Origin: Streptomyces luomodiensis
GTDB lineage: Bacteria > Actinomycetota > Actinomycetes > Streptomycetales > Streptomycetaceae
Direction: 5' to 3'
Length of the DNA: 64,000 nt
Assembly: GCF_031679605.1 (NCBI RefSeq)
Contig: NZ_CP117522.1
Coordinates: 7,440,001-7,504,000, forward strand
Below the pieces are notes generated by a model. That model was given only the letters and a program-made list of their open reading frames with translations, was not told where the DNA came from and searched no databases. A program made the position numbers and the translations under genes. Shown here piece after piece: positions 1 through 64,000 of the stretch. Each line of letters begins with the position of its first letter. Position 1 is the first letter of the stretch.

Positions 1-188
1 GGGCCGCGCGCCGTAGGCTCGCCATGCGGCGTGAGGCACGGGTGAGGCACAATCGCACGGCGGGCCACACCCGCCACGACCGACGCATCCGAGGCCCCGG
101 CCTCCCGAGACCACCGCAGGGACGACGAACTCTTGCGAGCACGTACCCGCAGCGACCGCACCCCCCACACGGCCCCGGGGGCCGGCCG

Positions 189-1343
189 ATGAGCATCTAC
201 CGCGAACGAGTGCACCGGGGCTCGGCCCGAGCCACCGTCCTGCGGACGGTCGGCACCCGCGAGCGCCGCTCGCACCTCACCGCGCCCCGGGTGCCCACGG
301 TCGGCATCGACATCGGCGGCACCAAGGTGATGGCCGGGGTGGTCGACGCCGACGGCAACATCCTCGAGAAGCAGCGCACCGAGACGCCGGACAAGTCCAA
401 GAGCCCCAAGGTCGTCGAGGACACCATCACCGAACTGGTGCTGGATCTCTCCGACCGGCACGATGTGCACGCCGTGGGCATCGGCGCCGCGGGCTGGGTG
501 GACGCCGACCGCAACCGGGTGCTGTTCGCCCCCCATCTGTCCTGGCGCAACGAACCGCTGCGGGACCGGCTCGCGGAGCGGCTCGCCGTCCCGGTCATGG
601 TCGACAACGACGCCAACGCCGCCGCGTGGGCGGAGTGGCGGTTCGGCGCCGGACGCGGCGAGGACCATCTCGTCATGATCACCCTCGGTACCGGGATCGG
701 CGGCGCGATCCTGGAGGACGGCCAGGTCAAGCGCGGCAAGTACGGGGTCGCCGGGGAATTCGGCCATATGCAGGTCGTCCCGGCCGGGCACCGCTGCCCG
801 TGCGGCAACCGCGGCTGCTGGGAGCAGTACAGCTCCGGCAACGCGCTGGTCCGCGAGGCCCGTGAACTGGCCGCCGCCGAATCGCCGGTGGCCTACGGGA
901 TCATCGACCGGGTCGGCGGCAACATCCAGGAGATCACCGGACCGCTGATCACCGAGCTGGCCCGGCAGGGCGACGCCATGTGCGTCGAACTCCTCCAGGA
1001 CATCGGCCAGTGGCTCGGCGTCGGCATCGCCAACCTCGCCGCCGCCCTCGACCCCTCCTGCTTCGTCATCGGCGGCGGCGTCAGCGCCGCCGACGACCTG
1101 CTGATCGGCCCGGCCCGGGACGCCTTCCGGCGCACCCTCACCGGCCGCGGCTACCGGCCGGAGGCCCGGATCGTCAAGGCGCAGCTCGGCCCCGAGGCCG
1201 GGATGGTCGGCGCCGCCGACCTCGCCCGGCTGGTCGCCCGTCGCTTCCGCCGGGCCAACCGCCGCCGCACCGAGCGGTACGAGCGCGCCGGGTCCTCCTC
1301 CCCGCTGCGGCTGGCGCCGCGCAGCCAGGCAGGCCGCGAGTGA
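189..1343 (+). CDS. ROK-family sugar kinase (glucokinase-like)
   Basis: Predicted cytoplasmic ATP-dependent hexose kinase of the ROK family, 384 aa. Visible signatures: the phosphate-binding DIGGTK at residues 41-46, the catalytic Asp141 in DNDAN, and the ROK zinc motif His193, Cys203, Cys205, Cys210 in a HxxxxxxxxxCxCGxxGCW context. A basic ~35-residue N-terminal extension precedes the kinase fold and a basic Arg-rich tail follows it; both are outside the usual ~320-residue ROK enzyme. The frame stays open back to ATG 24, but the upstream part is Arg/Pro-rich noise, so I start at ATG 189. The next gene overlaps its stop (GTGA), implying translational coupling. ROK proteins can also be repressors, but no N-terminal helix-turn-helix is visible, so kinase is preferred. 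The sugar is not determined. Confidence 0.9.
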   Translation: MSIYRERVHRGSARATVLRTVGTRERRSHLTAPRVPTVGIDIGGTKVMAGVVDADGNILEKQRTETPDKSKSPKVVEDTITELVLDLSDRHDVHAVGIGAAGWVDADRNRVLFAPHLSWRNEPLRDRLAERLAVPVMVDNDANAAAWAEWRFGAGRGEDHLVMITLGTGIGGAILEDGQVKRGKYGVAGEFGHMQVVPAGHRCPCGNRGCWEQYSSGNALVREARELAAAESPVAYGIIDRVGGNIQEITGPLITELARQGDAMCVELLQDIGQWLGVGIANLAAALDPSCFVIGGGVSAADDLLIGPARDAFRRTLTGRGYRPEARIVKAQLGPEAGMVGAADLARLVARRFRRANRRRTERYERAGSSSPLRLAPRSQAGRE

Positions 1344-1951
1344 CCGCCGCCGAGCAGTGCCCCGCGCCGGGCGCCGTCCCGCCGGGCCGCGACAGCGGCG
1401 CCCCGCAGAGCCCCGGGCCGGCCGGCGGCGAGGGGGGCCGTCCGCCGCGCCGCTGGCTCAAGGCCCTGGTCATCTTCCTGCTGATCACGATCCCGGCGGG
1501 CTATCTGGTGATCTCCGCCATCCAGAGCCGCAGCGGCGGTGAGGAGAAGGCGGAGGCGGCGTCGGCCAAGGGCCTCACCGCGGGCTATCCGACCCGGGTG
1601 CAGCGGCGCATCTACGACGTGCCGGTGCCCGCCTACTCCCGCAAGGTCGCCTTCTACGAGACGAACTCCTGGAAGGTCAGCACGATGTACGTGCAGTTCG
1701 TCACCTCCTCCCAGGGGCTCGACACCTTCCTGACCCGGATCGGCACCCGCCGCACCGCCCTGGAGAAGGGCGCGGTGACCATCACCGGGAAGCAGGCGGA
1801 GAAGGTCGGCTGGCAGGTCGGGGCGCCCGGTCATGACTGGGCCGGAATGGTGCTCAAGCAGAAGGAACCGCAACCCAAGCTGAGCATCACGGTCAAGTTC
1901 GACAACCCGTCGCATCCCAAGGTGTACGTGGTCTCGACGGTCACTCCGTAG
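1340..1951 (+). CDS. single-pass membrane protein coupled to ROK kinase
   Basis: A 203-aa protein starting at GTG 1340, which overlaps the kinase stop codon as GTGA. The first ~40 residues are Pro/Gly-rich and cytoplasm-like. One hydrophobic segment follows (about residues 43-60, LVIFLLITIPAGYLVISAI), then a ~140-residue mostly polar domain rich in beta-type sequence that should lie outside the membrane. No known catalytic motif is seen. The tight overlap suggests production in step with the sugar kinase, but that functional link is inference. I do not recognise a named family; it resembles conserved Streptomyces membrane-anchored hypothetical proteins. Confidence 0.75.
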   Translation: MTAAEQCPAPGAVPPGRDSGAPQSPGPAGGEGGRPPRRWLKALVIFLLITIPAGYLVISAIQSRSGGEEKAEAASAKGLTAGYPTRVQRRIYDVPVPAYSRKVAFYETNSWKVSTMYVQFVTSSQGLDTFLTRIGTRRTALEKGAVTITGKQAEKVGWQVGAPGHDWAGMVLKQKEPQPKLSITVKFDNPSHPKVYVVSTVTP

Positions 1952-2016
1952 GTCCTTCGCATCCCGGGGGCAATGGGGCCGAAAGGCCCGCCACCCGTGT
2001 CGGATACCTTTTTCGG

Positions 2017-3306
2017 GTGAGTGAGACGAAGACACTTCAGTACCGGACCGACGGCCCCGAAGACGGGCCCGTGCTCGTCCTCGGACCGTCACTGGGCACC
2101 ACCTGGCACATGTGGGACCGCCAGATACCCGAGCTGTCCCGCCACTGGCGCGTCCTCCGCTTCGACCTCCCCGGCCACGGCGGCGCGCCCGCCCACCCGG
2201 CCCACTCCGTGGCCGACCTCGCCGCCCGGCTGCTGGCCACCCTCGACGAGCTCGGCATCGAGCGCTTCGGCTACGCGGGCTGCTCGATCGGCGGGGCCAT
2301 CGGCGCCGAACTCGCCCTCCGACAACCCCAGAGAGTGGGCTCACTCGCCCTCGTCTCCGCCTCCCCGCGCTTCGGCACCGCCGACTCCTTCCGGCAGCGC
2401 GGCGTCGTGGTCCGCACCAACGGCCTGGACCCGATCGCCCGCGCCACCCCCGAGCGCTGGTTCACCCCCGCCTTCGCCGCCGCCCAGCCCGCCATCGTCG
2501 ACTGGGCCGTCCAGATGGTCCGCACCACCGACCCCGGCTGCTACATCGCCGCCTGCGAGGCCCTCGCCGCCTTCGACATCCGCGCCGAGCTCAGCCGGAT
2601 CGGCATCCCCACCCTCGTGGTGGCCGGCGCCGAGGACCAGGTCACCCCCGCCGCCGACGCCCGGGTCCTGGTCGCCGGCATCGCCGACGCCCGGCTCGCG
2701 CTCGTCCCCGGCGCCTCCCACCTCACCCCCGTCGAACAGCCGGCGGCCGTCACCGATCTGCTGGTGCGCCACTTCTCCAGCTCCTGGCAGTCCTCGGACC
2801 ACCCGACCGGGATGACCGCGATCCCCACGCCCCCGCCCAAGCCCCTCCTGTCGCCCGCACAGCAGCCCGTCGCCGAGATCGCCGAGCCCACCGAGAACCC
2901 GCCCGAGCCGCTGCTGGACGCCCGCGCCGATGTGTACGACCAGGGCATCAAGGTGCGCCGCGAAGTGCTCGGCGACGCCCATGTGGACCACGCGCAGTCC
3001 CTGGCGGATGAGTTCACCGGCGACTTCGACGACTTCATCACCCGCTACGCCTGGGGCGAGGTGTGGACCCGGCCCGGTATCGACCGGCGCACCCGCAGCG
3101 TCGTCACCCTCACCGCCCTCGCCGCCCGTGGCCACCTCGACGACCTCGCCGCCCACACCCGGGCCGCGCTGCGCAACGGACTGACCCCCACCGAGATCAA
3201 GGAGGTGCTGCTGCACACCGGCGTCTACTGCGGGGTGCCGGCCGCGAACTCCGCCTTCGCCGTGGCCCAGCGCGTCATCCGCGAGGAGACCAGCCCGGAG
3301 GGGTAG
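2017..3306 (+). CDS. pcaL: PcaL: 3-oxoadipate enol-lactonase fused to 4-carboxymuconolactone decarboxylase
   Basis: A 429-aa bifunctional enzyme of the protocatechuate branch of the beta-ketoadipate pathway. Residues 1-255 are an alpha/beta hydrolase (PcaD) with nucleophile Ser90 in GCSIGG and likely triad partners Asp207 (GAEDQ) and His235. After a ~45-residue Pro-rich linker, residues ~300-425 form an AhpD/CMD-like decarboxylase domain (PcaC) with the typical TRxRSVVTLTAL and LLHTGVYCGVP segments. Such PcaD-PcaC fusions are known from Rhodococcus and Streptomyces as PcaL. The start is GTG 2017. No other pca genes (pcaHG, pcaB, pcaIJ, pcaR) are in the window, so this gene is either isolated from its pathway or the product is used in a related lactone pathway. 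Confidence 0.9.
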   Translation: MSETKTLQYRTDGPEDGPVLVLGPSLGTTWHMWDRQIPELSRHWRVLRFDLPGHGGAPAHPAHSVADLAARLLATLDELGIERFGYAGCSIGGAIGAELALRQPQRVGSLALVSASPRFGTADSFRQRGVVVRTNGLDPIARATPERWFTPAFAAAQPAIVDWAVQMVRTTDPGCYIAACEALAAFDIRAELSRIGIPTLVVAGAEDQVTPAADARVLVAGIADARLALVPGASHLTPVEQPAAVTDLLVRHFSSSWQSSDHPTGMTAIPTPPPKPLLSPAQQPVAEIAEPTENPPEPLLDARADVYDQGIKVRREVLGDAHVDHAQSLADEFTGDFDDFITRYAWGEVWTRPGIDRRTRSVVTLTALAARGHLDDLAAHTRAALRNGLTPTEIKEVLLHTGVYCGVPAANSAFAVAQRVIREETSPEG

Positions 3307-3344
3307 CCCGGCCACCGGGGGACCGCGGTAGCACAATGATCTCC

Positions 3345-3992
3345 ATGAAGCTCACCAAGAAGGGCCATGCCTGCGTCCGGCTCGAGAAGGACGGGCAGAC
3401 GCTCGTCATCGATCCCGGAGCGTTCAGCGAAGAGGACGCGGCGGTCGGCGCGGACGCGATCCTGGTCACCCACGAGCACTTCGACCACTTCAACGAGGAG
3501 CGGCTGCGCACGGCGCTGGACGCCAATCCCGCCGCCCACATCTGGACGCTCTCCAGCGTCGCCGGCCAGATCTCGGCGGCGTTCCCCGGGCGGGTGCACA
3601 CCGTCGGGGAGGGCGACACCTTCACCGCGGCGGGATTCGACATCGAGGTGCACGGCCAGCTGCACGCGGTCATCCACCCCGACATCCCGCGGATCACCAA
3701 TGTGGGCTATCTGGTGGACGGCACGCTCTTCCACCCCGGCGACGCGCTCACCGTGCCCGCCGGGCGCCGGGTGGACACGCTGATGCTGCCGGTGCACGCC
3801 CCCTGGAACAAGGTCGCCGAGGTCATCGACTACGTCCGCGCGGTGGCCCCGCGCCGGGCCGTGGACATCCACGACGCCCTGCTGTCCGAGGTGGCGCCCA
3901 TGGTCTACGGCCGGATGCTCGGCCCCGACGGCCCCGGTACGGGCGGCGCCGAGCACCTGCGGCTGACACCGGGCGAGTCCCTCACCTTCTGA
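3345..3992 (+). CDS. MBL-fold metal-dependent hydrolase (UlaG/YtnP-like small type)
   Basis: A 215-aa metallo-beta-lactamase fold protein. The metal motif HxHxDH appears at His43, His45, Asp47 and His48 (THEHFDH). Further likely ligands lie in the GQLHAVIHPD stretch and in the FHPGDAL motif. The protein is compact, lacking any extra oxidoreductase or RNase domain, as in the beta-lactamase superfamily hydrolases common in actinomycetes. An in-frame ATG nine bases upstream (3336) is an alternative start; I prefer MKLTKKGHAC at 3345. It lies 38 bases after pcaL on the same strand and may be co-transcribed. Substrate unknown. Confidence 0.8.
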   Translation: MKLTKKGHACVRLEKDGQTLVIDPGAFSEEDAAVGADAILVTHEHFDHFNEERLRTALDANPAAHIWTLSSVAGQISAAFPGRVHTVGEGDTFTAAGFDIEVHGQLHAVIHPDIPRITNVGYLVDGTLFHPGDALTVPAGRRVDTLMLPVHAPWNKVAEVIDYVRAVAPRRAVDIHDALLSEVAPMVYGRMLGPDGPGTGGAEHLRLTPGESLTF

Positions 3993-4059
3993 CGCCTTGC
4001 GGGCCGGCCGCCGGTGCGGACCGGACCGGCTGTCACACCCGGGATGTAGGTTGTCCCCT

Positions 4060-4839
4060 ATGCGCATCGCGACCTGGAACGTCAATTCGATCACCGCCCG
4101 GCTGCCCCGGCTGCTCGCCTGGCTGGAGAGCAGCGGCACGGACGTCCTGTGCGTCCAGGAGACCAAGTGCGCCGAGTCCGCCTTCCCCTACGAGCCGCTG
4201 CGCGAGCTCGGCTACGAGGCCGCGGTCAACGCCACCGGGCGGTGGAACGGCGTGGCGCTGCTCTCCAAGGCCGGTCTCACCGACGTCACCGTGGGCCTCC
4301 CCGGCGGCCCGGACTACGACGGCGGGCAGGAGCCGCGGGCGATAGGCGCCACCTGCGGCCCGGTCCGCCTCTGGTCGGTCTACGTGCCCAACGGCCGGGA
4401 GATCGGCCACCCCCACTACGACTACAAGCTGCGCTGGCTTCAGGCGCTGCGCACGGCTGTCGCCGACGACGCGGCCGGTGAGCGTCCCTTCGCGGTCCTC
4501 GGCGACTTCAATGTGGCGCCGACCGACGAGGACGTCTGGGACCGCGCCCGGTTCGAGGGGCTGACCCATGTGACGGACCTGGAGCGGGACGCCCTGGCGG
4601 CGCTGCGGGAGGCGGGTCTTTCGGACGTGGTGCCGCGGCCGCTGAAGTACGACCGCCCGTTCACCTACTGGGACTACCGGGAGCTGTGCTTCCCCAAGAA
4701 CCGCGGGATGCGCATCGACCTGGTCTACGGCAACGAGCCGTTCGCCAAGGCGGTGGACGACGCGTACGTGGACCGCGAGGAGCGCAAGGGCAAGGGCGCG
4801 TCCGACCACGCCCCGGTCGTCGTCGACCTGGAGGTGTGA
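4060..4839 (+). CDS. xth: exodeoxyribonuclease III
   Basis: A 259-aa exonuclease III/AP endonuclease of the EEP fold, acting in base excision repair by cleaving 5' to abasic sites and trimming 3' blocked ends. Motifs in order: MRIATWNVNS at the N-terminus (metal-binding Asn), QETK with Glu34, VYVPNG, GDFNVAPTDEDV (Asp/Asn pair), the LVYGNEP strand, and the C-terminal SDHAPVVVDLE with the catalytic Asp-His. Length is normal for the family (~260). The start at ATG 4060 has little recognisable Shine-Dalgarno, so the mRNA may be leaderless. It faces the SGNH hydrolase gene; a short GC hairpin lies between the two stops. Confidence 0.93.
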   Translation: MRIATWNVNSITARLPRLLAWLESSGTDVLCVQETKCAESAFPYEPLRELGYEAAVNATGRWNGVALLSKAGLTDVTVGLPGGPDYDGGQEPRAIGATCGPVRLWSVYVPNGREIGHPHYDYKLRWLQALRTAVADDAAGERPFAVLGDFNVAPTDEDVWDRARFEGLTHVTDLERDALAALREAGLSDVVPRPLKYDRPFTYWDYRELCFPKNRGMRIDLVYGNEPFAKAVDDAYVDREERKGKGASDHAPVVVDLEV

Positions 4840-4867
4840 CACCCGGGGCGGGACGTCCTCACGCAGG

Positions 4868-4885
4868 GGGAGCCCCTGGGCTCCC
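4868..4885. terminator. GC hairpin between convergent xth and SGNH hydrolase genes
   Basis: GGGAGCCC at 4868-4875 pairs perfectly with GGGCTCCC at 4878-4885 across a two-base gap, giving an effective 4-base loop. It lies between the xth stop (4839) and the oppositely oriented stop at 4887-4889. It could serve as a bidirectional terminator; there is no U-tract, as usual in Streptomyces. Confidence 0.5.
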
Positions 4886-4886
4886 T

Positions 4887-6695
4887 CTACCCCACCAGCT
4901 TCCGCAGGTCGATCGAGTCCGCCAGCGCCGCCAACCCCGCGTCCCCCGGGTGCAGATGGTCCCCGCTGTCGTAGGCGGGCAGGATGCGCGCCGGGTGGCC
5001 GGGGTCCCGGACCACCGCGTCGAAGTCCAGCACGGCGTCGAACGCCCCGCCGCTGTCCCGGATGAAGGCGTTGACGGCCGAGCGCCGCGCGTCCGCGTCC
5101 GCCGTGCACAGCGACTCGCCCTCGCACGGGGCGATCGTCGCCCCGACCACCCGCAGCCCGCGCTCACGCGCCCGCTCCGCGACGGACCGCAGACCCGCGA
5201 TCAGCTCCTCGGCCGAACTGCCCCACCGCAGATCGTTGATGCCCTGGAAGACGACGACCGTACGGACCCCGGTCTGGGCGAGCACATCCCGCTCCAGCCG
5301 GTGCTGTGCGCTCACCCCGCCGGTGTCCGTACTGACGCCCTCGCCCGGATAGCGGTCGGCCACCACCCGGTTGGCCGAGATGCCCGCGTTGAGTACGCCG
5401 TACGCCGGGACCTCCAACTGGCCGCGCAGCCGGCGGGAGAGCACATCGGGCCAGCGGTGGTTGGCGTCACGGGTCGACTTGGTGCCGTCGGTGATCGAGT
5501 CACCCAGCGTCACCACCGAACCAGGCCCGCCCCGCACATCGACCCCGGTCAGGAACGGCCAGGTGGTGAGGGTGCCGGTATAGGACTCGGCGCCCTGCTC
5601 ACCGGACTGGTCACCGCTGCCCGCCGCGCTCAGATACGACCGCTGGGTGGCCTGGCTGTGCACCGGCACCGCCTCGACCGGCCCCGGCAGATACATGCTC
5701 ACCAGCAGATTGGCGTCCGCCGGGACCGGGAAGTCCACCGGATCGCTGAACACCTGGGCGCCCGCCGGGATCGAGGTCCCCGGCCGCCCGCCGAAGGTCA
5801 GCGGCACCGGTGTGCCACGCGCCGCCGCGCCGCTCGCCTGGAGCGCGACCGTCGCCCCGCCGATCTCCACGGGCGCCGCGGCGAAGGTGTTCTCCAGCCG
5901 GACCCGGACGCCCGGCCCGCCCGCGCTGGTGTGCACCACCAGCCGCAGCGTCTGATCCGTCCACGGCCCGACCTTGGTGTACCCGGCGGTGCTCGCCGCC
6001 CAGCTGCCGGTCCAGCCGTACCCGGGCTGCCGCAGCGCGAGGGCGAAGACATGGAGATCGGCCGCCGGTCCCGGGTCCTTCGGCAGCACCACCGACGCGA
6101 TCTGCCGGCCGCGTCGCACCGGCACCGTCACCGCGTACAGCCGGGCCGTCTCCTGCCGCTGCCCGGCCGCGGTGTTGAGGTGGGGGAGGCCGACGGCCTT
6201 GGTGGCGGCGGGGCCCGCCCGCCAGTCGGGCGCGCTCAGCGTGTAGGGAGCGCTCGACCCGTCCCGGTAGCGCACCGCTCCGACGCCGCTCGCCCCGGCG
6301 CCGGGGCCCTGGGGTGAACTGCTCGCCACCAGGAAGGTCAGCGCCTCGCCGCGGCCGCGCAGCCGCACCGCCTGCCCGTCGGCGATCACGTTGTCTGGCC
6401 CTGTCCCCGCGCTCCTCGGCCAGGTCAGCCGCGCCGCGTCCAGGCCGATGCGCCGCCCCGGAGTCCAGCCGGCGGTCCGGAGATCCGCGGCGGAGAGCGA
6501 GGTGCCCGCACCGTCGAAGTCGGCGTCCCCCGGCCGGGCGTCCTCGCTGACTGCCTGATTGTCGAAAAGCCGCTCCAAAGGGAGCGGCTTGTGGGTCTGC
6601 GGGGCGGCCGGCGCGGGGGCCGCGGGGGCGAGGAGGACGAGGCCGACACCTCCCGCGACGATCCCGGCCGCTGTCCACGGTCTCGCGACGCGCAT
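4887..6695 (-). CDS. secreted SGNH/GDSL-family hydrolase with large N-terminal beta domain
   Basis: A 602-aa predicted exported hydrolase. The start at ATG 6695 gives MRVARPWTAA followed by a hydrophobic stretch and an Ala-Pro-rich cleavage region around residue 30, a signal peptide. Residues ~40-390 form a beta-rich accessory region without a motif I know. The SGNH catalytic domain follows: block I GDS with nucleophile Ser400, block II around VLNAGISANR (Gly), block III GINDL (Asn), and block V DHLHPGDAG with Asp579 and His582. SGNH enzymes are esterases/lipases or carbohydrate esterases; the substrate is not predictable here. Family members in Streptomyces with this layout are usually called GDSL-type lipases. 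The gene is transcribed alone. Confidence 0.88.
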   Translation of the reverse strand: MRVARPWTAAGIVAGGVGLVLLAPAAPAPAAPQTHKPLPLERLFDNQAVSEDARPGDADFDGAGTSLSAADLRTAGWTPGRRIGLDAARLTWPRSAGTGPDNVIADGQAVRLRGRGEALTFLVASSSPQGPGAGASGVGAVRYRDGSSAPYTLSAPDWRAGPAATKAVGLPHLNTAAGQRQETARLYAVTVPVRRGRQIASVVLPKDPGPAADLHVFALALRQPGYGWTGSWAASTAGYTKVGPWTDQTLRLVVHTSAGGPGVRVRLENTFAAAPVEIGGATVALQASGAAARGTPVPLTFGGRPGTSIPAGAQVFSDPVDFPVPADANLLVSMYLPGPVEAVPVHSQATQRSYLSAAGSGDQSGEQGAESYTGTLTTWPFLTGVDVRGGPGSVVTLGDSITDGTKSTRDANHRWPDVLSRRLRGQLEVPAYGVLNAGISANRVVADRYPGEGVSTDTGGVSAQHRLERDVLAQTGVRTVVVFQGINDLRWGSSAEELIAGLRSVAERARERGLRVVGATIAPCEGESLCTADADARRSAVNAFIRDSGGAFDAVLDFDAVVRDPGHPARILPAYDSGDHLHPGDAGLAALADSIDLRKLVG

Positions 6696-6849
6696 AAGTG
6701 TCCCCTCTCGCAACCAACCGGAGCGCTGATTCGACAGGCGCGGAGAGAACGTACGGAGGCGGGTGGGTGTCGTCAAGACAAGCATCGGGCCACGGCTCGT
6801 GCCGCGCGCCCTGTGGTGCGCCGGTGTGCCGGGTGCCACGCTGAGTGGT

Positions 6850-7290
6850 ATGAACATCCCCTTCTTGGACAACTGGCGCAAGCGACGCGGCCCCGCCTCG
6901 GGTACGGCCCTGATGAGCGCCCAGGAGGAGGATCCCCAGGGCATCGCCCAACTGCTCTCCGAATGCGAGCTGCTGCGGGCGCGGGCCGCGGCCGCGGGCA
7001 TCGGGCTCGATGACTCGACGGCCTCCCTGGAGGCCCTGGACCAGATGGTGCCGCGCTGGCGCGACGACCCGGACGAGATCCCCTGGCTGGGCAACGACGC
7101 CGGTCTCTACCTCGGCACGGTCATCGTCCGCACCGTCCCCGGCGCGGTCTGGCAGGTGTGGCCCAACGGCCGGCCCGTCGTCAGACTCGCCTCCGGCCGG
7201 GAGATCGACGTGGTGGCGGCCGGTCAGCAGTGGGCCGCCGACGGCGCCCCCGAACTCTCCCGGCGCTACGCCGAGGTGGCCGAGGGCTGA
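6850..7290 (+). CDS. conserved Streptomyces protein, possibly DUF6278 family
   Basis: A 146-aa soluble protein beginning at ATG 6850 (MNIPFLDNWR). It has a helical N-terminal half with Arg/Ala-rich heptads (LLSECELLRARAAAAG) and a C-terminal half with alternating hydrophobic strands (YLGTVIVRTVPGAVWQVWPNG, then VVRLASGREIDVVA). The family is short, actinomycete-limited and uncharacterised; DUF6278 is my recollection, not a verified match. There is no signal peptide or catalytic motif. It is divergent from the SGNH hydrolase and convergent with the globin gene. Confidence 0.7.
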   Translation: MNIPFLDNWRKRRGPASGTALMSAQEEDPQGIAQLLSECELLRARAAAAGIGLDDSTASLEALDQMVPRWRDDPDEIPWLGNDAGLYLGTVIVRTVPGAVWQVWPNGRPVVRLASGREIDVVAAGQQWAADGAPELSRRYAEVAEG

Positions 7291-7304
7291 TCCGGGCCCG
7301 CGCG

Positions 7305-7344
7305 GGGCCGGGGCCGGGTGCCGCCGAACGCGCGGCCCCGGCCC
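7305..7344. terminator. 12-bp hairpin between convergent genes
   Basis: GGGCCGGGGCCG at 7305-7316 is perfectly complementary to CGGCCCCGGCCC at 7333-7344, loop 16 nt. It lies between the stops of the small conserved gene and the globin gene, so it probably terminates both transcripts. Confidence 0.6.
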
Positions 7345-7363
7345 TGCCCGGCGGCGCTCAGGC

Positions 7364-7804
7364 TCAGTCCTGCGCGGCCCCGGCGGCCGCGGGGGCGCCC
7401 GCCCGCTCCATGGCCTGCCCCATGACATCGGTGATCACGCCGTATACCGCGACCCAGGCGGCCTCGGTCTCCGGCGTCCACGCCGGACCCGCGAAGTGCT
7501 TCAGGGAGGCGAGCAGGCTGGCGCCGACGGCCGGCAGATGCGCGGGGGCGGCGCCGTAGCCGACGTGCCGGGTGCCCAGGCCGTCCAGCATCCGGGTCAC
7601 GGCCTCGGTGTCCTCCACCTTGCTCACCAGGGCTCGGAGGGCCTGCCACAGCCGGTCCCGCTGTTCCCCCATGTGCTCGGCGAACAGCGGGCGCACCGCG
7701 GGGTTGTGCTCGAAGAGGTGGTCGTAGAAGTACTCCGTCACCTGTGTTCCGTACGGCTCCACCGCGGCGAAGCTGCTCTTCACGAGTTCGGTTTGTGAAG
7801 TCAT
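7364..7804 (-). CDS. single-domain globin (flavohaemoglobin-type globin domain without reductase)
   Basis: A 146-aa haem protein. The start at ATG 7804 gives MTSQTELVKS. It aligns by eye with the globin domain of Hmp: distal Tyr27 (B10, YFYDHLF), Gln48 (E7, GEQRD), proximal His80 (F8, LGTRHVGYG) and the PAHLPAVGASLL helix. These residues are those of NO-dioxygenating or oxygen-binding globins. The FAD/NAD reductase domains of a full flavohaemoprotein are absent, so an external reductase would be needed. The gene is divergent from the amino acid transporter operon across a 300-bp region. An in-frame extension upstream to 7987 is poor coding sequence and was rejected. Confidence 0.87.
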   Translation of the reverse strand: MTSQTELVKSSFAAVEPYGTQVTEYFYDHLFEHNPAVRPLFAEHMGEQRDRLWQALRALVSKVEDTEAVTRMLDGLGTRHVGYGAAPAHLPAVGASLLASLKHFAGPAWTPETEAAWVAVYGVITDVMGQAMERAGAPAAAGAAQD

Positions 7805-8104
7805 GGGGGAAACGCTAGGAAGGTTCTGTTTCGGGTGGTGCCCCCCTCGGTGACTCCTCGGCAAGTTTTCACTCACGGCAACTCGGCGGTCGCCGTGAGG
7901 AGTTGGCGGGTTGCCGTCGGATGGTGTGAAGTTCCTGTGCGGACGCGGTCCGCGCGCCCGGACCGCCCTCGCGGGGGTGTTATCCACCCACCCGTGCGTG
8001 TCTTGGGTGAAGTGTCGCTTTCATCCGGATAGCTTGCGCTGACCGGGACACAGCTGACCAGACACAGCTGACCGGGACACAGCGGAAAGTGGGTGGGGCC
8101 GGGT
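7805..8104. promoter_or_regulatory. 300-bp divergent promoter region between globin and amino acid transporter
   Basis: The region is less GC-rich than its surroundings (for example around 7826-7875 and 8010-8035) and must carry promoters for both divergent genes. No clear sigma -35/-10 pair stands out. Near the transporter side it holds three tandem GCTGACC...CACA repeats, listed separately. Confidence 0.45.
8038..8081. repeat. three tandem 14-15 bp repeats upstream of the ABC transporter
   Basis: GCTGACCGGGACACA at 8038-8052, GCTGACCAGACACA at 8053-8066 and GCTGACCGGGACACA at 8067-8081 lie head to tail, ending 23 bases before the start codon. They could be operator repeats or simply a slippage product in the leader. 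Confidence 0.7.
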
Positions 8105-8851
8105 ATGGCCGTCGGTGAGCCGTTGATCGAGCTGCGCGGCGTCAACAAGCACTTCGGTGCTCTGCACGTGCTGCGGGACATCGACCTCACCGTCGGACGC
8201 GGCGAAGTGGTCGTGATCATCGGTCCCTCGGGCGGCGGGAAGTCCACCCTGATCCGGACCATCAACCGGCTGGAGACCGTCCAGACCGGCTCCATCGTCG
8301 TCGACGGCCGGCCGCTGCCCGAGGAGGGCAAGGAGCTGGCGCGGCTGCGGGCCGAGGTCGGCATGGTCTTCCAGTCGTTCAACCTCTTCGCCCACCGGAC
8401 CGTCCTGGCCAATGTGATGCTCGCGCAGGTCAAGGTGCGCCGGCGCGGGAAGCAGGACGCCGAGCGGCGCGCCCGCGAACTGCTGACCCGCGTCGGGCTC
8501 GGCGACCAGGCCGAGAAGTTCCCCGCCCAGCTCTCCGGAGGCCAGCAGCAGCGGGTGGCCATCGCCCGTGCGCTGGCGATGGACCCGCAGGTGATGCTCT
8601 TCGACGAGCCGACCTCGGCGCTGGACCCGGAGATGATCAACGAGGTGCTGGAGGTGATGCGTCAGCTCGCCCGCGACGGCATGACGATGGTCGTCGTCAC
8701 CCATGAGATGGGTTTCGCCCGCTCCGCCGCGAACCGGGTGGTCTTCATGGCCGACGGCCGGATCGTCGAGGACCGTGCGCCGGAGGAGTTCTTCAAGGCC
8801 CCGGAGAGCGAGCGGGCCCGCGACTTCCTGTCCAAGATCCTCAAGCACTGA
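8105..8851 (+). CDS. amino acid ABC transporter ATP-binding protein (GluA/GlnQ type)
   Basis: A 248-aa ATPase of the polar amino acid uptake family, energising the permeases encoded downstream. Motifs: Walker A GPSGGGKS at residues 40-47, a Q-loop MVFQSFNLF, the ABC signature [15 protein letters not shown], Walker [14 protein letters not shown], and switch His in VVVTHEM. Length and sequence are typical of the glutamate/glutamine class. I place the start at ATG 8105 ([10 protein letters not shown]); an ORF start 12 bases upstream is possible. It heads the four-gene operon ATPase - binding protein - permease - permease, with only 5 bases to the next gene. Confidence 0.95.
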
Positions 8852-8856
8852 GCCGG

Positions 8857-9783
8857 GTGATGACGGATATGAGGCGTCCGCGCCATGTGACCGTGGCCCT
8901 CACCACGGTGCTGCTCGTGCTGCTCACGGCCGGCTGCGGCAAGGAGGGCAGCCCGCCCGCCAAGGGACCCCGGGCGGAGAAGCTGCCCACCTACACGGTG
9001 GCGACCGGATTCCGGCTGCCGTCCTCGCCCACCTGGCGCAGGGCCGAGCGCCGTGGCCATCTCACCGTGGGGGTCAAGGAGGACCAGCCCTATCTGGGCG
9101 AGCGGGACCCGGCCACCGGCCGCTACTCGGGGTTCGACATCGAGATCGCCCGCATGATGTCCGCCTCCCTCGGCTTCGACCCGAAGACCATCCGGTTCCA
9201 GACCATCGCCTCGGCCAACCGCGAGACCGCGCTCCAAAGCGGCCAGATCGACTACTACGTCGGCACCTACACCATCAATCCGCTGCGCAAACGGCTGGTC
9301 GGCTTCGCCGGGCCGTACTTCATGGCCGGCCAGTCGCTGCTGGTGCGCACCGACGAGAACGACATCCACGGACCCGGCGACCTGGCGGGCAGGACCGTCT
9401 GCTCGGTGGCCGGCTCGACCCCGCTCCAGCGCATCGAGGCCGACTACCCCAAGGCCCACGCGGTCGCGTACGACACGTACTCGGTGTGCGTGGACAACCT
9501 GCTCAGCTTCCAGGTGGACGCGGTGACCACCGACAACACCATCCTGCTCGGCTACGCGGCCAAGGCCCCCGAGGAGCTGAAGGTGGTGGGCCGGCCCTTC
9601 TCCAAGGAGCCGTACGGCATCGGCGTGCCCAAGCAGGACAACGCGCTGCGCTTCGCGCTGGACGACGCCATCCAGGCGCACCAGCGCAACGGCGACTGGA
9701 AGAAGGCGTACGAGGCGACCCTCGGCCTGTCCGGTGTGCCCGCCCCCAAGCCGCCCCCCATCGACCGCTACCGCACCGGCTGA
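8857..9783 (+). CDS. glutamate-type ABC transporter substrate-binding lipoprotein
   Basis: A 308-aa extracellular solute-binding protein, family 3. The N-terminus is a lipoprotein signal: basic residues, a hydrophobic run, then VLLTAGC with the lipidated Cys27 (numbering from GTG 8857; ATG 8860 and ATG 8869 are alternative starts). The mature part has the family pattern: LTVGVKEDQPYLG, FDIEIARMMSASLGF, FQTIASANRETALQSGQID, and YTINPLRKRLVGFAGPYF. This is the GluB-like class that binds acidic amino acids or glutamine; the exact ligand is inferred. It is the second gene of the uptake operon. Confidence 0.93.
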   Translation: MMTDMRRPRHVTVALTTVLLVLLTAGCGKEGSPPAKGPRAEKLPTYTVATGFRLPSSPTWRRAERRGHLTVGVKEDQPYLGERDPATGRYSGFDIEIARMMSASLGFDPKTIRFQTIASANRETALQSGQIDYYVGTYTINPLRKRLVGFAGPYFMAGQSLLVRTDENDIHGPGDLAGRTVCSVAGSTPLQRIEADYPKAHAVAYDTYSVCVDNLLSFQVDAVTTDNTILLGYAAKAPEELKVVGRPFSKEPYGIGVPKQDNALRFALDDAIQAHQRNGDWKKAYEATLGLSGVPAPKPPPIDRYRTG

Positions 9784-9793
9784 AGGCCATCCC

Positions 9794-10438
9794 ATGGACG
9801 TGCTCACCCAGAACTTCTCGCTCTACGGCAAGGGCTTCCTCGGCACCGTGCTGCTGACCGTCTACGCCTCGCTGCTCGCCCTCGCGCTCGGCATCCTGAT
9901 GGCCGCCTTCCGGGTGGCTCCGGTCGCCTCGCTGCGGGCGTTCGGCACCGTCTGGGTGACGGTGCTCCGCAACACCCCGCTGACGCTGCTGTTCTTCGCG
10001 GTGATGCTGGGACTGCCGCGGTTCGGCCTGGTGCTGCCGTTCACCGTCTTCGCGGTGCTCGCGCTCGGCTGCTACACCTCGGCGTTCATCTGCGAGGCGG
10101 TGCGCGCGGGCATCAACACGGTGCCGGTGGGGCAGGGCGAGGCGGCCCGCAGCCTGGGCATGACCTTCGACCAGACGCTGGGCGCGGTGGTGCTGCCGCA
10201 GGCGTTCCGCTCGGTCATCCCGCCGATCGGATCGACCCTGATCGCGCTCGCCAAGAACTCGGCCATCGCCGGTTCGTTCAGCGTCACCGAACTGCTCGGC
10301 ACCTACAAACCCCTCAATGAGATGGGCTACAGCATCATCTGGTCCTTCGTCTGGATCGCCGTCGGGTATCTGATCGTCACCCTGGCCATCAGCGCGATCT
10401 TCTCCCTCCTGGAGCGGCGCTGGGGGGTGCCGCGATGA
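9794..10438 (+). CDS. amino acid ABC transporter permease (GluC type)
   Basis: A 214-aa inner-membrane permease of the HisM/GlnP family with about five transmembrane helices. The EAA loop that docks to the ATPase appears as GQGEAARSLGMTFDQTLGAVVLPQAF. The N-terminal FLGTVLLTVYASLLALALG and the following VTVLRNTPLTLLFF are characteristic of the family. The start is ATG 9794, ten bases after the binding-protein stop. Its stop overlaps the start of the second permease (ATGA), consistent with a heterodimeric channel made in equal amounts. Confidence 0.94.
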   Translation: MDVLTQNFSLYGKGFLGTVLLTVYASLLALALGILMAAFRVAPVASLRAFGTVWVTVLRNTPLTLLFFAVMLGLPRFGLVLPFTVFAVLALGCYTSAFICEAVRAGINTVPVGQGEAARSLGMTFDQTLGAVVLPQAFRSVIPPIGSTLIALAKNSAIAGSFSVTELLGTYKPLNEMGYSIIWSFVWIAVGYLIVTLAISAIFSLLERRWGVPR

Positions 10439-11304
10439 CCGCCACCTCGACCACCGCCCTCTACGACGTCCCCGGGCCCCGTACCCGCCGCCGCCACCGG
10501 GTCTACGGGCTGGCCGCGGCGGTGGTGCTGCTGGCCCTGCTCGGCTGGATCGTCCATCTCCTGATCGACACCGGCCAGTTCGCCTACCGCAAGTGGATGC
10601 CGTTCGCGTACAAGGGCATCCAGGAGCTGCTGCTGAACGGGCTGGCGGGCACCCTCAAGGCGTTCGGGCTGGCCGCGGCCCTCTCCCTCGTCCTCGGCGG
10701 GCTGCTCGCGGCCGGGCGGCTCTCCGACCACCGTCCGGTGCGCTGGGTGGCCACGCTGGTGGTGGAGTTCTTCCGGGCGATGCCCGTGCTGGTGATGATC
10801 TTCTTCGTCTTCGTGGCGCTGCGGGTCCAGCCGCTGCCCGCCCTGGTCACCGGGCTGACGCTGTACAACGGCTCGGTGCTGGCCGAGGTGTTCCGGGCCG
10901 GGGTGAACTCGGTGCCCAGGGGCCAGCGCGAGGCGGCGTACTCGCTCGGTCTGCGCAAGACCCAGGTCATGGCGTCGGTGCTGGTGCCGCAGGGGGTGCG
11001 GGCGATGCTGCCGGCCATCATCAGCCAGCTGGTGGTGGCCCTGAAGGACACCTCGCTCGGCTTCCTCATCACCTACGAGGAGTTCCTGCACGCCGGAAAG
11101 CTGATCGCGTCCAATCTCGACTACGACCTGCCGTTCATCCCGGTGGTCATGGTGATCTCGCCGATCTACATCGGGATGTGCATGCTGCTGTCCTGGTTCG
11201 CCAACTGGGTGGCCAGGCAGGAGCGGCGCAGTGTGAAGACCCGCCAGCTCGAGGTCGCCCCCGCGCAGCCGGCCGCCCCGATGCCGGGGGACACCCGCGG
11301 CTGA
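10435..11304 (+). CDS. amino acid ABC transporter permease (GluD type)
   Basis: A 289-aa permease, partner of the preceding one. It has an extra N-terminal cytoplasmic stretch (residues 1-20) and transmembrane helix before the core. The EAA-type loop is GQREAAYSLGLRKTQVMASVLVPQGVRAM, and the core motif FFRAMPVLVMIFF matches the family. The Ala/Pro-rich C-terminal tail is not conserved. The start codon ATG 10435 overlaps the preceding stop. It ends the operon; the next gene is convergent. Confidence 0.94.
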   Translation: MTATSTTALYDVPGPRTRRRHRVYGLAAAVVLLALLGWIVHLLIDTGQFAYRKWMPFAYKGIQELLLNGLAGTLKAFGLAAALSLVLGGLLAAGRLSDHRPVRWVATLVVEFFRAMPVLVMIFFVFVALRVQPLPALVTGLTLYNGSVLAEVFRAGVNSVPRGQREAAYSLGLRKTQVMASVLVPQGVRAMLPAIISQLVVALKDTSLGFLITYEEFLHAGKLIASNLDYDLPFIPVVMVISPIYIGMCMLLSWFANWVARQERRSVKTRQLEVAPAQPAAPMPGDTRG

Positions 11305-11325
11305 GCCGGGGCGGCCGGGCGTCCC

Positions 11326-12936
11326 TCAGCCGCGGACCGGGACCGTGAGGTACGACGGGTCGGCGTCCGGGGAGGAGAACGTGAGGTGGGCGCCGTCCGG
11401 GTTGTGCTCGATGTAGAGCGGGTCGACGGTGTCGACGACCAGCGCCAGGCGGTGGCCGGCCGGCACGTCGTACGCCGTGGAGAACAGCTCCAGATCCACT
11501 CCGAAGGGCGTGCCCGGGGTGCGGTCGTGGAAGGTGAACGGGGCGTGGGTGACGAGCTTGCCGACGCCCAGCGGGCCCACGTCGTAGAGGTACGCGACCG
11601 CCGTGCCGTCGGAGCGGTCGCTGGTCACGGTGGTGTGCAGCGTCACCGTGCCGCGCACGCGCTGTTCGCCGGCGTACGGTCCGGTCTGCCACACGGCCGC
11701 GTAGGACCGGGGCAGCAGCGGGATCGAGGCGAGCGGCGGAATCTTCAGGAACTGGTCGAGGGCGCCGCTGAGCAGCACCGTTCCGGCGTTGGCACCGGAG
11801 TCGTGGTTGGCGGTGATCTTCTCGGTGGTGTCGAGCGGGACGCGGCGCCGCTCCGAGGGCACGGCCGACCAGCTGGGGTAGCCCTCGTAGACGTCGCCGT
11901 CGGCCGTACGGGACATCAGCTGCACCGGCGCCTGGCGGTCGATGCCGTTGCGCTCGCCCTTGAGGTAGCGGTCGAGCCATTGCCGGGTGTGGTCCCAGGT
12001 GGTGTTGGGCAGTCCGAGCAGCCCCGTGAGCTCGCCGGTGGCGTGGTCGCCGGGCCGCAGCTCCAGCCGTTTGGGCCCGGTCAGCTTCTCGAAGAAGCCG
12101 GCGTAGCTGTTGGGCGGGAAGATCGAGTCGCCCCAGGAGTTGCCCAGCATGATGGCCGCGCCGCCTGCGTTGATCCGGTCGAGGTAGGTGGCGGGGGAGC
12201 GTTTCTTGCCCCACTCGATCAGATCCTGTTCCTTGTCGAGGCGGGAGCCGAGGAAGTCCGCGAGGATCTGCCGGAGTTCCTCGCTGGGCCGGCCGGTCAG
12301 CTCCCCGGCCCCGCCGAGCAGCCCGGCGGCCTGGACGTGCTGGGTGCGGCCGCTGTAGATCGAGCCGACCAGGTCCGCCCAGCCGCTCATGGCCACCACG
12401 GCCTTGATCCGCTGATCGGCACCGGCCGCGAGCAGGCTGATCCCGGCACCGTAGGAGACTCCGGCCATGCCGATGTGGTCGGGGTCGGCGGGGGTGTTGG
12501 CGAGCGCCCAGTCGATGACCTTGGAGGCGTCGGCGATATCGGGCGGCCCGGCCGTCTCGATCTTCCCGCCGGACTGCCAGAAGCCGCGCGAGTTGTAGGT
12601 GAGCACCACATAGCCGGCTTCGGCGAGCTTCTTGGCCTGGGCGAGGTATTCGACTTGGGGCAGGGACCAGCTGGTGGGCAGCACGACGAGGGGAAGCCGA
12701 CGGGAGCTGTCGGCGTCCGCGGGGGCGACGACGTTGGCGGCCAGGTTGACGCCGCCGTCGCCGGGGATGTCGACGAAGCGGATGGAGGTGGCCGAGGCGG
12801 TGGCCGTGGAGGCGGTGGCGGCGGCCGGGGCCACCGCCTGGGCGGCGGGTGCGAGGCCGAATGCCGCACCGGCCAGGACGGTCACCGAGACGGCGGCGGC
12901 CGTCGTGGGGCGCGGGACTTTGCGGGCAGGGGTCAC
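11326..12936 (-). CDS. secreted CocE/NonD-type alpha/beta hydrolase (X-Pro dipeptidyl-peptidase family)
   Basis: A 536-aa predicted exported serine hydrolase. The GTG start at 12936 is chosen because AGGAG sits 7 bases upstream; an in-frame ATG at 12975 lacks this. The product starts with a signal peptide (hydrophobic residues ~12-35, Ala-rich cleavage zone). The catalytic domain has LPLVVLPTSW, a GYVVLTYNSRGFW strand-loop and nucleophile Ser161 in GVSYGAG. The C-terminal ~190 residues form the jelly-roll domain of CocE/NonD (YDVPAGHRLALVVDTVDPLY). Activity could be peptidase, acylase or esterase. Upstream lies a cluster of phased GGTAA boxes, listed separately. Confidence 0.87.
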   Translation of the reverse strand: MTPARKVPRPTTAAAVSVTVLAGAAFGLAPAAQAVAPAAATASTATASATSIRFVDIPGDGGVNLAANVVAPADADSSRRLPLVVLPTSWSLPQVEYLAQAKKLAEAGYVVLTYNSRGFWQSGGKIETAGPPDIADASKVIDWALANTPADPDHIGMAGVSYGAGISLLAAGADQRIKAVVAMSGWADLVGSIYSGRTQHVQAAGLLGGAGELTGRPSEELRQILADFLGSRLDKEQDLIEWGKKRSPATYLDRINAGGAAIMLGNSWGDSIFPPNSYAGFFEKLTGPKRLELRPGDHATGELTGLLGLPNTTWDHTRQWLDRYLKGERNGIDRQAPVQLMSRTADGDVYEGYPSWSAVPSERRRVPLDTTEKITANHDSGANAGTVLLSGALDQFLKIPPLASIPLLPRSYAAVWQTGPYAGEQRVRGTVTLHTTVTSDRSDGTAVAYLYDVGPLGVGKLVTHAPFTFHDRTPGTPFGVDLELFSTAYDVPAGHRLALVVDTVDPLYIEHNPDGAHLTFSSPDADPSYLTVPVRG

Positions 12937-12993
12937 TGTGGCTCCTGGTGGGATGCCGTGGGGGCAGGGGAGCACCGGTGCTTGTGACCCGAC

Positions 12994-13046
12994 GGTAACC
13001 CGCGTGTTTACCGGCGGTAATAGCGCGGTAAGTTACGCCTGGGTAA
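12994..13046. promoter_or_regulatory. phased GGTAA boxes upstream of the secreted hydrolase
   Basis: GGTAA occurs at 12994, 13016, 13027 and 13042 (TTACC on the coding strand). The first three are 22 and 11 bases apart, i.e. one or two turns. An 11-base period recalls Streptomyces PhoP-box direct repeats (GTTCACC units), although the units deviate. They lie 58-110 bases upstream of the GTG start at 12936. Regulator unknown. Confidence 0.4.
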
Positions 13047-13175
13047 CGATAAGCCCCGAGGTCGCCCGCCCGCTCAGCCGTGCCTGCGCCACGGCACTGG
13101 ACCCGGCCGTGGGACTGAGCCCCGCCACGCGGCTCGACCCGGCCACGGGCTGAGCCTCGCCGTGGGGCTGGACGC

Positions 13176-13508
13176 TCAGCCCTGCCGGCTCGCGCGACTC
13201 GCGCCGCTTGTGCGGCTCTTGCGGCGGATCTTGATCTCCCGCAGGTCCGTCACCCCGATCCGCAGAATCCGGTGGGGATAGCCGTGCGCCGTCAGCGCCG
13301 CGATGGCCCGTTCGGTCGCTTCCGGCTCGCCGTCGTCCGGCCCCGCGGGCACCTGGCAGCGGAAGGTGAACGCCGAAAGGCTCCGGTCGCAGGTGAAGGT
13401 GCCCGCCTCGGTGAAGGCCACCGGGAACGCGTCGACCGCGGTGCGCAGGGCCTCCCGGTCGTCCTCGGCCAACTCCTCGAAGGTGCCGCGGATGGTCACT
13501 CGGAACAC
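13176..13508 (-). CDS. DUF6204-like small protein translationally coupled to TetR
   Basis: A 110-aa protein, GTG start at 13508, overlapping the end of the TetR gene by 13 bases with a GGGAGGAG ribosome-binding site. The sequence begins VFRVTIRGTF and contains an alternating strand/helix pattern (LSAFTFRCQVP, ATERAIAALTAHGYP) like a small alpha-beta barrel or ferredoxin-like fold. Assignment to DUF6204 is from memory. The Arg/Ser-rich C-terminus looks disordered. Its co-translation with the regulator of a DrrAB exporter suggests a role tied to the same signal, but no activity can be assigned. Confidence 0.7.
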   Translation of the reverse strand: MFRVTIRGTFEELAEDDREALRTAVDAFPVAFTEAGTFTCDRSLSAFTFRCQVPAGPDDGEPEATERAIAALTAHGYPHRILRIGVTDLREIKIRRKSRTSGASRASRQG

Positions 13509-14149
13509 GGTCGCTCCTCCCGTACGGCGTAACCGAGCATCGGCGCGCCGAGCATCTCCTCGATGGCGTCGAGCAGTTCCGTGACGGCCTTGGCGATGGC
13601 GTCCGGGCGTTCGCCCGCCGCGACGCGCCGGCCGATCTCGCCGAAGATCAGCGAGTGATAGCCGCTGATCTGGGCGGCCACCACGCGCGGCAGCGGATCC
13701 TCCGGCGCCGCGGCGGTCTCCTCGGCGAGCAGGGCGGCCAGTTCGTCGTTCATCCGGTGGCCGAGGTCCTCCAGCCGGGCGACCAGCGTGGGCGCCGCCC
13801 GCATCATGGCGAAGAACGGGCCGAACCCGTCGGTCAGCCCCACCGCGCGGTCGCGGCGGTCCACCTCCTCGCGCAGCCGGTCCAGCACCGCCTGGGCGGC
13901 GGACCGGCCGGGCGGGCGCTCGCGCACGATGTCGGCGAGCCGCCGCGGGGACGCCTGGTCGGGCGGCAGGACCAGATCCTCCTTGGCCGGGAAGTAGTTG
14001 TAGACGGTGTTGACGGACACCTCCGCGGCCTCGGCGACCTCGGCGACCGTGACCCGGTCGAAGCCCCGCTCCAAGAACAGGCCGGTGGCCACGTCCGCGA
14101 TCCGCCGGCGCGTACGGCGCTTGTGCCGTTCCCGCAGTCCTTCGCTCAT
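13496..14149 (-). CDS. TetR-family transcriptional regulator
   Basis: A 217-aa regulator starting at ATG 14149 (MSEGLRERHKRRTRRRIAD). The N-terminal helix-turn-helix spans residues ~10-58 (VATGLFLERGFDRVTVAEVA ... VSVNTVYNYFPAKEDL). The C-terminal helical ligand domain is variable as expected. It is divergent from the DrrA-like ATPase with a 91-base intergenic region holding a candidate operator, so it probably represses that exporter and itself. A small DUF6204-like gene is coupled behind it. Confidence 0.9.
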   Translation of the reverse strand: MSEGLRERHKRRTRRRIADVATGLFLERGFDRVTVAEVAEAAEVSVNTVYNYFPAKEDLVLPPDQASPRRLADIVRERPPGRSAAQAVLDRLREEVDRRDRAVGLTDGFGPFFAMMRAAPTLVARLEDLGHRMNDELAALLAEETAAAPEDPLPRVVAAQISGYHSLIFGEIGRRVAAGERPDAIAKAVTELLDAIEEMLGAPMLGYAVREERPCSE

Positions 14150-14192
14150 GGCGGCCAGTGTAGCCCGCTGCAAACTTGGAACCCGGCACAAA

Positions 14193-14210
14193 CTTTAAGT
14201 CGATTGCAAG
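14193..14210. promoter_or_regulatory. candidate TetR operator in the tetR-drrA intergenic region
   Basis: CTTTAAGTC followed directly by GATTGCAAG forms an imperfect 18-bp dyad (6 of 9 pairs match) centred between the divergent genes. The local AT content is much higher than the flanks. CAAACTT half-sites lie just outside it at 14171 and 14189. Confidence 0.4.
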
Positions 14211-14240
14211 ATTGCCATGCGCTGTGCTCTGATCGAGGGC

Positions 14241-15020
14241 ATGTCCTCATCCGTCATCCGCGTGCGCGGCCTCACCCGGACCTTCTCGCTGGGCAGCGGC
14301 CCCGTACACGCCGTCCGTGGGATCGATCTGACCGTCGGCCGCGGCGAGATCCTCGGCTTCCTGGGCCCCAACGGAGCCGGTAAGACCACGACCCTGCGCA
14401 TGCTCACCACCCTGCTGCCGCCCAGCGGAGGCGAGGCCGAGATCGCGGGCCACGACCTGCTCCGCGATCCGGCGGGCGTCCGCCGGCGGATCGGCTATGT
14501 GGCCCAGTCGGGCGGCCTGGACCCGTCCTGCTCCGTACGCGAGGAGCTGGTCACCCAGGGCCGGCTGCATCTGATGTCCAGGGGCGCGGCGGCCGGGCGC
14601 GCCGAGGAACTCGCCGGTGAGCTCGGGCTGTCGGCGTTCATGGACCGCCCGACCGCCGCCCTGTCCGGCGGTCAGCGCCGCCGGGTGGAGATCGCGCTGG
14701 GCCTGGTCAACCGGCCCGAGGTGCTCTTCCTCGACGAGCCCACCACCGGTCTCGACCCCAGGAGCCGGGCCGAGTTGTGGGACCTGGTGCGGCGGATCCG
14801 CGACGGGAGCGGTACCACGGTCTTCCTCACCACCCACTACCTGGACGAGGCCGACGCGCTCGCCGACCGGATCGTGGTGGTGGACGCCGGGCGGGTCGTC
14901 GCCGAGGGCACCCCCGCCGAGCTCAAGAGCCGCTATGCCGGCGATCCGGCCGCCGGCCTCCAGGACGCCTTCCTCGCCATCACCGGCCGGACCACGGCCG
15001 AAGAACCCCTCGCCATCTGA
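14241..15020 (+). CDS. ABC exporter ATP-binding protein, DrrA type
   Basis: A 259-aa ATPase of the daunorubicin-resistance (DrrA) family. Walker A GPNGAGKT at residues 42-49, signature LSGGQRRRVEIALGL, Walker B VLFLDEPTTGLDP, switch TTHYLDEADALADRIVVVD and the typical GTPAELKSRYAGD C-terminal segment. Start ATG 14241. It is followed 18 bases later by its DrrB-type permease. Together they should export a hydrophobic drug or metabolite; the divergent TetR probably senses the substrate. Confidence 0.94.
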   Translation: MSSSVIRVRGLTRTFSLGSGPVHAVRGIDLTVGRGEILGFLGPNGAGKTTTLRMLTTLLPPSGGEAEIAGHDLLRDPAGVRRRIGYVAQSGGLDPSCSVREELVTQGRLHLMSRGAAAGRAEELAGELGLSAFMDRPTAALSGGQRRRVEIALGLVNRPEVLFLDEPTTGLDPRSRAELWDLVRRIRDGSGTTVFLTTHYLDEADALADRIVVVDAGRVVAEGTPAELKSRYAGDPAAGLQDAFLAITGRTTAEEPLAI

Positions 15021-15038
15021 ACACTCGAGGCCCTCTTA

Positions 15039-15785
15039 ATGACTCTCCTCGCCCACACGGGCATCATCTTCGGCCGCTGTCTGCGCTCCACGCTCCGCTC
15101 GAAGACCAGTCTTCTCTTCGGAATGCTTCAGCCGCTGCTCTTCCTCGCCCTCTTCGGCCCGCTGCTGACCGGGCTCGACCTGGGCACCGGTGGATCGTCC
15201 TGGCAGACGCTGGTCCCCGGTGTGCTCGTCCAGCTCGGTCTGCTCGGCGGGTCATACGTCGGCCTGGGGCTGCTGATGGACCGTCACAGCGGTGTTCTGG
15301 ACCGGATGCGGGTCACCCCGGTCAGCCCGCTGGCGCTGCTGCTCGGCCGCACCCTGCGCGATGTCGTCCAGCTGGTGGCCCAGTCGGTGCTGCTGGTACT
15401 GCTCGGCCTGGCGTTCGGGCTGCGCGCCCCGCTCCTGGGCGTGGTGATCGGGCTGCTGTTCGTGGCCGTGCTCGCGGCGGCCCTGTCCGCGCTCTCCTAC
15501 GGACTGGCCATGAACGTCCGCACGCCCCCGGAGTTCGCCGCCATCGCCAACACGGCGGTCATGCCGCTGATGCTGCTCTCCGGTCTGCTGCTGCCCATGG
15601 CCCTGGCCCCCGGCTGGCTGGCGGGCGCCTCGCGCGCCGTGCCGTTCCGCTACACGGTCGACGCGGTGCGCCAGGCGTTCCTGGGGCACTACGCCAACGC
15701 CACGGTCGTCGCGGGGGCGGCCGTCACCCTGGCCCTGGCGGCGCTGTGTCTGCTCGGCGGGGCCCGGCTGTTCCGCCGCCCCTGA
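15039..15785 (+). CDS. ABC-2 type exporter permease, DrrB type
   Basis: A 248-aa membrane protein with six predicted helices and the ABC-2 layout: cytoplasmic N-terminal FGRCLRSTLRSKTSLLFG, a first helix pair, MDRHSGVLDRMRVTPVSP (the conserved ABC-2 loop, as in DrrB), and a C-terminal MPLMLLSGLLLPM followed by GWLAGASRAVPFRYTVDAVR. It is the partner of the ATPase immediately upstream. Confidence 0.93.
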   Translation: MTLLAHTGIIFGRCLRSTLRSKTSLLFGMLQPLLFLALFGPLLTGLDLGTGGSSWQTLVPGVLVQLGLLGGSYVGLGLLMDRHSGVLDRMRVTPVSPLALLLGRTLRDVVQLVAQSVLLVLLGLAFGLRAPLLGVVIGLLFVAVLAAALSALSYGLAMNVRTPPEFAAIANTAVMPLMLLSGLLLPMALAPGWLAGASRAVPFRYTVDAVRQAFLGHYANATVVAGAAVTLALAALCLLGGARLFRRP

Positions 15786-15823
15786 CCCGGCCGTCCACCT
15801 CCTGGTGCAGTTGTCCCTCCGGC

Positions 15824-16579
15824 TCAGTCGTCCTTCGCGGCCGCCCGCGCGGCGGCGCGGGGGCCGGCCGGGGAGGTCGCGGACTTGGTCACATCCGCGA
15901 CCAGCTCCACCACATCCGGCCCGTACGCCTGGGAGTTGACCACCTTCAGCAGCAGGCAGAAGGAGCCCTGGGCGCCGTACTTCCGGGCCAGCCGGGCGCG
16001 GTTGCGGACGAGATGGCGGACGGCGGCGCGATGGGTGACCGGCCGCTGACCGGCCGCCAGGAAGACGGGCCGGCTGTCGTCGCCCGCCGTCAGCCGGGCC
16101 AGCAGCACATGCTCGACCGCGCCCGGCTCCGGGCGGTAGTGCGTACCGGCGATGGTGAACGTCCCCCGGTCGGCACCGGACTCGTCGCCCGGGTGCACGG
16201 TGACGCCCGGCAGCAGATTGGTCAGATGGGCGGCGAGCCTGCGGTGTGCGGTCGGATCGCCGACGCAGAACTCGGTGCGCGACCCGACGCCTTGTAGCCC
16301 GGTGTCGTGCGGGGCGACCTCGGCGTGTGCCCCGCAGCTCTCCACGACGGACGCGAGTCCCAGCAGGGCCAGCGCGTCATGGCGGGGGATGCTCCAGTGC
16401 GCCGAGCCGCTGTCCCGGTGGGTGACCAGCACACACTCCGAACCGTCCGGCAGACCGAAGAAGCGCTGCTCGCGGGCGCGCTTGCGGCGCCCGAACGCCG
16501 TGTGCACGGCCCAGCCGGCGACCAGGCCCACGATCAGGGCCGCCCCGGAGGCGATCAGGTCCTGCGCGGTGTCTGTCAT
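15824..16579 (-). CDS. membrane-anchored conserved Streptomyces protein of unknown function
   Basis: A 251-aa protein. One N-terminal hydrophobic helix (residues ~8-27, LIASGAALIVGLVAGWAVH) is followed by a basic RRKRAREQR stop-transfer, so the ~220-residue remainder should be cytoplasmic. That part contains GSECVLVTHRDSG, a YRPEPGAVEHVLLARL segment and an Ala/Lys-rich tail. No catalytic or binding motif is recognised. It is a single gene convergent with DrrB and divergent from ggt. Confidence 0.7.
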   Translation of the reverse strand: MTDTAQDLIASGAALIVGLVAGWAVHTAFGRRKRAREQRFFGLPDGSECVLVTHRDSGSAHWSIPRHDALALLGLASVVESCGAHAEVAPHDTGLQGVGSRTEFCVGDPTAHRRLAAHLTNLLPGVTVHPGDESGADRGTFTIAGTHYRPEPGAVEHVLLARLTAGDDSRPVFLAAGQRPVTHRAAVRHLVRNRARLARKYGAQGSFCLLLKVVNSQAYGPDVVELVADVTKSATSPAGPRAAARAAAKDD

Positions 16580-16747
16580 GGCCGCGCATAGTAGCGGTCG
16601 ACCGGGTACCCGTTCGAGTGTGACGAATACACGAACACATGAACGGACGCATGAACGGAAAATCGGGCGGAACGGTGAATCAGCCCTGTCGTGAGCATGA
16701 GGCTCGCCGGTAGGCTCCGGCCCCTGTCGTCCACTTGGAGGTCACGG

Positions 16748-18637
16748 ATGGGGCACGCCGCACGACCAGCCACATCGTCCATCACGTCCATCACGTCCAC
16801 CACCGCCGCGGCCGTCCGGCGCAGGCTGCCCGCGCTGGCCGCGGCGGCCGGAATGGTCGCGGTGCTGGGCGTCGCCCCGGCCGGGGCCGCCGGACCGGAC
16901 GGCGCCGCGCGGGCGGCGGGCGGCGCGCCCGCCAAGACGCCCGTGGCCGTCGGCTACGGCGGCGCGGTCTCCAGCGTGGACGCCGACGCCTCGGCGGCCG
17001 GGATCGACGTGCTGCGGCACGGGGGCAACGCGGTGGACGCGGCGGTGGCGACCGCCGCCGCGCTCGGGGTCACCGAACCGTACTCGGCCGGGGTCGGCGG
17101 CGGCGGTTACTTCGTCTACTACGACGCCAAGCGGCACAAGGTCACCACGCTCGACGGCCGTGAGACCGCACCCCGCAGCGCGGATAAGAACCTCTTCCTC
17201 GACCGACACGGCAAACCGCTGCCGTTCGCCGACGCGGTCACCAGCGGGCTGAGCGTCGGCACCCCCGGCACCCCGGCCACCTGGAACGACGCCCTGGAAG
17301 CCTGGGGCAGCCGCTCGCTGGGGCAGGTGCTGAGGCCGGCCGAGCGGCTGGCCCGCGACGGGTTCACGGTCGACGCCACGTTCCGTCAGCAGACCGCCGA
17401 CAACGAGGACCGCTTCAAGGACTTCCCGGCCACCGCCGAGCTCTTCCTGCCCGGCGGCAAGCTCCCGGAGGTCGGTTCGACCTTCCGCAACCCCGATCTC
17501 GCCCGTACCTACGCGCTGCTGGCCAAGAAGGGCGTCGGCGCCGTCTACAAGGGCGAGCTGGGCCGGGACATCGTCGACACCGTACGCAAGCCGCCCGTCG
17601 ACCCGAAGGCGGAGCGCGTGGTGCGCGCAGGTGATCTGACGACCGAGGACCTGCGGGCCTACGAAACGAAGCGGCAGGCCCCGACCCGGACCTCCTACCG
17701 CGGTCTGGACGTGTACGGCATGGCGCCCTCGTCCTCCGGTGGGACGAGCGTCGCCGAGGCGCTCAACATCCTGGAGAAGACCGACCTCTCCAAGCTCAGC
17801 GAGCCGGAATATCTGCACCGCTACATCGAGGCCAGCCGGATCGCCTTCGCCGACCGGGGGCGCTGGGTCGGCGACCCCGCCGCCGAGGACGTCCCCACCA
17901 AGGGGCTCACCTCGCAGCGGTTCGCCGACTCCCGCGCCTGCCTGATCGAGGACGACGCGGTGCTCAAGAGCCCCGTACCGCCCGGTGACCCGAACAACCC
18001 GGCCGCGCCCGGCACCTGCGACACCCGCGGCCACGCCGCCCCGACCACATACGAGGGCGAGAACACCACGCATCTCACGGTCGCCGACAAGTGGGGCAAC
18101 GTAGTGGCCTACACCCTCACCATCGAGCAGACCGGCGGCAGCGGGATCACCGTCCCCGGCCGTGGCTTCCTGCTCAACAACGAGCTGACCGACTTCTCCT
18201 TCGCGCCCGCCGACCCCGCCGTCCACGACCCGAACCTGCCGGGCCCGGGGAAGCGGCCGCGCTCGTCCATGTCGCCGACGATCGTGCTGGACGGCCACCA
18301 GCCGGTGCTGGCGCTGGGCTCGCCGGGCGGGGCGACCATCATCACCACCGTGCTGCAAACCCTGCTGAACCATCTCGACCGGGGCATGCCGCTGGTCGAC
18401 GCGATCGCCGCACCGCGCGCCAGCCAGCGCAACGCCGCCCAGACCGAGCTGGAACCGGGGCTGTGGAACGGCCCGGAGCGCGCCAAGCTGGAGGCGCTCG
18501 GCCACTCCTTCAAGCAGAACCCCGAGATCGGGGCCGCCACCGGGGTGCAGCGGCTGTCCGGCGGCCGGTGGCTGGCGGCGGCCGAGACGGAACGGCGGGG
18601 CGGCGGCTCGGCGATGGTGGTCAGCCCGACACGCTGA
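16748..18637 (+). CDS. ggt: gamma-glutamyltransferase
   Basis: A 629-aa exported Ntn-hydrolase that cleaves or transfers gamma-glutamyl groups from glutathione-like peptides. Start ATG 16748 is chosen for the GGAGG seven bases upstream; an in-frame ATG at 16691 lacks this. Residues ~25-48 form a signal peptide. Family motifs: HGGNAVDAAVA, YSAGVGGGGYFVYYD, TLDGRETAP, and the autoprocessing site at Thr440 in ENTTHLTV, whose cleavage would give a large subunit and a ~190-residue small subunit containing RPRSSMSPTIV and GSPGGATIITTV. Length is typical. It is convergent with the isochorismatase-family gene. Confidence 0.94.
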   Translation: MGHAARPATSSITSITSTTAAAVRRRLPALAAAAGMVAVLGVAPAGAAGPDGAARAAGGAPAKTPVAVGYGGAVSSVDADASAAGIDVLRHGGNAVDAAVATAAALGVTEPYSAGVGGGGYFVYYDAKRHKVTTLDGRETAPRSADKNLFLDRHGKPLPFADAVTSGLSVGTPGTPATWNDALEAWGSRSLGQVLRPAERLARDGFTVDATFRQQTADNEDRFKDFPATAELFLPGGKLPEVGSTFRNPDLARTYALLAKKGVGAVYKGELGRDIVDTVRKPPVDPKAERVVRAGDLTTEDLRAYETKRQAPTRTSYRGLDVYGMAPSSSGGTSVAEALNILEKTDLSKLSEPEYLHRYIEASRIAFADRGRWVGDPAAEDVPTKGLTSQRFADSRACLIEDDAVLKSPVPPGDPNNPAAPGTCDTRGHAAPTTYEGENTTHLTVADKWGNVVAYTLTIEQTGGSGITVPGRGFLLNNELTDFSFAPADPAVHDPNLPGPGKRPRSSMSPTIVLDGHQPVLALGSPGGATIITTVLQTLLNHLDRGMPLVDAIAAPRASQRNAAQTELEPGLWNGPERAKLEALGHSFKQNPEIGAATGVQRLSGGRWLAAAETERRGGGSAMVVSPTR

Positions 18638-18645
18638 ACCGGGCC

Positions 18646-18712
18646 CGTCTGATGCGCTGAACCGGCCCGCCCGACGCGCTGAACCGGGTCGACCCGATGG
18701 GTTGACCCGGTT
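18646..18712. terminator. hairpin and short repeats between ggt and the isochorismatase gene
   Basis: AACCGGGTC at 18682-18690 pairs with GACCCGGTT at 18704-18712 (loop 13). Immediately before it, CGCTGAACCGG-type segments recur from about 18632, 18655 and 18677. The hairpin probably terminates ggt and, in the other direction, the isochorismatase transcript. Confidence 0.55.
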
Positions 18713-18739
18713 CGTCGGTCTCGGCGGACGGGCCTCGGT

Positions 18740-19297
18740 TCAGCCCAGCAGACCGATGATCGCGTCGGTCGAGTCGGTCTCCCCCAGCCGGGGGAAGATC
18801 CTCTCGACGCTGTTGCGGTGCGCCTCGGCGTCCACGTCGGTCATGGCGTCGGTCGCGAGGGTCACGTGATAGCCGTGCGCGTACGCGGCACGGGCCGTGG
18901 ACTCCACACCGATGCTGGTGGCGATGCCGCCGAGCACCACCTGGGTCACCTGGCGGCGGCGCAACTGGAGGTCGAGGTCGGTCCCGTGGAAGGCGCCCCA
19001 GGTGTGCTTGGTGACCACGATGTCGCCGTCCTCGCGGCCGAGTTCCGGCGCGAGGTCGGCGAAGTCGGCCGGGCGCGCGCCGCCGGAGCCGCCCCGCTGG
19101 GCCTCGGTGCGCCCCGGAGCCCCGGCCACGACCCGGACCAGGACGACCGGCAGTCCGCGCTCGCGGAAGGCGGCGGCCAGCCGGGCACCGCGCTCGACGA
19201 TCTCGGCGGCGGGGTGGACGGTGGGCAGTGCGGTGATGCCCTTCTGGAGGTCGACGAGGACCAGGGCGGTGTTCGGGTCGAGCGTGGTGGCGGACAT
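18740..19297 (-). CDS. isochorismatase/cysteine-hydrolase family protein lacking the catalytic Cys
   Basis: A 185-aa cytoplasmic alpha/beta/alpha protein of the isochorismatase-like superfamily. Asp16 (LVLVDLQKG) and Lys97 (VTKHTWGAF) of the catalytic triad are present, and the cis-peptide strand VVLGGIATSIGVESTARAAY is obvious, but the position normally holding the nucleophilic Cys is Gly130 (SIGVESTAR). Members with this substitution cannot use the classical thiol mechanism; true isochorismatases also lack the Cys, so a lyase/hydrolase without covalent intermediate is possible. It is transcribed alone or behind nothing obvious. Confidence 0.85.
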   Translation of the reverse strand: MSATTLDPNTALVLVDLQKGITALPTVHPAAEIVERGARLAAAFRERGLPVVLVRVVAGAPGRTEAQRGGSGGARPADFADLAPELGREDGDIVVTKHTWGAFHGTDLDLQLRRRQVTQVVLGGIATSIGVESTARAAYAHGYHVTLATDAMTDVDAEAHRNSVERIFPRLGETDSTDAIIGLLG

Positions 19298-19356
19298 GGT
19301 GCCTCCTGGGACGGACGGGTCTTACCGGTGCCGCCTGGGCGACGGCGGGAGTGGTT

Positions 19357-20802
19357 TCAGGTGCGGGCGCGGGCGCGGGTACGGGCGCGGGCGCGCAAGG
19401 CCCGGTCGGTGGCGGTCAGCAGCAGCACCGCCAGGCTGAGCACACCCGCCACCATGGCGATGCCGTGCAGCCCGGCGGCGGTCGCCCGCTGCCCGTAGAA
19501 GAGCCCGATCAGCCCGGCGGCGGTGATCGCGCCGAGGTACTGCGAGGTGCGCTGCAACCCGGCCGCCGCGCCGACACTTTTCGGCGGGGCCTGGGTGTAG
19601 ACGGCGGCCTGGTTGCCGGTCGAGGACAGCCCCTGCGGCAGTCCGAAGAGGACCGCGGCCAGCAGCAGCGCGACGAGCGGAGTGGACTCGTCGGCGAGCA
19701 GCAGCACCCCGCTCCCCGCGGCGAGCAGGACGGCCGCCAGGACGAGCGGTGCGTAGATGCCCTTCGTACGGGCGCCGAGCAGGGAGCACACGGCGGCCGC
19801 TCCCGACATGGGCAGCATGATCAGGCCGGCATGGGAGGCGGAGTAGCCGTGCCCCTCCTCCAGCCACTGCGCGTACCCGTACATGACCATGTAGATGACC
19901 AGGTACGCCGTGCCGTGGCGGAGGTAGGTGATGGCCAGGGGGCGGTTGCCGCCGATCATCCGCAGATCGATGAAGGGGCGGGGACGGCGCAGCTGCCACC
20001 AGGTCAGGGCCGCCGCGAGGATCAGGACGACGGGCGGCAGTGCCCAGTTGGGCCGCTCCAGATCCAGCAGGAAGATCGCCAGGACGGTGAGCGTGGCGGT
20101 GAACAGCGTGACGCCGAGCGAGTCGAACGCCCCGCGCCCCGTCCGCTCCCTGGGGCCCTCGCCGTCCCCGGCCGACATACGGATCCTGGGGAGCCAGAGC
20201 AGCGCGAGGACGACGCCGATGAGGGACAGCGGCACATTGACCGCGAAGATCGCCCGCCATCCGGCCGTGGCGGTGAGCACCCCGCCCAGCACCGGACCGA
20301 CCGCCGCGCTGCCGAGCGAGGCGAGTGAGAGCCGGCCGAGCACGGGACGTGGGGTCTCCCGCCCGGTCGCGACGGACTGGGCGCGCAGCAGCGCCATCGC
20401 CGACGGATAGGCCGCGGACGTACCGATGCCGAGCAGCACGCGCGAGACGACCAGCCAGCCGAACGCGGGCGCGAGCGCGCCCACCAGCCCGGCGACGCAC
20501 ACCAGGAGCAGCCCGCAGAGGAAGACGCGGCGCGGACCGAGCAGATCGGCGAGCCGTCCCATGGCCGGCTGCGCCACGGCGCTGGCGAGGTAGAGGGAGG
20601 CGACCAGCCAGGCGGTCTGGGCGGCACCGACGCCGAAGTCATGGCCGATGGCCACCAGACCGGTGGCGATCATCGTGGAGTTGACGGGGTTGAGGACCGA
20701 GCCGATGAGCAGCGGGGCCATCAGCCGGGGACCGAAGGGGGAGGACCCGGCAGGAGCGGGAGGGGAGGGCTCGGTGGAAGCGGAAGTCGCGGTGTCGGTC
20801 AT
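19357..20802 (-). CDS. MFS drug-efflux transporter, DHA2 type
   Basis: A 481-aa major facilitator with about 12-14 transmembrane helices. The start is ATG 20802, overlapping the MarR stop (ATGA). Motif A is visible as GRLADLLGPRR, and motif C-like GSAAVGPVLGGVL, typical of drug/proton antiporters. The last ~15 residues are an Arg-Ala repeat encoded by a GCGCGGGC simple repeat (about 19360-19400), probably a slippage product without function. Co-translated with MarR and controlled by the palindrome upstream of it. Confidence 0.92.
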   Translation of the reverse strand: MTDTATSASTEPSPPAPAGSSPFGPRLMAPLLIGSVLNPVNSTMIATGLVAIGHDFGVGAAQTAWLVASLYLASAVAQPAMGRLADLLGPRRVFLCGLLLVCVAGLVGALAPAFGWLVVSRVLLGIGTSAAYPSAMALLRAQSVATGRETPRPVLGRLSLASLGSAAVGPVLGGVLTATAGWRAIFAVNVPLSLIGVVLALLWLPRIRMSAGDGEGPRERTGRGAFDSLGVTLFTATLTVLAIFLLDLERPNWALPPVVLILAAALTWWQLRRPRPFIDLRMIGGNRPLAITYLRHGTAYLVIYMVMYGYAQWLEEGHGYSASHAGLIMLPMSGAAAVCSLLGARTKGIYAPLVLAAVLLAAGSGVLLLADESTPLVALLLAAVLFGLPQGLSSTGNQAAVYTQAPPKSVGAAAGLQRTSQYLGAITAAGLIGLFYGQRATAAGLHGIAMVAGVLSLAVLLLTATDRALRARARTRARART

Positions 20803-21263
20803 TCCTGGACCAGCCGCTTCAGCAGGTCGGTGGCCTCGGCGAGGGTGCGGCGCTCCGCCGCGTCGAGACGGGTGTCGATCGCGTCGAGCAGCCAGCTCTG
20901 CTTGGCCTGCCGCACGGAGGTGATCGCCTGCCGCCCCGCCTCGGTGACCGAGAAGATCACCTGTCGTCCGTCGGTGGGATGCGGGGCCCGCTCCACCAGC
21001 GCCTGCTCCTCCAGCGCGGCCAGGATCGTGCGCATCGACTGCGGACGGACCAGCTCGGCGCGGGCCAGCGCGGCGGTGGTGTTCGGCCCAACGGTGTAGA
21101 GCCGGCTGAGGACCGCCCGCTGGGAGGGGGTGAGCGCCCCCTGCGAGGAGGCCGCCCGCATGCGCCGCATCAGCTGGCTGACGACCACGGCGAGGTCGCC
21201 GGCGATGCGCTCCTCCGCCCGGGGGGCGGCGGTCGCGGGGTCCGGACGGTCGTGCGTTGTCAT
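20799..21263 (-). CDS. MarR-family transcriptional regulator
   Basis: A 154-aa winged-helix regulator starting at ATG 21263. The wHTH core is SQRAVLSRLYTVGPNTTAAL followed by ARAELVRPQSMRTILAALEEQ and the wing VERAPHPTDGRQVIFSVTEAG. N- and C-terminal helices form the dimer interface. It sits first in a two-gene operon with an MFS exporter; the 16-bp perfect palindrome just upstream of its start is the obvious autoregulatory operator. Upstream start extension to 21413 runs through the operator and is rejected. Confidence 0.93.
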   Translation of the reverse strand: MTTHDRPDPATAAPRAEERIAGDLAVVVSQLMRRMRAASSQGALTPSQRAVLSRLYTVGPNTTAALARAELVRPQSMRTILAALEEQALVERAPHPTDGRQVIFSVTEAGRQAITSVRQAKQSWLLDAIDTRLDAAERRTLAEATDLLKRLVQE

Positions 21264-21284
21264 GAGGCCACCGTAGAAGGTCGG

Positions 21285-21322
21285 CAGGCAAACTTGCAAG
21301 TTTGGGCTTGCAAGTTTGCCTG
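21285..21322. promoter_or_regulatory. MarR operator: perfect 16-bp inverted repeat with internal palindromes
   Basis: Arms at 21285-21300 and 21307-21322 are perfectly complementary (16 of 16) around TTTGGG. Nested inside, 21289-21304 reads CAAACTTGCAAGTTTG, itself a perfect 16-bp palindrome, and a second CTTGCAAG core lies at 21307-21314, 14 bp away centre to centre. This fits two MarR dimers side by side, 22 bases upstream of the marR start. Confidence 0.8.
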
Positions 21323-21436
21323 TTGTATGCGGAGGAGGAAAAGCGTCCGTAGCACATCGGTAACCGGCTTCGTAACACGCAGGGTGTCGAATGCGTGACC
21401 TTGGGCGGTGCATCGCCCGAGGGGGAGGTGTGGCGG

Positions 21437-23593
21437 GTGGTCATGACGGGCGGCCAACTCCCGGCCGAGGTCGAGGAGTTCGCGCGTTATCTGCGGGCGC
21501 TGACGGGACGGCTGGACGCCGGGACGGGCTGGTACGGCGTTTTCGCCCTGCGCGACCCCCAGGGGCTGAAGGCATGTCTCGACGGTCTCGAAGTGCCGCC
21601 GTGGGACCTGGTCCAGGCCCTGTTACAGGACCTCTCCGCCCAGCACGGCCCCGGGGCCGCCCAGGAGGCGGCGGCCCGCGCGGCGACCCTCTACCGCGCC
21701 TCGGTCACGGCCCACGACGCCGGACCGGGCAGCCGCGAGGCGCTCCAGGACCGCCTGCACGGCATGCTCCGCGAACAGCGGAACGCCGCCCGGCGCGAAC
21801 GCGACCTCCAGGCGGCGCTGTCCGCCGCCCAGGACGCGGCGGACCGGGAACGCCTCGGCACGGAGCTCGCCTGGGCCCACGACGACTGGCGGCGCGCCAC
21901 CGCCCGCACCGAGGAACTCCACGCCCGCCTCACCGCCCTCCCCACCACGCCCCACCCCTCCCGGCCCGCACCGGGTGCCACCGCGTCCCCCGGGGCGTAC
22001 GGCGCGTACGACGCGGATGGTGCCGGGCACGCCGGACGCCCGCGCGGAACGAGGCCCACTGCGCCCGACGAGGCGGCGGCCACCGGCTGGGGCGGCGTGC
22101 CCGCGGAACAGGGTGGTGTGTCCGCTGTGTCGGGTGGTGTGTCGTCCGTTCCGGGTGGTGCACCTGCCGCGTCGGGGGGTGTGTCCGCCGGGTGGGATGG
22201 CGCGCCCGCTGCGCCGGGTGGTGGGGACGGTGACCGGTTCGGGGCGCCCGGTGAGGTGGGGGCCACCGGTTGGGGCGGCGTGCCCGCGGAACAGGGTGGC
22301 GCGCCCGCTGTGTCGGGTGGTGGGGACGGTGGCCGGTTCGGGGCGCCCGGTGAGGTGGGGGCCACCGGCTGGGGCGGCGTGCCCGCGGAACAGGGTGGCG
22401 CGCCCGCCGTGCCGGGTGGTGCACCCGCCGTGCCGGGTGGTGTGTCCGCCGGGTGGGGTGGCGCGGCCGCTGTGGCGGGTGGCGGGGACGGTGACCGGTT
22501 CGGGGTGCCCGGCGCGGGGGCGGGTGTGGGTGGCGCTGGCCGGGATGGGCGGGTGCGCGGGGCGAGGTTCGCGGTGCCCTTCGAGGCGTTCGACGCGGAG
22601 GCGGGCGGTCTGGGCGTGGTGCCCGGTGAGCCTGGCGCGGTGACACGGTCCGGGGCCGGCGGTGAACCGTTCGGGGTGTCCGGCGAGGCGGCGGCCGTCG
22701 GGGGTGGCGAGCCCGGGGGCTTCCCAGGCGCGTCTCCCGCCCCTGCCGTACGGAGCCCGGATCCAGCGCCCGCTCCCGCGAGGCCGCGGCCTCGCGGGGC
22801 GCGGTTCGCCGGGGTGGAAGAGGTGGTCACCGCGCCGCGGCCGCGTGGGGCGCGGTTCGCTGGGGCTGGGGGCGGGGGCTCCGGAGTGGAGCCCCCGCCG
22901 CTCCCGGCGGAGAGCCGGACCGAGGTCCCGGCGACCCCGCGTGGTGCCCGGTTCGCCGGGGCATACGGCGATGAGGACAGCGGCAAGCACCGTAAGCGGG
23001 AGCAGGCGGCGGATGCCCAGGAGGCCGTCCGCGACGCGGCGGAGCATGCCGCGGCGCGCTCCGCCGCCCAGGAGGCCGTCGCGCGGCTCGGCCGGCTCCG
23101 GGCGGAGGGGCGTTCCGGCGAGGCTCACGTCGCGCTGTACGAGGCCGCCGCGTGGCCCGCCCCGCGGCTGCCGGTGCTCGCGGAGGAGTTGGAGCGCGCC
23201 GGGCTCTGGGCCGATGTGTCCACGCTGCTGTGGGAGATCGCGTGTCTGCCGCCCGAACGGCTCGCGGCCGCCGCCGAGGCGCTGGTCGCGGCGGACCGCG
23301 AGGCCGACGGTGAACGGCTGCTGCGGCAGAGCGTCTCGCGCCCCGCCCCCGAGGTGGCCCATACCGCCCAGGCGCTCCTCGCGGTGGGCGCCCGCCACGA
23401 GGCGGCGATTCTGCTCGGGGCGCTCGTACGGTCCCGTACCCCGGAGGACGTGGCGCGGGCGGCGGCGGAGGACCCCGCCACGCTGGTGCCCCTGCTCCTC
23501 GGCGCGGCCGCCGACGTGTCCTCCAGCAGTCACCACGACCTCGCCCACGCCCTGCGCGCGGCGGGCCTGCCGGGCGCCCCCGGCATCGCCTGA
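21437..23593 (+). CDS. large Gly/Ala-rich repeat protein with HTH-like N-terminus and helical C-terminus
   Basis: About 718 aa, function unknown. I start at GTG 21437 (GGGAGG 8 bases upstream); ATG 21443 is an alternative. Residues ~1-70 (EEFARYLRALTGRLD ... GLEVPPWDLVQALLQDL) resemble the degenerate helix-turn-helix module found at the start of many Streptomyces multidomain signalling/conflict proteins. Residues ~90-165 are a coiled coil rich in Arg/Glu/Ala. Then ~300 residues of Gly/Ala/Pro low complexity include a 33-residue tandem repeat and four copies of an RGARFA(G) motif. The last ~200 residues are all-helical repeats (SGEAHVALYEAAAWPAPRLP and similar), TPR/HEAT-like. No catalytic motif. 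Confidence 0.75.
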   Translation: MVMTGGQLPAEVEEFARYLRALTGRLDAGTGWYGVFALRDPQGLKACLDGLEVPPWDLVQALLQDLSAQHGPGAAQEAAARAATLYRASVTAHDAGPGSREALQDRLHGMLREQRNAARRERDLQAALSAAQDAADRERLGTELAWAHDDWRRATARTEELHARLTALPTTPHPSRPAPGATASPGAYGAYDADGAGHAGRPRGTRPTAPDEAAATGWGGVPAEQGGVSAVSGGVSSVPGGAPAASGGVSAGWDGAPAAPGGGDGDRFGAPGEVGATGWGGVPAEQGGAPAVSGGGDGGRFGAPGEVGATGWGGVPAEQGGAPAVPGGAPAVPGGVSAGWGGAAAVAGGGDGDRFGVPGAGAGVGGAGRDGRVRGARFAVPFEAFDAEAGGLGVVPGEPGAVTRSGAGGEPFGVSGEAAAVGGGEPGGFPGASPAPAVRSPDPAPAPARPRPRGARFAGVEEVVTAPRPRGARFAGAGGGGSGVEPPPLPAESRTEVPATPRGARFAGAYGDEDSGKHRKREQAADAQEAVRDAAEHAAARSAAQEAVARLGRLRAEGRSGEAHVALYEAAAWPAPRLPVLAEELERAGLWADVSTLLWEIACLPPERLAAAAEALVAADREADGERLLRQSVSRPAPEVAHTAQALLAVGARHEAAILLGALVRSRTPEDVARAAAEDPATLVPLLLGAAADVSSSSHHDLAHALRAAGLPGAPGIA
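22079..22516. repeat. 99-bp tandem repeats inside the Gly-rich gene
   Basis: Blocks starting at 22221 and 22320 are near-identical 99-bp units (33 codons, GGGDGDRFGAPGEVGATGWG and so on). Related but diverged or expanded copies flank them: the GGCCACCGG-TTGGGGCGG segment recurs near 22079, 22261 and 22360. The unit preserves the reading frame, so copy-number change would alter protein length without a frameshift. Confidence 0.85.
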
Positions 23594-24179
23594 CGCGAGG
23601 GCGGGGGGCTGGGCGGCGTGGTCGGGTGCGGTTTCGTTTCGCGCCTTCGGCGCACTTGAGCAGCGGCGGCGGGGGTGGGGGCGCGGCGCCGCCGCCGGGT
23701 GCCGGGTCCGTTGGGGTGGGTGCCGGTGGCGGCTTCCGTGCTCGGGGGCCGGGGCCCCGCCGGACTGAGGGCAGGCCGCCCCTCCGGGTACCTCCCTAAA
23801 AAACGCTTGATCTGACGCAACTAATTTGTCAATCAGTTTCCAGAGGGGTGCCCTACCCCCCCGGCTGTCCGGCGTCGGCCTCGGCCTCCGGCCACGGACG
23901 CCGCCACCGGGCCCCGCCCCCACCGGCCCGCCGCCCGGCGGCGAGCGCCCGGCCCGGCACCCCCTGCTCCGCTGCTCAACTGCGCCGAAGGCGCGAGACG
24001 AAACCCGCACCCAACAGAGCCGAGCAGTCCGACCAAACCGAGCGCCCCAGCCCCGGCGCAACGCGAAACGTCATCGACCTCGTTGAGTAACGGCGGCGGT
24101 ATTGCCAGAGTGGTCAGTGCGCTTCTACGTTCTTCACAGCCGGATTCTACGTGCGTAGACACAGGTTGAGGAGCTGATC
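23594..24179. other. 586-bp gene-free region bounded by inverted repeats
   Basis: No convincing gene: both-strand ORFs here are Arg/Pro-rich artefacts. The ends are an inverted pair of ~48-bp sequences, 23621-23668 and 23967-24015, about 85-90 % complementary by eye, each containing a short GCGCC-TTC-GGCGC-type hairpin. Between them, GC-rich flanks surround an AT-rich island (about 23805-23845) with TTGATC and TGTCAA elements. The right end (24070-24179) carries the promoter of the hydantoin operon. The first hairpin may terminate the preceding gene. Confidence 0.6.
24123..24159. promoter_or_regulatory. candidate operator of the hydantoin operon
   Basis: TCTACG-TG-CGTAGA at 24146-24159 is a perfect 6+6 dyad, and its left half TTCTACGT also occurs directly repeated at 24123-24130. 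Both lie 20-57 bases upstream of the first start codon, in the position expected for a repressor such as a GntR- or TetR-type protein. The regulator is not encoded next to it. Confidence 0.45.
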
Positions 24180-25022
24180 ATGGCCAACCTCGTACGTGCC
24201 GCTCTCGTCCAGGCCACCTGGACCGGCGATACCGAATCAATGATCGCGAAGCATGAGGAGTACGCCCGGCAGGCGGCCGCGCAGGGCGCCAAGGTGATCG
24301 GCTTCCAGGAGGTGTTCAACGCGCCGTACTTCTGCCAGGTGCAGGAGGCGGAGCACTACCGGTGGGCGGAGTCCGTGCCGGACGGGCCGACGGTGCGGCG
24401 GATGGGGGAGCTGGCGCGGGAGACCGGCATGGTGATCGTGGTGCCGGTGTTCGAGGTCGAGCAGTCGGGTTTCTACTACAACACCGCGGCAGTGATCGAC
24501 GCGGACGGCCGGTATCTGGGCAAGTACCGCAAGCACCACATCCCGCAGCTCAAGGGGTTCTGGGAGAAGTACTACTTCAAGCCGGGAAACCTGGGCTGGC
24601 CGGTGTTCGACACCGCCGTGGGCAAGGTCGGTGTGTACATCTGCTACGACCGTCACTTCCCCGAGGGCTGGCGCGCACTGGGGCTGGCCGGGGCGCAGCT
24701 GGTCTACAACCCCTCGGCCACCTCCCGAGGGCTGTCGGCCCACCTGTGGCAGCTGGAGCAGCCGGCGGCGGCCGTCGCCAATGAGTACTTCATCGCCGCG
24801 ATCAACCGCGTGGGGACCGAGGAGTACGGGGACAACGACTTCTACGGCACCAGCTACTTCGTCGATCCGCGCGGCCAGTTCGTCGGCGAGGTGGCCAGCG
24901 ACAAGGAGGAGGAGCTGATCATCCGCGATCTCGACTTCGGCCTGATCGACGAGGTGCGCCGGCAGTGGGCGTTCTACCGGGACCGGCGCCCCGAGGCATA
25001 CGAGGGGCTGGTGCGGCCGTGA
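24180..25022 (+). CDS. nitrilase-superfamily amidohydrolase (beta-ureidopropionase / N-carbamoyl hydrolase)
   Basis: A 280-aa carbon-nitrogen hydrolase. The Glu-Lys-Cys triad is at Glu44 (GFQEVFNAPY), Lys118 (KYRKHHIP) and Cys155 (VYICYDRHFPEGWR). The sequence is close to beta-ureidopropionases and N-carbamoyl-amino acid amidohydrolases, which release CO2 and NH3 from N-carbamoyl-beta-alanine. Start ATG 24180 has GAGGAG upstream. It is first in a four-gene operon with an aminotransferase, a hydantoinase and an LLM oxidoreductase, so it should act one step after the hydantoinase. The next gene overlaps its stop (GTGA). Confidence 0.92.
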   Translation: MANLVRAALVQATWTGDTESMIAKHEEYARQAAAQGAKVIGFQEVFNAPYFCQVQEAEHYRWAESVPDGPTVRRMGELARETGMVIVVPVFEVEQSGFYYNTAAVIDADGRYLGKYRKHHIPQLKGFWEKYYFKPGNLGWPVFDTAVGKVGVYICYDRHFPEGWRALGLAGAQLVYNPSATSRGLSAHLWQLEQPAAAVANEYFIAAINRVGTEEYGDNDFYGTSYFVDPRGQFVGEVASDKEEELIIRDLDFGLIDEVRRQWAFYRDRRPEAYEGLVRP

Positions 25023-26356
25023 GCGACGACATGACGAGGAGCAGCGGCCCCCACGCCACCCTGCACGCGCGCCACCAGGCCGTACTGCCCGACTGGCTGG
25101 CCCTCTACTACCAGCGCCCCATCGAGATCACCCACGGCGAGGGACGTCATGTCTGGGACGCCGAGGGCAATCGCTACCTCGACTTCTTCGGCGGCATCCT
25201 CACCACGATGACCGCGCACGCCCTCCCCGAGGTGACCAAGGCGATCACCGAGCAGGCGGGCCGGATCCTGCACACCTCCACGCTCTACCTCGACCGTCCC
25301 ATGGTCGACCTGGCCGAGCGGGTCGCCGCCCTGTCCGGCATCCCGGACGCGCGGGTCTTCTTCACCACCTCCGGCACCGAGGCCAATGACACGGCCCTGC
25401 TGCTCGCCACCACCTACCGCCGCTCCAACCAGATCCTGGCGATGCGCAACAGCTACCACGGCCGCTCCTTCTCGGCCGTCGGCATCACCGGCAACCGGGG
25501 CTGGTCGCCGACCAGCCTGTCCCCGCTCCAGACGCTGTACGTGCACGGCTCGGTGCGCACCCGGGGCCCGTTCGCCGGGCTGTCCGACGGGGAGTTCATC
25601 AAGGCGTGCGTGGCCGACCTCGAGGACGTCCTGGGCCAGGCGCACGGCAACGTGGCCGCGCTGATCGCCGAGCCGATCCAGGGCGTCGGCGGCTTCACCT
25701 CCCCGCCCGACGGGCTGTTCGCCGCCTTCCGCGAGGTGCTCGACCGGCACGGCATCCTGTGGATCACCGATGAGGTGCAGACCGGCTGGGGCCGTACCGG
25801 CGACCACTTCTGGGGCTGGCAGGCGCACGACGGCTCCGGGCCGCCCGACATCCTCACCTTCGCCAAGGGCATCGGCAACGGCATGTCGATCGGCGGTGTC
25901 GTCGCCCGCGCAGAGGTCATGAACTGCCTGGGGGCCAACTCCATCTCCACCTTCGGCGGCAGCCCCATCACCATGGCGGCCGGTCTGGCCAACCTCAACC
26001 ACCTGGTCGAGCACGACCTCCAGGGCAACGCCCGCCGGGTCGGCGGGCTGCTGATCGAGCGGCTGCGGGCCGCCTGCGCCGGGCTGGACACCGTGCGGGA
26101 GGTCCGTGGCCGGGGGCTGATGATCGGCCTCGAGATGGTCGAACCGGGCACCGGCCTGCCGTCCCCCGAGGGCGCGGCCGCCGTGACGGAGGCCGCCCGG
26201 GAGGGCGGGCTGCTCATCGGCAAGGGCGGCGGGCACAACAGCAGCGTGCTGCGGGTCGCCCCGCCGCTCAGCCTCACCGTCGCCGAGGCGGAGGAGGGCG
26301 CCGCGATCCTCGAGACCGCGCTCAAGGCGGCCCGGTCCGGAAGGGGCGCGAGCTGA
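25019..26356 (+). CDS. class III PLP-dependent aminotransferase (beta-alanine/omega-amino acid type)
   Basis: A 445-aa fold-type I enzyme. The GTG start at 25019 overlaps the preceding stop. PLP sites: SGTEAND around residue 120, YHGRS at 146, Asp251 in ITDEVQTG (pyridine N), and Schiff-base Lys283 in TFAKGIGNG. The context places it in removal of the amino group from beta-alanine or beta-aminoisobutyrate produced by the two hydrolases, giving malonate semialdehyde-type products. The exact amino donor is inferred from the operon only. Its TGA overlaps the hydantoinase ATG by one base. Confidence 0.92.
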   Translation: MSDDMTRSSGPHATLHARHQAVLPDWLALYYQRPIEITHGEGRHVWDAEGNRYLDFFGGILTTMTAHALPEVTKAITEQAGRILHTSTLYLDRPMVDLAERVAALSGIPDARVFFTTSGTEANDTALLLATTYRRSNQILAMRNSYHGRSFSAVGITGNRGWSPTSLSPLQTLYVHGSVRTRGPFAGLSDGEFIKACVADLEDVLGQAHGNVAALIAEPIQGVGGFTSPPDGLFAAFREVLDRHGILWITDEVQTGWGRTGDHFWGWQAHDGSGPPDILTFAKGIGNGMSIGGVVARAEVMNCLGANSISTFGGSPITMAAGLANLNHLVEHDLQGNARRVGGLLIERLRAACAGLDTVREVRGRGLMIGLEMVEPGTGLPSPEGAAAVTEAAREGGLLIGKGGGHNSSVLRVAPPLSLTVAEAEEGAAILETALKAARSGRGAS

Positions 26357-27756
26357 TGTCCCGTACCGTGATCCGCGGCGGGCTGGTCGTCACCGCCGCC
26401 GAGGAGACCCTGGCCGATGTGCTGATCGAGGACGGGAAGGTGGCCGCCCTCGCCGCGTCCGGCAGCGAGTGCGCCCGGGGCTGGACCGCCGACCGTACGA
26501 TCGACGCCACCGGCAGGTACGTCCTCCCGGGCGGGGTCGACGGGCACACCCATATGGAGATGCCGTTCGGCGGCACCTTCGCCTCCGACACCTTCGAGAC
26601 CGGCACCCGGGCGGCGGCCTGGGGCGGCACCACCACCATCGTCGACTTCGCCGTCCAGACGGTGGGCCACGCCCTGCGCGAGGGGCTGGACGCCTGGCAC
26701 CTCAAGGCGAGTGGCAACTGCGCCATCGACTACGGCTTCCACATGATCCTCTCCGATGTGAACGAGCACACGCTCAAGGAGATGGATCTCCTGGTGGACG
26801 AGGGCGTGACCAGCTTCAAGCTGTTCATGGCCTATCCGGGGGTCTTCTACAGCGACGACGGGCAGATCCTGCGGGCCATGCAGCGCGCCTCCGCCAACGG
26901 CGGGCTGATCATGATGCACGCCGAGAACGGCATCGCCATCGACGTCCTGGTGGAACAGGCCCTCGCCGAGGGCAGGACCGACCCCCGCCACCACGGTGAG
27001 GTCCGCAAGGCGCTGCTGGAGTCGGAGGCGACCCATCGCGCCATCCAGCTCGCCCGGGTGGCCGGCGCCCCGCTGTACGTCGTGCACGTGTCGGCCCAGG
27101 AGGCCGTCGCGGAGCTGGCCCGCGCCCGTGACCTGGGGCTTCCGGTTTTCGGCGAGACCTGTCCGCAGTATCTGTTCCTGTCCACGGACAACCTCGCCGA
27201 ACCGGACTTCGAGGGCGCCAAGTACGTCTGCTCCACCCCGCTGCGGCCGGCCGAGCACCAGGCCGCGCTGTGGCGGGGGCTGCGCACCAACGACCTCCAG
27301 GTGGTCTCCACCGACCACTGCCCGTTCTGCTTCGCCGGGCAGAAGGAGCTGGGCCGGGGCGACTTCTCCAAGATCCCCAACGGTATGCCGGGCGTGGAGC
27401 ACCGGATGGACCTGCTCCACCAGGCCGTGGTGGACGGCCATATCTCCCGCCGCCGCTGGATCGAGATCGCCTGCGCCACCCCGGCCAGGATGTTCGGCCT
27501 CTATCCGCGCAAGGGCACCATCGCTCCCGGGGCCGACGCCGACATCGTCGTCTACGATCCGCGGGCCCAGCAGACCCTGTCCGCCGAAACCCACCACATG
27601 AACGTCGACTACTCGGCGTACGAGGGCAAGCGGATCACCGGGCAGGTCGAGACCGTGCTCTCGCGCGGTGTCCCCGTCATCGACCAGCGGGAGTACACCG
27701 GGCGTGCCGGACACGGCCGGTTCCTCACCCGCGACACCTGTCAGTACCTCACCTGA
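26356..27756 (+). CDS. dihydropyrimidinase / D-hydantoinase
   Basis: A 466-aa amidohydrolase with a binuclear zinc centre. Ligands: His64 and His66 in DGHTHME, the carboxylated Lys155 in SFKLFMAYPG, His in MMHAENG and in YVVHVS, and Asp in STDHCPF. The order matches dihydropyrimidinases, which open dihydrouracil/hydantoin rings to N-carbamoyl amino acids, the substrate of the first gene in this operon. Length is normal (~460). Start ATG 26356 overlaps the previous stop. Confidence 0.95.
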   Translation: MSRTVIRGGLVVTAAEETLADVLIEDGKVAALAASGSECARGWTADRTIDATGRYVLPGGVDGHTHMEMPFGGTFASDTFETGTRAAAWGGTTTIVDFAVQTVGHALREGLDAWHLKASGNCAIDYGFHMILSDVNEHTLKEMDLLVDEGVTSFKLFMAYPGVFYSDDGQILRAMQRASANGGLIMMHAENGIAIDVLVEQALAEGRTDPRHHGEVRKALLESEATHRAIQLARVAGAPLYVVHVSAQEAVAELARARDLGLPVFGETCPQYLFLSTDNLAEPDFEGAKYVCSTPLRPAEHQAALWRGLRTNDLQVVSTDHCPFCFAGQKELGRGDFSKIPNGMPGVEHRMDLLHQAVVDGHISRRRWIEIACATPARMFGLYPRKGTIAPGADADIVVYDPRAQQTLSAETHHMNVDYSAYEGKRITGQVETVLSRGVPVIDQREYTGRAGHGRFLTRDTCQYLT

Positions 27757-27770
27757 GCCGGGGAGCGAGC

Positions 27771-28772
27771 ATGGACTTCGGACTGGTTCTGCAGACCGAT
27801 CCACCCGCGTCGGCCGTCGTGGAGCTGATGCGCCGCGCCGAGCGCAACGGCTTCCGCTACGGCTGGACCTTCGACTCCGCCGTGCTGTGGCAGGAGCCGT
27901 TCGTCATCCACAGCCAGATCCTGGCCCGGACCGAGCGGCTGATCGTCGGGCCGATGGTCACCAACCCCTCCACCCGCACCTGGGAGGTGACCGCCTCCAC
28001 CTTCGCCACCCTCAACGAGATGTACGGCAACCGCACCGTCTGCGGTATCGGCCGTGGCGATTCCGCGCTGCGGGTGGCCGGCCGCAAGCCCAACACCCTG
28101 GCCCGCCTGGGCGCGGCCATCGACGCCATCCGCGATCTGGCGGAGGGCAGGGAGGCCGTGGTGGACGGCACCCCGATGCGCATCCCCTGGATCGAGGACA
28201 GCAGGCTGCCGGTCTGGATGGCGGCGTACGGCCCCAAGGCGCTCGCGCTGGCCGGGCGGACGGCCGACGGGTTCATCCTCCAGCTCGCCGACCCCTTCCT
28301 GACGGAGTGGATGGTCAAGGCGGTGCGCGACGCCGCCGTCGAGGCCGGGCGTGATCCGGGCGCGATCACCATCTGCGTCGCCGCCCCCGCGTATGTGGGC
28401 GACGACCTGGACCACGCCCGTGAGCAGTGCCGCTGGTTCGGCGGCATGGTCGGCAACCACGTCGCCGACCTGGTCTCCCGCTACGGCGAGCACTCCACCG
28501 CCGTGCCCGAGTCGCTGACCGCGTACATCGCGGAGCGGCACGGCTACGACTACGCCCACCACGGCCGCACCGGCAACCCGGACACGGCCTTCGTGCCCGA
28601 TGAGATCGTCGACCGGTTCTGTCTGCTCGGCCCCGCCGAAGCGCAGATCGAGAAGCTGGAGCGGCTGCGCGCCCTGGGGGTCGACCAGTTCGCCGTGTAC
28701 GCGATGCATGACGCGAAGGAGCGCACCATCGACGCCTACGGCGAGCGGATCATCCCCGCGCTCACCGGCTGA
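27771..28772 (+). CDS. LLM-class F420-dependent oxidoreductase of hydantoinase operons (TIGR03842-like)
   Basis: A 333-aa TIM-barrel protein of the luciferase-like/F420 oxidoreductase family, start ATG 27771 after GGGGAGCGAGC. Characteristic pieces: GWTFDSAVLWQEPF, IVGPMVTNPSTRTWEVTAS, VCGIGRGDSALRVAGRKP and LPVWMAAYGPKALALAG. The subfamily is known mainly for its position beside pyrimidine/hydantoin catabolic genes; its reaction is not established. Since RutA, another LLM-fold flavin enzyme, oxygenates the uracil ring, a ring-level redox step is plausible. It ends the operon. Confidence 0.88.
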   Translation: MDFGLVLQTDPPASAVVELMRRAERNGFRYGWTFDSAVLWQEPFVIHSQILARTERLIVGPMVTNPSTRTWEVTASTFATLNEMYGNRTVCGIGRGDSALRVAGRKPNTLARLGAAIDAIRDLAEGREAVVDGTPMRIPWIEDSRLPVWMAAYGPKALALAGRTADGFILQLADPFLTEWMVKAVRDAAVEAGRDPGAITICVAAPAYVGDDLDHAREQCRWFGGMVGNHVADLVSRYGEHSTAVPESLTAYIAERHGYDYAHHGRTGNPDTAFVPDEIVDRFCLLGPAEAQIEKLERLRALGVDQFAVYAMHDAKERTIDAYGERIIPALTG

Positions 28773-28824
28773 CGGCCCGCGCCCGCCCAGCCGGCTCGCC
28801 CGCCCAGGCGGCCCGCCGGCCCAG

Positions 28825-28847
28825 CCGGCCGGCCGATCGCCGGCCGG
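28825..28847. terminator. hairpin after the hydantoin operon
   Basis: CCGGCCGGC at 28825-28833 pairs perfectly with GCCGGCCGG at 28839-28847, loop CGATC, 53 bases after the operon's last stop. A probable intrinsic terminator without U-tract. Confidence 0.55.
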
Positions 28848-28916
28848 GACCGGCGCCGGGCCGGCCACCCCCCGGCAGCCGGCCGGACGCGTGCCCTGAC
28901 CGTGGACCGGGCTCCG

Positions 28917-28941
28917 GGGCGCGGAGCCCCGCTCCGCGCCC
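28917..28941. terminator. second GC hairpin upstream of the phosphatase gene
   Basis: GGGCGCGGAGC at 28917-28927 and GCTCCGCGCCC at 28931-28941 form a perfect 11-bp stem with a CCC loop. It is the kind of GC palindrome scattered through Streptomyces intergenic regions, so it may be a repeat element and not a terminator. Confidence 0.5.
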
Positions 28942-29029
28942 GGTGAGGTCCTACGATGCGTTCACCTCGATGACACCGTCCGGCAGCCGCCGACCACCGG
29001 CCGTCGGAGGGGCGTGATTCGATGAGCGC

Positions 29030-29857
29030 ATGATCGATGAATTTCTCGCCGGTGGTCTCGACGCGGTGGAGGAGGCGATCCGCACGGCGGTCGCCGACCA
29101 GGTCATGCCGCGCTACCGGCAGCTCGCCGCCCATGAGATCGTCGAGAAGAAGGGCCCGCACGATCTCGTGACCGTCGCCGACCGGCAGGCCGAGGAGCAG
29201 CTGACCGACTCCCTCACCAAGCTGCTGCCCGGCTCCGTGGTGGTGGGCGAGGAAGCGGTGCACGCCGACCCGGCCGTGCTCACCGCACTCGGCGGCGACG
29301 CCCCCGTATGGATCGTCGACCCGGTCGACGGCACCCGCCAGTTCGTCCACGGCGACCCCGGCTTCGCGACCCTGGTGACCCTCGCCCACCGCGAAGAGCT
29401 CCTCGCCTCCTGGACCTACGCCCCGGTGCTCGGCCAGATGGCCATCGCCCGCCGCGGCCGGGGCGCGTGGCTGGGCGGGGAGCCGATCCACTCCGGCTCC
29501 CCCGAGCCCGGTGCGGCCCTCCGTGTCGCCGTCTCCCACTACGACTTCACCACCGACGAGGAGAAGCGCGCCCTCTCGGGCCTGCGGGCACCGGACGCCG
29601 AGGTGCGCCCCTGCGGATCGGCCGGTCTGGAATATCTGAACGTGGCCCGAGGACTGCTCGACGCCGTTGCCTTCACCTGGGAGAACGCCTGGGACCACGC
29701 CGCCGGGCTGCTGCTGGTCGGCGAGGCGGGCGGGGCGCAGGCCACGCTCGGCGGCGAGCCGTTCCGCATCACCGGGGGCAATGTGCTTCCCTTCACGGCG
29801 GCCCGGGACGAGCCGACGGTTCGGCATATCCTGAGCCTGCTGGCCGCTGCCGGCTGA
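29030..29857 (+). CDS. inositol monophosphatase-family phosphatase
   Basis: A 275-aa Mg2+-dependent phosphatase. Metal ligands: Glu74/Glu75 (VGEEAV), Asp97 and Asp100 in DPVDGT, and the C-terminal Asp in WDHAAG. Possible activities are inositol monophosphatase, histidinol-phosphatase (HisN-like) or 3'-phosphoadenosine phosphatase; the sequence alone does not decide. Start ATG 29030. The next gene follows after 36 bases on the same strand. Confidence 0.88.
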   Translation: MIDEFLAGGLDAVEEAIRTAVADQVMPRYRQLAAHEIVEKKGPHDLVTVADRQAEEQLTDSLTKLLPGSVVVGEEAVHADPAVLTALGGDAPVWIVDPVDGTRQFVHGDPGFATLVTLAHREELLASWTYAPVLGQMAIARRGRGAWLGGEPIHSGSPEPGAALRVAVSHYDFTTDEEKRALSGLRAPDAEVRPCGSAGLEYLNVARGLLDAVAFTWENAWDHAAGLLLVGEAGGAQATLGGEPFRITGGNVLPFTAARDEPTVRHILSLLAAAG

Positions 29858-29893
29858 TCGTTCCACTGATTCCTCAAGGACGAGGGGGCCGAC

Positions 29894-31315
29894 GTGCCGT
29901 CCATGCTCGACGCGGTAGTCGTGGGTGCCGGGCCGAACGGGCTGACCGCGGCCGTCGAACTCGCCCGCCGCGGCTGCGCGGTGGAGATTTTCGAGGCCGC
30001 GGACACCATCGGCGGGGGCGCGCGCACCGAAGAGCTGACCCTCCCCGGCTTCCGGCACGACACCTGCTCCGCCGTGCACCCCCTCGCCATCGGCTCCCCG
30101 GCCTTCGACCGGATGCCGCTGGCCCGGCACGGCCTGGAGTGGCTCCACCCCGAACTGCCGCTGGCCCATCCCTTTCCGGACGGTACGGCCGCGGTGCTGG
30201 CCCGCTCGGTCGGCGAGACGGCCAGGTCGCTCGGCCCGCGCGACGCCGGCACCTACCGCCGGCTCATCGCCCCCTACCTCGGCAAGTGGGCCACCCTCGC
30301 CCCCGATATGCTGCGCACCCACTGGAACGGGGTGCCCCGCGACCCGGTCACCTGGGCCCGCTTCGGACTCCACGCGCTCCAGCCGGCCGCGCTGCTCGCC
30401 GGGCCGCTCCGCTTCCGCGACGAGAAGGCACGCGCCCTGTTCGCCGGGCTGTCCGGGCACGCCATCGCGCCGACCAGCGCGGTGGGCACCAGCGGCCCCG
30501 CCCTGCTGTTCGCCCTCGCGGCCCATGAGGTCGGCTGGCCGATTCCGCGCGGCGGCTCCCAGTCGATCGTCGACGCGCTGGGGTCGTACCTGCGCGCACA
30601 CGGCGGGACGATCCACGTCTCCACCGAGGTCAAGCGGCTCGACGAACTGCCGCCCGCCCGCGCGTACGTCTTCGACACCTCACCGCGCGCCCTGGCCCGT
30701 ATCGCCGGTCTCGGCAACGCCTACCGCCGCTACCGTTACGGGGCCGCCGCCTTCAAAATCGACTACGCGCTGTCCGGCCCGGTGCCGTGGACCGCGCCCG
30801 AGGCCCGGCGCGCGGGCACCGTCCACATCGGCCCCACCTCCGGTGAGATCGGCGCGGCGCTGCGGGCCGCCGTCGAGGGGCGCGACCCTGCCGTCCCGTT
30901 CCTGATCACCGCACAGCCGACCCTCCTCGACCCCTCCCGCGCCCCGGAGGGCAAGCACACCTTCTGGGCCTACGGCCATGTGCCCAGCGGATGGCAGGGC
31001 GACGCCACGGAGGTGATAGAGCGTCAGATAGAGCGCTTCGCCCCCGGTTTCCGCGATCTCGTCCTGGCCCGCGCGGTCGCCGGACCGCCCGAACTCGCCG
31101 CACGCAACGCCAACTACATCGACGGCGACATCAGCTGCGGCGCCTTCGAGGGCCTCCAGGCGGTCATCCGGCCCAAGTTCGCCCGCGTCCCGTACGCCAC
31201 CGCCCACCCGGCGGTCTTCCTGTGCTCCTCCGCCACCCCGCCGGGGCCCGGTGTCCACGGAATGTCCGGACACCACGCGGCACGGGCGGTGTGGCGCCGG
31301 CTGCGGGCGCGGTAG
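29894..31315 (+). CDS. FAD-dependent oxidoreductase, phytoene desaturase-like
   Basis: A 473-aa NAD(P)/FAD-binding protein with an N-terminal Rossmann motif [20 protein letters not shown] (GxGxxG at residues 11-16) and a C-terminal FAD contact [10 protein letters not shown]. It belongs to the crtI/amine-oxidase-like family often annotated as NAD(P)/FAD-dependent oxidoreductase. No carotenoid or terpene genes are nearby, so the substrate is open. GTG start 29894 has GAGGGGG upstream. Convergent with hemC with only 28 bases between stops. Confidence 0.87.
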
Positions 31316-31343
31316 GTCCCGGGGGCCGGGGGCCCGGAGGGGC

Positions 31344-32279
31344 TCAGTGCGGAATGGTGTCGATCACCTCGCGGGCGCCCTGCCGCAGCAGCGCCACCGC
31401 GACCGACGTCCCCAGGGTGGCCGGGTCCAGCGGACCCGCCCACTCATGGGCGTCCAGCACCGTCTTGCCGTCCGGGCTGAAGACCCGGGCGCGCAGCGAG
31501 AGCCGGCCGTCCCGCTCGGCCCTGGCGTATCCCGCGATGGGGGAGTTGCAGTGCCCTTGGAGCACATGCAGCAGCATCCGCTCCGCGGTGATCTCCTTCC
31601 AGGCGTTGGTGTCGCCGAGCCCGGACACGGCCTCGATCGTCTCGGCGTCGTCCTCCCGGCACTGGAGCCCCAGCACCCCGGCCCCGATCGGCGGGCACAT
31701 GGTCTCCACGGACAGGATCTCGCTGATCCGGTCCGTACGGCCGATCCGCTCCAGCCCCGAGACGGCCAGCAGCAGCGCGTCGCACTCGCCCGCTTCCAGC
31801 TTCTCCAGCCGGCGGTTGGCGTTGCCGCGCATCGGCACGCACTCCAGCTGCGGGTGGGTGGTGGCCAGTTGGGCGACGCGCCGGACCGAGGAGGTGCCGA
31901 TCCGGGTCCCCGCGGGCATCTCGTCGAGGGTCAGCCCCTCGGGGTGGATGACGGCGTCGCGGATGTCGTCGCGCTTGAGGTACGCGGCGAAGACCGTGCC
32001 CGCGGGCAGCGGACGGTCGGCGGGCACGTCCTTGATGCAGTGCACCGCGAGATCCGCCTCGCCCGCCAGCAGCGCGGCGTCCACCTCCTTGGTGAACGCC
32101 CCCTTCCCGCCGAGCTTCGACAGATCGCCCATCCAGCGGTCGCCGGAGGTGGTGACCGGGACGACCTCCGTACGGATGCCCGGCCGCAGCGCGGCCAGTT
32201 CGGTGCGGACCCGTTCGACCTGGGCGAGGGCCATGGGGGAGGAACGGGAGACGATGCGGATCAAATCGGCGGACGACAT
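31344..32279 (-). CDS. hemC: porphobilinogen deaminase (hydroxymethylbilane synthase), stand-alone paralogue
   Basis: A 311-aa HemC. Conserved catalytic Asp84 appears in HCIKDVP (canonical HSMKDVP), [10 protein letters not shown] and MRGNANRRL match the cofactor/substrate-binding segments, and Cys244 ([12 protein letters not shown]) is the dipyrromethane attachment site. It should condense four porphobilinogen molecules. It is not with hemA/hemB/hemD; Streptomyces usually carries its main hemC in such an operon, so this is probably a second copy, perhaps for dedicated tetrapyrrole demand. Start ATG 32279; frame open to 32333 but without a better start. It lies 64 bases downstream of the conflict operon on the same strand, so read-through is possible. 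Confidence 0.9.
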
Positions 32280-32343
32280 GGCGTAGAGGATAGGCCGTGT
32301 CGGTCGCGATGTGAGCCGCGTCCCCGGCTCCACGGGACGGGGG

Positions 32344-35300
32344 TCAGCCCCCGGCGCTGGGGAAATCCTCCGCGACCAGGGACGCGAGCGTGACGAACGC
32401 CTCCCGGGTTCTCGTCCGCATCATGGCCGGATCGACCTCGCCGCCGGTCGCCAGGTACTCGTCGTGGGGCACGACGACCACGCCACGGCAGCGGTTCCGA
32501 TACCCCGCCGGCAGATCCGTCGGCACCTCCGCCTCGTTCGCCGGGTACGGCATGTTGATCACGACGATGGCGCGCCGCACCAGCTCCGCGTGACCGTCCT
32601 GGACCAGCCGGTCCAGGGTCGTGTGCGCACTCCTCATGCGCTCCACCGAGGGGGCGGTGACGACGATCAGTTGGTCGGCGAGGCCGAGGACCCCCGGCAT
32701 GATGTCGGGGAGGGCGCCGGTGTCCGAGTCGGCGAGGATGATCGAGTAGTGCCTGCTCAGCCCCGCGATGACGCGTCGGTATCCGGCGTCGTCGATCGGG
32801 ATCGCCGATGTCGCGGGGTCCACCGGGCCGGAGTTCCCGACGAGAACCTCCAGCCCGGAGGGTGTCCGGGTGGTGAACCGCCGGATGGACGGATAGTCAT
32901 CCAGGGCACCGGCGGAGTTCGCCAGATCGTGGATCGTCGCGGCGGTCCGGCCGGGGACGCGGCGGCTGAGGGCGTCACCCCCGGGGATCGCGTCCACCGC
33001 GATGACCTTGCCGAGACGCTCACCGGCGAGGAGCGCGCCGAGCGCGAGGGTCGTGGTGGACCGGCCGGCCGCGACCGGGCGGCTGATCACCGCGATGCGG
33101 TGGCCGGGGAGTGCCTGCGCGCGGACCATCGCAGACTCGCGCCGCCGCGTCGTGGAGGTCGGCGACCTCCTGGATTCCGGCGTGTTCCGCGGCAGCCGGT
33201 CGCTGGACAGCTCGATAGTGACGGTGTCCTCCAGCGGAGCCCCGGTGACCGGCGCCGCCGGCGTGGTGCTCCCGCCGGCGTCCGGGCCGGCGGGTGGGAT
33301 GGCGTCCGGGCCGGTGGGCGGTTCGGCGGGTGGGGTGGCCCCCGGATCGGCGGGTGGGTCGGTACCCGGATCGGCGGGCGGTTCGGCGGGTCGGTCGACG
33401 CCGGGGCCGGCGGGTGGGTCGCCCCCCGGCTCGGCGGGCGTGATGACCTCCGGGTCGGCGCCGGGGCGGCCCGGCGGGGTGGCGTCCGGGGTGGCGGACG
33501 GGAAGGCCGGTGGCCCGGCTGCGGAGGGTTGCGGCCCGTACGAGGGTGAGGGTGCCGACGGTCCGTACGTGGGCGCCTGCGGCTCGGCTCGGGGCGCCGG
33601 GGGCCGGGGCGCCGACCACGCGGGCGGGGACATGGGACCGTCCGCGGTGGAGGCGAACGCGTCCGCCACCTGGCGTGCCGCCGCCGGACCGGTGAGTTCG
33701 CGGCTGAGGCACGCCATGACGACCGCCCGCAGCGGCGCCCGGCCGCGGCCCTCCCACCGGGAGCCCGCCCAGGGGTCGGCCGCGGTTTCCTCTCCTCCGC
33801 CCAGCGCCATCAGGATCCGCCCCAGGGCGAGGATGTCGTCCCCGAGGGGAGGCCGCTCGGAGACAGGCGGGGCCCCGGGCCAGTCGGCGATGGCGGCGTC
33901 GCCCCAGCCCACCAGCTTCACGGTGTCGCCCACGACCAGCACCCGGTCTGCCGTCAGCCGCCCGTGGGTGATGCCCTCGGCGGTGCAGGAGGCCACGGCC
34001 TCGGCGAGGTGCCAGCCGAGGACGACGGCCCGGTGCGCCTCATGGTCGTGATCCGCGCCGCCGCGCATCTGGGACAGCACGGTGGTCAGCCGCAGCGCCG
34101 GTGACCGCTCGGAAACCCGGACGAACTGTTCCGCGAGCCAGGGCCGGTCGTCCTCGGACCGGTCCAGGTAAAGCCTCGGCGCGTAGAGGCCGCCCATCCG
34201 GCGCAGCGCTTCGGCCACCGTGCGCAGCCGTCGTGCTGCCCGCGCCGAGGGGAGGTCGCCGCGCACGGCGCGCACCACGGCGATCCGGTCCCTGTCGCTG
34301 CCCTGGTCGACGGCGAGATAGGCGGCGGAGTCGGCGTCCTCGGCCAGGCTGCCCACGACCTTGTAGGGGCCGAACGTCCGCGGGTTGTCGTGCCGGATCG
34401 TGATGCCGTACGGGAGGTCGCCGATGACCACCCCCTCCTCCGGCGGATTCCCCCGCTCGGTTGGCGTCGCGGCACCGGACTCGGGCGCCGGGGGAGCCGT
34501 GGGGAGAGGGACGGCCGTTTCGGGCTCGGGGAGGAGACGGCCGCACCTGCCGCAGTAGCGGTCGTGGAACTCCGCCGCCGCCCCGCAGTTGGGGCAGTAC
34601 CTGGCCCGCCCCCGCTCGGTGATCCGGGTGAGGGAGGCGACGTTCATCCCGCACGACTCGCAGTACGGGTCGCCCTGCAACAGCGGTGTCTCGCAGTGCG
34701 GGCAGACGAGGCGCCGCCCTTGCGGGCCCTGCTGCCACAGGGGGGCCGCCGCCGTTTGGGGCGGGGCGGTGAACGCTTCCGGTGCCTCCGAGGGCGCCGG
34801 GTACTCCTGGGGCTCCGCGCTCGTCGGGTACTCCGCGGGCTCCGCGGCCGCCAGGTACTCCGGGAGGTCCGAGGGCGCCGGGGCGTCGGGGAGTTCCGAG
34901 GGCGCCAGGGGGTCCGGGAGCCCCGCGGCCCTCATGTGTCCCGGGGACCCCGGGGCCGTCGGCCGCACCGGGAACCCCACGGGCGCGCTCGGCGCGGATG
35001 GCGGCCCCGGCCGCGCGGGCGGAAGCGCCGGGGCGCCGAAGCGCGCCGCCAGGCGCGGCCCCACCTCGGCGAAGGCCCGCACCCCGGCGGGGAGGGAGTC
35101 CGGGCCGCTCGGATGGGCGAGCCAGGCGGGGAAGTCCGGTGAGCGGCCCGCCAGTTGCCCCAGCTTCTGCCCGACGCGCCGTCCGGTGACCATGAGTTCG
35201 GCGGTCGGGACCGCGTCCAGCAGGGCGTCCCGCGCCGTCTCGGCGAAGTCGAAGACACGGTGCCGCGGCAGCGGCTCCTCGGCCCACGGCCCCGCCGTGA

Positions 35301-36822
35301 CGGGCCGCAGCAGCCCGCCCAGGAAGACCTCCGCGAGGTGGGCGGTGTCCGCCTGCCAGGGGACGGCGGCCTGCACCAGCCGCATGACCGGGACGGACAC
35401 CGGCGCGACGGCGGCGAGGTGCGCGGCCAGGCGGTACGCCTCCGGGGAGGCCGCGTCCCGGAAGCGCTGGACGGCGCCCAGCCCGTCGGCGGGCGGCGCC
35501 CCGCCCTCCCGGGCCGGTTCCGGACGGCTCAGCAGGGGCATCAGCGCACTGCCGCCCGGGGAGGCCACCAGCCGGGCCCAGGCGGTCATCGAACCGGGCT
35601 CCGGTTCCAGGACCGGCACCGGGACGCCGTCGAAGGGCGCCAGATCCGCCGGCAGCACGGGATCGCTGACCGCCCACTCGGTGTTCGGCCCGCCGCTGCG
35701 CCGGGTGGTCACCTGCCACCGCTGTGCCCGGATGCCGGAGCCGTCCCACATCCGGCGCGGCAGCGCGTGCAGGACGGCCGTGGGCCCGTACCGCGCCCAC
35801 CGCCGTACCGCCGCGTGCTTGCGCCCGTCCCGCCAGGCCGGTCCCATGCCGTCGCTCAGCACGAGGACCAGCGTCTGGCCCGACGGATCGGCCAGCACCC
35901 GCGACGGCATCGTGGCGGACGACGGGTCGAAGGGGCGGACGCTGAGCCGGGGCCGGGCGGCGGGGCCCTGGGAGTGCAGTCCGTAGGTCCGTACGAGCCG
36001 GAAGGCGCCGAGCCGCTCCATCATCGCGCGGATCTCCGTGGCCAGCCGCTGCCACAGCAGCATCGACATGCCGTCGTCGATGACGAGCGCCAGATCCAGC
36101 CACCGCTCGCGCGCGGGCCGCAGGGCGACGTCCGGCAGCCCGGTCTCGGCGAGCGCCGTCACCGTCGCCTCCACGTCCAGCTCCCGCTTGGAGACGCTCG
36201 GCCGGTGCTGCTTGAGCGGGCGCAGCGCCCGGCCGATCCGCAGCTCGGCGCGGAGCGCCTTGCCCTCCGGGACGCGCAGCGCGAGCGCGCCCGGCGGGTC
36301 CGGGGCGCGGTGGTCCGCGGACCGGTCCGTGGGGTGGTCGCGGGCGGGGGCGGCGTGCAGCCCCGCCACGCGCCCCTCGGCGGGCGGGGGCGGAGGGCCG
36401 GGGAGGGCGCGGGACGGCGGCGGGGAAAGGAGGTAGTCCCCGTCCGCGTCGGTCGGGCCCTCGCCGGCCGGGCCACTGTCCAGCGGGTCTCTCCCGGCCG
36501 GGGCCCCGCCCGCCGGGTTCTCGCGGTCGGGGTCGTCGGCCACGGAGACGCGGTCCGGGTGGAGCCGGTCCGCGCCGCCCCCGTCCGCGAACGCGACGTC
36601 CCCCTCCGCGAGGTCCTCGTCCGCCGGGGCCTCCGGCACCGCCGGGACGGGGGGCCGGGCGAGGAAGCGCGGCAGCGGCGCGTCCCCGGCCCCCGTGGGC
36701 AGCCGTCGCGCCAGCCACAGCGCGTCCAGCAGCTCCTCCTGGGCCAGCGGGACACCGCTGTCGGCGAGGACCGCGAGCAGCGCGCTCAGGTCCGCACCGA
36801 GCCGGTCGGCGTCCCCGGTCAT
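32344..36822 (-). CDS. giant SAV_2336-type vWA / zinc-ribbon / pseudokinase / MinD-like fusion protein
   Basis: 1492 aa, last gene of a putative conflict operon. Domains by residue: 1-60 small helical SAV_2336 N-terminus; 61-190 acidic Pro-rich linker; ~240-400 vWA-like module with degenerate MIDAS (Asp249, Gly251 for the first Ser, Ser253; SDG Asp324); 445-600 helical; 600-700 Pro/Glu linker; two zinc ribbons (Cys707/710/721/724 and Cys743/746/757/760); ~795-1062 Ser/Thr-kinase fold lacking key residues (HRD is HGR at 953-955, DFG is GWG, no Gly-rich loop): a pseudokinase; ~1065-1200 Pro-rich repeats; 1235-1492 MinD/ParA-like ATPase with P-loop Lys replaced by Arg1254 (AAGRSTTT), Walker A'-type Asp1277 kept. 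Likely a sensor/scaffold of the adjacent MoxR and protease. Confidence 0.82.
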
Positions 36823-36826
36823 CGGG

Positions 36827-38011
36827 CTACACCGCCCCGCTCAGCCGGTGCAGCACGGCGTCCAGCAGCCCGTCCGCGTCCAGGTCCACGCCGCCCGCCC
36901 GCAGGAAGACCGCGTTCAGCAGCTGGTCGGTGGCCAGCTCGCCCGGCGCGCGGCGGCGCAGGAACGCCTGGAGCAGGTCGTCCACCTCGTGCAGCGCGTC
37001 CTCGCCCAGGTGCGCGGCGACGATCGCGCGCAGCCGGTGCTCGTCCGGCGGCGGCAGCTCCAGCCGTACGCAGCGGCGCAGGAAGGCGGGCGGGAAGTCG
37101 CGTTCGCCGTTGCTGGTGATGACGACGACCGGGAACTCCGCACAGCGCACCCGGCCGCGCACCACGACCGTCTTCTCGTCGATCCGCAGCGTCGGCACGA
37201 GCACCTCGGGCTGTTCGTCGGAGAGCCGCGACAGCTCGGGGATCTCGAACTCGCCCTCCTCGAAGACCGTCAGCAGATCGTTCGGCAGGTCCACATCGCC
37301 CTTGTCGAGCTCGTCGATGAGCAGGACGCGGGGCCGTGGTCCGGGTACCAGGGCGGTGCCGAGCGGGCCGAGCCGCATGAAGGAGCCGATGTCCGGCTCG
37401 GGGCGGCCGTGATCCCGGCTCATGGTCGTCTCGCGCAGCCGGCCGACGGCGTCGTAGCGGTAGAGCGCGTCCTGCACGGTGGAGCGGCTGTTGACCGGCC
37501 AGCGCAGCACTTCGCCCAGGCCCAGCTCATGCGCCACCGCATGGGCCAGCGACGACTTGCCCGTGCCGGGCTGGCCGGTGACCAGCAGGGGGCGGCGCAG
37601 ATGGAGCGCCGCGTTCACGACGTCGGCGTGGCGGGGGGAGATCAGATACGGCGGAGGGGCGTGCCCGGCGGCCCCGGGACGCCCGGCGCCGCCGAACCGC
37701 CGCCAGGGCGGGGCCGGCGGCAGCGGCGCCGGGCGTGCCACGCCGTCCCCGCGGAAGAGCCGCCAGCTCGCCGGCGCGTCCGGGGCCGGGCCGTCCGGGG
37801 CGGGCGGGGCCGGGGGCGGACCCGGCCGGGGGTTCTGCTGGTACCAGGCGGGACCGCTGTAGTCGATGGTGAACCCGCTGTCGGGAACGGGCTCGTCCCC
37901 CTCCGGCACAGGGCCGGCGCCGTCCCTGCCCGAGGCCGCGTCCCGCGACGCGGGGGGAAGGGACCGGGGCCGGTCGTCGTCCCGGCCGCCGTCGCCGCTC
38001 CGTGCCGTCAT
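36827..38011 (-). CDS. MoxR-type AAA+ ATPase of the VMAP-like system
   Basis: A 394-aa AAA+ ATPase. The first ~120 residues are a low-complexity Pro-rich arm. The ATPase core begins at ISPRHADVVNAAL; Walker A GQPGTGKS at 146-153, Walker B VLLIDELDK at 229-237, sensor 1 in FPVVVITSNGERDFPPAFLRR (Asn) with the arginine finger region RRCVRLELP. This is the MoxR group, which remodels vWA partners. GGAGG precedes ATG 38011. It is 4 bases from the vWA gene and 31 from the protease gene, so the three are co-transcribed. The role, opening or loading a partner after a signal, is inferred from the family. Confidence 0.92.
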   Translation of the reverse strand: MTARSGDGGRDDDRPRSLPPASRDAASGRDGAGPVPEGDEPVPDSGFTIDYSGPAWYQQNPRPGPPPAPPAPDGPAPDAPASWRLFRGDGVARPAPLPPAPPWRRFGGAGRPGAAGHAPPPYLISPRHADVVNAALHLRRPLLVTGQPGTGKSSLAHAVAHELGLGEVLRWPVNSRSTVQDALYRYDAVGRLRETTMSRDHGRPEPDIGSFMRLGPLGTALVPGPRPRVLLIDELDKGDVDLPNDLLTVFEEGEFEIPELSRLSDEQPEVLVPTLRIDEKTVVVRGRVRCAEFPVVVITSNGERDFPPAFLRRCVRLELPPPDEHRLRAIVAAHLGEDALHEVDDLLQAFLRRRAPGELATDQLLNAVFLRAGGVDLDADGLLDAVLHRLSGAV

Positions 38012-38042
38012 GAGACCTCCATAGCGCTGTCCTTGGTGTTCA

Positions 38043-40253
38043 TCACGTCTCCGTAGGATCGGCCAATTCCAGCCGCGGCATGTCACGGTCGACGTCGGCC
38101 CAGGCCAGTACCGGCCGCCCCGGGAAGGATTGCGGGCAGCCGAGGGTCTTGGCGCGGTAGGCGCGCACCGTCTCGGGCAGCCGGCGCGGCGGGGTGCCCG
38201 CGACCGTCCGTACGGCGTGGGAGCCGGCCTCCCCGCCCTTGTCCCGGTCCCAGAGCACGACCGGCATCCCCATCGCCAGACACACCTGCACGATCTCGAC
38301 ACGGACATCCGCCGGGACGCCGTCCACGGTGGCCAGCGGGGCGTCCAGCTGATCCATGAGCAGCGCGTACACCCCGTTCTTCCCGCCCGTCGAACGGTCG
38401 ATGTGCACCGCGCCCCCGTCGTCCAGCCGCGCCCAGCGGTGGCGCAGCGCCGCCTTGAAGCGCTCACCGGACCGCTGCACCAGTTCCGGACAGGTGACCA
38501 CCAGCGGATACTCCGCGCCCAGCACTCCGGGGACCAGACCGGCCGGGCCCGGCCACTCCCACTGGTCGACCGGGAGCTCCAACCCCTCGCGGTCCACGAT
38601 GAGTTCGATGACCGGACGGGTGCCCGCCGGGAGCGCCCGGTGCAGCGGTTCGATCACGGTGAGGATGTCCTCGGCCGCCTGCGCGGCGGTGCGGAGCCGG
38701 TCGCCGCCGTCCGAGACGCGCCGCGGCCCGGCGCCCTCGTCGCACCACAGCCACAGCCGGTAGCGGCGGGTGCCGTCGCCGTCGGGGTGGGTGGTGAGCC
38801 GTACCAGCACCCGGGGCGCCGCCATGGGCGTCCGCTGCCGCTCCGCCCACTCATGGGCGTCCGCCCGGCGCTCCTCCAGGGCCGCCTGGTGGATGCCGAG
38901 GCGGGCGGCGACCGCCGTGCTCCAGCGGTGCAGTCCGTCGCGCGGGGCGGGCGGGCACAGGGCCGCCACATAGGCGACCACGCGCAGCAGCCCGGGGACG
39001 ACCGATGTGCCCTCCGGGACCGGGCGGCTGTCCCCGCGCAGCCCCTCCAGGTACTCGACCAGCGCCGTCAGCCGCGCCGTGCGCACGGCCCGGTCCGGGC
39101 TGTCCCAGTCGGCCCCGGCCAGCAGCGCCCCGGGCAGTTCGGCGAGCGGCAGCGCGGCCCGTACGACGGAGGGGAAGCGGGCCGCCGTCCCGAGGGGCAC
39201 CTCGCCCAGCAGCCCCAGCAACTCGCCCAGCTCACCGGGGGAGAGCAGCCGGGGCACGCCGGACATCCGCCCGGCGGCGAGGAGTTCGGCCACCGCGTGC
39301 GGCGCGGCGGGGTGCAGCACCTCGGCGAGGGCGGGCAGCGCGCGGGCGTCGGTGGTGAGCAGCCGCGCGAACTCGTCGACCGAGGGGGCGGAGCCGTCCG
39401 TCCGGTGGTGGTGGCCGCACCGCCAGGCGACGGTGCGCGCGCAGTCGGCCCGCCGCTGGGGGTCCGCGAGCGCCCGGCCGAGGACGGCGGCCAGCGCCCG
39501 GTGGGCGGGGTCGACGGCCCTCTCGCCCGCCGCCGGCGCGGGCCGGCCGAGGACGTGCTCGGCGCCCGCGCGGGCCAGCTCGGCCCGGATCCGCTGCCAG
39601 GGGATGCCCCAGCTGCGCCGGGCGACATGCTGCGGGGAGTACGCGAGCGGGGTGCCGTTGGTGGGGTGGTGCGGGGGTGTGAGGGCGGCCGCCACCAGGC
39701 CGACCACCGCGCCCGCCTCGCCCGACCACAGCGGCCCTCCGCTGTAGCCGTGGTCGATGGCGACACCGCTCAGCCCCTCGCCGTCCACATAGCCGATCCG
39801 GCCGTCGCACGAGATCACCCGCGCGGTGGCGACGGTGGCGTGCAGCCCGCTGCCGTGCCACGCCCGGACGGACTGCCCCTCGGCCATCGCCTGCCAGTGC
39901 GGCGGCCGCACATCGCGGGGGAGCGGCTCGACGATGTCGAGCACGGCGAGGTCGCCGTCCCACTCCACGCCGTTCGCCGCGCCCGGCGGTATCCATACGG
40001 CCAGCCGGGCCGTGCACGCGTGCGCATGGCCGTCCGGGCCGTGCACCAGCACCTTCAGGACCTCCTGCGCCGGACGCTCGGCGCAGGTCGTGTCCTCCCT
40101 GCCGAGCGCGCAGTTGACGACGTGCGCGCAGGTCAGGAAGCGGTCATGGGGCAGCAGCACGCCGGAGCCGACCGCCTCGCGGTCGAACTGGCTCAGGACC
40201 GAGACCGTGGCCGGGCGCTGTCCGGGGGACGGGACGGGGCGGAACCACTCCAT
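38043..40253 (-). CDS. trypsin-like protease fused to VMAP-type C-terminal region
   Basis: A 736-aa protein. Residues ~12-195 are a chymotrypsin/trypsin-fold protease with triad His44 (LTCAHVV), Asp101 (DLAVLDI) and Ser171 (GYSGGPL). No signal peptide precedes it, so it is intracellular, unlike secreted proteases. The middle (~240-470) is helical. The C-terminal ~230 residues (PVIELIVDREGLELPVDQWE, VGPLVVTCPEL-type strands, VCLAMGMPVVLWDRDKG) match my knowledge of the VMAP C-terminal domain of vWA-MoxR-associated proteins. The protease is the probable effector, held inactive until the ATPase/vWA partners respond. Start ATG 40253 lies 3 bases after the small gene's stop. Confidence 0.88.
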   Translation of the reverse strand: MEWFRPVPSPGQRPATVSVLSQFDREAVGSGVLLPHDRFLTCAHVVNCALGREDTTCAERPAQEVLKVLVHGPDGHAHACTARLAVWIPPGAANGVEWDGDLAVLDIVEPLPRDVRPPHWQAMAEGQSVRAWHGSGLHATVATARVISCDGRIGYVDGEGLSGVAIDHGYSGGPLWSGEAGAVVGLVAAALTPPHHPTNGTPLAYSPQHVARRSWGIPWQRIRAELARAGAEHVLGRPAPAAGERAVDPAHRALAAVLGRALADPQRRADCARTVAWRCGHHHRTDGSAPSVDEFARLLTTDARALPALAEVLHPAAPHAVAELLAAGRMSGVPRLLSPGELGELLGLLGEVPLGTAARFPSVVRAALPLAELPGALLAGADWDSPDRAVRTARLTALVEYLEGLRGDSRPVPEGTSVVPGLLRVVAYVAALCPPAPRDGLHRWSTAVAARLGIHQAALEERRADAHEWAERQRTPMAAPRVLVRLTTHPDGDGTRRYRLWLWCDEGAGPRRVSDGGDRLRTAAQAAEDILTVIEPLHRALPAGTRPVIELIVDREGLELPVDQWEWPGPAGLVPGVLGAEYPLVVTCPELVQRSGERFKAALRHRWARLDDGGAVHIDRSTGGKNGVYALLMDQLDAPLATVDGVPADVRVEIVQVCLAMGMPVVLWDRDKGGEAGSHAVRTVAGTPPRRLPETVRAYRAKTLGCPQSFPGRPVLAWADVDRDMPRLELADPTET

Positions 40254-40256
40254 CGG

Positions 40257-40709
40257 TCAGGCCGTGGGGGAGCCCGAGGGACCCGACCGCTGCCAGGTGG
40301 CCGAGATCGTCATGCTCGCCTGGCCGTTGGCCCCGACGATGCCGAGCTTGAGGTCCTGGCCGATCTGCACCCCGAACTGCACCTGCATCTCATCGGGCGG
40401 ATTCGCGGTGGCGGACACGGCGTCGTGCACCTCCTGCAACAGCGGCCCCAGCGGCCGCAGTACGGCCCGTAGGCCGTCGGCCGCCAGCGCCGCCGCGGCT
40501 CTCGGTCCCCGGGCCACTGGGGTCACACCTCCGATCCCGCCGGGCAGGGCGGGCCCCTGCCGCTTCGCGCCGTCGCCGTCGCCGTCGCCTTCGCCTTGCC
40601 CTTGGCCGTTGGCCGGGGCGGCGGCGGGTGCGGGTGCGGTGCTTACGGGCGTCAGTTCCAGGCGTACGGGGGTGCCATCGGGGAGCGCGAATTCGGCGTA
40701 GTCCGTCAC
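40257..40709 (-). CDS. Trypco1-like small partner of the trypsin/VMAP protein
   Basis: A 150-aa protein, GTG start at 40709. The opening DYAEFALPDGTPVRLEL, a Gly/Asp-rich linker (~34-55) and the C-terminal helix-strand block (LRPLGPLLQEVHDAV, then PPDEMQVQFGVQIGQDLKLGI and SMTISATWQRS) fit the trypsin-co-occurring domain 1 (CU044_2847-type) pattern. Such domains are found only beside or fused to the trypsin-like components of these systems, and probably modulate the protease. It is the promoter-proximal gene of the four-gene operon. Family assignment is by eye. Confidence 0.78.
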   Translation of the reverse strand: MTDYAEFALPDGTPVRLELTPVSTAPAPAAAPANGQGQGEGDGDGDGAKRQGPALPGGIGGVTPVARGPRAAAALAADGLRAVLRPLGPLLQEVHDAVSATANPPDEMQVQFGVQIGQDLKLGIVGANGQASMTISATWQRSGPSGSPTA

Positions 40710-40877
40710 GCCCCCATGATGCCGATCTCACCGCGGCTGGTCTCCCCTTTTGCGGCAACATCCCTTGTGGCGCGGGAGAGCGGTGAGCGGGGGCGGCCCC
40801 GCCCGGCCCGATGAGGCGGCACGTCGATGTCGGATTTCCGCGAGCGCCCGCCCGCCCCGTCGGCGGATGCTGGACCC
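40710..40877. promoter_or_regulatory. divergent promoter region between the conflict operon and ada-alkA
   Basis: 168 bases with promoters for both directions expected. No strong -35/-10 pair can be named. CGGATGCTGGACCC directly before ATG 40878 could be a -10 region (GGATGCT) of a leaderless alkA transcript. No palindromic operator is evident, so the control of the conflict operon is not visible. Confidence 0.35.
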
Positions 40878-42353
40878 ATGCACACCGACACCGACCGGTG
40901 CCTCCGCGCCGCACGGGCGAAGGACGCCCGCTTCGACGGGTGGTTCTTCATCGCCGTCGTGACCACCGGGATCTACTGCCGGCCGAGCTGTCCGGTCGTC
41001 GGGCCCAAGCCCGAGAACATGCGGTTCCTCCCCAGCGCCGCAGCCGCCCAGCAGGCCGGGTTCCGGGCCTGCAAGCGGTGCCGTCCGGACGCCAGTCCCG
41101 GCTCGCCGCAGTGGAACGAGCGCGCCGATCTCGTCGCACGGGCGATGCGGCTGATCGCCGACGGGGTGGTGGACCGGGACGGGGTGCCGGGCCTGGCGGC
41201 CCGGCTGGGCTACAGCACCCGGCAGGTCGAGCGGCAGCTGCTCGCCGAGCTGGGCGCGGGCCCGCTCGCGCTCGCCAGGGCGCAGCGGGCGCAGACCGCG
41301 CGGCTGCTCATCGAGACCAGCGCGCTCCCGATGGCGGACATCGCGTTCGCGGCCGGGTTCGCCAGCGTCCGCGCGTTCAACGAGACCGTACGGGAGGTCT
41401 TCGCGCTCACCCCGACCGAGCTGCGGCAGCGGGCCCGGCGCGGCCCGACGAGCAGCGTGCCGGGGGCGCTCACGCTGCGGCTGCCGTTCCGGGCGCCGCT
41501 GTGCCCGGACAACCTCTTCGGCCATCTGGCCGCCACCGCCGTCCCCGGCGTCGAGGAGTGGCGCGACGGCGCGTACCGGCGCACGCTGCGCCTGCCGTAC
41601 GGGCCGGGCGTGGTCACCCTGAGCCCGCGGCCGGACCACATCGCCTGCCGGCTCTCCCTCGCCGACCTCCGCGACCTGGCCGGCGCGATCAGCCGCTGCC
41701 GGCGGCTGCTGGACCTCGACGCGGACCCGGCCGCCGTGGACGAGCTGCTGCGTACGGACCCCCAGTTGGCCCCGCTGGTGGACAAGGCGCCGGGGCGTCG
41801 GGTGCCGCGCGCGGTGGACGCGGACGAGTTCGCGGTGCGCGCCGTGCTCGGACAGCAGGTGTCCACGGCGGCGGCCCGTACTCACGCCGGCCGCCTGGTG
41901 GCGGCGCACGGCGAGCCGGTGGCGGACCCGGCGGGCGGGCTGACCCACCTCTTCCCGTCCGTTCAGGCCCTCGCCGGGCTGGACCCGGAGAAGCTGGCCA
42001 TGCCCCGCACCCGCCGCGCCACGCTCACCGGGCTGATCGGCGCGCTCGCCGAGGGGCGGGTCGCGCTCGGGGTGGGCAGCGACTGGGACGACGCCCGCGC
42101 CGGCCTCGGCGCGCTGCCGGGGCTCGGCCCCTGGACCGTCGAGGTGATCGCGATGCGCGCCCTCGGCGACCCGGACGCCTTCCTCCCCACCGACCTCGGG
42201 GTGCGGCGCGCCGCCGCCGGCCTGGGGCTGCCCGCCACGCCCGGCGCCCTCACCCGCCACTCGGCGCGCTGGCGCCCCTGGCGCGCGTACGCCGTCCAGT
42301 ACCTGTGGGCCACGGACGACGGCCACGCCATCAACCGCCTGCCCGCCGCCTGA
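40878..42353 (+). CDS. alkA: Ada N-terminal/AraC/AlkA DNA-3-methyladenine glycosylase fusion
   Basis: A 491-aa adaptive-response type protein. Residues 1-75 hold the Ada methyl-phosphotriester domain with zinc Cys34, Cys38, Cys65 and Cys68 (TTGIYCRPSC, CKRC); Cys34 is the methyl acceptor. An AraC-type HTH follows (~95-180, GYSTRQVERQLLAEL, FAAGFASVRAFNETVREVF). The C-terminal ~290 residues are AlkA with the helix-hairpin-helix LPGLGPWTVEVIAMRAL and catalytic Asp in FLPTDLGV. It could sense methylation, activate ogt/alkA and excise damaged bases. Start ATG 40878; a start at 40827 is also open. Followed by ogt. Confidence 0.93.
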   Translation: MHTDTDRCLRAARAKDARFDGWFFIAVVTTGIYCRPSCPVVGPKPENMRFLPSAAAAQQAGFRACKRCRPDASPGSPQWNERADLVARAMRLIADGVVDRDGVPGLAARLGYSTRQVERQLLAELGAGPLALARAQRAQTARLLIETSALPMADIAFAAGFASVRAFNETVREVFALTPTELRQRARRGPTSSVPGALTLRLPFRAPLCPDNLFGHLAATAVPGVEEWRDGAYRRTLRLPYGPGVVTLSPRPDHIACRLSLADLRDLAGAISRCRRLLDLDADPAAVDELLRTDPQLAPLVDKAPGRRVPRAVDADEFAVRAVLGQQVSTAAARTHAGRLVAAHGEPVADPAGGLTHLFPSVQALAGLDPEKLAMPRTRRATLTGLIGALAEGRVALGVGSDWDDARAGLGALPGLGPWTVEVIAMRALGDPDAFLPTDLGVRRAAAGLGLPATPGALTRHSARWRPWRAYAVQYLWATDDGHAINRLPAA

Positions 42354-42677
42354 CCGGCCACCGGCGGGCCCGTACTGCGGCACAATCCCGCGGGGTGAGC
42401 CGCCGACCGCCTGCCCGGTACCGCGTAACCCGCCGGGGTGCGCGACCCGGCCCGTGCTTCTGAAACCCGGCCAGGCCCCGCCGAAGCCCGCAACCGCCGA
42501 ACCCCGCCGAAGCCCGCAATCCCGCCGAAGCCCGCCACAGCCCACCGAACCCCGCCGAACCCAGCGACCGCCGAACCCCGCAACCCCGCCGAAGCCCGCC
42601 ACAGCCCACCGAACCCCGCCGAACCCCGCCAACGCCCGCCAGGGCAACCGCACCGTCCGGACCCGCCGAGGAAACCC
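42354..42677. repeat. 324-bp spacer with low-complexity GCCGAACCCC repeats
   Basis: No gene. From about 42470 to 42645 the sequence is a variable tandem array of CCCGCCGAAGCCCGC / ACCCCGCCGAA units. A 42-base block at 42521-42562 recurs exactly at 42585-42626 (period 64). It lies between alkA and ogt on the same strand; it could weaken or strengthen co-transcription, and is likely length-variable between strains. Confidence 0.8.
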
Positions 42678-43184
42678 GTGCAGAACCGCACCCACACCGT
42701 CGTCGACAGCCCCTACGGCCCGCTCACCCTCGTGGCCACCGGCCCGGAGCTGTCCGGCCTCTACATGGCCGAGCAGCGCCACCGCCCGCCCGAGGAGACC
42801 TTCGGCGCGCCCGGCGACCCCGAGGAGGCCCCCTTCGCCGAGACCGTCCGTCAGCTCGCGGCCTACTTCGCGGGCGAGCTGACCGCGTTCGACCTGCCGT
42901 TGCGTCTGGACGGCACGCCCTTCCAGCGCCGCGTCTGGGACGAGCTGCGGCGCATCCCGTACGGCGAGACCTGGTCGTACGGCCGGCTGGCCGACCGGAT
43001 CGGACAGCCGGCCGCCTCCCGCGCCGTGGGCCTGGCCAACGGCAGGAACCCGATCGGCATCATCGTCCCCTGCCACCGGGTCGTCGGCTCGACCGGCGGT
43101 CTCACCGGCTACGGCGGCGGCCTGGACCGCAAGCGGCGACTGCTGGAGTTCGAGGCCCGGCGGCAGCTCCCCGGTCTTTTCTGA
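42678..43184 (+). CDS. ogt: methylated-DNA--protein-cysteine methyltransferase
   Basis: A 168-aa O6-alkylguanine transferase. GTG start 42678 is supported by CGAGGA upstream. The acceptor Cys lies in IIVPCHRVV; the Asn hinge and helix (RAVGLANGRNP) and WSYGRLADRIGQPAASRAV recognition helix are intact. It repairs O6-methylguanine by suicidal transfer. Paired with the Ada/AlkA gene, it forms a compact alkylation-repair locus. Convergent with the sirtuin gene, 15 bases apart. Confidence 0.94.
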   Translation: MQNRTHTVVDSPYGPLTLVATGPELSGLYMAEQRHRPPEETFGAPGDPEEAPFAETVRQLAAYFAGELTAFDLPLRLDGTPFQRRVWDELRRIPYGETWSYGRLADRIGQPAASRAVGLANGRNPIGIIVPCHRVVGSTGGLTGYGGGLDRKRRLLEFEARRQLPGLF

Positions 43185-43199
43185 CCCCTCGGGCGCCGG

Positions 43200-43946
43200 T
43201 CAGCGGCCCTGGGCGATGCGGTCCAGCAGGGCGGGCAGGGCCGTGCTGATGGGCTCGCGGACGACCTCGTCCGCGAGCTCGTCGTACGGCGTCGGCTCGG
43301 CGTTGACGATGATCAGCCGGGCACCGTGCTCGGCGGCCAGACCGGCGAGCGAGGCCGCGGGCTGGACCTGGAGGCTGGTGCCGACCGCGATGAAGATCTG
43401 GCACGCCTGCGCCACCGCGACCGCCTCGGTCAGCACCTCCGGATCGAGGTTCTCCCCGAACATCACCGTGGCCGACTTCAGGATTCCGCCGCACTCCCGG
43501 CACGCCGGATCCGCCTCCCCCGCCGCGACCCGCTCCAGCGCCTCCGCCATCCGGGACCGCGCCCGGCAGTGGGTGCACTGCACGGCCCGCGCGGTGCCGT
43601 GCAGTTCGAGCACCTTGCGGGCGGGCATCCCGGCGATCTGGTGCAGCCCGTCCACGTTCTGGGTGATCACCCGCACCGGCACCCCCGAGCGCTCCAGCCG
43701 GGCGACGGCCTCGTGCGCCCCGTTGGGCCGGGCGTGCAGCGCCTGGCTGTCGCGCCGCATCCGCCAGGAGCGGCGCCGGATCTCCGGGTCGGTCATGTAG
43801 TACTCGTACGTCACGAGCTTCTCGGCCTCGGGATCGCGCCGCCACAGCCCCTGCGGGCCGCGGTAGTCGGGGATTCCGGAGTCGGTGGAGATGCCCGCCC
43901 CGCTCAGGATCGCCACCAGTGGCCGGTGCGTCGTCTCACTGCTCAT
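43200..43946 (-). CDS. cobB: NAD-dependent protein deacylase, sirtuin (Sir2) family
   Basis: A 248-aa sirtuin. NAD-binding GAGISTDSGIPDYRG, the catalytic His in LELHGTARAVQC, zinc Cys in CTHC and CREC, QNVDGLH (Asn/Asp), FGENL and VGTSLQVQPA are all intact, so it should be active. Acyl specificity (acetyl, succinyl or other) cannot be told. Start ATG 43946 chosen as the first good start downstream of a Arg/Pro-rich shadow. It lies 73 bases from the ADP-ribosylglycohydrolase on the same strand, both dealing with NAD-derived ADP-ribose. Confidence 0.93.
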   Translation of the reverse strand: MSSETTHRPLVAILSGAGISTDSGIPDYRGPQGLWRRDPEAEKLVTYEYYMTDPEIRRRSWRMRRDSQALHARPNGAHEAVARLERSGVPVRVITQNVDGLHQIAGMPARKVLELHGTARAVQCTHCRARSRMAEALERVAAGEADPACRECGGILKSATVMFGENLDPEVLTEAVAVAQACQIFIAVGTSLQVQPAASLAGLAAEHGARLIIVNAEPTPYDELADEVVREPISTALPALLDRIAQGR

Positions 43947-44019
43947 GCGGCGAGCGTACGCACCCCCCACGGCCGGCGGCGACCGCGTTTCGCGGGCGGG
44001 CGGGCCCAGGCGACCGGCC

Positions 44020-45096
44020 CTAGCGGTCCGCCGAGAGCGCCAGCCGGTGCGTGCGGGCCGCCAGGTCGCTGATGCGGGCGCCGTCGAAGCCGAAGACGGC
44101 GCTGCGCACCCGGTCCGCCAGCGGCTCGGCCCACTGCGGCGGGATGGCGGCCGCACCGCACAGCACGCCCGCGACCGACCCGGCCGTCGCGCCGTTGGAG
44201 TCGGTGTCCAGGCCGCCGCGCACGGTCAGGGCGATCGTCGTGGTGAAGTCGCCCGCGCCGTAGAGCAGCCCGGCCGTGAGGACGGCGGCGTTGGGGACCA
44301 CATGGATCCAGGGCAGCCCGGCGTTCTCCCGCTCCAGCTGACCGAGCGCGGACGCCCACGCCACGCCCGCGTCGTGCAGGGACACCGCCCGGCGCACCGT
44401 ACGGGCCAGGCGGCAGCGCGGCGGGACGTGGTCCAGGGCGCTGTCGACGGCGGCGTGCGGACCGTCGGCCGTGAACGCGGCGGCGATCAGCGCGGCCGCC
44501 CACATCGCCCCGTACACCCCGTTGCCGCTGTGGGAGAGGACCGCGTCGCGCCGGGCCATCGCGGCGGCCCGGTGCGGATCGCCGGGGTTGACCCAGCCGT
44601 GGACATCGGCGCGGATCAGGGCGCCGATCCACTCCTGGTAGGGGTTGTCGAGGGTCGCGCTGAGCGGTGGCCGCACCCCGGCCGTGAGGTTGCGGTAGGC
44701 GGCCCGCTCGGCGGTGAACGTCTGGAGGTACGGCAGCCGCAGCAGCCACACCTCGCCGACCTGTTCGGTGGTGAAGCCGAAGCCGTGGGTCTCCAGCAGG
44801 TGCAGGCCGAGGACGGAGTAGTCGATGTCGTCGTCGCGGCAGCTGCCGTTGATCCGGCCGCGCACGCACTCCTGCCACTCGGGGCGCAGCTCGAACTCCA
44901 CCGGATCGGGCGGCGGCTCCAGGGCGGGGAGGTAGTCGGTGAGCGGGAGGGCCCCGGCGCGGCGCAGATAGCGGTCGATGCGGTCGCGGGTCCAGACGTC
45001 GCCGCGTTCGATGGGTTTGCCGAGCATGTTCCCGGCGATCCGGCCGAGCCAGCCGCCGTGGATACGGTCCGCCAGTGCGCTCCCGCTGAGGGCCAT
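44020..45096 (-). CDS. ADP-ribosylglycohydrolase family protein
   Basis: A 358-aa helical binuclear-magnesium hydrolase of the ADP-ribosyl-glycohydrolase (DraG/ARH3-like) fold. Metal motifs: the N-terminal DDDIDYSVLGL (CRDDDIDY) and the C-terminal GGLDTDSNGATAGS, plus the WLGRIAGNMLGKP opening typical of the family. It could remove ADP-ribose from proteins, nucleic acids or small molecules such as ADP-ribosyl-acetate. Start ATG 45096. Divergent from glycerate kinase. Confidence 0.9.
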   Translation of the reverse strand: MALSGSALADRIHGGWLGRIAGNMLGKPIERGDVWTRDRIDRYLRRAGALPLTDYLPALEPPPDPVEFELRPEWQECVRGRINGSCRDDDIDYSVLGLHLLETHGFGFTTEQVGEVWLLRLPYLQTFTAERAAYRNLTAGVRPPLSATLDNPYQEWIGALIRADVHGWVNPGDPHRAAAMARRDAVLSHSGNGVYGAMWAAALIAAAFTADGPHAAVDSALDHVPPRCRLARTVRRAVSLHDAGVAWASALGQLERENAGLPWIHVVPNAAVLTAGLLYGAGDFTTTIALTVRGGLDTDSNGATAGSVAGVLCGAAAIPPQWAEPLADRVRSAVFGFDGARISDLAARTHRLALSADR

Positions 45097-45195
45097 GGGG
45101 CACGTGTACCCCTCTGGGACGGGTGTACCGGTGAGCCCGTGCCGGATAGGGTCACAGCGGCGCGACCGCCTGTGCGAATGCGAGGGGTTACCAAG

Positions 45196-46431
45196 GTGAC
45201 GGACGCTTCGAAGGCAGAGATCCCGGCAGAGGCGGCGGCAGAGGCCGCGGCCGGGCCCAGGACGTGGGCGGCGGGGCTGGCGACGCCCCCGAAACGCGTA
45301 CTGATCGCCGCGGACAAGTTCAAGGGCTCGCTCACGGCCGTCGAGGTCGCCGAGCGCGTCACGGCGGGGCTGCGCCGTGGCGCGCCCCGCGGCGGCGAGG
45401 GGCTGCGGATCGAGGCGCTGCCCGTCGCCGACGGGGGCGACGGCACGGTGGACGCGGCGGTCGCGGCCGGGTTCGAACGGCGCACGGCGCGGGTCACCGG
45501 GCCGCTGGGCGGACCGGTGACGGCGGCGTACGCGCTGCGCGGGTCCACGGCGGTGGTGGAGATGGCCGAGGCGTCCGGGCTGCGCCATCTGCCGGAGGGG
45601 GTGTTCGCGCCGCTCACCGCGACCACGTACGGCAGCGGGGAGCTGCTGCGCGCGGCGCTCGACGCGGGCGCCCGCACGATCGTCTTCGGCGTCGGCGGGA
45701 GCGCCACGACCGATGGCGGCGCGGGGATGCTCGGCGCGCTCGGCGCGCGCTTCCTGCGCGAGGACGGTACGCCCGTCGCACCGGGCGGGGGCGCGCTGCG
45801 CGACCTCGCCACGGCCGATCTGTCCGGCCTCGACCCGCGCCTGGCCGATACCGAGATCGTCCTGGCCAGCGATGTCGACAACCCGCTGACCGGCCCGAAA
45901 GGCGCGGCGGCGGTCTACGGCCCGCAGAAGGGCGCGAGCGAGGACGATGTGGCGGCCCTGGACGCCGCCCTCGCCCACTACGCCCGGGTCCTGGAGCGCG
46001 CGGTGGGGACCCCGGCCGCCGAGTACGCCCTGGCGCCCGGCGCGGGCGCGGCGGGCGGCATCGGCTACGGCGCGCTCCTCGGCCTGGGCGCGGCCTTCCG
46101 CCCCGGTATCGAGGTGATGCTCGACGTCCTCGGCTTCGCGACCGCGCTGGCGGGCGCGGACCTGGTGATCACGGGCGAGGGCTCGCTGGACGAGCAGACC
46201 CTCCACGGCAAGGCCCCGGCGGGCGTCGCGGCGGCGGCCCGCGCGCGGGGCATCGAGGTGGTCGCGGTCTGCGGCCGTCTGGCCCTCGCCCCGGCGGCCC
46301 TGGGCAGCGCGGGCATCCGCCGCGCCTACGCCCTCACCGACCTGGAACCGGACCCGTCCCGCTGCATCGCCGAGGCGGGCCCCCTCCTGGAACGCACGGC
46401 ACAACGCCTGGCGGCGGACTTCCTGACCTGA
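45196..46431 (+). CDS. glycerate kinase
   Basis: A 411-aa glycerate 3-kinase/2-kinase family I (GlxK/GckA fold). Motifs: PKRVLIAADKFKGSLTAVEV, LPVADGGDGTVDA, GVGGSATTDGGAG and GEGSLDEQTLHGKAP, which are family markers. A ~30-residue Ala-rich extension precedes them. I start at GTG 45196 (GAGGGG upstream); ATG 45178 is an alternative. It channels glycerate into glycolysis. Ends at 46431 before a large gap and a strong terminator. Confidence 0.92.
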   Translation: MTDASKAEIPAEAAAEAAAGPRTWAAGLATPPKRVLIAADKFKGSLTAVEVAERVTAGLRRGAPRGGEGLRIEALPVADGGDGTVDAAVAAGFERRTARVTGPLGGPVTAAYALRGSTAVVEMAEASGLRHLPEGVFAPLTATTYGSGELLRAALDAGARTIVFGVGGSATTDGGAGMLGALGARFLREDGTPVAPGGGALRDLATADLSGLDPRLADTEIVLASDVDNPLTGPKGAAAVYGPQKGASEDDVAALDAALAHYARVLERAVGTPAAEYALAPGAGAAGGIGYGALLGLGAAFRPGIEVMLDVLGFATALAGADLVITGEGSLDEQTLHGKAPAGVAAAARARGIEVVAVCGRLALAPAALGSAGIRRAYALTDLEPDPSRCIAEAGPLLERTAQRLAADFLT

Positions 46432-46749
46432 CACCGGACGGCCGCCGCCGGGCCCGTCCTCCACCCCGCCCTTCCCCGGACCGGGAACACGTCCCCCGGA
46501 CCCCACGGGGCGGCTGCGCCCCGGTCCGTCTCCGGGACGTGGGCTTTGCGGCTGCGCCCCGGGGCCCAGGCCCTGGGCCTGGGTGGCCTCGGGCCTCGGC
46601 GGGGCTGAGAGGCCGGGCTGGACCGGCGCTTGGCCGGGGCCGGGGACACCGCGGGGACGCATCGGTCCCGGACACGACAACGGGGTGGGCCCGAGCGTCG
46701 TGCTCGGGCCCACCCCGTACGGCGGGGGCGGCCGAAGGCCGCGGGGCCG
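46432..46749. other. 318-bp intergenic region between glycerate kinase and pssA, with terminator
   Basis: No gene; ORFs here are Pro/Arg-rich artefacts. It contains two GCGGCTGCGCCCCGG copies, a GGGCCCAGGCCCTGGGCC hairpin (~46560-46580) and, at its right end, the long perfect hairpin listed next, before convergent genes. Confidence 0.7.
46681..46717. terminator. strong bidirectional hairpin terminator
   Basis: A perfect 16-bp stem, arms at 46681-46696 and 46702-46717 with loop GTCGT, GC-rich. It lies between the stops of glycerate kinase and pssA, so terminates both. No U-tract, consistent with actinomycete terminators. Confidence 0.85.
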
Positions 46750-47610
46750 CTAGGGCAGCTGGGCCGCCCTCGCCTCGCGGCGGTTGTCGCGGAAGGCGTT
46801 GACCCGGCGGGCCGTGGCGAACAGGGGGATCACCGCGCCCATGACGACCTGGAGGGCGCAGGCCGACTGGAGCAGCAGCTCACCGCCGGGGGCCTCGAAG
46901 GCCCAGGCCGCCAGCAGCGCCATGCTGGTCACGATCCAGCTGAGCATGGCCACCGCGAGCCGGCCGCGCGGCTTGGGGTACTCCACCCGGCTCACCATCA
47001 GCCAGGCGACGCCGATGATCGCGAGCAGCGTCGGCACGAACGGCAGGCCCAGCAGGACCACCGAGACGACCGTGAGGGCGCCGAAGGGACTCGGCATGCC
47101 CTGGAAGACGCCGTCACGCAGGGTGACACAGGAGAATCTGGCCAGGCGCAGCACCACCGCCAGCAGCACCACGATCGCGCCCACCACCGAGACCCGCTGG
47201 TAGGCGTCGTCCGAGACCATGCCCCAGACCAGGACGAAGTACGCGGGGGCCAGCCCGAAGCTGATCAGGTCGGAGAGGTTGTCCAGCTCCGCGCCCATCG
47301 CCGAGCTGCGCAGCTTCCGCGCGACCAGCCCGTCGAAGAGGTCGAAGACGGAGGCGAGCAGCATCAGCATCACGGCCGAGGCCGCGCTGTGCCGGGTCAT
47401 GCCGCCGTCCTCGCTGCCCGTGAGGTGCGGGATGAGGACACCGGTGGTGGTGAAGTAGACCGCGAGGAAGCCACAGGTGGCGTTGCCCAGGGTCAGCGTG
47501 TCGGCTATCGACAGCCGTGTCGACAGCGGCATGTCGTCCGTCTCGTCGACGGTGTCCACCTCGGCCTCGGGGACCCAGGCGGCCTGGGTATCGGGATCAA
47601 TCACGGTCAA
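46750..47610 (-). CDS. pssA: CDP-diacylglycerol-serine O-phosphatidyltransferase
   Basis: A 286-aa integral-membrane enzyme making phosphatidylserine from CDP-diacylglycerol and serine. The CDP-alcohol phosphotransferase motif DGxxARxxxxxxxxGxxxDxxxD is present (FDLFDGLVARKLRSSAMGAE and following). About eight helices. Start at TTG 47610, overlapping the end of psd; GTG 47604 is an alternative start. Coupled to psd, it supplies the phosphatidylserine that Psd decarboxylates, giving phosphatidylethanolamine, a major Streptomyces lipid. Confidence 0.93.
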   Translation of the reverse strand: MTVIDPDTQAAWVPEAEVDTVDETDDMPLSTRLSIADTLTLGNATCGFLAVYFTTTGVLIPHLTGSEDGGMTRHSAASAVMLMLLASVFDLFDGLVARKLRSSAMGAELDNLSDLISFGLAPAYFVLVWGMVSDDAYQRVSVVGAIVVLLAVVLRLARFSCVTLRDGVFQGMPSPFGALTVVSVVLLGLPFVPTLLAIIGVAWLMVSRVEYPKPRGRLAVAMLSWIVTSMALLAAWAFEAPGGELLLQSACALQVVMGAVIPLFATARRVNAFRDNRREARAAQLP

Positions 47611-48253
47611 GGCGAGTCACCCCCGCGGTGGTGGCCTGGCCGACCTCGACCGCGACATCCACACCCTCGGGGAGGTAGATGTCGACGCGCGAGCCGAAAC
47701 GGATCAGACCGATCCGCTCACCCTGTTCGACCTTGGTGCCCTGGGGCACGTAGGGCACGATACGCCGGGCGACCGCACCGGCGATCTGGACCATCTCGAT
47801 GTCGCCGAGCTCGGTGTCGAAGTGCCAGACGACCCGCTCGTTGTTCTCGCTCTCCTTGTTGAAGGCGGGTACGAAGCCACCGGGGATGTGCTCCACGGAG
47901 GTCACCGTGCCGGCCAGCGGGGCGCGGTTGACGTGCACATTGAGCGGGCTCATGAAGATGGCGACGCGGGTACGTCCGTCCTTCCACGGCATGATGCTCT
48001 GCACCACACCGTCGGCCGGAGAGATCACCCGGCCTTGGGTGATCTCTCTCTCAGGGTCGCGGAAGAACCACAGCATGCCCGCCGCGAGCGCGGTGGCGGG
48101 CACGGCGACCGCCGTCCAGCGTCCGGAGCGGCGGGCCCGGGCAAGACTGACCGCCGCGGTGGCGACGGTCGGGAGGAGCCACGGCGACGCTCCGCGCGCG
48201 AGGCGTAGACCGACCAAGCTGTCGCGTTGTGCAGAGGAATGGCTGTGGGGCAT
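47597..48253 (-). CDS. psd: phosphatidylserine decarboxylase, short pyruvoyl type
   Basis: A 218-aa decarboxylase of the short PSD-A class, membrane-associated by one N-terminal hydrophobic segment (~48-65). Residues for autocleavage are present: Asp81 (SPADGVV), His107 (NVHVNRAP) and the GS cleavage site at Gly187-Ser188 (RFGSRVDIY), which generates the pyruvoyl group. Start ATG 48253 with GAAGG upstream; longer ORF to 48343 rejected. Its 3' end overlaps the pssA start by 14 bases. Confidence 0.93.
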   Translation of the reverse strand: MPHSHSSAQRDSLVGLRLARGASPWLLPTVATAAVSLARARRSGRWTAVAVPATALAAGMLWFFRDPEREITQGRVISPADGVVQSIMPWKDGRTRVAIFMSPLNVHVNRAPLAGTVTSVEHIPGGFVPAFNKESENNERVVWHFDTELGDIEMVQIAGAVARRIVPYVPQGTKVEQGERIGLIRFGSRVDIYLPEGVDVAVEVGQATTAGVTRLDRD

Positions 48254-48433
48254 GGATGACCTTCGTAGCGGAGGATGCCGCGACGTGAGACTGGGGACGG
48301 CGGCTTTCCGGGATGGTATCGGTTGCGAGCGGTAACTGGGCAAGCGCCAGGGCCTGTCGGTGGCTGGTCAGTGACCGAAGACCCTCGGCGCGGTGTGAGC
48401 TTCTTCTCTCGGATACCACCCCAAAAGGGACGT
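48254..48433. promoter_or_regulatory. 180-bp region between the ethylmalonyl-CoA operon and psd
   Basis: Separates the acyl-CoA dehydrogenase stop from the psd start, all on the minus strand. On that strand TTGCCC (48343-48338) and TACCAT (48318-48313) could form a weak promoter for psd, with a long 19-base spacer. No clear hairpin stops the preceding operon, so read-through into psd-pssA is possible. Confidence 0.3.
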
Positions 48434-49636
48434 TCAGTCTTGGGTTCGGTATTCCTCCAGGAGCCTCCGTCCAATAATCATTTTCTGAATCTCGGCGGTA
48501 CCTTCGCCGATGAGAAGCATCGGCGCCTCCCGGTAGAGGCGCTCGATCTCGTATTCCTTGGAGAAGCCGTACCCGCCGTGGATGCGGAACGCGTCCTCCA
48601 CGACCTCTTTGCAGTACTCCGACGCCAGGTACTTCGCCATTCCCGCCTCGAGGTCGTTGCGTGCGCCCGAGTCCTTCTTCCGGGCCGCATTGACCATCAT
48701 CGCATGAGCGGCCTCGACCTTTGTTCCCATTTCGGCCAGTTTGAACTGGATGGCCTGGTGCTGCGCGATCGGCTTGCCGAAGGTGTGCCGCTGCTGTGCG
48801 TATGCGACGCCCAGCTCGAATGCGCGCCGCGCCACACCGCAGCCGCGCGCGGCCACATTCACCCGGCCGACCTCCACTCCGTCCATCATTTGGTAAAAAC
48901 CTCGGTCCGGCGTCCCGCCGAGCACCCGATCGGCCGGAATGCGCAGTCCGTCCATGATGAGCTCGGTGGTGTCGACCCCCTTGTAGCCCATCTTCTCGAT
49001 CTTGCCGGGGATGGTCAGACCGGGCCGCACCTCCCCGAAGCCGGGCTCCTTCTCGACCAGGAAGGTGGTCATCGCCTTGTGCGGGGCGACCCCTTCCCGC
49101 GGCTCGCCGGTCCGGCACAGGACCGCCACCAGGGTGGAGGTGCCGCCGTTGGTCAGCCACATCTTCTGGCCGTTCAGGACGTAGTCGTCGCCGTCCCGCA
49201 CCGCCTTGCTGGTGATCGCCGACACATCCGAGCCCAGCCCCGGCTCCGACATCGAGAAGGCGCCCCGGATCTCGCCCAGTGCCATCTTGGGCAGGAAATA
49301 CTCCTTCTGCTCCGCGGTGCCGTGCTGTTTGAGCATGTACGCCACGATGAAGTGCGTGTTGATGATGCCCGACACGCTCATCCAGCCGCGGGCGATCTCC
49401 TCCACGCACAGCGCGTACGTGAGCAGTGACTCACCCAGACCGCCGTATTCCTCCGGGATCATCAGCCCGAAGACGCCGAGCTCCTTCAGTCCCTCGACGA
49501 TCGCGGTCGGATATTCGTCGCGATGTTCCAGCTCGGTCGCGACCGGCAGGATCTCCTTGTCGACAAAATCCCTGACCGTGGCGAGGATCTCCCGCTGGAT
49601 GTCGGTCAGGCCCTCCGTCTGTGCGAGGCGGCTCAT
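48434..49636 (-). CDS. acyl-CoA dehydrogenase, probably methylsuccinyl-CoA dehydrogenase
   Basis: A 400-aa FAD flavoenzyme of the acyl-CoA dehydrogenase fold: substrate/FAD motifs FSMSEPGLGSD, LTNGG, GCGVARRAFELGVAYAQ and the C-terminal IHGGYGFSKEYEIERLYRE with the catalytic Glu of GEGTAEIQK. By operon position (after ccr, mutase, lyase and hydratase) it should be the methylsuccinyl-CoA dehydrogenase (Msd) giving mesaconyl-CoA; sequence alone only shows the family. Start ATG 49636, one base from the MaoC gene. Confidence 0.9.
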   Translation of the reverse strand: MSRLAQTEGLTDIQREILATVRDFVDKEILPVATELEHRDEYPTAIVEGLKELGVFGLMIPEEYGGLGESLLTYALCVEEIARGWMSVSGIINTHFIVAYMLKQHGTAEQKEYFLPKMALGEIRGAFSMSEPGLGSDVSAITSKAVRDGDDYVLNGQKMWLTNGGTSTLVAVLCRTGEPREGVAPHKAMTTFLVEKEPGFGEVRPGLTIPGKIEKMGYKGVDTTELIMDGLRIPADRVLGGTPDRGFYQMMDGVEVGRVNVAARGCGVARRAFELGVAYAQQRHTFGKPIAQHQAIQFKLAEMGTKVEAAHAMMVNAARKKDSGARNDLEAGMAKYLASEYCKEVVEDAFRIHGGYGFSKEYEIERLYREAPMLLIGEGTAEIQKMIIGRRLLEEYRTQD

Positions 49637-49637
49637 A

Positions 49638-50144
49638 TCACTGCCCTCCCAGCTCCGGGCGGCCCGGCTGTTCTCCGCCCCGCTCCTTGATGTACGTGGC
49701 GGTCGGCACCATCACCTTGCGCCGGAAGACACAGACCAGGGTGCCGTCCTGCTTGTAGCCCTTGGTCTCCACCTGCACGATGCCCCGGTCCGATTTGGAC
49801 TTCGACGGCGTCTTGTCCAGAACCGTCGTCTCGCCGTAGATCGTGTCGCCGTGGAAGGTGGGCGCGACATGCCGAAGCGACTCGATCTCCAGATTGGCGA
49901 TCGCCTTTCCCGAGACATCGGGCACGGACATGCCCAGCAGCAGTGAGTAGATGTAGTTGCCGACTACCACGTTCTTGCCGAAATCGGTCGTCTTCTCGGC
50001 GTAGTTGCTGTCCATGTGCAGCGGGTGGTGGTTCATGGTGAGCAGACAGAAGAGGTGGTCGTCGTATTCGGTGACCGTCTTCCCCGGCCAGTGCCGGTAG
50101 ACGTCGCCCACCGTGAACTCCTCATAGGTACGGCCGAACTGCAT
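49638..50144 (-). CDS. MaoC-fold hydratase (mesaconyl-CoA hydratase candidate)
   Basis: A 168-aa hot-dog-fold protein. Family features: GRTYEEFTVGDVYRHWPGKT, a DHLFCLLTMNHHPLHMDSNY stretch containing the catalytic Asp/His dyad region, and TYGETTVLD. The operon makes mesaconyl-CoA hydratase (Mch, giving methylmalyl-CoA) the likely function. Start ATG 50144, 3 bases after the preceding gene. Confidence 0.88.
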   Translation of the reverse strand: MQFGRTYEEFTVGDVYRHWPGKTVTEYDDHLFCLLTMNHHPLHMDSNYAEKTTDFGKNVVVGNYIYSLLLGMSVPDVSGKAIANLEIESLRHVAPTFHGDTIYGETTVLDKTPSKSKSDRGIVQVETKGYKQDGTLVCVFRRKVMVPTATYIKERGGEQPGRPELGGQ

Positions 50145-50147
50145 GGC

Positions 50148-51128
50148 TCACGCCTCCGGGGGCTGGAAAGTGGACGTACGGGTCATCCCGGCCGCGCGGC
50201 CCTTGCCCGCGATGACCAGGGCCATCTTGCGGCTGGCCTCGTCGATCATCTCGTCGCCGAGCATCGCCGAGCCCTTCATACCGCCCGCTGCCGAGGTGCA
50301 GTGGTCGTAGGCGTCCAGGATCAGCTCGGCGTGGTCGTAGTCCTCCTGCGACGGCGAGAAGACTTCGTTGGCCGCCTCCACCTGACCCGGGTGCAGCACC
50401 CACTTGCCGTCGTAGCCGAGCGCGGCGGCGCGCCCGGCCACCTCGCGGAAGCCGTCCACGTTGCGGATCTGGAGGTAGGGGCCGTCGATCGCCTGGAGGT
50501 CATGGGTGCGGGCCGCCATCAGGATCCGCATCAGGATGTAGTGGTACGCGTCCGCCGGATAGCCCGGCGGCTGCTCGCCCACGACCAGGGACTTCATGTT
50601 GATGGACGCCATGAAGTCGGCCGGGCCGAAGACGATGGTCTCCAGACGCGGCGAGGCGCCGGCGATCTCGTCCACGTTGACCAGGCCCTTGGCGTTCTCG
50701 ATCTGCGCCTCGATACCGATCCGCCCGACCTCGAAGCCCATCGTCTTCTCGATCTGGGTGAGCAGCAGGTCGAGCGCGATCACCTGCTGGGCGTCCTGCA
50801 CCTTGGGCAGCATGATGCAGTCCAGGTTGGGGCCGGCGCCCTCGACGACCGTGATGACGTCCCGGTACGTCCAGTGGGTGGTCCAGTCGTTGACCCGCAC
50901 TACCCGGGTCTTACCGGTCCAGTCGCCCTCGTTCAGCGCCTTGACGATGGAGTGCCGGGCGTCCTCCTTGGCCAGCGGCGCACAGGCGTCCTCCAGGTCC
51001 AGGAAGACCTGGTCGGCCGGGAGCCCCTGGGCCTTCTCCAGGAAGCGCGGATTGGAACCGGGGACGGCCAGGCAGGAGCGGCGGGGGCGGAGCCGGGCGG
51101 CGGCGGAGGAGCGGTCGGGGGCGGTCAT
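50148..51128 (-). CDS. CoA-ester lyase (beta-methylmalyl-/malyl-CoA lyase candidate)
   Basis: A 326-aa TIM-barrel HpcH/CitE-type lyase with AVPGSNPRFLEKAQGLPADQ, VFLDLEDACAPLAKEDAR (metal Asp/Glu), LPKVQDAQQ and IGIEAQIENAKGLVNVDEI motifs. In the ethylmalonyl-CoA pathway this enzyme splits methylmalyl-CoA to propionyl-CoA and glyoxylate, and can cleave malyl-CoA. The start ATG 51128 overlaps the meaA stop. Confidence 0.9.
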   Translation of the reverse strand: MTAPDRSSAAARLRPRRSCLAVPGSNPRFLEKAQGLPADQVFLDLEDACAPLAKEDARHSIVKALNEGDWTGKTRVVRVNDWTTHWTYRDVITVVEGAGPNLDCIMLPKVQDAQQVIALDLLLTQIEKTMGFEVGRIGIEAQIENAKGLVNVDEIAGASPRLETIVFGPADFMASINMKSLVVGEQPPGYPADAYHYILMRILMAARTHDLQAIDGPYLQIRNVDGFREVAGRAAALGYDGKWVLHPGQVEAANEVFSPSQEDYDHAELILDAYDHCTSAAGGMKGSAMLGDEMIDEASRKMALVIAGKGRAAGMTRTSTFQPPEA

Positions 51129-53143
51129 GCGGGAACCTCCAGAGGGGGAAGCGTGTGCGCGGCACGGATCGCATCGACGATACGGCCGATGATCTCCGTG
51201 ATACCGAAGTCCTTGGGGGTGAAGACGGCGGCCACACCCGCCGCACGCAGGGCGGCGGCGTCCGTGGCCGGGATGATCCCGCCGACGATGACGGGGATGT
51301 CCCGGGCGCCCGCGCCGCGCAGCCGCTCCAGGACGTCGGGCACCAGCTCGGCGTGCGAACCGGACAGGATGGACAGACCGACACAGTGCACGTCCTCGGC
51401 CACGGCGGCCGAGACGATCTGCTCGGGGGTGAGCCGGATGCCCTGGTAGACCACCTCGAAGCCGGCGTCCCTGGCGCGCACCGCGATCTGCTCGGCGCCG
51501 TTGCTGTGCCCGTCCAGACCGGGCTTGCCGACCAGCAGCCGCAGCCTGCCGCCGCCCAGCTCGGCGGCGGTCTTGTCGACCTTCTCGCGGACCGTGGCCA
51601 GCAGGGAACCCGCCTCCGCGGTGACGGCCACGGGCGCGCCGCCGACCCCGGTGGGGGCGCGGAACTCACCGAAGACATCGCGCAGCGCCCAGGCCCACTC
51701 CCCGGTGGTCACGCCCGCACGGGCGCAGCGCAGCGTCGCGGGCATCAGGTTCTCGGTCCCCGCGGCGGCCTTACGGAGGGCGGCGAGGGCCTCCTGGGCG
51801 GGGCCCTCCGCGCGCCGCTCGCGCCAGGTGTGCAGGGCCGAGACCACCCGCGCCTCGTTCTCCGGGTCCACCGTCATGATCGCGGTGTCGAGATCGGCGG
51901 TGAGCGGATTGGGCTCGGTGGACTCGTAGCAGTTGACGCCGACGATCTTCTCCTCGCCCGCCTCGATGCGCGCCCTGCGCTCGGCGTGGGAGGCCACCAG
52001 CCGCGCCTTGAGGTAACCGGACTCGACGGCGGCCATCGCCCCGCCCATCTCCTGGATCCGCTCGATCTCCGCCTCGGCCTCCTCGACCAGCGCGGCGACC
52101 TTGGCCTCGACCACCTGGGAGCCCTCGAAGATGTCGTCGTACTCCAGCAGGTCGCTCTCGTGGGCGAGTACCTGCTGGATGCGCAGCGACCACTGCTGGT
52201 CCCAGGGGCGGGGCAGGCCCAGCGCCTCGTTCCAGGCCGGGAGCTGGACGGCGCGGGCGCGGGCGTCCTTGGAGAGGGTCACGGCCAGCATCTCCAGGAC
52301 GATGCGCTGGACGTTGTTCTCCGGCTGGGCCTCGGTCAGGCCGAGCGAGTTCACCTGGACGCCGTAGCGGAACCGGCGGTGCTTGGGGTTCTCGATCCCG
52401 TAGCGCTCATGGGTGACGCGGTCCCAGATGCGGCCGAAGGCGCGCATCTTGCACATCTCCTCGATGAACCGGACGCCGGCGTTCACGAAGAACGAGATCC
52501 GGGCCACCACCTCGCCCTTACGGTCCTCGGGAACCTGGCCGGAGGCGAACACCGCGTCCAGGACGGAGATCGCCGTGGCCATCGCGTAGGCGATCTCCTG
52601 CACCGGAGTGGCCCCGGCCTCCTGGAGGTGGTAGCTACAGATGTTGATCGGGTTCCACTTGGGGATGTGGTGGACCGTGTACGCGATCATGTCGGTGGTC
52701 AGCCGCAGGCTCGGACCCGGCGGGAAGACGTGCGTACCGCGCGAGAGGTACTCCTTGACGATGTCGTTCTGCGTCGTCCCCTGGAGCTTCGCGATATCGG
52801 CGCCGTGTTCCTCGGCCACGACCTGATACAGCGCCAGCAGCCACATCGCGGTCGCGTTGATGGTCATGGAGGTGTTCATCCGCTCCAGGGGGATCTCCTG
52901 GAACAGCCGCCGCATGTCGCCCAGATGGGAGACCGGGACGCCGACCCGGCCCACCTCGCCCCGGGCCAGGAGGTGGTCGGGGTCGTAGCCGGTCTGGGTG
53001 GGCAGGTCGAAGGCGACCGACAGCCCGGTCTGGCCCTTGGCCAGGTTGCGCCGGTACAGCTCGTTGGACGCCTCGGCGCTCGAGTGCCCGGCGTAGGTCC
53101 GCATCAGCCAGGGCCGGTCCTTGGGACGGGGCGCGCCACTCAT
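51125..53143 (-). CDS. meaA: MeaA-like ethylmalonyl-CoA mutase (coenzyme B12)
   Basis: A 672-aa methylmalonyl-CoA mutase-family enzyme. The N-terminal TIM barrel opens with RPWLMRTYAGHSSAEASNEL, and the substrate-binding region (GLTEAQPENNVQRIVLEML) is intact. The C-terminal B12 domain has the DxHxxG motif GKPGLDGHSNGAEQIAVRAR and GLSILSGSHAELV. MeaA was named in Streptomyces/Methylobacterium; such proteins are now taken as ethylmalonyl-CoA mutases. Start ATG 53143 overlaps the ccr stop (ATGA). Confidence 0.93.
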   Translation of the reverse strand: MSGAPRPKDRPWLMRTYAGHSSAEASNELYRRNLAKGQTGLSVAFDLPTQTGYDPDHLLARGEVGRVGVPVSHLGDMRRLFQEIPLERMNTSMTINATAMWLLALYQVVAEEHGADIAKLQGTTQNDIVKEYLSRGTHVFPPGPSLRLTTDMIAYTVHHIPKWNPINICSYHLQEAGATPVQEIAYAMATAISVLDAVFASGQVPEDRKGEVVARISFFVNAGVRFIEEMCKMRAFGRIWDRVTHERYGIENPKHRRFRYGVQVNSLGLTEAQPENNVQRIVLEMLAVTLSKDARARAVQLPAWNEALGLPRPWDQQWSLRIQQVLAHESDLLEYDDIFEGSQVVEAKVAALVEEAEAEIERIQEMGGAMAAVESGYLKARLVASHAERRARIEAGEEKIVGVNCYESTEPNPLTADLDTAIMTVDPENEARVVSALHTWRERRAEGPAQEALAALRKAAAGTENLMPATLRCARAGVTTGEWAWALRDVFGEFRAPTGVGGAPVAVTAEAGSLLATVREKVDKTAAELGGGRLRLLVGKPGLDGHSNGAEQIAVRARDAGFEVVYQGIRLTPEQIVSAAVAEDVHCVGLSILSGSHAELVPDVLERLRGAGARDIPVIVGGIIPATDAAALRAAGVAAVFTPKDFGITEIIGRIVDAIRAAHTLPPLEVPA

Positions 53144-54513
53144 CGGACGTCCTTGCCGTGCTCGACGGTCCGCTCCGGCACGTCACGGAACAGGTTGATG
53201 GCGTCGATGTGCCGGTCGCGCATCGCCTGGTCGCGCACGCCCATGCCCTCCTCCGGGGCCAGGCACAGCACCCCGACCTTGCCCTGGTGGCGGTTGCGGT
53301 GCACGTCGTACGCGGCCTGGCCGGTGTCCTCCAGCCGGTAGGTCTTGGAGAGCGTCGGGTGGATCCTGCCCTTGGCGATCAGCCGGTTGGCCTCCCACGC
53401 CTCGCGGTAGTTGGCGAAGTGGGAGCCGATGATCCGCTTCAGCGACATCCACAGATAGCGGTTGTCGTACTCATGGGTGTACCCGGAGGTCGACGCGCAG
53501 GTGACGATCGTGCCGCCCTTACGGGTGACATAGACGGATGCGCCGAAGGTCTCGCGGCCCGGGTGCTCGAAGACGATGTCCACGTCCTCGCCGCCGGTCA
53601 GCTCGCGGATCTTCTTGCCGAACCGCTTCCATTCGCGCGGGTCCTGGGTGCCGTCGTCCTTCCAGAACCGGTAGTCCTCGGCGGTGCGGTCGATGATCGC
53701 CTCGGCGCCCATCCGCCGGCAGATCTCGGCCTTCCGCGGCGAGGAGACCACACAGATCGGGTTGGCCCCGCCGGCCAGCGCGAACTGGGTGGCGTAGGAG
53801 CCGAGTCCGCCGCTCGCGCCCCAGATCAGGACGTTGTCGCCCTGCTTCATCCCGGCGCCGTTACGGGAGACCAGCTGCCGGTAGGCGGTGGAGTTGACCA
53901 GGCCCGGGGCGGCCGCCTCCTCCCAGCTCAGATGGGCGGGCTTGGGCATCAGCTGGTTGGCCTTGACCAGGGCGATCTCGGCGAGCCCGCCGAAGTTGGT
54001 CTCGAAGCCCCAGATGCGCTGCTCGGGGTCGAGCATGGTGTCGTTGTGGCCGTCGGAGCTCTCCAGCTCGACCGACAGACAGTGCGCGACGACCTCGGCG
54101 CCCGGCTTCCAGGCGTTCACACCGGGGCCGGTGCGCAGCACGACGCCCGCGAGGTCGGAGCCGATGATGTGGTACGGCAGGTCGTGCCGCTTGGCCAGGG
54201 GGGAGAGCTTGCCGTACCGCTCCAGGAAGCCGAAGGTCGGCAGCGGCTCGAAGATCGAGGTCCACACGGAGTTGTAGTTGACCGAGCTGGCCATCACGGC
54301 GACGAGGGCCTCGCCGGGGCCCAGCTCGGGCACCGGCACCTCGTCCACGTGCAGTGACTTGCGGGGGTCCTTCTCCCGGGTGGTGAGGCCCGCGAACATG
54401 TCGGCCTCGTCCTTGCGCACGGTCACCGCGCGGTACGACTCGGGGATGCGCAGTGCCGCGAAGTCCTCGGGTGCTGTGTCCGACGCCAGGATCGCGTCAA
54501 GTATCTCGTTCAT
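53140..54513 (-). CDS. ccr: crotonyl-CoA carboxylase/reductase
   Basis: A 457-aa medium-chain reductase that reductively carboxylates crotonyl-CoA to ethylmalonyl-CoA with NADPH and CO2, the defining enzyme of the pathway and a source of ethylmalonyl extender units. Family pieces: the N-terminal ILASDTAPEDFAALRIPESY, VMASSVNYNSVWTSIFEPL, WGASGGLGSYATQFALAGGA (nucleotide binding) and DIVFEHPGRETFG. ATG 54513 has GGAGG 6 bases upstream, so the longer ORF to 54783 is not used. It opens the operon. Confidence 0.95.
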   Translation of the reverse strand: MNEILDAILASDTAPEDFAALRIPESYRAVTVRKDEADMFAGLTTREKDPRKSLHVDEVPVPELGPGEALVAVMASSVNYNSVWTSIFEPLPTFGFLERYGKLSPLAKRHDLPYHIIGSDLAGVVLRTGPGVNAWKPGAEVVAHCLSVELESSDGHNDTMLDPEQRIWGFETNFGGLAEIALVKANQLMPKPAHLSWEEAAAPGLVNSTAYRQLVSRNGAGMKQGDNVLIWGASGGLGSYATQFALAGGANPICVVSSPRKAEICRRMGAEAIIDRTAEDYRFWKDDGTQDPREWKRFGKKIRELTGGEDVDIVFEHPGRETFGASVYVTRKGGTIVTCASTSGYTHEYDNRYLWMSLKRIIGSHFANYREAWEANRLIAKGRIHPTLSKTYRLEDTGQAAYDVHRNRHQGKVGVLCLAPEEGMGVRDQAMRDRHIDAINLFRDVPERTVEHGKDVR

Positions 54514-54743
54514 CGGTGCCTCCGGCGAAGCGTCCACGGGGGACGCCTGAGGGAACGCTGGGCTCGTGACGGGTGAATGCTGATGCGGTGCCGTCGGTTC
54601 GGCGGAGGTGGTGCTGATGGCGGCGCGGGTGGCGCCGGGCGCCTGGTGACGCAGGCGTTGTCCGGGCGCGCAAAGCGGCTTGCGGGGACAGCCGGCGCAC
54701 GGCGGTTGGCAGCGCGCCGGCCGCCCGGACACCCTCACCGTAT

Positions 54744-54778
54744 GGCACCCTGTGCCACGTCGCAAGACACTGGGTGCC
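54744..54778. promoter_or_regulatory. two inverted 13-bp operator-like dyads before ccr
   Basis: GGCACCCTGTGCC at 54744-54756 and GACACTGGGTGCC at 54766-54778 are each short dyads (5-bp arms) and are inverted near-copies of one another; together the outer 8 bases TGGCACCC/GGGTGCCA form an inverted repeat. They lie 230-270 bases upstream of the ccr start, the expected place for the adjacent TetR regulator to bind. Confidence 0.55.
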
Positions 54779-54808
54779 AACAAATTCCCTCAGTTGTCAT
54801 CTCGGCTG

Positions 54809-54865
54809 CACACATGAGCAACGACGGCCGCCCCGAGCCGGGGCGGCCGTCGTTGCTCATGTGTG
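54809..54865. terminator. 26-bp perfect hairpin downstream of tetR
   Basis: Arms 54809-54834 and 54840-54865 are perfectly complementary over 26 bases, loop GAGCC. It starts 32 bases after the tetR stop in the direction of transcription, so likely ends that transcript before the ccr promoter. Its length is exceptional for a terminator. Confidence 0.75.
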
Positions 54866-54896
54866 GCCGGCGGTGTGTGGCCGGCGGGGTGCGGAG

Positions 54897-55721
54897 CTAC
54901 CGCTTGAGAGCCTCCTTGATCGTCCGCATGACCTCGGTCAGCGGCGCGTCCGTCCGCGCCACCATCACCACCACCTCGTCCTCCTCCGTCGCCGACACCG
55001 CCGCCGCGGGGCGCTGCCGGGCCGGAGCGGGGCGGCCGCCGATGCCGGTGCCGAAGGTCTCCCGGACGATCGCGAAGGCGTGGTCCAGCTGCGCCTCCAC
55101 ATCGCCCTGGCCCCCCGCCCGCAGCCAGCGCCGCAGCACATGGTTGTGGGCCGTGACCACGGCCGAGGCGGCCACCTCGGCCAGCAGCGGATCGTCGTCG
55201 CCGTCGTGGTGCGCGCCCTCGTCGAAGTGGCCCAGCAGATAGCGGGTGAACAGCCGCTCGTAGCGGGCCACCGAGGCGATCTCCCGCTCCCGCAGGGCCG
55301 GTACCTCACGGGTCAGCCGGTAGCGCTCCACGGAGACGGTCGGCGCGGACGCGTACATCCGCATGACCTCCTTGATCCCGCGGCACACGGTGTCCAGGGG
55401 GTTCTCATGCGGAGGCGCCGCGTCCAGCACCGCCGCGGCCCGCACCAGCGTGTCGTCGTGGTCCGGGAAGATCGCCTCTTCCTTGGAGCGGAAGTGCCGG
55501 AAGAAGGTGCGCCGGGCCACCCCCGCGCGGGCCGCGATCTCATCGACGGTCGTCGCCTCGTACCCCTGCGTCGCGAACAACTCCATGGCCGCGGCGGCGA
55601 GTTTGCGCCGCATGGACAGACGCTGAGCCGCGGCGCGGCGGCTTCCCGCGCTCTCACCGCCGCCGGACGAGGGGGGTCGCTTCGTACGCTCCGTACGCGT
55701 GGCCTTCACGGGCTGGGACAT
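54897..55721 (-). CDS. TetR-family regulator upstream of ccr
   Basis: A 274-aa TetR protein. The HTH spans residues ~37-85 (KLAAAAMELFATQGYEATTV, then DEIAARAGVARRTFFRHFRSKEE). It has an unusually long Arg/Ser/Gly-rich N-terminal arm (~35 residues) and a C-terminal 60-residue extension (ATEEDEVVVMVARTDAP) beyond the usual ligand domain. Start ATG 55721. Position and orientation make it the likely regulator of the ethylmalonyl-CoA operon, sensing an acyl-CoA, but this is inference. Confidence 0.87.
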   Translation of the reverse strand: MSQPVKATRTERTKRPPSSGGGESAGSRRAAAQRLSMRRKLAAAAMELFATQGYEATTVDEIAARAGVARRTFFRHFRSKEEAIFPDHDDTLVRAAAVLDAAPPHENPLDTVCRGIKEVMRMYASAPTVSVERYRLTREVPALREREIASVARYERLFTRYLLGHFDEGAHHDGDDDPLLAEVAASAVVTAHNHVLRRWLRAGGQGDVEAQLDHAFAIVRETFGTGIGGRPAPARQRPAAAVSATEEDEVVVMVARTDAPLTEVMRTIKEALKR

Positions 55722-55836
55722 GTGGGGAACGTAACACGCTTGTGTGTGCCGGTGCGGGGGCAGACCGACGGACGGCTCCAGCAGCCCGCCCCACCGGGCA
55801 CCGGACTGCGCCGGTCCGCCCCACCCGGAGCCGAAT

Positions 55837-57678
55837 TCAGGCCTTGGCATACTCGCGGAAGCCGCGCCCCGTCTTGCGCCCCAGGCACCCGGCCGCGACC
55901 AGATGCTCCAGCAGCGGCGCCGGCGCCAGACCCGGTTCCCGGAACTCCCGGTGCAGCACCTGCTCGATGGCCAGCGACACATCGAGCCCCACGACGTCGA
56001 GCAGTTCGAAGGGGCCCATCGGATAGCCGCCGCCCAGCTTCATCGCGGCGTCGATGTCGTCCGGGGTGGCGTAGTGCTCCTGGACCATCTTCACCGCGTT
56101 GTTGAGGTACGGGAACAGCAGGGCGTTCACGATGAAACCGGCCCGGTCGCCGCAGTCCACCGGATGCTTGCCCACCGCCGCGCACACCGCGTGCGCCGTC
56201 GCGCGCACCTCGTCCGCCGTCAGCACGGTGTGCACCACCTCGATGAGCTTCATCGCGGGCGCCGGGTTGAAGAAGTGCAGGCCCACCACGTCCTGCGGGC
56301 GCGACGTCGCCCGCGCGCAGGCGATGACCGGCAGCGATGAGGTGGTCGTGGCCAGCACCGCACCCGGTTTGCAGACCTTGTCCAGCGCCCGGAACAGCTC
56401 CTGCTTGACGACCAGGTCCTCGGCCACCGCCTCCACGGCCAGATCCACCGAGCCGAACGCGTCCGGCGAATCCGCCGTAGTGATCCGCTCCAGCGCCTGC
56501 CGCCGGGCCTGTTCGGTCATCCGCCCCTTGGCCACCGACCGCCCCAGGGACTTCGCGATGCGGGCCTTCGCCGCCCCGGCCTTCTCCAGGGTCCGGCCCG
56601 CCAGCACCACCTCCAGGCCCGCCTTGGCGAAGACCTCGGCGATCCCGGCGGCCATCGTGCCCGAACCCGCGACGCCGACCGCGCGCACCGGGCGCGCCCC
56701 GTCGGTGGAGTGCCGCACCTGGTCCGACGCGGCGTCCGGGACCACGGTGCCGCTGCCCGGCGCCTCGTACGTATAGAAGCCGCGGCCCGCCTTACGGCCG
56801 GTGAGACCGGCCTCGGCGAGCTGCCCCAGGACGGGCGCGGGCGCGTGCAGCCGGTCACCGGAGGCGGCGTACATGGCCTCCAGGACGGTACGGGCGGTGT
56901 CGATGCCGATCAGGTCGAGCAGGGCCAGCGGGCCCATCGGCAGCCCGCAGCCGAGTCTCATCGCGGCGTCGATGTCCTCCCGCGCCGCGTACTTGGCCTC
57001 GTACATCGCGGCGGCCTGGTTGAGATAGCCGAACAGCAGCCCGTCGGCGACGAACCCGGGCCGGTCGCCGAGCGCCACCGGCTCCTTGCCCAGATCGCGG
57101 GCGAGCGCGGTGACCGCCTCGACGGCCGCGGGGGCGGTCAGCACGCTGGAGACGATCTCGACGAGCTTCATGGCCGGCGCCGGATTGAAGAAGTGCAGGC
57201 CCAAAACCCGTTCCGGATGGGCGGATTCGGCGGCCAGCCGGGTCACCGACAGCGCGTTGGTGCCGGTCGCGATGACCGCGGCGGGGCTGACCACGGTGTC
57301 CAGCTCGGCGAAGACCTCGTGCTTGGTGTCGTAGTCCTCGGGCACCACCTCGATCACCAGGTGCGCGTCGGCGGCGGCACGCAGATCGGTCGAGACGCGG
57401 AATCGGTCCAGGATTCCGGCCCGTTCCCGCTCGCTGATCCGCTCGCGCCGCACGGCGCGGGCGGTGGCGGCCTCGAGCGCGGTGACGGCTCGGCGGCAGG
57501 CGCTCTCGCTGATGTCGATGCCGATCACCTCGCGGCCCGCTCGGGCCAGGATCTCGGCGATGCCGGTGCCCATCGTGCCGAGCCCGACGACGGCGACAGT
57601 AGTGAGCGGGGCCCGGGAGGGGGAGAGATCAGAGGGGGACGTAGTGCTGACGCCGGTGTGTGGGAGACGACGGTCCAT
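55837..57678 (-). CDS. duplicated 3-hydroxyacyl-CoA dehydrogenase (3-hydroxybutyryl-CoA dehydrogenase type)
   Basis: A 613-aa protein made of two tandem 3HCDH modules, residues ~27-305 and ~332-613. Module 1 has NAD motif GLGTMG (32-37) and the HFFNPAP loop with His162; the canonical Asn-Thr-Ser-Ser stretch is changed to GTNALSV. Module 2 has GSGTMA (338-343), HFFNPAPAMKLIEV and the normal TTTSSLPVIA. So the second module is the better catalytic candidate. It would oxidise/reduce 3-hydroxybutyryl-CoA, linking acetoacetyl-CoA to crotonyl-CoA for Ccr. Start ATG 57678 after GGAG. Transcribed before tetR, same strand. Confidence 0.9.
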   Translation of the reverse strand: MDRRLPHTGVSTTSPSDLSPSRAPLTTVAVVGLGTMGTGIAEILARAGREVIGIDISESACRRAVTALEAATARAVRRERISERERAGILDRFRVSTDLRAAADAHLVIEVVPEDYDTKHEVFAELDTVVSPAAVIATGTNALSVTRLAAESAHPERVLGLHFFNPAPAMKLVEIVSSVLTAPAAVEAVTALARDLGKEPVALGDRPGFVADGLLFGYLNQAAAMYEAKYAAREDIDAAMRLGCGLPMGPLALLDLIGIDTARTVLEAMYAASGDRLHAPAPVLGQLAEAGLTGRKAGRGFYTYEAPGSGTVVPDAASDQVRHSTDGARPVRAVGVAGSGTMAAGIAEVFAKAGLEVVLAGRTLEKAGAAKARIAKSLGRSVAKGRMTEQARRQALERITTADSPDAFGSVDLAVEAVAEDLVVKQELFRALDKVCKPGAVLATTTSSLPVIACARATSRPQDVVGLHFFNPAPAMKLIEVVHTVLTADEVRATAHAVCAAVGKHPVDCGDRAGFIVNALLFPYLNNAVKMVQEHYATPDDIDAAMKLGGGYPMGPFELLDVVGLDVSLAIEQVLHREFREPGLAPAPLLEHLVAAGCLGRKTGRGFREYAKA

Positions 57679-58069
57679 CGCGGACTCCAGAGGGTGTTCC
57701 CCGGAACGGGGATGACGTGACGACTGAGGGGAGCTCGGGTCATGCCGCTGCCACCGCTCACGCCACGCATGCGCGGGGGGCTGACGCGGCTGACGCACAT
57801 CCCCGACGGAAGGTCTTGCACGCTCCCTGGCGGACAGCGCCGTACGGAGGAGACTGCCCGTGGGAGACACGCGGCCGGCCCTGTCCCGGGGCCATGCCGT
57901 ATCTGCTTGTGGGAACTGCCGAACCGACGTCACACAGGGCGGCTGCGTCACCAGGCCGCCGGAGCAGGGGTGCTGCTCGTGTGGCCATATTAACTCGCGG
58001 GTAACCAAGATGCCAGAGCCATTGTGAGTCCGTGCCGGGACGCGGCTCACCGGGGAGGGGAGACCTCGT
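57679..58069. promoter_or_regulatory. 391-bp divergent region before hydroxyacyl-CoA dehydrogenase and HEAT-repeat gene
   Basis: No gene. Contains GTTCC-CC-GGAAC (57696-57707), a perfect 5+5 dyad just before the dehydrogenase start, and TTAAC-n6-GTAAC at 57990-58005, similar in shape to a GlnR-type box but with imperfect halves. The AT-rich segment CATATTAACTC (57985-57995) may include a promoter for one of the two genes. Confidence 0.4.
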
Positions 58070-58759
58070 ATGGACGATGAATTCCGGACGCTGACGGAGC
58101 GGGTACGGGCCTCGCTCACGACCCCGCAGGAAACCGCGGCCCATGCCTCGCTGCTCGCGCTCGTGCGCCAGGGCACCCCCGCCGCGCGCGAACAGCTGGC
58201 CCGCATCCTGGTCGCGCCGGAGCAGCCGCTGTGGGCGCGGGAGACCGCGGCCTTCGTGCTCGGCAGCGCGGGCGACCGCCGGGCCTTCGAAACCCTCGTC
58301 CTGCTGCTCAACTACCGCGAGCCGGCCCGCTGTGCGACCGCCGCCCGGGTGCTGGCCCGCCTCGGCGATCCGCGCACCGCGAGGGCCGCCGCCGCCCTGG
58401 CCACGAACCCGCTGCGCACCGCGTACTCCCTGCACCCCATCCGGCTGCTGGTGGAGCTGCGCGCCCCCGAGTCCGTACCGGCCCTGGTCGCCGCACTGGA
58501 ACGGCAGTTGGCGGCCCGCGACCGCCACTGGGCGATCGCCCGCGCCTGCGTCGAGGGCCTGGGCGCGATCGGCGACGAGCGCGCCATCCCGGCCCTGACC
58601 GCTGCCGCCCGGCACATACGCCTCAGCGCGGCGGCCGCCGCCGCCCTGGCCCGCATCACCGGCGAAGGCGCCGTCACGGGCGGTGGCGCCCCGGAGCCGG
58701 CGGGCACGGCCGGTAAGGCCGGTAAGGCGGAGAGCGTGGGTGAGGCCCGCGTGCCGTGA
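58070..58759 (+). CDS. HEAT-repeat protein
   Basis: A 229-aa all-helical protein with repeated ~30-residue units: LARILVAPEQPLWARETAAF, LVLLLNYREPARCATAARVL, RLGDPRTARAAAALATNPLR, SVPALVAALERQ, GAIGDERAIPALTAAARH. This is the PBS-lyase/HEAT pattern of scaffolds. Start ATG 58070 with GGGAGGGG upstream. The tail is Gly/Ala low complexity. Partner unknown; divergent from the hydroxyacyl-CoA dehydrogenase. Confidence 0.85.
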   Translation: MDDEFRTLTERVRASLTTPQETAAHASLLALVRQGTPAAREQLARILVAPEQPLWARETAAFVLGSAGDRRAFETLVLLLNYREPARCATAARVLARLGDPRTARAAAALATNPLRTAYSLHPIRLLVELRAPESVPALVAALERQLAARDRHWAIARACVEGLGAIGDERAIPALTAAARHIRLSAAAAAALARITGEGAVTGGGAPEPAGTAGKAGKAESVGEARVP

Positions 58760-58794
58760 GGGGAGCCGTGTTCGTGCCGCGGTGACCGGGACGA

Positions 58795-58874
58795 CCCATA
58801 GCAGTGACGGCCTATAGCAGTGACGGCCTATAGCAGTGACGGTCTACAGCGGTGACGGCCTATAGCAGTGACAG
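58795..58874. repeat. five tandem 16-bp repeats between convergent genes
   Basis: CCTATAGCAGTGACGG-type units at 58795-58810, 58811-58826, 58827-58842, 58843-58858 and 58859-58874; the fourth is TCTACAGCGGTGACGG and the others differ at one or two positions. The last unit includes the stop codon of the radical SAM gene (58860-58862). Confidence 0.9.
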
Positions 58875-59894
58875 CTGGGACGGCGCCGGGGGCGAGTCGG
58901 ACCGGGTCTCCGGCTCCTCCTGGACGTTGCGGTGCGCGCCCGCCGCGTACGGGCCGATGCCGTACTCGGCGGCGAAGTCGTGCACCATCCCGGTGATCCG
59001 CCGCTGGTACCACTTCGGGGCGTAGGAGCCGCCCTCGTAGAGCGCGTCGTACCGCCGCAGCAGGCGCGGATGGCGGTGGGTGAGCCAGGTGGTGAACCAC
59101 TCGCGGGCGCCCGGACGCAGATGGAGCACCAGCGGGGTCACGGAGCTGGCCCCGGCCTCGGCGATCGCCCTTACGGTGGCGCGCAGTTGCTCGGGGGAGT
59201 CGCCGAGGAAGGGGATCACCGGGGCCATCAGCACCCCGCACGGAATCCCGTGGGCGGACAGCGTCCGCACGACGTCCAGGCGCCGCTCGGGCGAGGGCGT
59301 GCCCGGTTCGACCGTGCGCCACAGCTCGCCGTCGGTGAAGCCGACCGAGACCGAGACGCCGATGTCGGTGACGCGTGACGCCCGCCGCAGCAGCTCCAGA
59401 TCGCGCAGGATCAAGGTGCCCTTGGTGAGGATCGAGAAGGGGTTGGCGCGCTCCGTGAGCGCCGTAAGGATGCCGGGCATCAGTTGGTACCGGCCCTCGG
59501 CGCGCTGGTAGCAGTCCACGTTCGTGCCCATCGCGATGTGCTCACCGGACCAGCGGCGGGAGGCCAGCTCGCGGCGGAGCAGCTGAGGCGCGTTGGTCTT
59601 CACCACGATCTGGGAGTCGAAGCCGAGCCCGGTGTCCAGGTCCAGATAGCTGTGCGTCTTGCGCGCGAAGCAGTAGACGCAGGCGTGGGTGCAGCCACGG
59701 TACGGATTCACCGTCCATTCGAACGGCATCCGGGAGGCGCCGGGCACCCGGTTGATGATCGAGCGCGCCCGGATCTCATGGAAGGTGATCCCGCGGAACT
59801 CCGGGGTGTCGAAGGTGCGGGTGGTCACCGCGTCCGCGGCGAAGAGGGCCAGGGTGGCCGCCCCGTCGTCTCTGCTCAGGTTGTCCCAGCGCAT
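58860..59894 (-). CDS. Rv2578c-type radical SAM protein
   Basis: A 344-aa radical-SAM protein with the CxxxCxxC [4Fe-4S] motif at Cys68, Cys72 and Cys75 (CTHACVYCFARK). The family is close to SplB-like/Rv2578c proteins, found in actinomycetes and inducible in DNA damage in Mycobacterium; the reaction is unknown. ATG 59894 has GGAGG upstream; the longer ORF to 59957 adds 21 residues that look non-coding. The C-terminal tail is not conserved. Convergent with the HEAT gene. Confidence 0.88.
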   Translation of the reverse strand: MRWDNLSRDDGAATLALFAADAVTTRTFDTPEFRGITFHEIRARSIINRVPGASRMPFEWTVNPYRGCTHACVYCFARKTHSYLDLDTGLGFDSQIVVKTNAPQLLRRELASRRWSGEHIAMGTNVDCYQRAEGRYQLMPGILTALTERANPFSILTKGTLILRDLELLRRASRVTDIGVSVSVGFTDGELWRTVEPGTPSPERRLDVVRTLSAHGIPCGVLMAPVIPFLGDSPEQLRATVRAIAEAGASSVTPLVLHLRPGAREWFTTWLTHRHPRLLRRYDALYEGGSYAPKWYQRRITGMVHDFAAEYGIGPYAAGAHRNVQEEPETRSDSPPAPSQLSLL

Positions 59895-60051
59895 CGCAGG
59901 CACCTCCGGGTCTCGCTCGTACCACAATAGAACACATGTGTGATTCGTTTTCGTCAAGCCTGGATTTGGGCCGGTGACCTGGAGGTGGTTGGCTTGCGCT
60001 TGTCAGGACGTCACGGGCAGGGACGTCACGTCGAACGCGGGAGGAAAAGCG

Positions 60052-60495
60052 ATGGGGCAGGTCGAAGCCACCACGGAGCGGATCGTCACGGGTAAGCCCG
60101 AGGACGTGTTCGACGCACTCGCCGACTATCGCGAGACCCGCCCCCGGCTGCTTCCGCAGCAGTTCAGCGAGTACGAGGTGCGCGAGGGCGGCGACGGCGA
60201 GGGCACCGTCGTGCACTGGAAGCTCCAGGCCACCAGCAAGCGGGTGCGCGACTGCCTGCTGGAGGTCTCCGAGCCGACCGACGGCCGGCTGGTCGAGAAG
60301 GACCGCAACTCCTCCATGGTCACCACCTGGACGGTCACCCCGGCAGGTGAAGGCAGGTCGCGGGTGGTCGTCACCTCGACCTGGACCGGCGCGAGCGGCA
60401 TCGGCGGCTTCTTCGAGCGGACCTTCGCGCCCAAGGGGCTGGCCCGGATCTACGACGAGCTGCTGGCCAAGCTCGCCGCCGAGACCGCCCAGTAG
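60052..60495 (+). CDS. SRPBCC (START-like) family protein
   Basis: A 147-aa protein with the polyketide cyclase/SRPBCC helix-grip fold pattern: VEATTERIVTGKPEDVFDAL at the start, GTVVHWKLQA, LVEKDRNSSMVTTWTVTPAG, RVVVTSTWTGASGIGGFFER and a C-terminal long helix. It probably binds a hydrophobic ligand; function unknown. ATG 60052 is chosen for GGGAGGAAAAGCG before it. Confidence 0.85.
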   Translation: MGQVEATTERIVTGKPEDVFDALADYRETRPRLLPQQFSEYEVREGGDGEGTVVHWKLQATSKRVRDCLLEVSEPTDGRLVEKDRNSSMVTTWTVTPAGEGRSRVVVTSTWTGASGIGGFFERTFAPKGLARIYDELLAKLAAETAQ

Positions 60496-60724
60496 CCCCT
60501 CGGGTCCGAGCCGGAGCCCGAACCCGAGCCCGGCCCCCGTCTCCGGACCGAACGTCGCATTCACCGGTTCGGGTGGTTTTCTCCGCTGTCCGGCATACCC
60601 CCGTACACGCTCTCACCGGGGGGAATGCCATCGGCCGTCCCTCGTCGACGATTCGTCGCTGTTTGCCCCTGATTGCGCGTGATGCGAGAAATGGGCGGCG
60701 CAGACGTGACGAGGGGAGAAGGAC

Positions 60725-63280
60725 GTGGGCGGCACCACCGGGGCCACCGTGCCGAAGCGGCGAGAGGGCCACGAGCGGGCCGGGGCGTGCGAACCGGCGG
60801 GCCCTCCCGCCCACGCCACCGACGAGAGGCCTGGGGAAGCCGGGGCGGGCCCTCCACCGCCGCCGGTGCCGGTGGCGGTGGAGGCGGGCGACGCCGCCCC
60901 GGCCCCCCTCCCGCTCAGCCCGGCCCGGGTGTGGATGGTCTTCGTCGCGCTGATGCTCGCGCTGCTGCTCGCGGCACTCGAACAGACCATCGTCGCCACC
61001 GCCCTCCCCGAGGTGGTCGGTGAACTCCACGGCCTGGACAAGATGTCCTGGACCGTCACCTCCTACCTCCTCGCGGTCACCGTCGTGCTGCCGCTCTACG
61101 GCAAGCTCGGCGATCTCATCGGCCGTAAGAGCGTCTTCCTCTTCGCGATCGTCGTCTTCGTCGCCGGGTCCGCGCTCGCGGGCTGGTCACGCACGATGGA
61201 CGAGCTGATCGCCTTCCGCGCCGTCCAGGGCGTGGGCGCCGGCGGTCTGATGATCGGGGTCCAGGCGATCATGGCGGACATCGTTCCTCCCCGGGAACGC
61301 GGCCGCTATATGGGGCTCATCGGCGCCGCGTTCGGCCTCGCCTCGGTGGCCGGGCCGCTGCTCGGCGGGTTCTTCACCGACCATGTCTCCTGGCGCTGGT
61401 GCTTCTACGTCAACGTCCCCTTCGGGCTGGTCACCCTCGCCGTCGTGGCCGCCGTCCTCAAGGTGCCGGAGCCGGCCCGCCGGGCGCGCTTCGACGTTCT
61501 GGGCGCGCTGTTCCTGTCGGTGTTCTCCACCTGCGCGGTGCTGCTGACGAGTTGGGGCGGCACGGAGTACGCATGGGGCTCCCGCGTCATCCTCGGGCTC
61601 GCCCTGGGCGCGGCGGTCGCGGCGGTCCTCTTCGTCGTCGTGGAGTGCGTCGTCCCCGAACCGATCATCCCCATGCGGCTGTTCCGCGACTCGGTCTTCT
61701 GCGTCAGCGGACTGATCGGCGCCGTCGTCGGCGTCGCCCTCTTCGGCGCCGCCAGCTATCTGCCGACCTTCCTCCAGATGGTCGACGGCGTCTCGGCCAC
61801 CGAGTCGGGGCTGCTGATGGTGCCCATGATGGGCGGCATGGTGCTGGCCTCCGTCCTCTCCGGCTACCTCATCAGCACCACGGGCCGCTACAAGCTCTTC
61901 CCGATCCTCGGCGGGCTGATCTCCGCCATCGGCATGTGGCTGCTCTCCCGGCTCGAGGAGGACACCTCCCGCCAGGACTACAGCCTGTGGATGGGCGTCC
62001 TCGGGCTCGGCATCGGGCTCGTCCTGCCGGTGCTCATCCTCGCCGTGCAGAACTCCGTGCCCGTCGCCGACCTCGGCTCGGCCACCAGCGCCAACAACTA
62101 CTTCCGGCAGATCGGCGGCAGCGTCGGCGCGGCCGTGTTCGGCACGCTCTTCGCGAACCGGCTCGCCGACCGCCTGAGGGTCGACCTGCCCTCCGGGGCG
62201 GCGAACGGGCACGGCGGCGACGGCTCCGGTCTGCCCGATCCCGACTCGGTCACCCCGCAGATGGTGCACGCGCTGCCGGGCGCCCTGCGCGACGGCTACA
62301 TCGCGGCGTACGCCCACGCCATGCCGCGGATCTTCCTCTATCTCGTGCCGGTGCTCGTCCTGGGCTTCCTGCTCGCCTTCCTGCTGAAGGAGAAACCTCT
62401 GGTGTCCCACACCGACTACGCCGTCCAGCAAGACCCGCATGACCTGCGAGAGCCGGTGGTGCCGGCCGCGCGCACCGGCGCCGGGCCCCGGCACGCCGGG
62501 TCCGCCGCGCCGCCGCCCGCCGCGGGCGTCCCGGTGTGCGGCACGGTCCAGCACCACGACGGCACCTCGGTCCCCCGGGCCGCCCTGACCCTCATCGACG
62601 TCGGCGGCCGCCAGATCGGGCGCGGCGCCACCGGGGAGGACGGGCGGTACGCGCTGAGCACGCCCGGCGCCGGGTCCTACGTGCTGATCGCGGCGGCCGG
62701 CGGCCACCAGCCGCGCGCGGTCAGCGTCACCGTCGGGGACCGGCCGGTCGAGCTGGACGTGGTCCTCGGCGGCGCGGGGCGGCTCGCCGGTGCCGTCCTT
62801 ACGGCCGACGGCACGCCCGTAAGGGAGGCGACCGTCACCCTGACCGATGTGCGCGGCGAGGTCGTCGCGGCCACCCGCAGCGGGCGCGAAGGCGGTTATG
62901 TGATGGACGAGTTGGTGGCGGGTGAGTACACTCTCGCCGCCAGCGCCCCCGCGTTCCGCCCCGCCGCCCTCCCCGTCACCGTCCAGGCCGCGCGCGAGAC
63001 CCGGCAGGACGTCGAACTGGCCGGTGGCGCGGTTCTGCGCGGGGTCGTCCGGGCCACCGGCGGCCGGGTGGTGGAGGACGCCCGGGTCACGCTGCTGGAC
63101 GCGGCCGGCAATGTGGTCGACACGGCGACGACGGGCCCGGACGGCGCGTTCCGCTTCATCGACCTGTCGGCGGGCGAGTACACGGTCATCGCGGCGGGCT
63201 ACCCGCCGGTGGCGACGGTCCTCCAGGTCGCGGGCGGCGGCCGTACGGAGCGCGATCTGCAACTGGGCTACGAGGACTAG
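60725..63280 (+). CDS. MFS transporter with three C-terminal Cna_B/CarboxypepD-reg repeats
   Basis: An 851-aa DHA2-type exporter with a ~60-residue Pro/Arg-rich cytoplasmic N-terminus, 14 predicted helices (about residues 68-545; motif [12 protein letters not shown], motif C-like [12 protein letters not shown]) and then a 290-residue tail of three ~83-residue beta-repeats: about 597-680, 683-765 and 768-850 ([28 protein letters not shown] patterns). GTG 60725 has GAGGGGAGAAGG upstream. Such repeats usually bind surface ligands or give rigid extracellular stalks; an intramembrane transporter carrying them is unusual but seen in Streptomyces. Substrate unknown. Followed by a strong terminator. 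Confidence 0.9.
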
Positions 63281-63285
63281 ACCTC

Positions 63286-63322
63286 GAGCCGGGAGGCGTA
63301 CCGAAACGGCGCCTCCCGGCTC
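63286..63322. terminator. 13-bp hairpin terminator after the MFS gene
   Basis: GAGCCGGGAGGCG at 63286-63298 is perfectly complementary to CGCCTCCCGGCTC at 63310-63322, loop 11 nt, beginning 5 bases after the stop codon. Confidence 0.85.
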
Positions 63323-63443
63323 AAGGCCCCCGCACGCACGCGCACATGACACCTATTCGGGTATTGCCTCCCGTCGGCGCCCGCAACAGCCGTACCGTGG
63401 GTAGCACTGTCGCAGATCTTGCGTGCGAAGGAGTCTTCCGCCT

Positions 63444-64000
63444 ATGGAGTACGGCACGTCGCGCTGCGGCGACGGCCGGGGCGAGCCGCCCGCGGTGCCT
63501 AAGCAGCGCACGGGTGTCCACGGGAGGATGCCGCTCGCGGTCGTCGTCATCGACGCCGACGGACTCGTCACGCACTGGAGTTCCGGGGCGCGCAGGCTCT
63601 TCGGACCCGCCCGCGAACAGGCCGTCGGCGCTCCCGCCGTCGATCTGATGCCGGTCTCCGGCGCGTTGCGCGGCGCACAGGTGCGCACCGACGCGACGGG
63701 CCGCCCCGAGCTCGACGACTCGCGGCTCGGCACCGCGTCCTACCCCACCGCGGGGCGGGCCCGTATGGCGGACCCGGACCATGGCCAGGCCGACGTCCTG
63801 TGGTGGGCGTACCCCCTGGTGGGTCCCGGACCGGAGCGGCTGCTGGTGCTGGCGGCGGACGCCAAGGGGGTGGGCGGCGGCGCGCTGGGGCAGGACGAGC
63901 GGATCGCACCGGTGTTCGCGCTGCACACCGAGTTCCCCGGCGCCGAGCGGTTGGCCGACCGGCTGCCGGACATCCTGCCCAACATGGGTCCGGCCACGGC
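63444..64000 (+). CDS. PAS-domain protein, probably SpoIIE/RsbU-type phosphatase, truncated by window end
   Basis: The open frame runs from ATG 63444 (AAGGAG upstream) to the window end without a stop, 185 codons. The visible region is a PAS-like sensor: PLAVVVIDADGLVTHWSSGA, RRLFGPAREQAVGAPAVDLM. In Streptomyces this N-terminus commonly precedes GAF and PP2C/SpoIIE phosphatase domains controlling anti-sigma pathways, but those parts are outside the window, so the call is tentative. Confidence 0.6.
   Translation, partial: MEYGTSRCGDGRGEPPAVPKQRTGVHGRMPLAVVVIDADGLVTHWSSGARRLFGPAREQAVGAPAVDLMPVSGALRGAQVRTDATGRPELDDSRLGTASYPTAGRARMADPDHGQADVLWWAYPLVGPGPERLLVLAADAKGVGGGALGQDERIAPVFALHTEFPGAERLADRLPDILPNMGPAT

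Follow-up and report, generated by a model that had tools for sequence, protein, structure and literature searches.

A predicted VMAP ternary system of Streptomyces and the exchange of a ParA/MinD-like module in its vWA protein

Two published models disagree on which part of a VMAP ternary system senses an attack. In the sections of Kaur et al. 2020 (PMC7159879) used here, VMAP senses and the vWA tail acts as effector, whereas in those of a 2024 PNAS paper (PMC10907252) the vWA protein is proposed as the sensor and the VMAP protease as the effector; in both, the functions are predictions. An operon in the window, by which we mean the whole stretch of 64,000 nucleotides analysed, makes the sensing question testable by a module swap, since its strain and strain S465 are near-isogenic and their operons differ mainly by one tail module. 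The operon and its parts are as follows.

40257..40709, minus strand: Trypco1 protein, 150 aa, first gene of the operon (PF19493, E 2.9e-19; NF041216, CU044_2847 family, E 9.2e-14)
38043..40253, minus strand: VMAP protein, 736 aa, with a trypsin/HtrA-like domain, a helical middle and VMAP-C (PF13365, PF20028)
39696..40169, minus strand: trypsin-like peptidase domain, residues 29-186, catalytic His44, Asp101 and Ser171 (Trypsin_2, PF13365, E 3.5e-10)
38829..39506, minus strand: VMAP middle region, residues 250-475, nearly all helices in the AF2 model
38094..38765, minus strand: VMAP-C domain (PF20028), resembling the CHAT/separase fold in the AF2 model
36827..38011, minus strand: MoxR AAA+ ATPase, 394 aa (AAA_5, E 1.1e-8; Walker A/B intact)
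37832..37873, minus strand: SCO5717-type N-terminal peptide FTIDYSGPAWYQQN in MoxR (NF041021, E 1.8e-4 in the own genome; by-eye comparison)
32344..36822, minus strand: SAV_2336/vWA multidomain protein, 1492 aa (NF041121, E 4.9e-111; DZR, 6.4e-7)
35146..36429, minus strand: SAV_2336 N-terminal/vWA and linker region, residues 132-559, altered MIDAS DDGMS (NF041121)
33643..34395, minus strand: pseudokinase region, residues 810-1060, with HGR for HRD and GWG for DFG (motif reading)
32450..33455, minus strand: block replaced relative to S465, about residues 1123-1458, linker and ParA/MinD-like module (150-base identity steps; base-level borders)
32347..33147, minus strand: predicted dead ParA/MinD-like domain of SCO5717 type, Walker A lysine changed to Arg (about 50% identity to SCO5717-family ATPases)
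40827-42353, plus strand: Ada/AlkA-like gene outside the operon

Class membership and extent of the operon

Gene coordinates confirmed the four minus-strand genes with gaps of 3, 31 and 4 bases given in the sequence-only reading. All four frames (4/4) have the third-position GC richness of real genes, and MoxR starts at the ATG at 38011 with GGAG upstream. The same reading had proposed a VMAP system built from four families, and each was found: Trypco1 in Pfam at the E-value listed above, VMAP-C (Pfam, E 1.5e-38, 133.4 bits against a cut-off of 27), SAV_2336_NTERM (NCBIfam) and, for MoxR, AAA_5 (Pfam) with the Walker motifs GQPGTGKS and LLIDE intact. The adjacent MoxR protein carries the WxhapG and PsWRxa motifs, as WRLFRGDG and PPWRRF, ahead of AAA_5 (read by eye), the adjacent vWA component combines SAV_2336_NTERM with a variable C-terminal tail, and the trypsin-type VMAP is accompanied by Trypco1. 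Judged by sequence, the operon belongs to the classical VMAP ternary systems described in Kaur et al. 2020, with a predicted role in defence. The identification thus stood, but its novelty is less than was implied, since the consulted sections of that paper already set out the same arrangement, in which trypsin goes with Trypco1 and a kinase and a MinD/ParA, both inactive, are coupled. Beyond class identification, the locus offers a sharply bordered tail swap, the resemblance of the module and a MoxR peptide to SCO5717, and a CHAT-like model of VMAP-C.

A VMAP-C match was found in 242 of 295 Streptomyces genomes and none in the other 53. The genus survey used 78 loci hand-picked among the VMAP-C matches listed, with six hits from another search; they were mostly on long contigs, several from one genome. 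The PADLOC search for known defence systems found AAA, kinase and protease matches, all of them weak (best E 2.9e-5), and the NCBIfam matches fell far under their cut-offs (MadB ATPase 60.9 of 475 bits, MAD6 kinase 23.1 of 460, IteA 22.9 of 510). The operon order is syntenic in four relatives. A hemC gene, the second copy of the genome, follows the vWA gene in 5/5 syntenic loci; it was rejected as a fifth operon gene for want of any link to the system, and no hemC match was found in the available stretches of eight other named loci (L017-L024). A longer operon upstream was also rejected: the minus-strand ORFs at 40728-43845 show the wrong codon-position GC, and the Ada/AlkA-like gene is the real gene in their place.

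The protease and the VMAP-C domain

The catalytic triad, previously read as intact, is indeed so and is invariant across 11 aligned VMAPs. The N-terminus (MEWFRP) has no obvious signal peptide when read by eye, and VMAP-M0 was absent from the Pfam matches listed, which ran to an E of 1. In the AF2 model of the VMAP protein, built from 11 sequences (pLDDT 69, pTM 0.42), VMAP-C resembles the CHAT/separase fold. Profile comparison of 65 VMAP-C with 28 CHAT sequences was unsupportive (hhalign probability 0.0-0.1; unrelated control alignments 0.1-1.7), and a catalytic His-Cys dyad was not found when residues were compared by column, the alignment columns reaching at most 72% His and 48% Cys. VMAP-C had no match in a viral structure library at E 0.001 or better. 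By sequence against the PDB, its profile reached a best E of 0.042, and the vWA protein gave only low-complexity linker matches. A literature search found VMAP-C linked to CHAT nowhere. On the model, VMAP-C would serve as a CHAT-like scaffold without catalytic activity, and such a fold, if true, would give a structural home to an orphan domain that is, according to the part of Kaur et al. 2020 (PMC7159879) consulted, the hallmark of 1482 described systems. Phage records gave no match to VMAP or to the tail module; a mobile origin of the system was rejected, the plasmid matches to VMAP being six records, all below 60% identity.

Turnover of the vWA protein tail

The MIDAS of the vWA protein had been described as degenerate. 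It is altered, but decay of the window copy did not hold: 126 of 127 vWA proteins have Gly in place of the middle Ser of DxSxS (the other has a gap), and since DxSxS occurs in none of the 127, the altered form is a rule of the family. These proteins came from two best-120 lists of 90%-identity clusters, so close pairs were filtered from the sample. HRD is likewise found in 0/126 proteins with the pseudokinase region, that of the window included.

Between the window and the near-identical S465, one block of about 1.0 kb with sharp borders is swapped, comprising the ParA-like domain and the preceding linker. In 150-base steps, identity is 61-74% within the block, 93-100% outside and 82% in the border step; the swap carries indels as well as substitutions, and the frame is open across it in both strains. 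A donor in the own genome was rejected, as besides the module it holds only two SCO5717-type copies (51-52%) and a MinD-like frame at 31%; the same applies to S465, which apart from its own module has just two SCO5717-type copies, at 52%. Across the four syntenic relatives, the ParA module is 48-59% identical in all, the zinc ribbon drops to 41-48% (99% in S465) and the pseudokinase drops to 41-42% or is absent (98% in S465). Identity is 77-98% for the VMAP middle region, 75-100% for trypsin and 77-100% for the flanking genes. Folded-domain turnover over the five syntenic alleles thus lies after the vWA linker and not in the VMAP middle region: pseudokinase and ParA are replaced, while vWA, the MoxR AAA domain and VMAP are not. 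The MoxR N-terminus and the first 131 residues of the vWA protein also vary across these alleles, and two paralogous systems in the own genome hold other modules at the same tail position.

The window module is 51% identical to the best SCO5717-family ATPase and 45-49% to others among the matches listed. It lacks the deviant Walker A motif KGGVGKT, which SCO5717 keeps, and from its sequence is a dead derivative of that family, not a working member. The ATP motif is kept in 7/7 modules that share 68% identity or more with SCO5717, against 0/99 of those below that level, with 10 further diverged modules unaligned at Walker A and outside this count; SCO5717-type proteins themselves keep it in 94/94. 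SCO5717 is 86% identical to the module of a syntenic locus (L016) and 88% identical to that of P0124. The closest relatives of the window module among the matches listed (60%) lie in SAV_2336 proteins of other lineages, with vWA identities of 51-61%. Module trees had 56 rows, then 52 without four long-branch rows; SCO5717 was sampled as every fifth of 94 sequences, with the two own copies added, and the fused modules were chosen by hand from 116. The vWA tree had 67 rows. A single clade for ten modules of the window's locus type, five syntenic and five assigned only by vWA identity of 80-88%, was rejected (p-AU 7.6e-83), as was grouping of the window and S465 modules (p 0.0019). Identity and motif suggested repeated capture from SCO5717, but this is not proven since all vWA-fused modules as a single clade against SCO5717 were not rejected (p 0.316).

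In the own genome at E up to 10, NF041021 matches MoxR and otherwise only two genes, both of SCO5717 type; the MoxR match falls below the curated cut-off of the family. Of five syntenic loci, one lacks the peptide and one has it in degenerate form, and NPDC102360, source of the intact SCO5717-like module P0132, has a MoxR (P0259) without it. Since small, unrelated proteins encoded in other genomes carry the peptide too, it may represent a general motif. The SCO5717 N-terminal family (NCBIfam NF041021, named growth-regulating) is present in 280/295 Streptomyces genomes, and the gene here adjoins a type VII secretion locus (EccE/EccB/mycosin/WXG100); a literature search on SCO5717 found no paper.

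A possible bait, its rivals and known systems

We favour, on sequence grounds, the tail as decoy or sensor and the HtrA-like protease as effector. The vWA tail, with its zinc ribbon, pseudokinase and dead SCO5717-like ATPase, would be a bait imitating host proteins, in the case of the window module the MinD-like ATPase whose gene adjoins those for type VII secretion. Engagement of the bait by an attacker's protein would cause the MoxR/vWA pair to remodel the VMAP protein using ATP, freeing the protease to cleave cell proteins and bring about growth stop or cell death. Trypco1 may be the cofactor or restraint of the protease, VMAP-C the dead scaffold, and the bait modules would be renewed through recombination. 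We hold this full scheme only tentatively, at somewhat less than an even chance. Counted for it are the domain matches, the restriction of the S465 swap to linker and ParA module, the divergence of tail domains, the clade rejections, the Walker A pattern, the MoxR peptide and the SCO5717 gene in the type VII locus. Counted against it are the patchiness of that peptide, the variation of the MoxR N-terminus and the first 131 vWA residues, the lack of a phage match, the unrejected single fused clade and the opposite roles in the consulted part of Kaur et al. The earlier proposal that the fourth protein senses and the ATPase activates the protease fits the variability data better, without proof. 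This direction agrees with the alternative in the consulted part of PMC10907252 and opposes that in PMC7159879.

In the model put forward in the consulted part of Kaur et al. 2020 (PMC7159879), the invader is detected by VMAP, whose protease cleaves the vWA protein, and the tail modules so released are the effectors; a dead SCO5717-like domain would then be a dominant-negative or a decoy, binding proteins of the invader or blocking the SCO5717 of the cell itself. The modules are, judged by sequence, inactive forms of a protein that works in the same cell, and the different modules of the two paralogous systems suit this model, but the proposed sensor, the VMAP middle region, is about as conserved in the window's lineage as the flanking genes, and we consider it rather unlikely. 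The operon might instead mimic SCO5717 and in this way tune its part in type VII secretion or growth, as a developmental or secretion regulator and not in immunity. The wide distribution, name and gene neighbourhood of the SCO5717 family and the synteny in four relatives speak for this, but the mimic has been replaced fast while the SCO5717 domains of the own genome and of a genus relative remain 92-93% identical, a pattern that does not suit a housekeeping regulator, and VMAP-C is missing from 53 of the 295 genomes; such a role seems improbable. Tail variability alone could be neutral, arising from frequent and functionally meaningless homologous recombination among SCO5717-like modules, guided by homologous ends; the 60% relatives in other lineages would fit. 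As the open frame was kept across the swap and replacement was selective, taking pseudokinase and ParA and sparing vWA, MoxR AAA and VMAP, we give this the least credence.

If the module is bait, the guarded host protein is thereby named, and bacteria would use a logic known from plants. Plant immune receptors with integrated decoys have a copy of the target protein fused to the receptor. The broader claim, that VMAP ternary systems are bacterial integrated-decoy receptors, in which the tail (and, in the window's clade, the MoxR N-terminus) copies a guarded SCO5717, the copies lose catalysis and are domain-swapped, and the signal is relayed via MoxR to an HtrA-like protease on a dead CHAT-fold scaffold, is unlikely, slightly more so than the model of Kaur et al. 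The plant proteins are unrelated to those of the window, for whose system an effector or phage partner is not known, and a literature search joining integrated decoys, bacterial immunity and phage gave only an unrelated review.

Among known systems, CHAT/separase proteases such as Csx29 of the type III-E CRISPR Craspase share 7% identity with VMAP-C, in which no His or Cys column is conserved. The SCO5717 family ATPase (NF041021, MinD-like) has its N-terminal peptide in common with MoxR and keeps KGGVGKTT, which the window module, fused to the vWA protein, has lost. With the DGR-diversified VMAP sensors, as presented in the consulted part of PMC10907252, the ternary core is common, but variation here is whole-domain replacement with indels and substitutions. 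The systems in the corresponding part of PMC7159879 share the gene set, the MoxR motifs WxhapG and PsWRxa, the trypsin-VMAP with Trypco1, the inactive kinase and MinD/ParA pair, and paralogous systems per genome that differ in their tails. Relative to that description, the operon has an extra SCO5717-type peptide on MoxR beyond the two named motifs, and its tail module, which can be traced back to SCO5717, is cleanly swapped between near-identical strains.

The operon, its neighbours and its relatives

The four-gene arrangement described in the sequence-only reading was confirmed, and the family was already known: the minus strand carries four genes, all backed by codon-position GC, whose products are Trypco1, a trypsin-VMAP protein, a MoxR ATPase and a SAV_2336/vWA protein. 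The Streptomyces chromosome measures 10.04 Mb, and the window spans 7.44-7.50 Mb of it. Close relatives are S465 and S. violaceusniger. The operon is flanked by two genes:

40827-42353, + strand: Ada/AlkA-type DNA alkylation repair regulator gene, ahead of the operon and divergent, 117 bases from the Trypco1 start
31344-32333, - strand: second hemC (porphobilinogen deaminase), directly 3' of the vWA gene on the same strand

hemC directly follows the vWA gene in the window and in four syntenic relatives (S465, L016, L014, L015), and the genome's other copy is at 5.506 Mb. The Ada/AlkA-type gene was not seen at L014, where the contig ends at that point.

Of 295 Streptomyces genomes, 242 gave a VMAP-C match. 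This genome has three VMAP systems including the window operon; the further two (L029 and L030, at 1.18 and 3.34 Mb) have inputs other than the window's. One paralogous system comprises a nucleoside phosphorylase-EAD2 partner, EAD2-VMAP and an NB-ARC/TPR tail, and another caspase-VMAP with a TPR tail. Where one organism has several such paralogous systems, their vWA tails mostly differ, as Kaur et al. (PMC7159879) reported. At 2.085 Mb (L031), a 151-aa frame holds a SAV_2336 N-terminal domain fragment (profile positions 93-184), possibly the remnant of a system.

Replacement of the ParA-like module

Compared with S465, 150-base steps across operon and flanks show 93-100% identity, nearly all at least 95%, except between ~33455 and 32450, where the values drop to 61-74%, with indels and a border step of 82%, before recovering ahead of the vWA stop codon. 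Both frames are open across this replaced block, which comprises the linker and ParA-like domain (~residues 1123-1458 of the vWA protein).

Identity (%) of each domain to the window, in the order S465, L016, L014, L015
Trypsin: 100, 75 (over 66% of its length), 85, 76
VMAP middle: 98, 86, 84, 77
VMAP-C: 99, 86, 88, 85
MoxR N-terminus, fast-changing: 91, 53, no match, 42
MoxR AAA: 99, 93, 89, 88
vWA protein first 131 residues, fast-changing: 95, 58, 59, 49
vWA: 99, 90, 88, 84
vWA linker domain: 98, 89, 84, 83
Zinc ribbon: 99, 48, 41, 43
Pseudokinase: 98, no match, 42, 41
ParA: 48, 48, 59, 48
hemC: 99, 95, 95, 93

These identities therefore place folded-domain turnover in the window lineage after the vWA linker, and not in the VMAP middle region, the sensor in the proposal of Kaur et al. 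We read the fast-changing MoxR N-terminus and vWA residues 1-131 as lying outside the folded domains.

Outside SAV_2336 proteins, the nearest named relatives of the module are the SCO5717-family growth-regulating ATPases. Among proteins drawn from the best 120 of each list of 90%-identity clusters, KGGVGKTT is kept in 94/94 non-vWA (SCO5717-type) proteins, while the catalytic lysine of 116 vWA-fused modules is kept in 17, lost in 89 and gapped in 10. The full motif is present in all seven modules at least 68% identical to SCO5717 and in 0/99 below, with 10 more unaligned at the motif. Identity to SCO5717-type domains is 88% in P0124 (Streptomyces sp. 5-10; motif intact, assigned to this locus by vWA identity only), 86% (against one such domain) in L016, 68-70% in L015, 65-67% in S465 (motif Lys to Gly) and ~51% in the window (Lys to Arg).

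A single clade was rejected for ten modules of the kind found at the window locus, five of them syntenic and five assigned through vWA identity (p-AU 7.6e-83), as was one clade of the window and S465 modules (p 0.0019); one clade of all fused modules versus SCO5717 was not rejected (p 0.316), and three changes are needed to place the intact modules on the vWA tree. Module replacement at the locus is thus firm; how many times SCO5717 was captured is not.

A SCO5717-type peptide on MoxR

When the whole genome was searched with the SCO5717 N-terminal family (E up to 10), three proteins matched: the T7SS-linked SCO5717, its paralogue and the window MoxR (E 1.8e-4, below the family cut-off). The genome has two SCO5717-type genes. 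That at 7.01 Mb has EccE, EccB, mycosin and WXG100 genes around it; the second, at 1.81 Mb (L040:8540-10180, 547 aa), has a weak peptide match (E 0.043).

The peptide reads FTIDYSGPAWYQQN in the window MoxR, FSIDYRRPAWYQQN in S465 and FSIDFSPPAWYQQN in L016, where it lies in a frame apart from that scored as MoxR; it is truncated in L014 and absent from L015. The window, S465 and L016 were the only carriers among 93 surveyed loci (the window, 12 named, 2 own paralogues and 78 hand-picked genus loci), of which the thresholds left eight without a MoxR match and two without either gene. Two of the best 120 MoxR clusters carry it, one being the window's own. ParA modules at least 50% identical to SCO5717 occur in five loci, all syntenic (L016 by separate comparison), and 18 other surveyed loci have ParA at 28-37%. 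Link and clade are therefore inseparable, and the pairing of the MoxR peptide with SCO5717-like ParA counts as a single origin rather than repeated co-occurrence.

SCO5717_Nterm was matched in 280/295 genomes, more than once in 16, this one included; in the other 15, some of the extra carriers are small proteins that lack the length for a MinD domain and linker. In Streptomyces the peptide may serve as a docking motif that can be reused. Four proteins of 176-220 residues (L165, L170, L171, L172) carry it as PAWYLAN or PAWYLS, followed by an end that looks coiled-coil-like by eye; L163 has it twice within an 807-aa frame.

Proposed mechanism and published accounts

No experimental work on a VMAP system turned up in our literature search, which covered few subscription papers and no bioRxiv preprints. 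In the accessible text of published VMAP accounts we found neither a domain swap in a near-isogenic pair, nor SCO5717 derivation of the module with a matching MoxR peptide, nor a fold for VMAP-C, for which a predicted model suggests a CHAT/separase-like candidate.

The best supported mechanism is bait and relay, in which the vWA-protein tail would act as decoy or sensor, MoxR would supply an NTP-driven threshold and the HtrA-like protease would be the effector. Its established steps are only the anatomy, the catalytic-motif loss in tail modules and tail-module replacement. The sensor-first direction was put forward in PMC10907252 and the opposite direction in PMC7159879.
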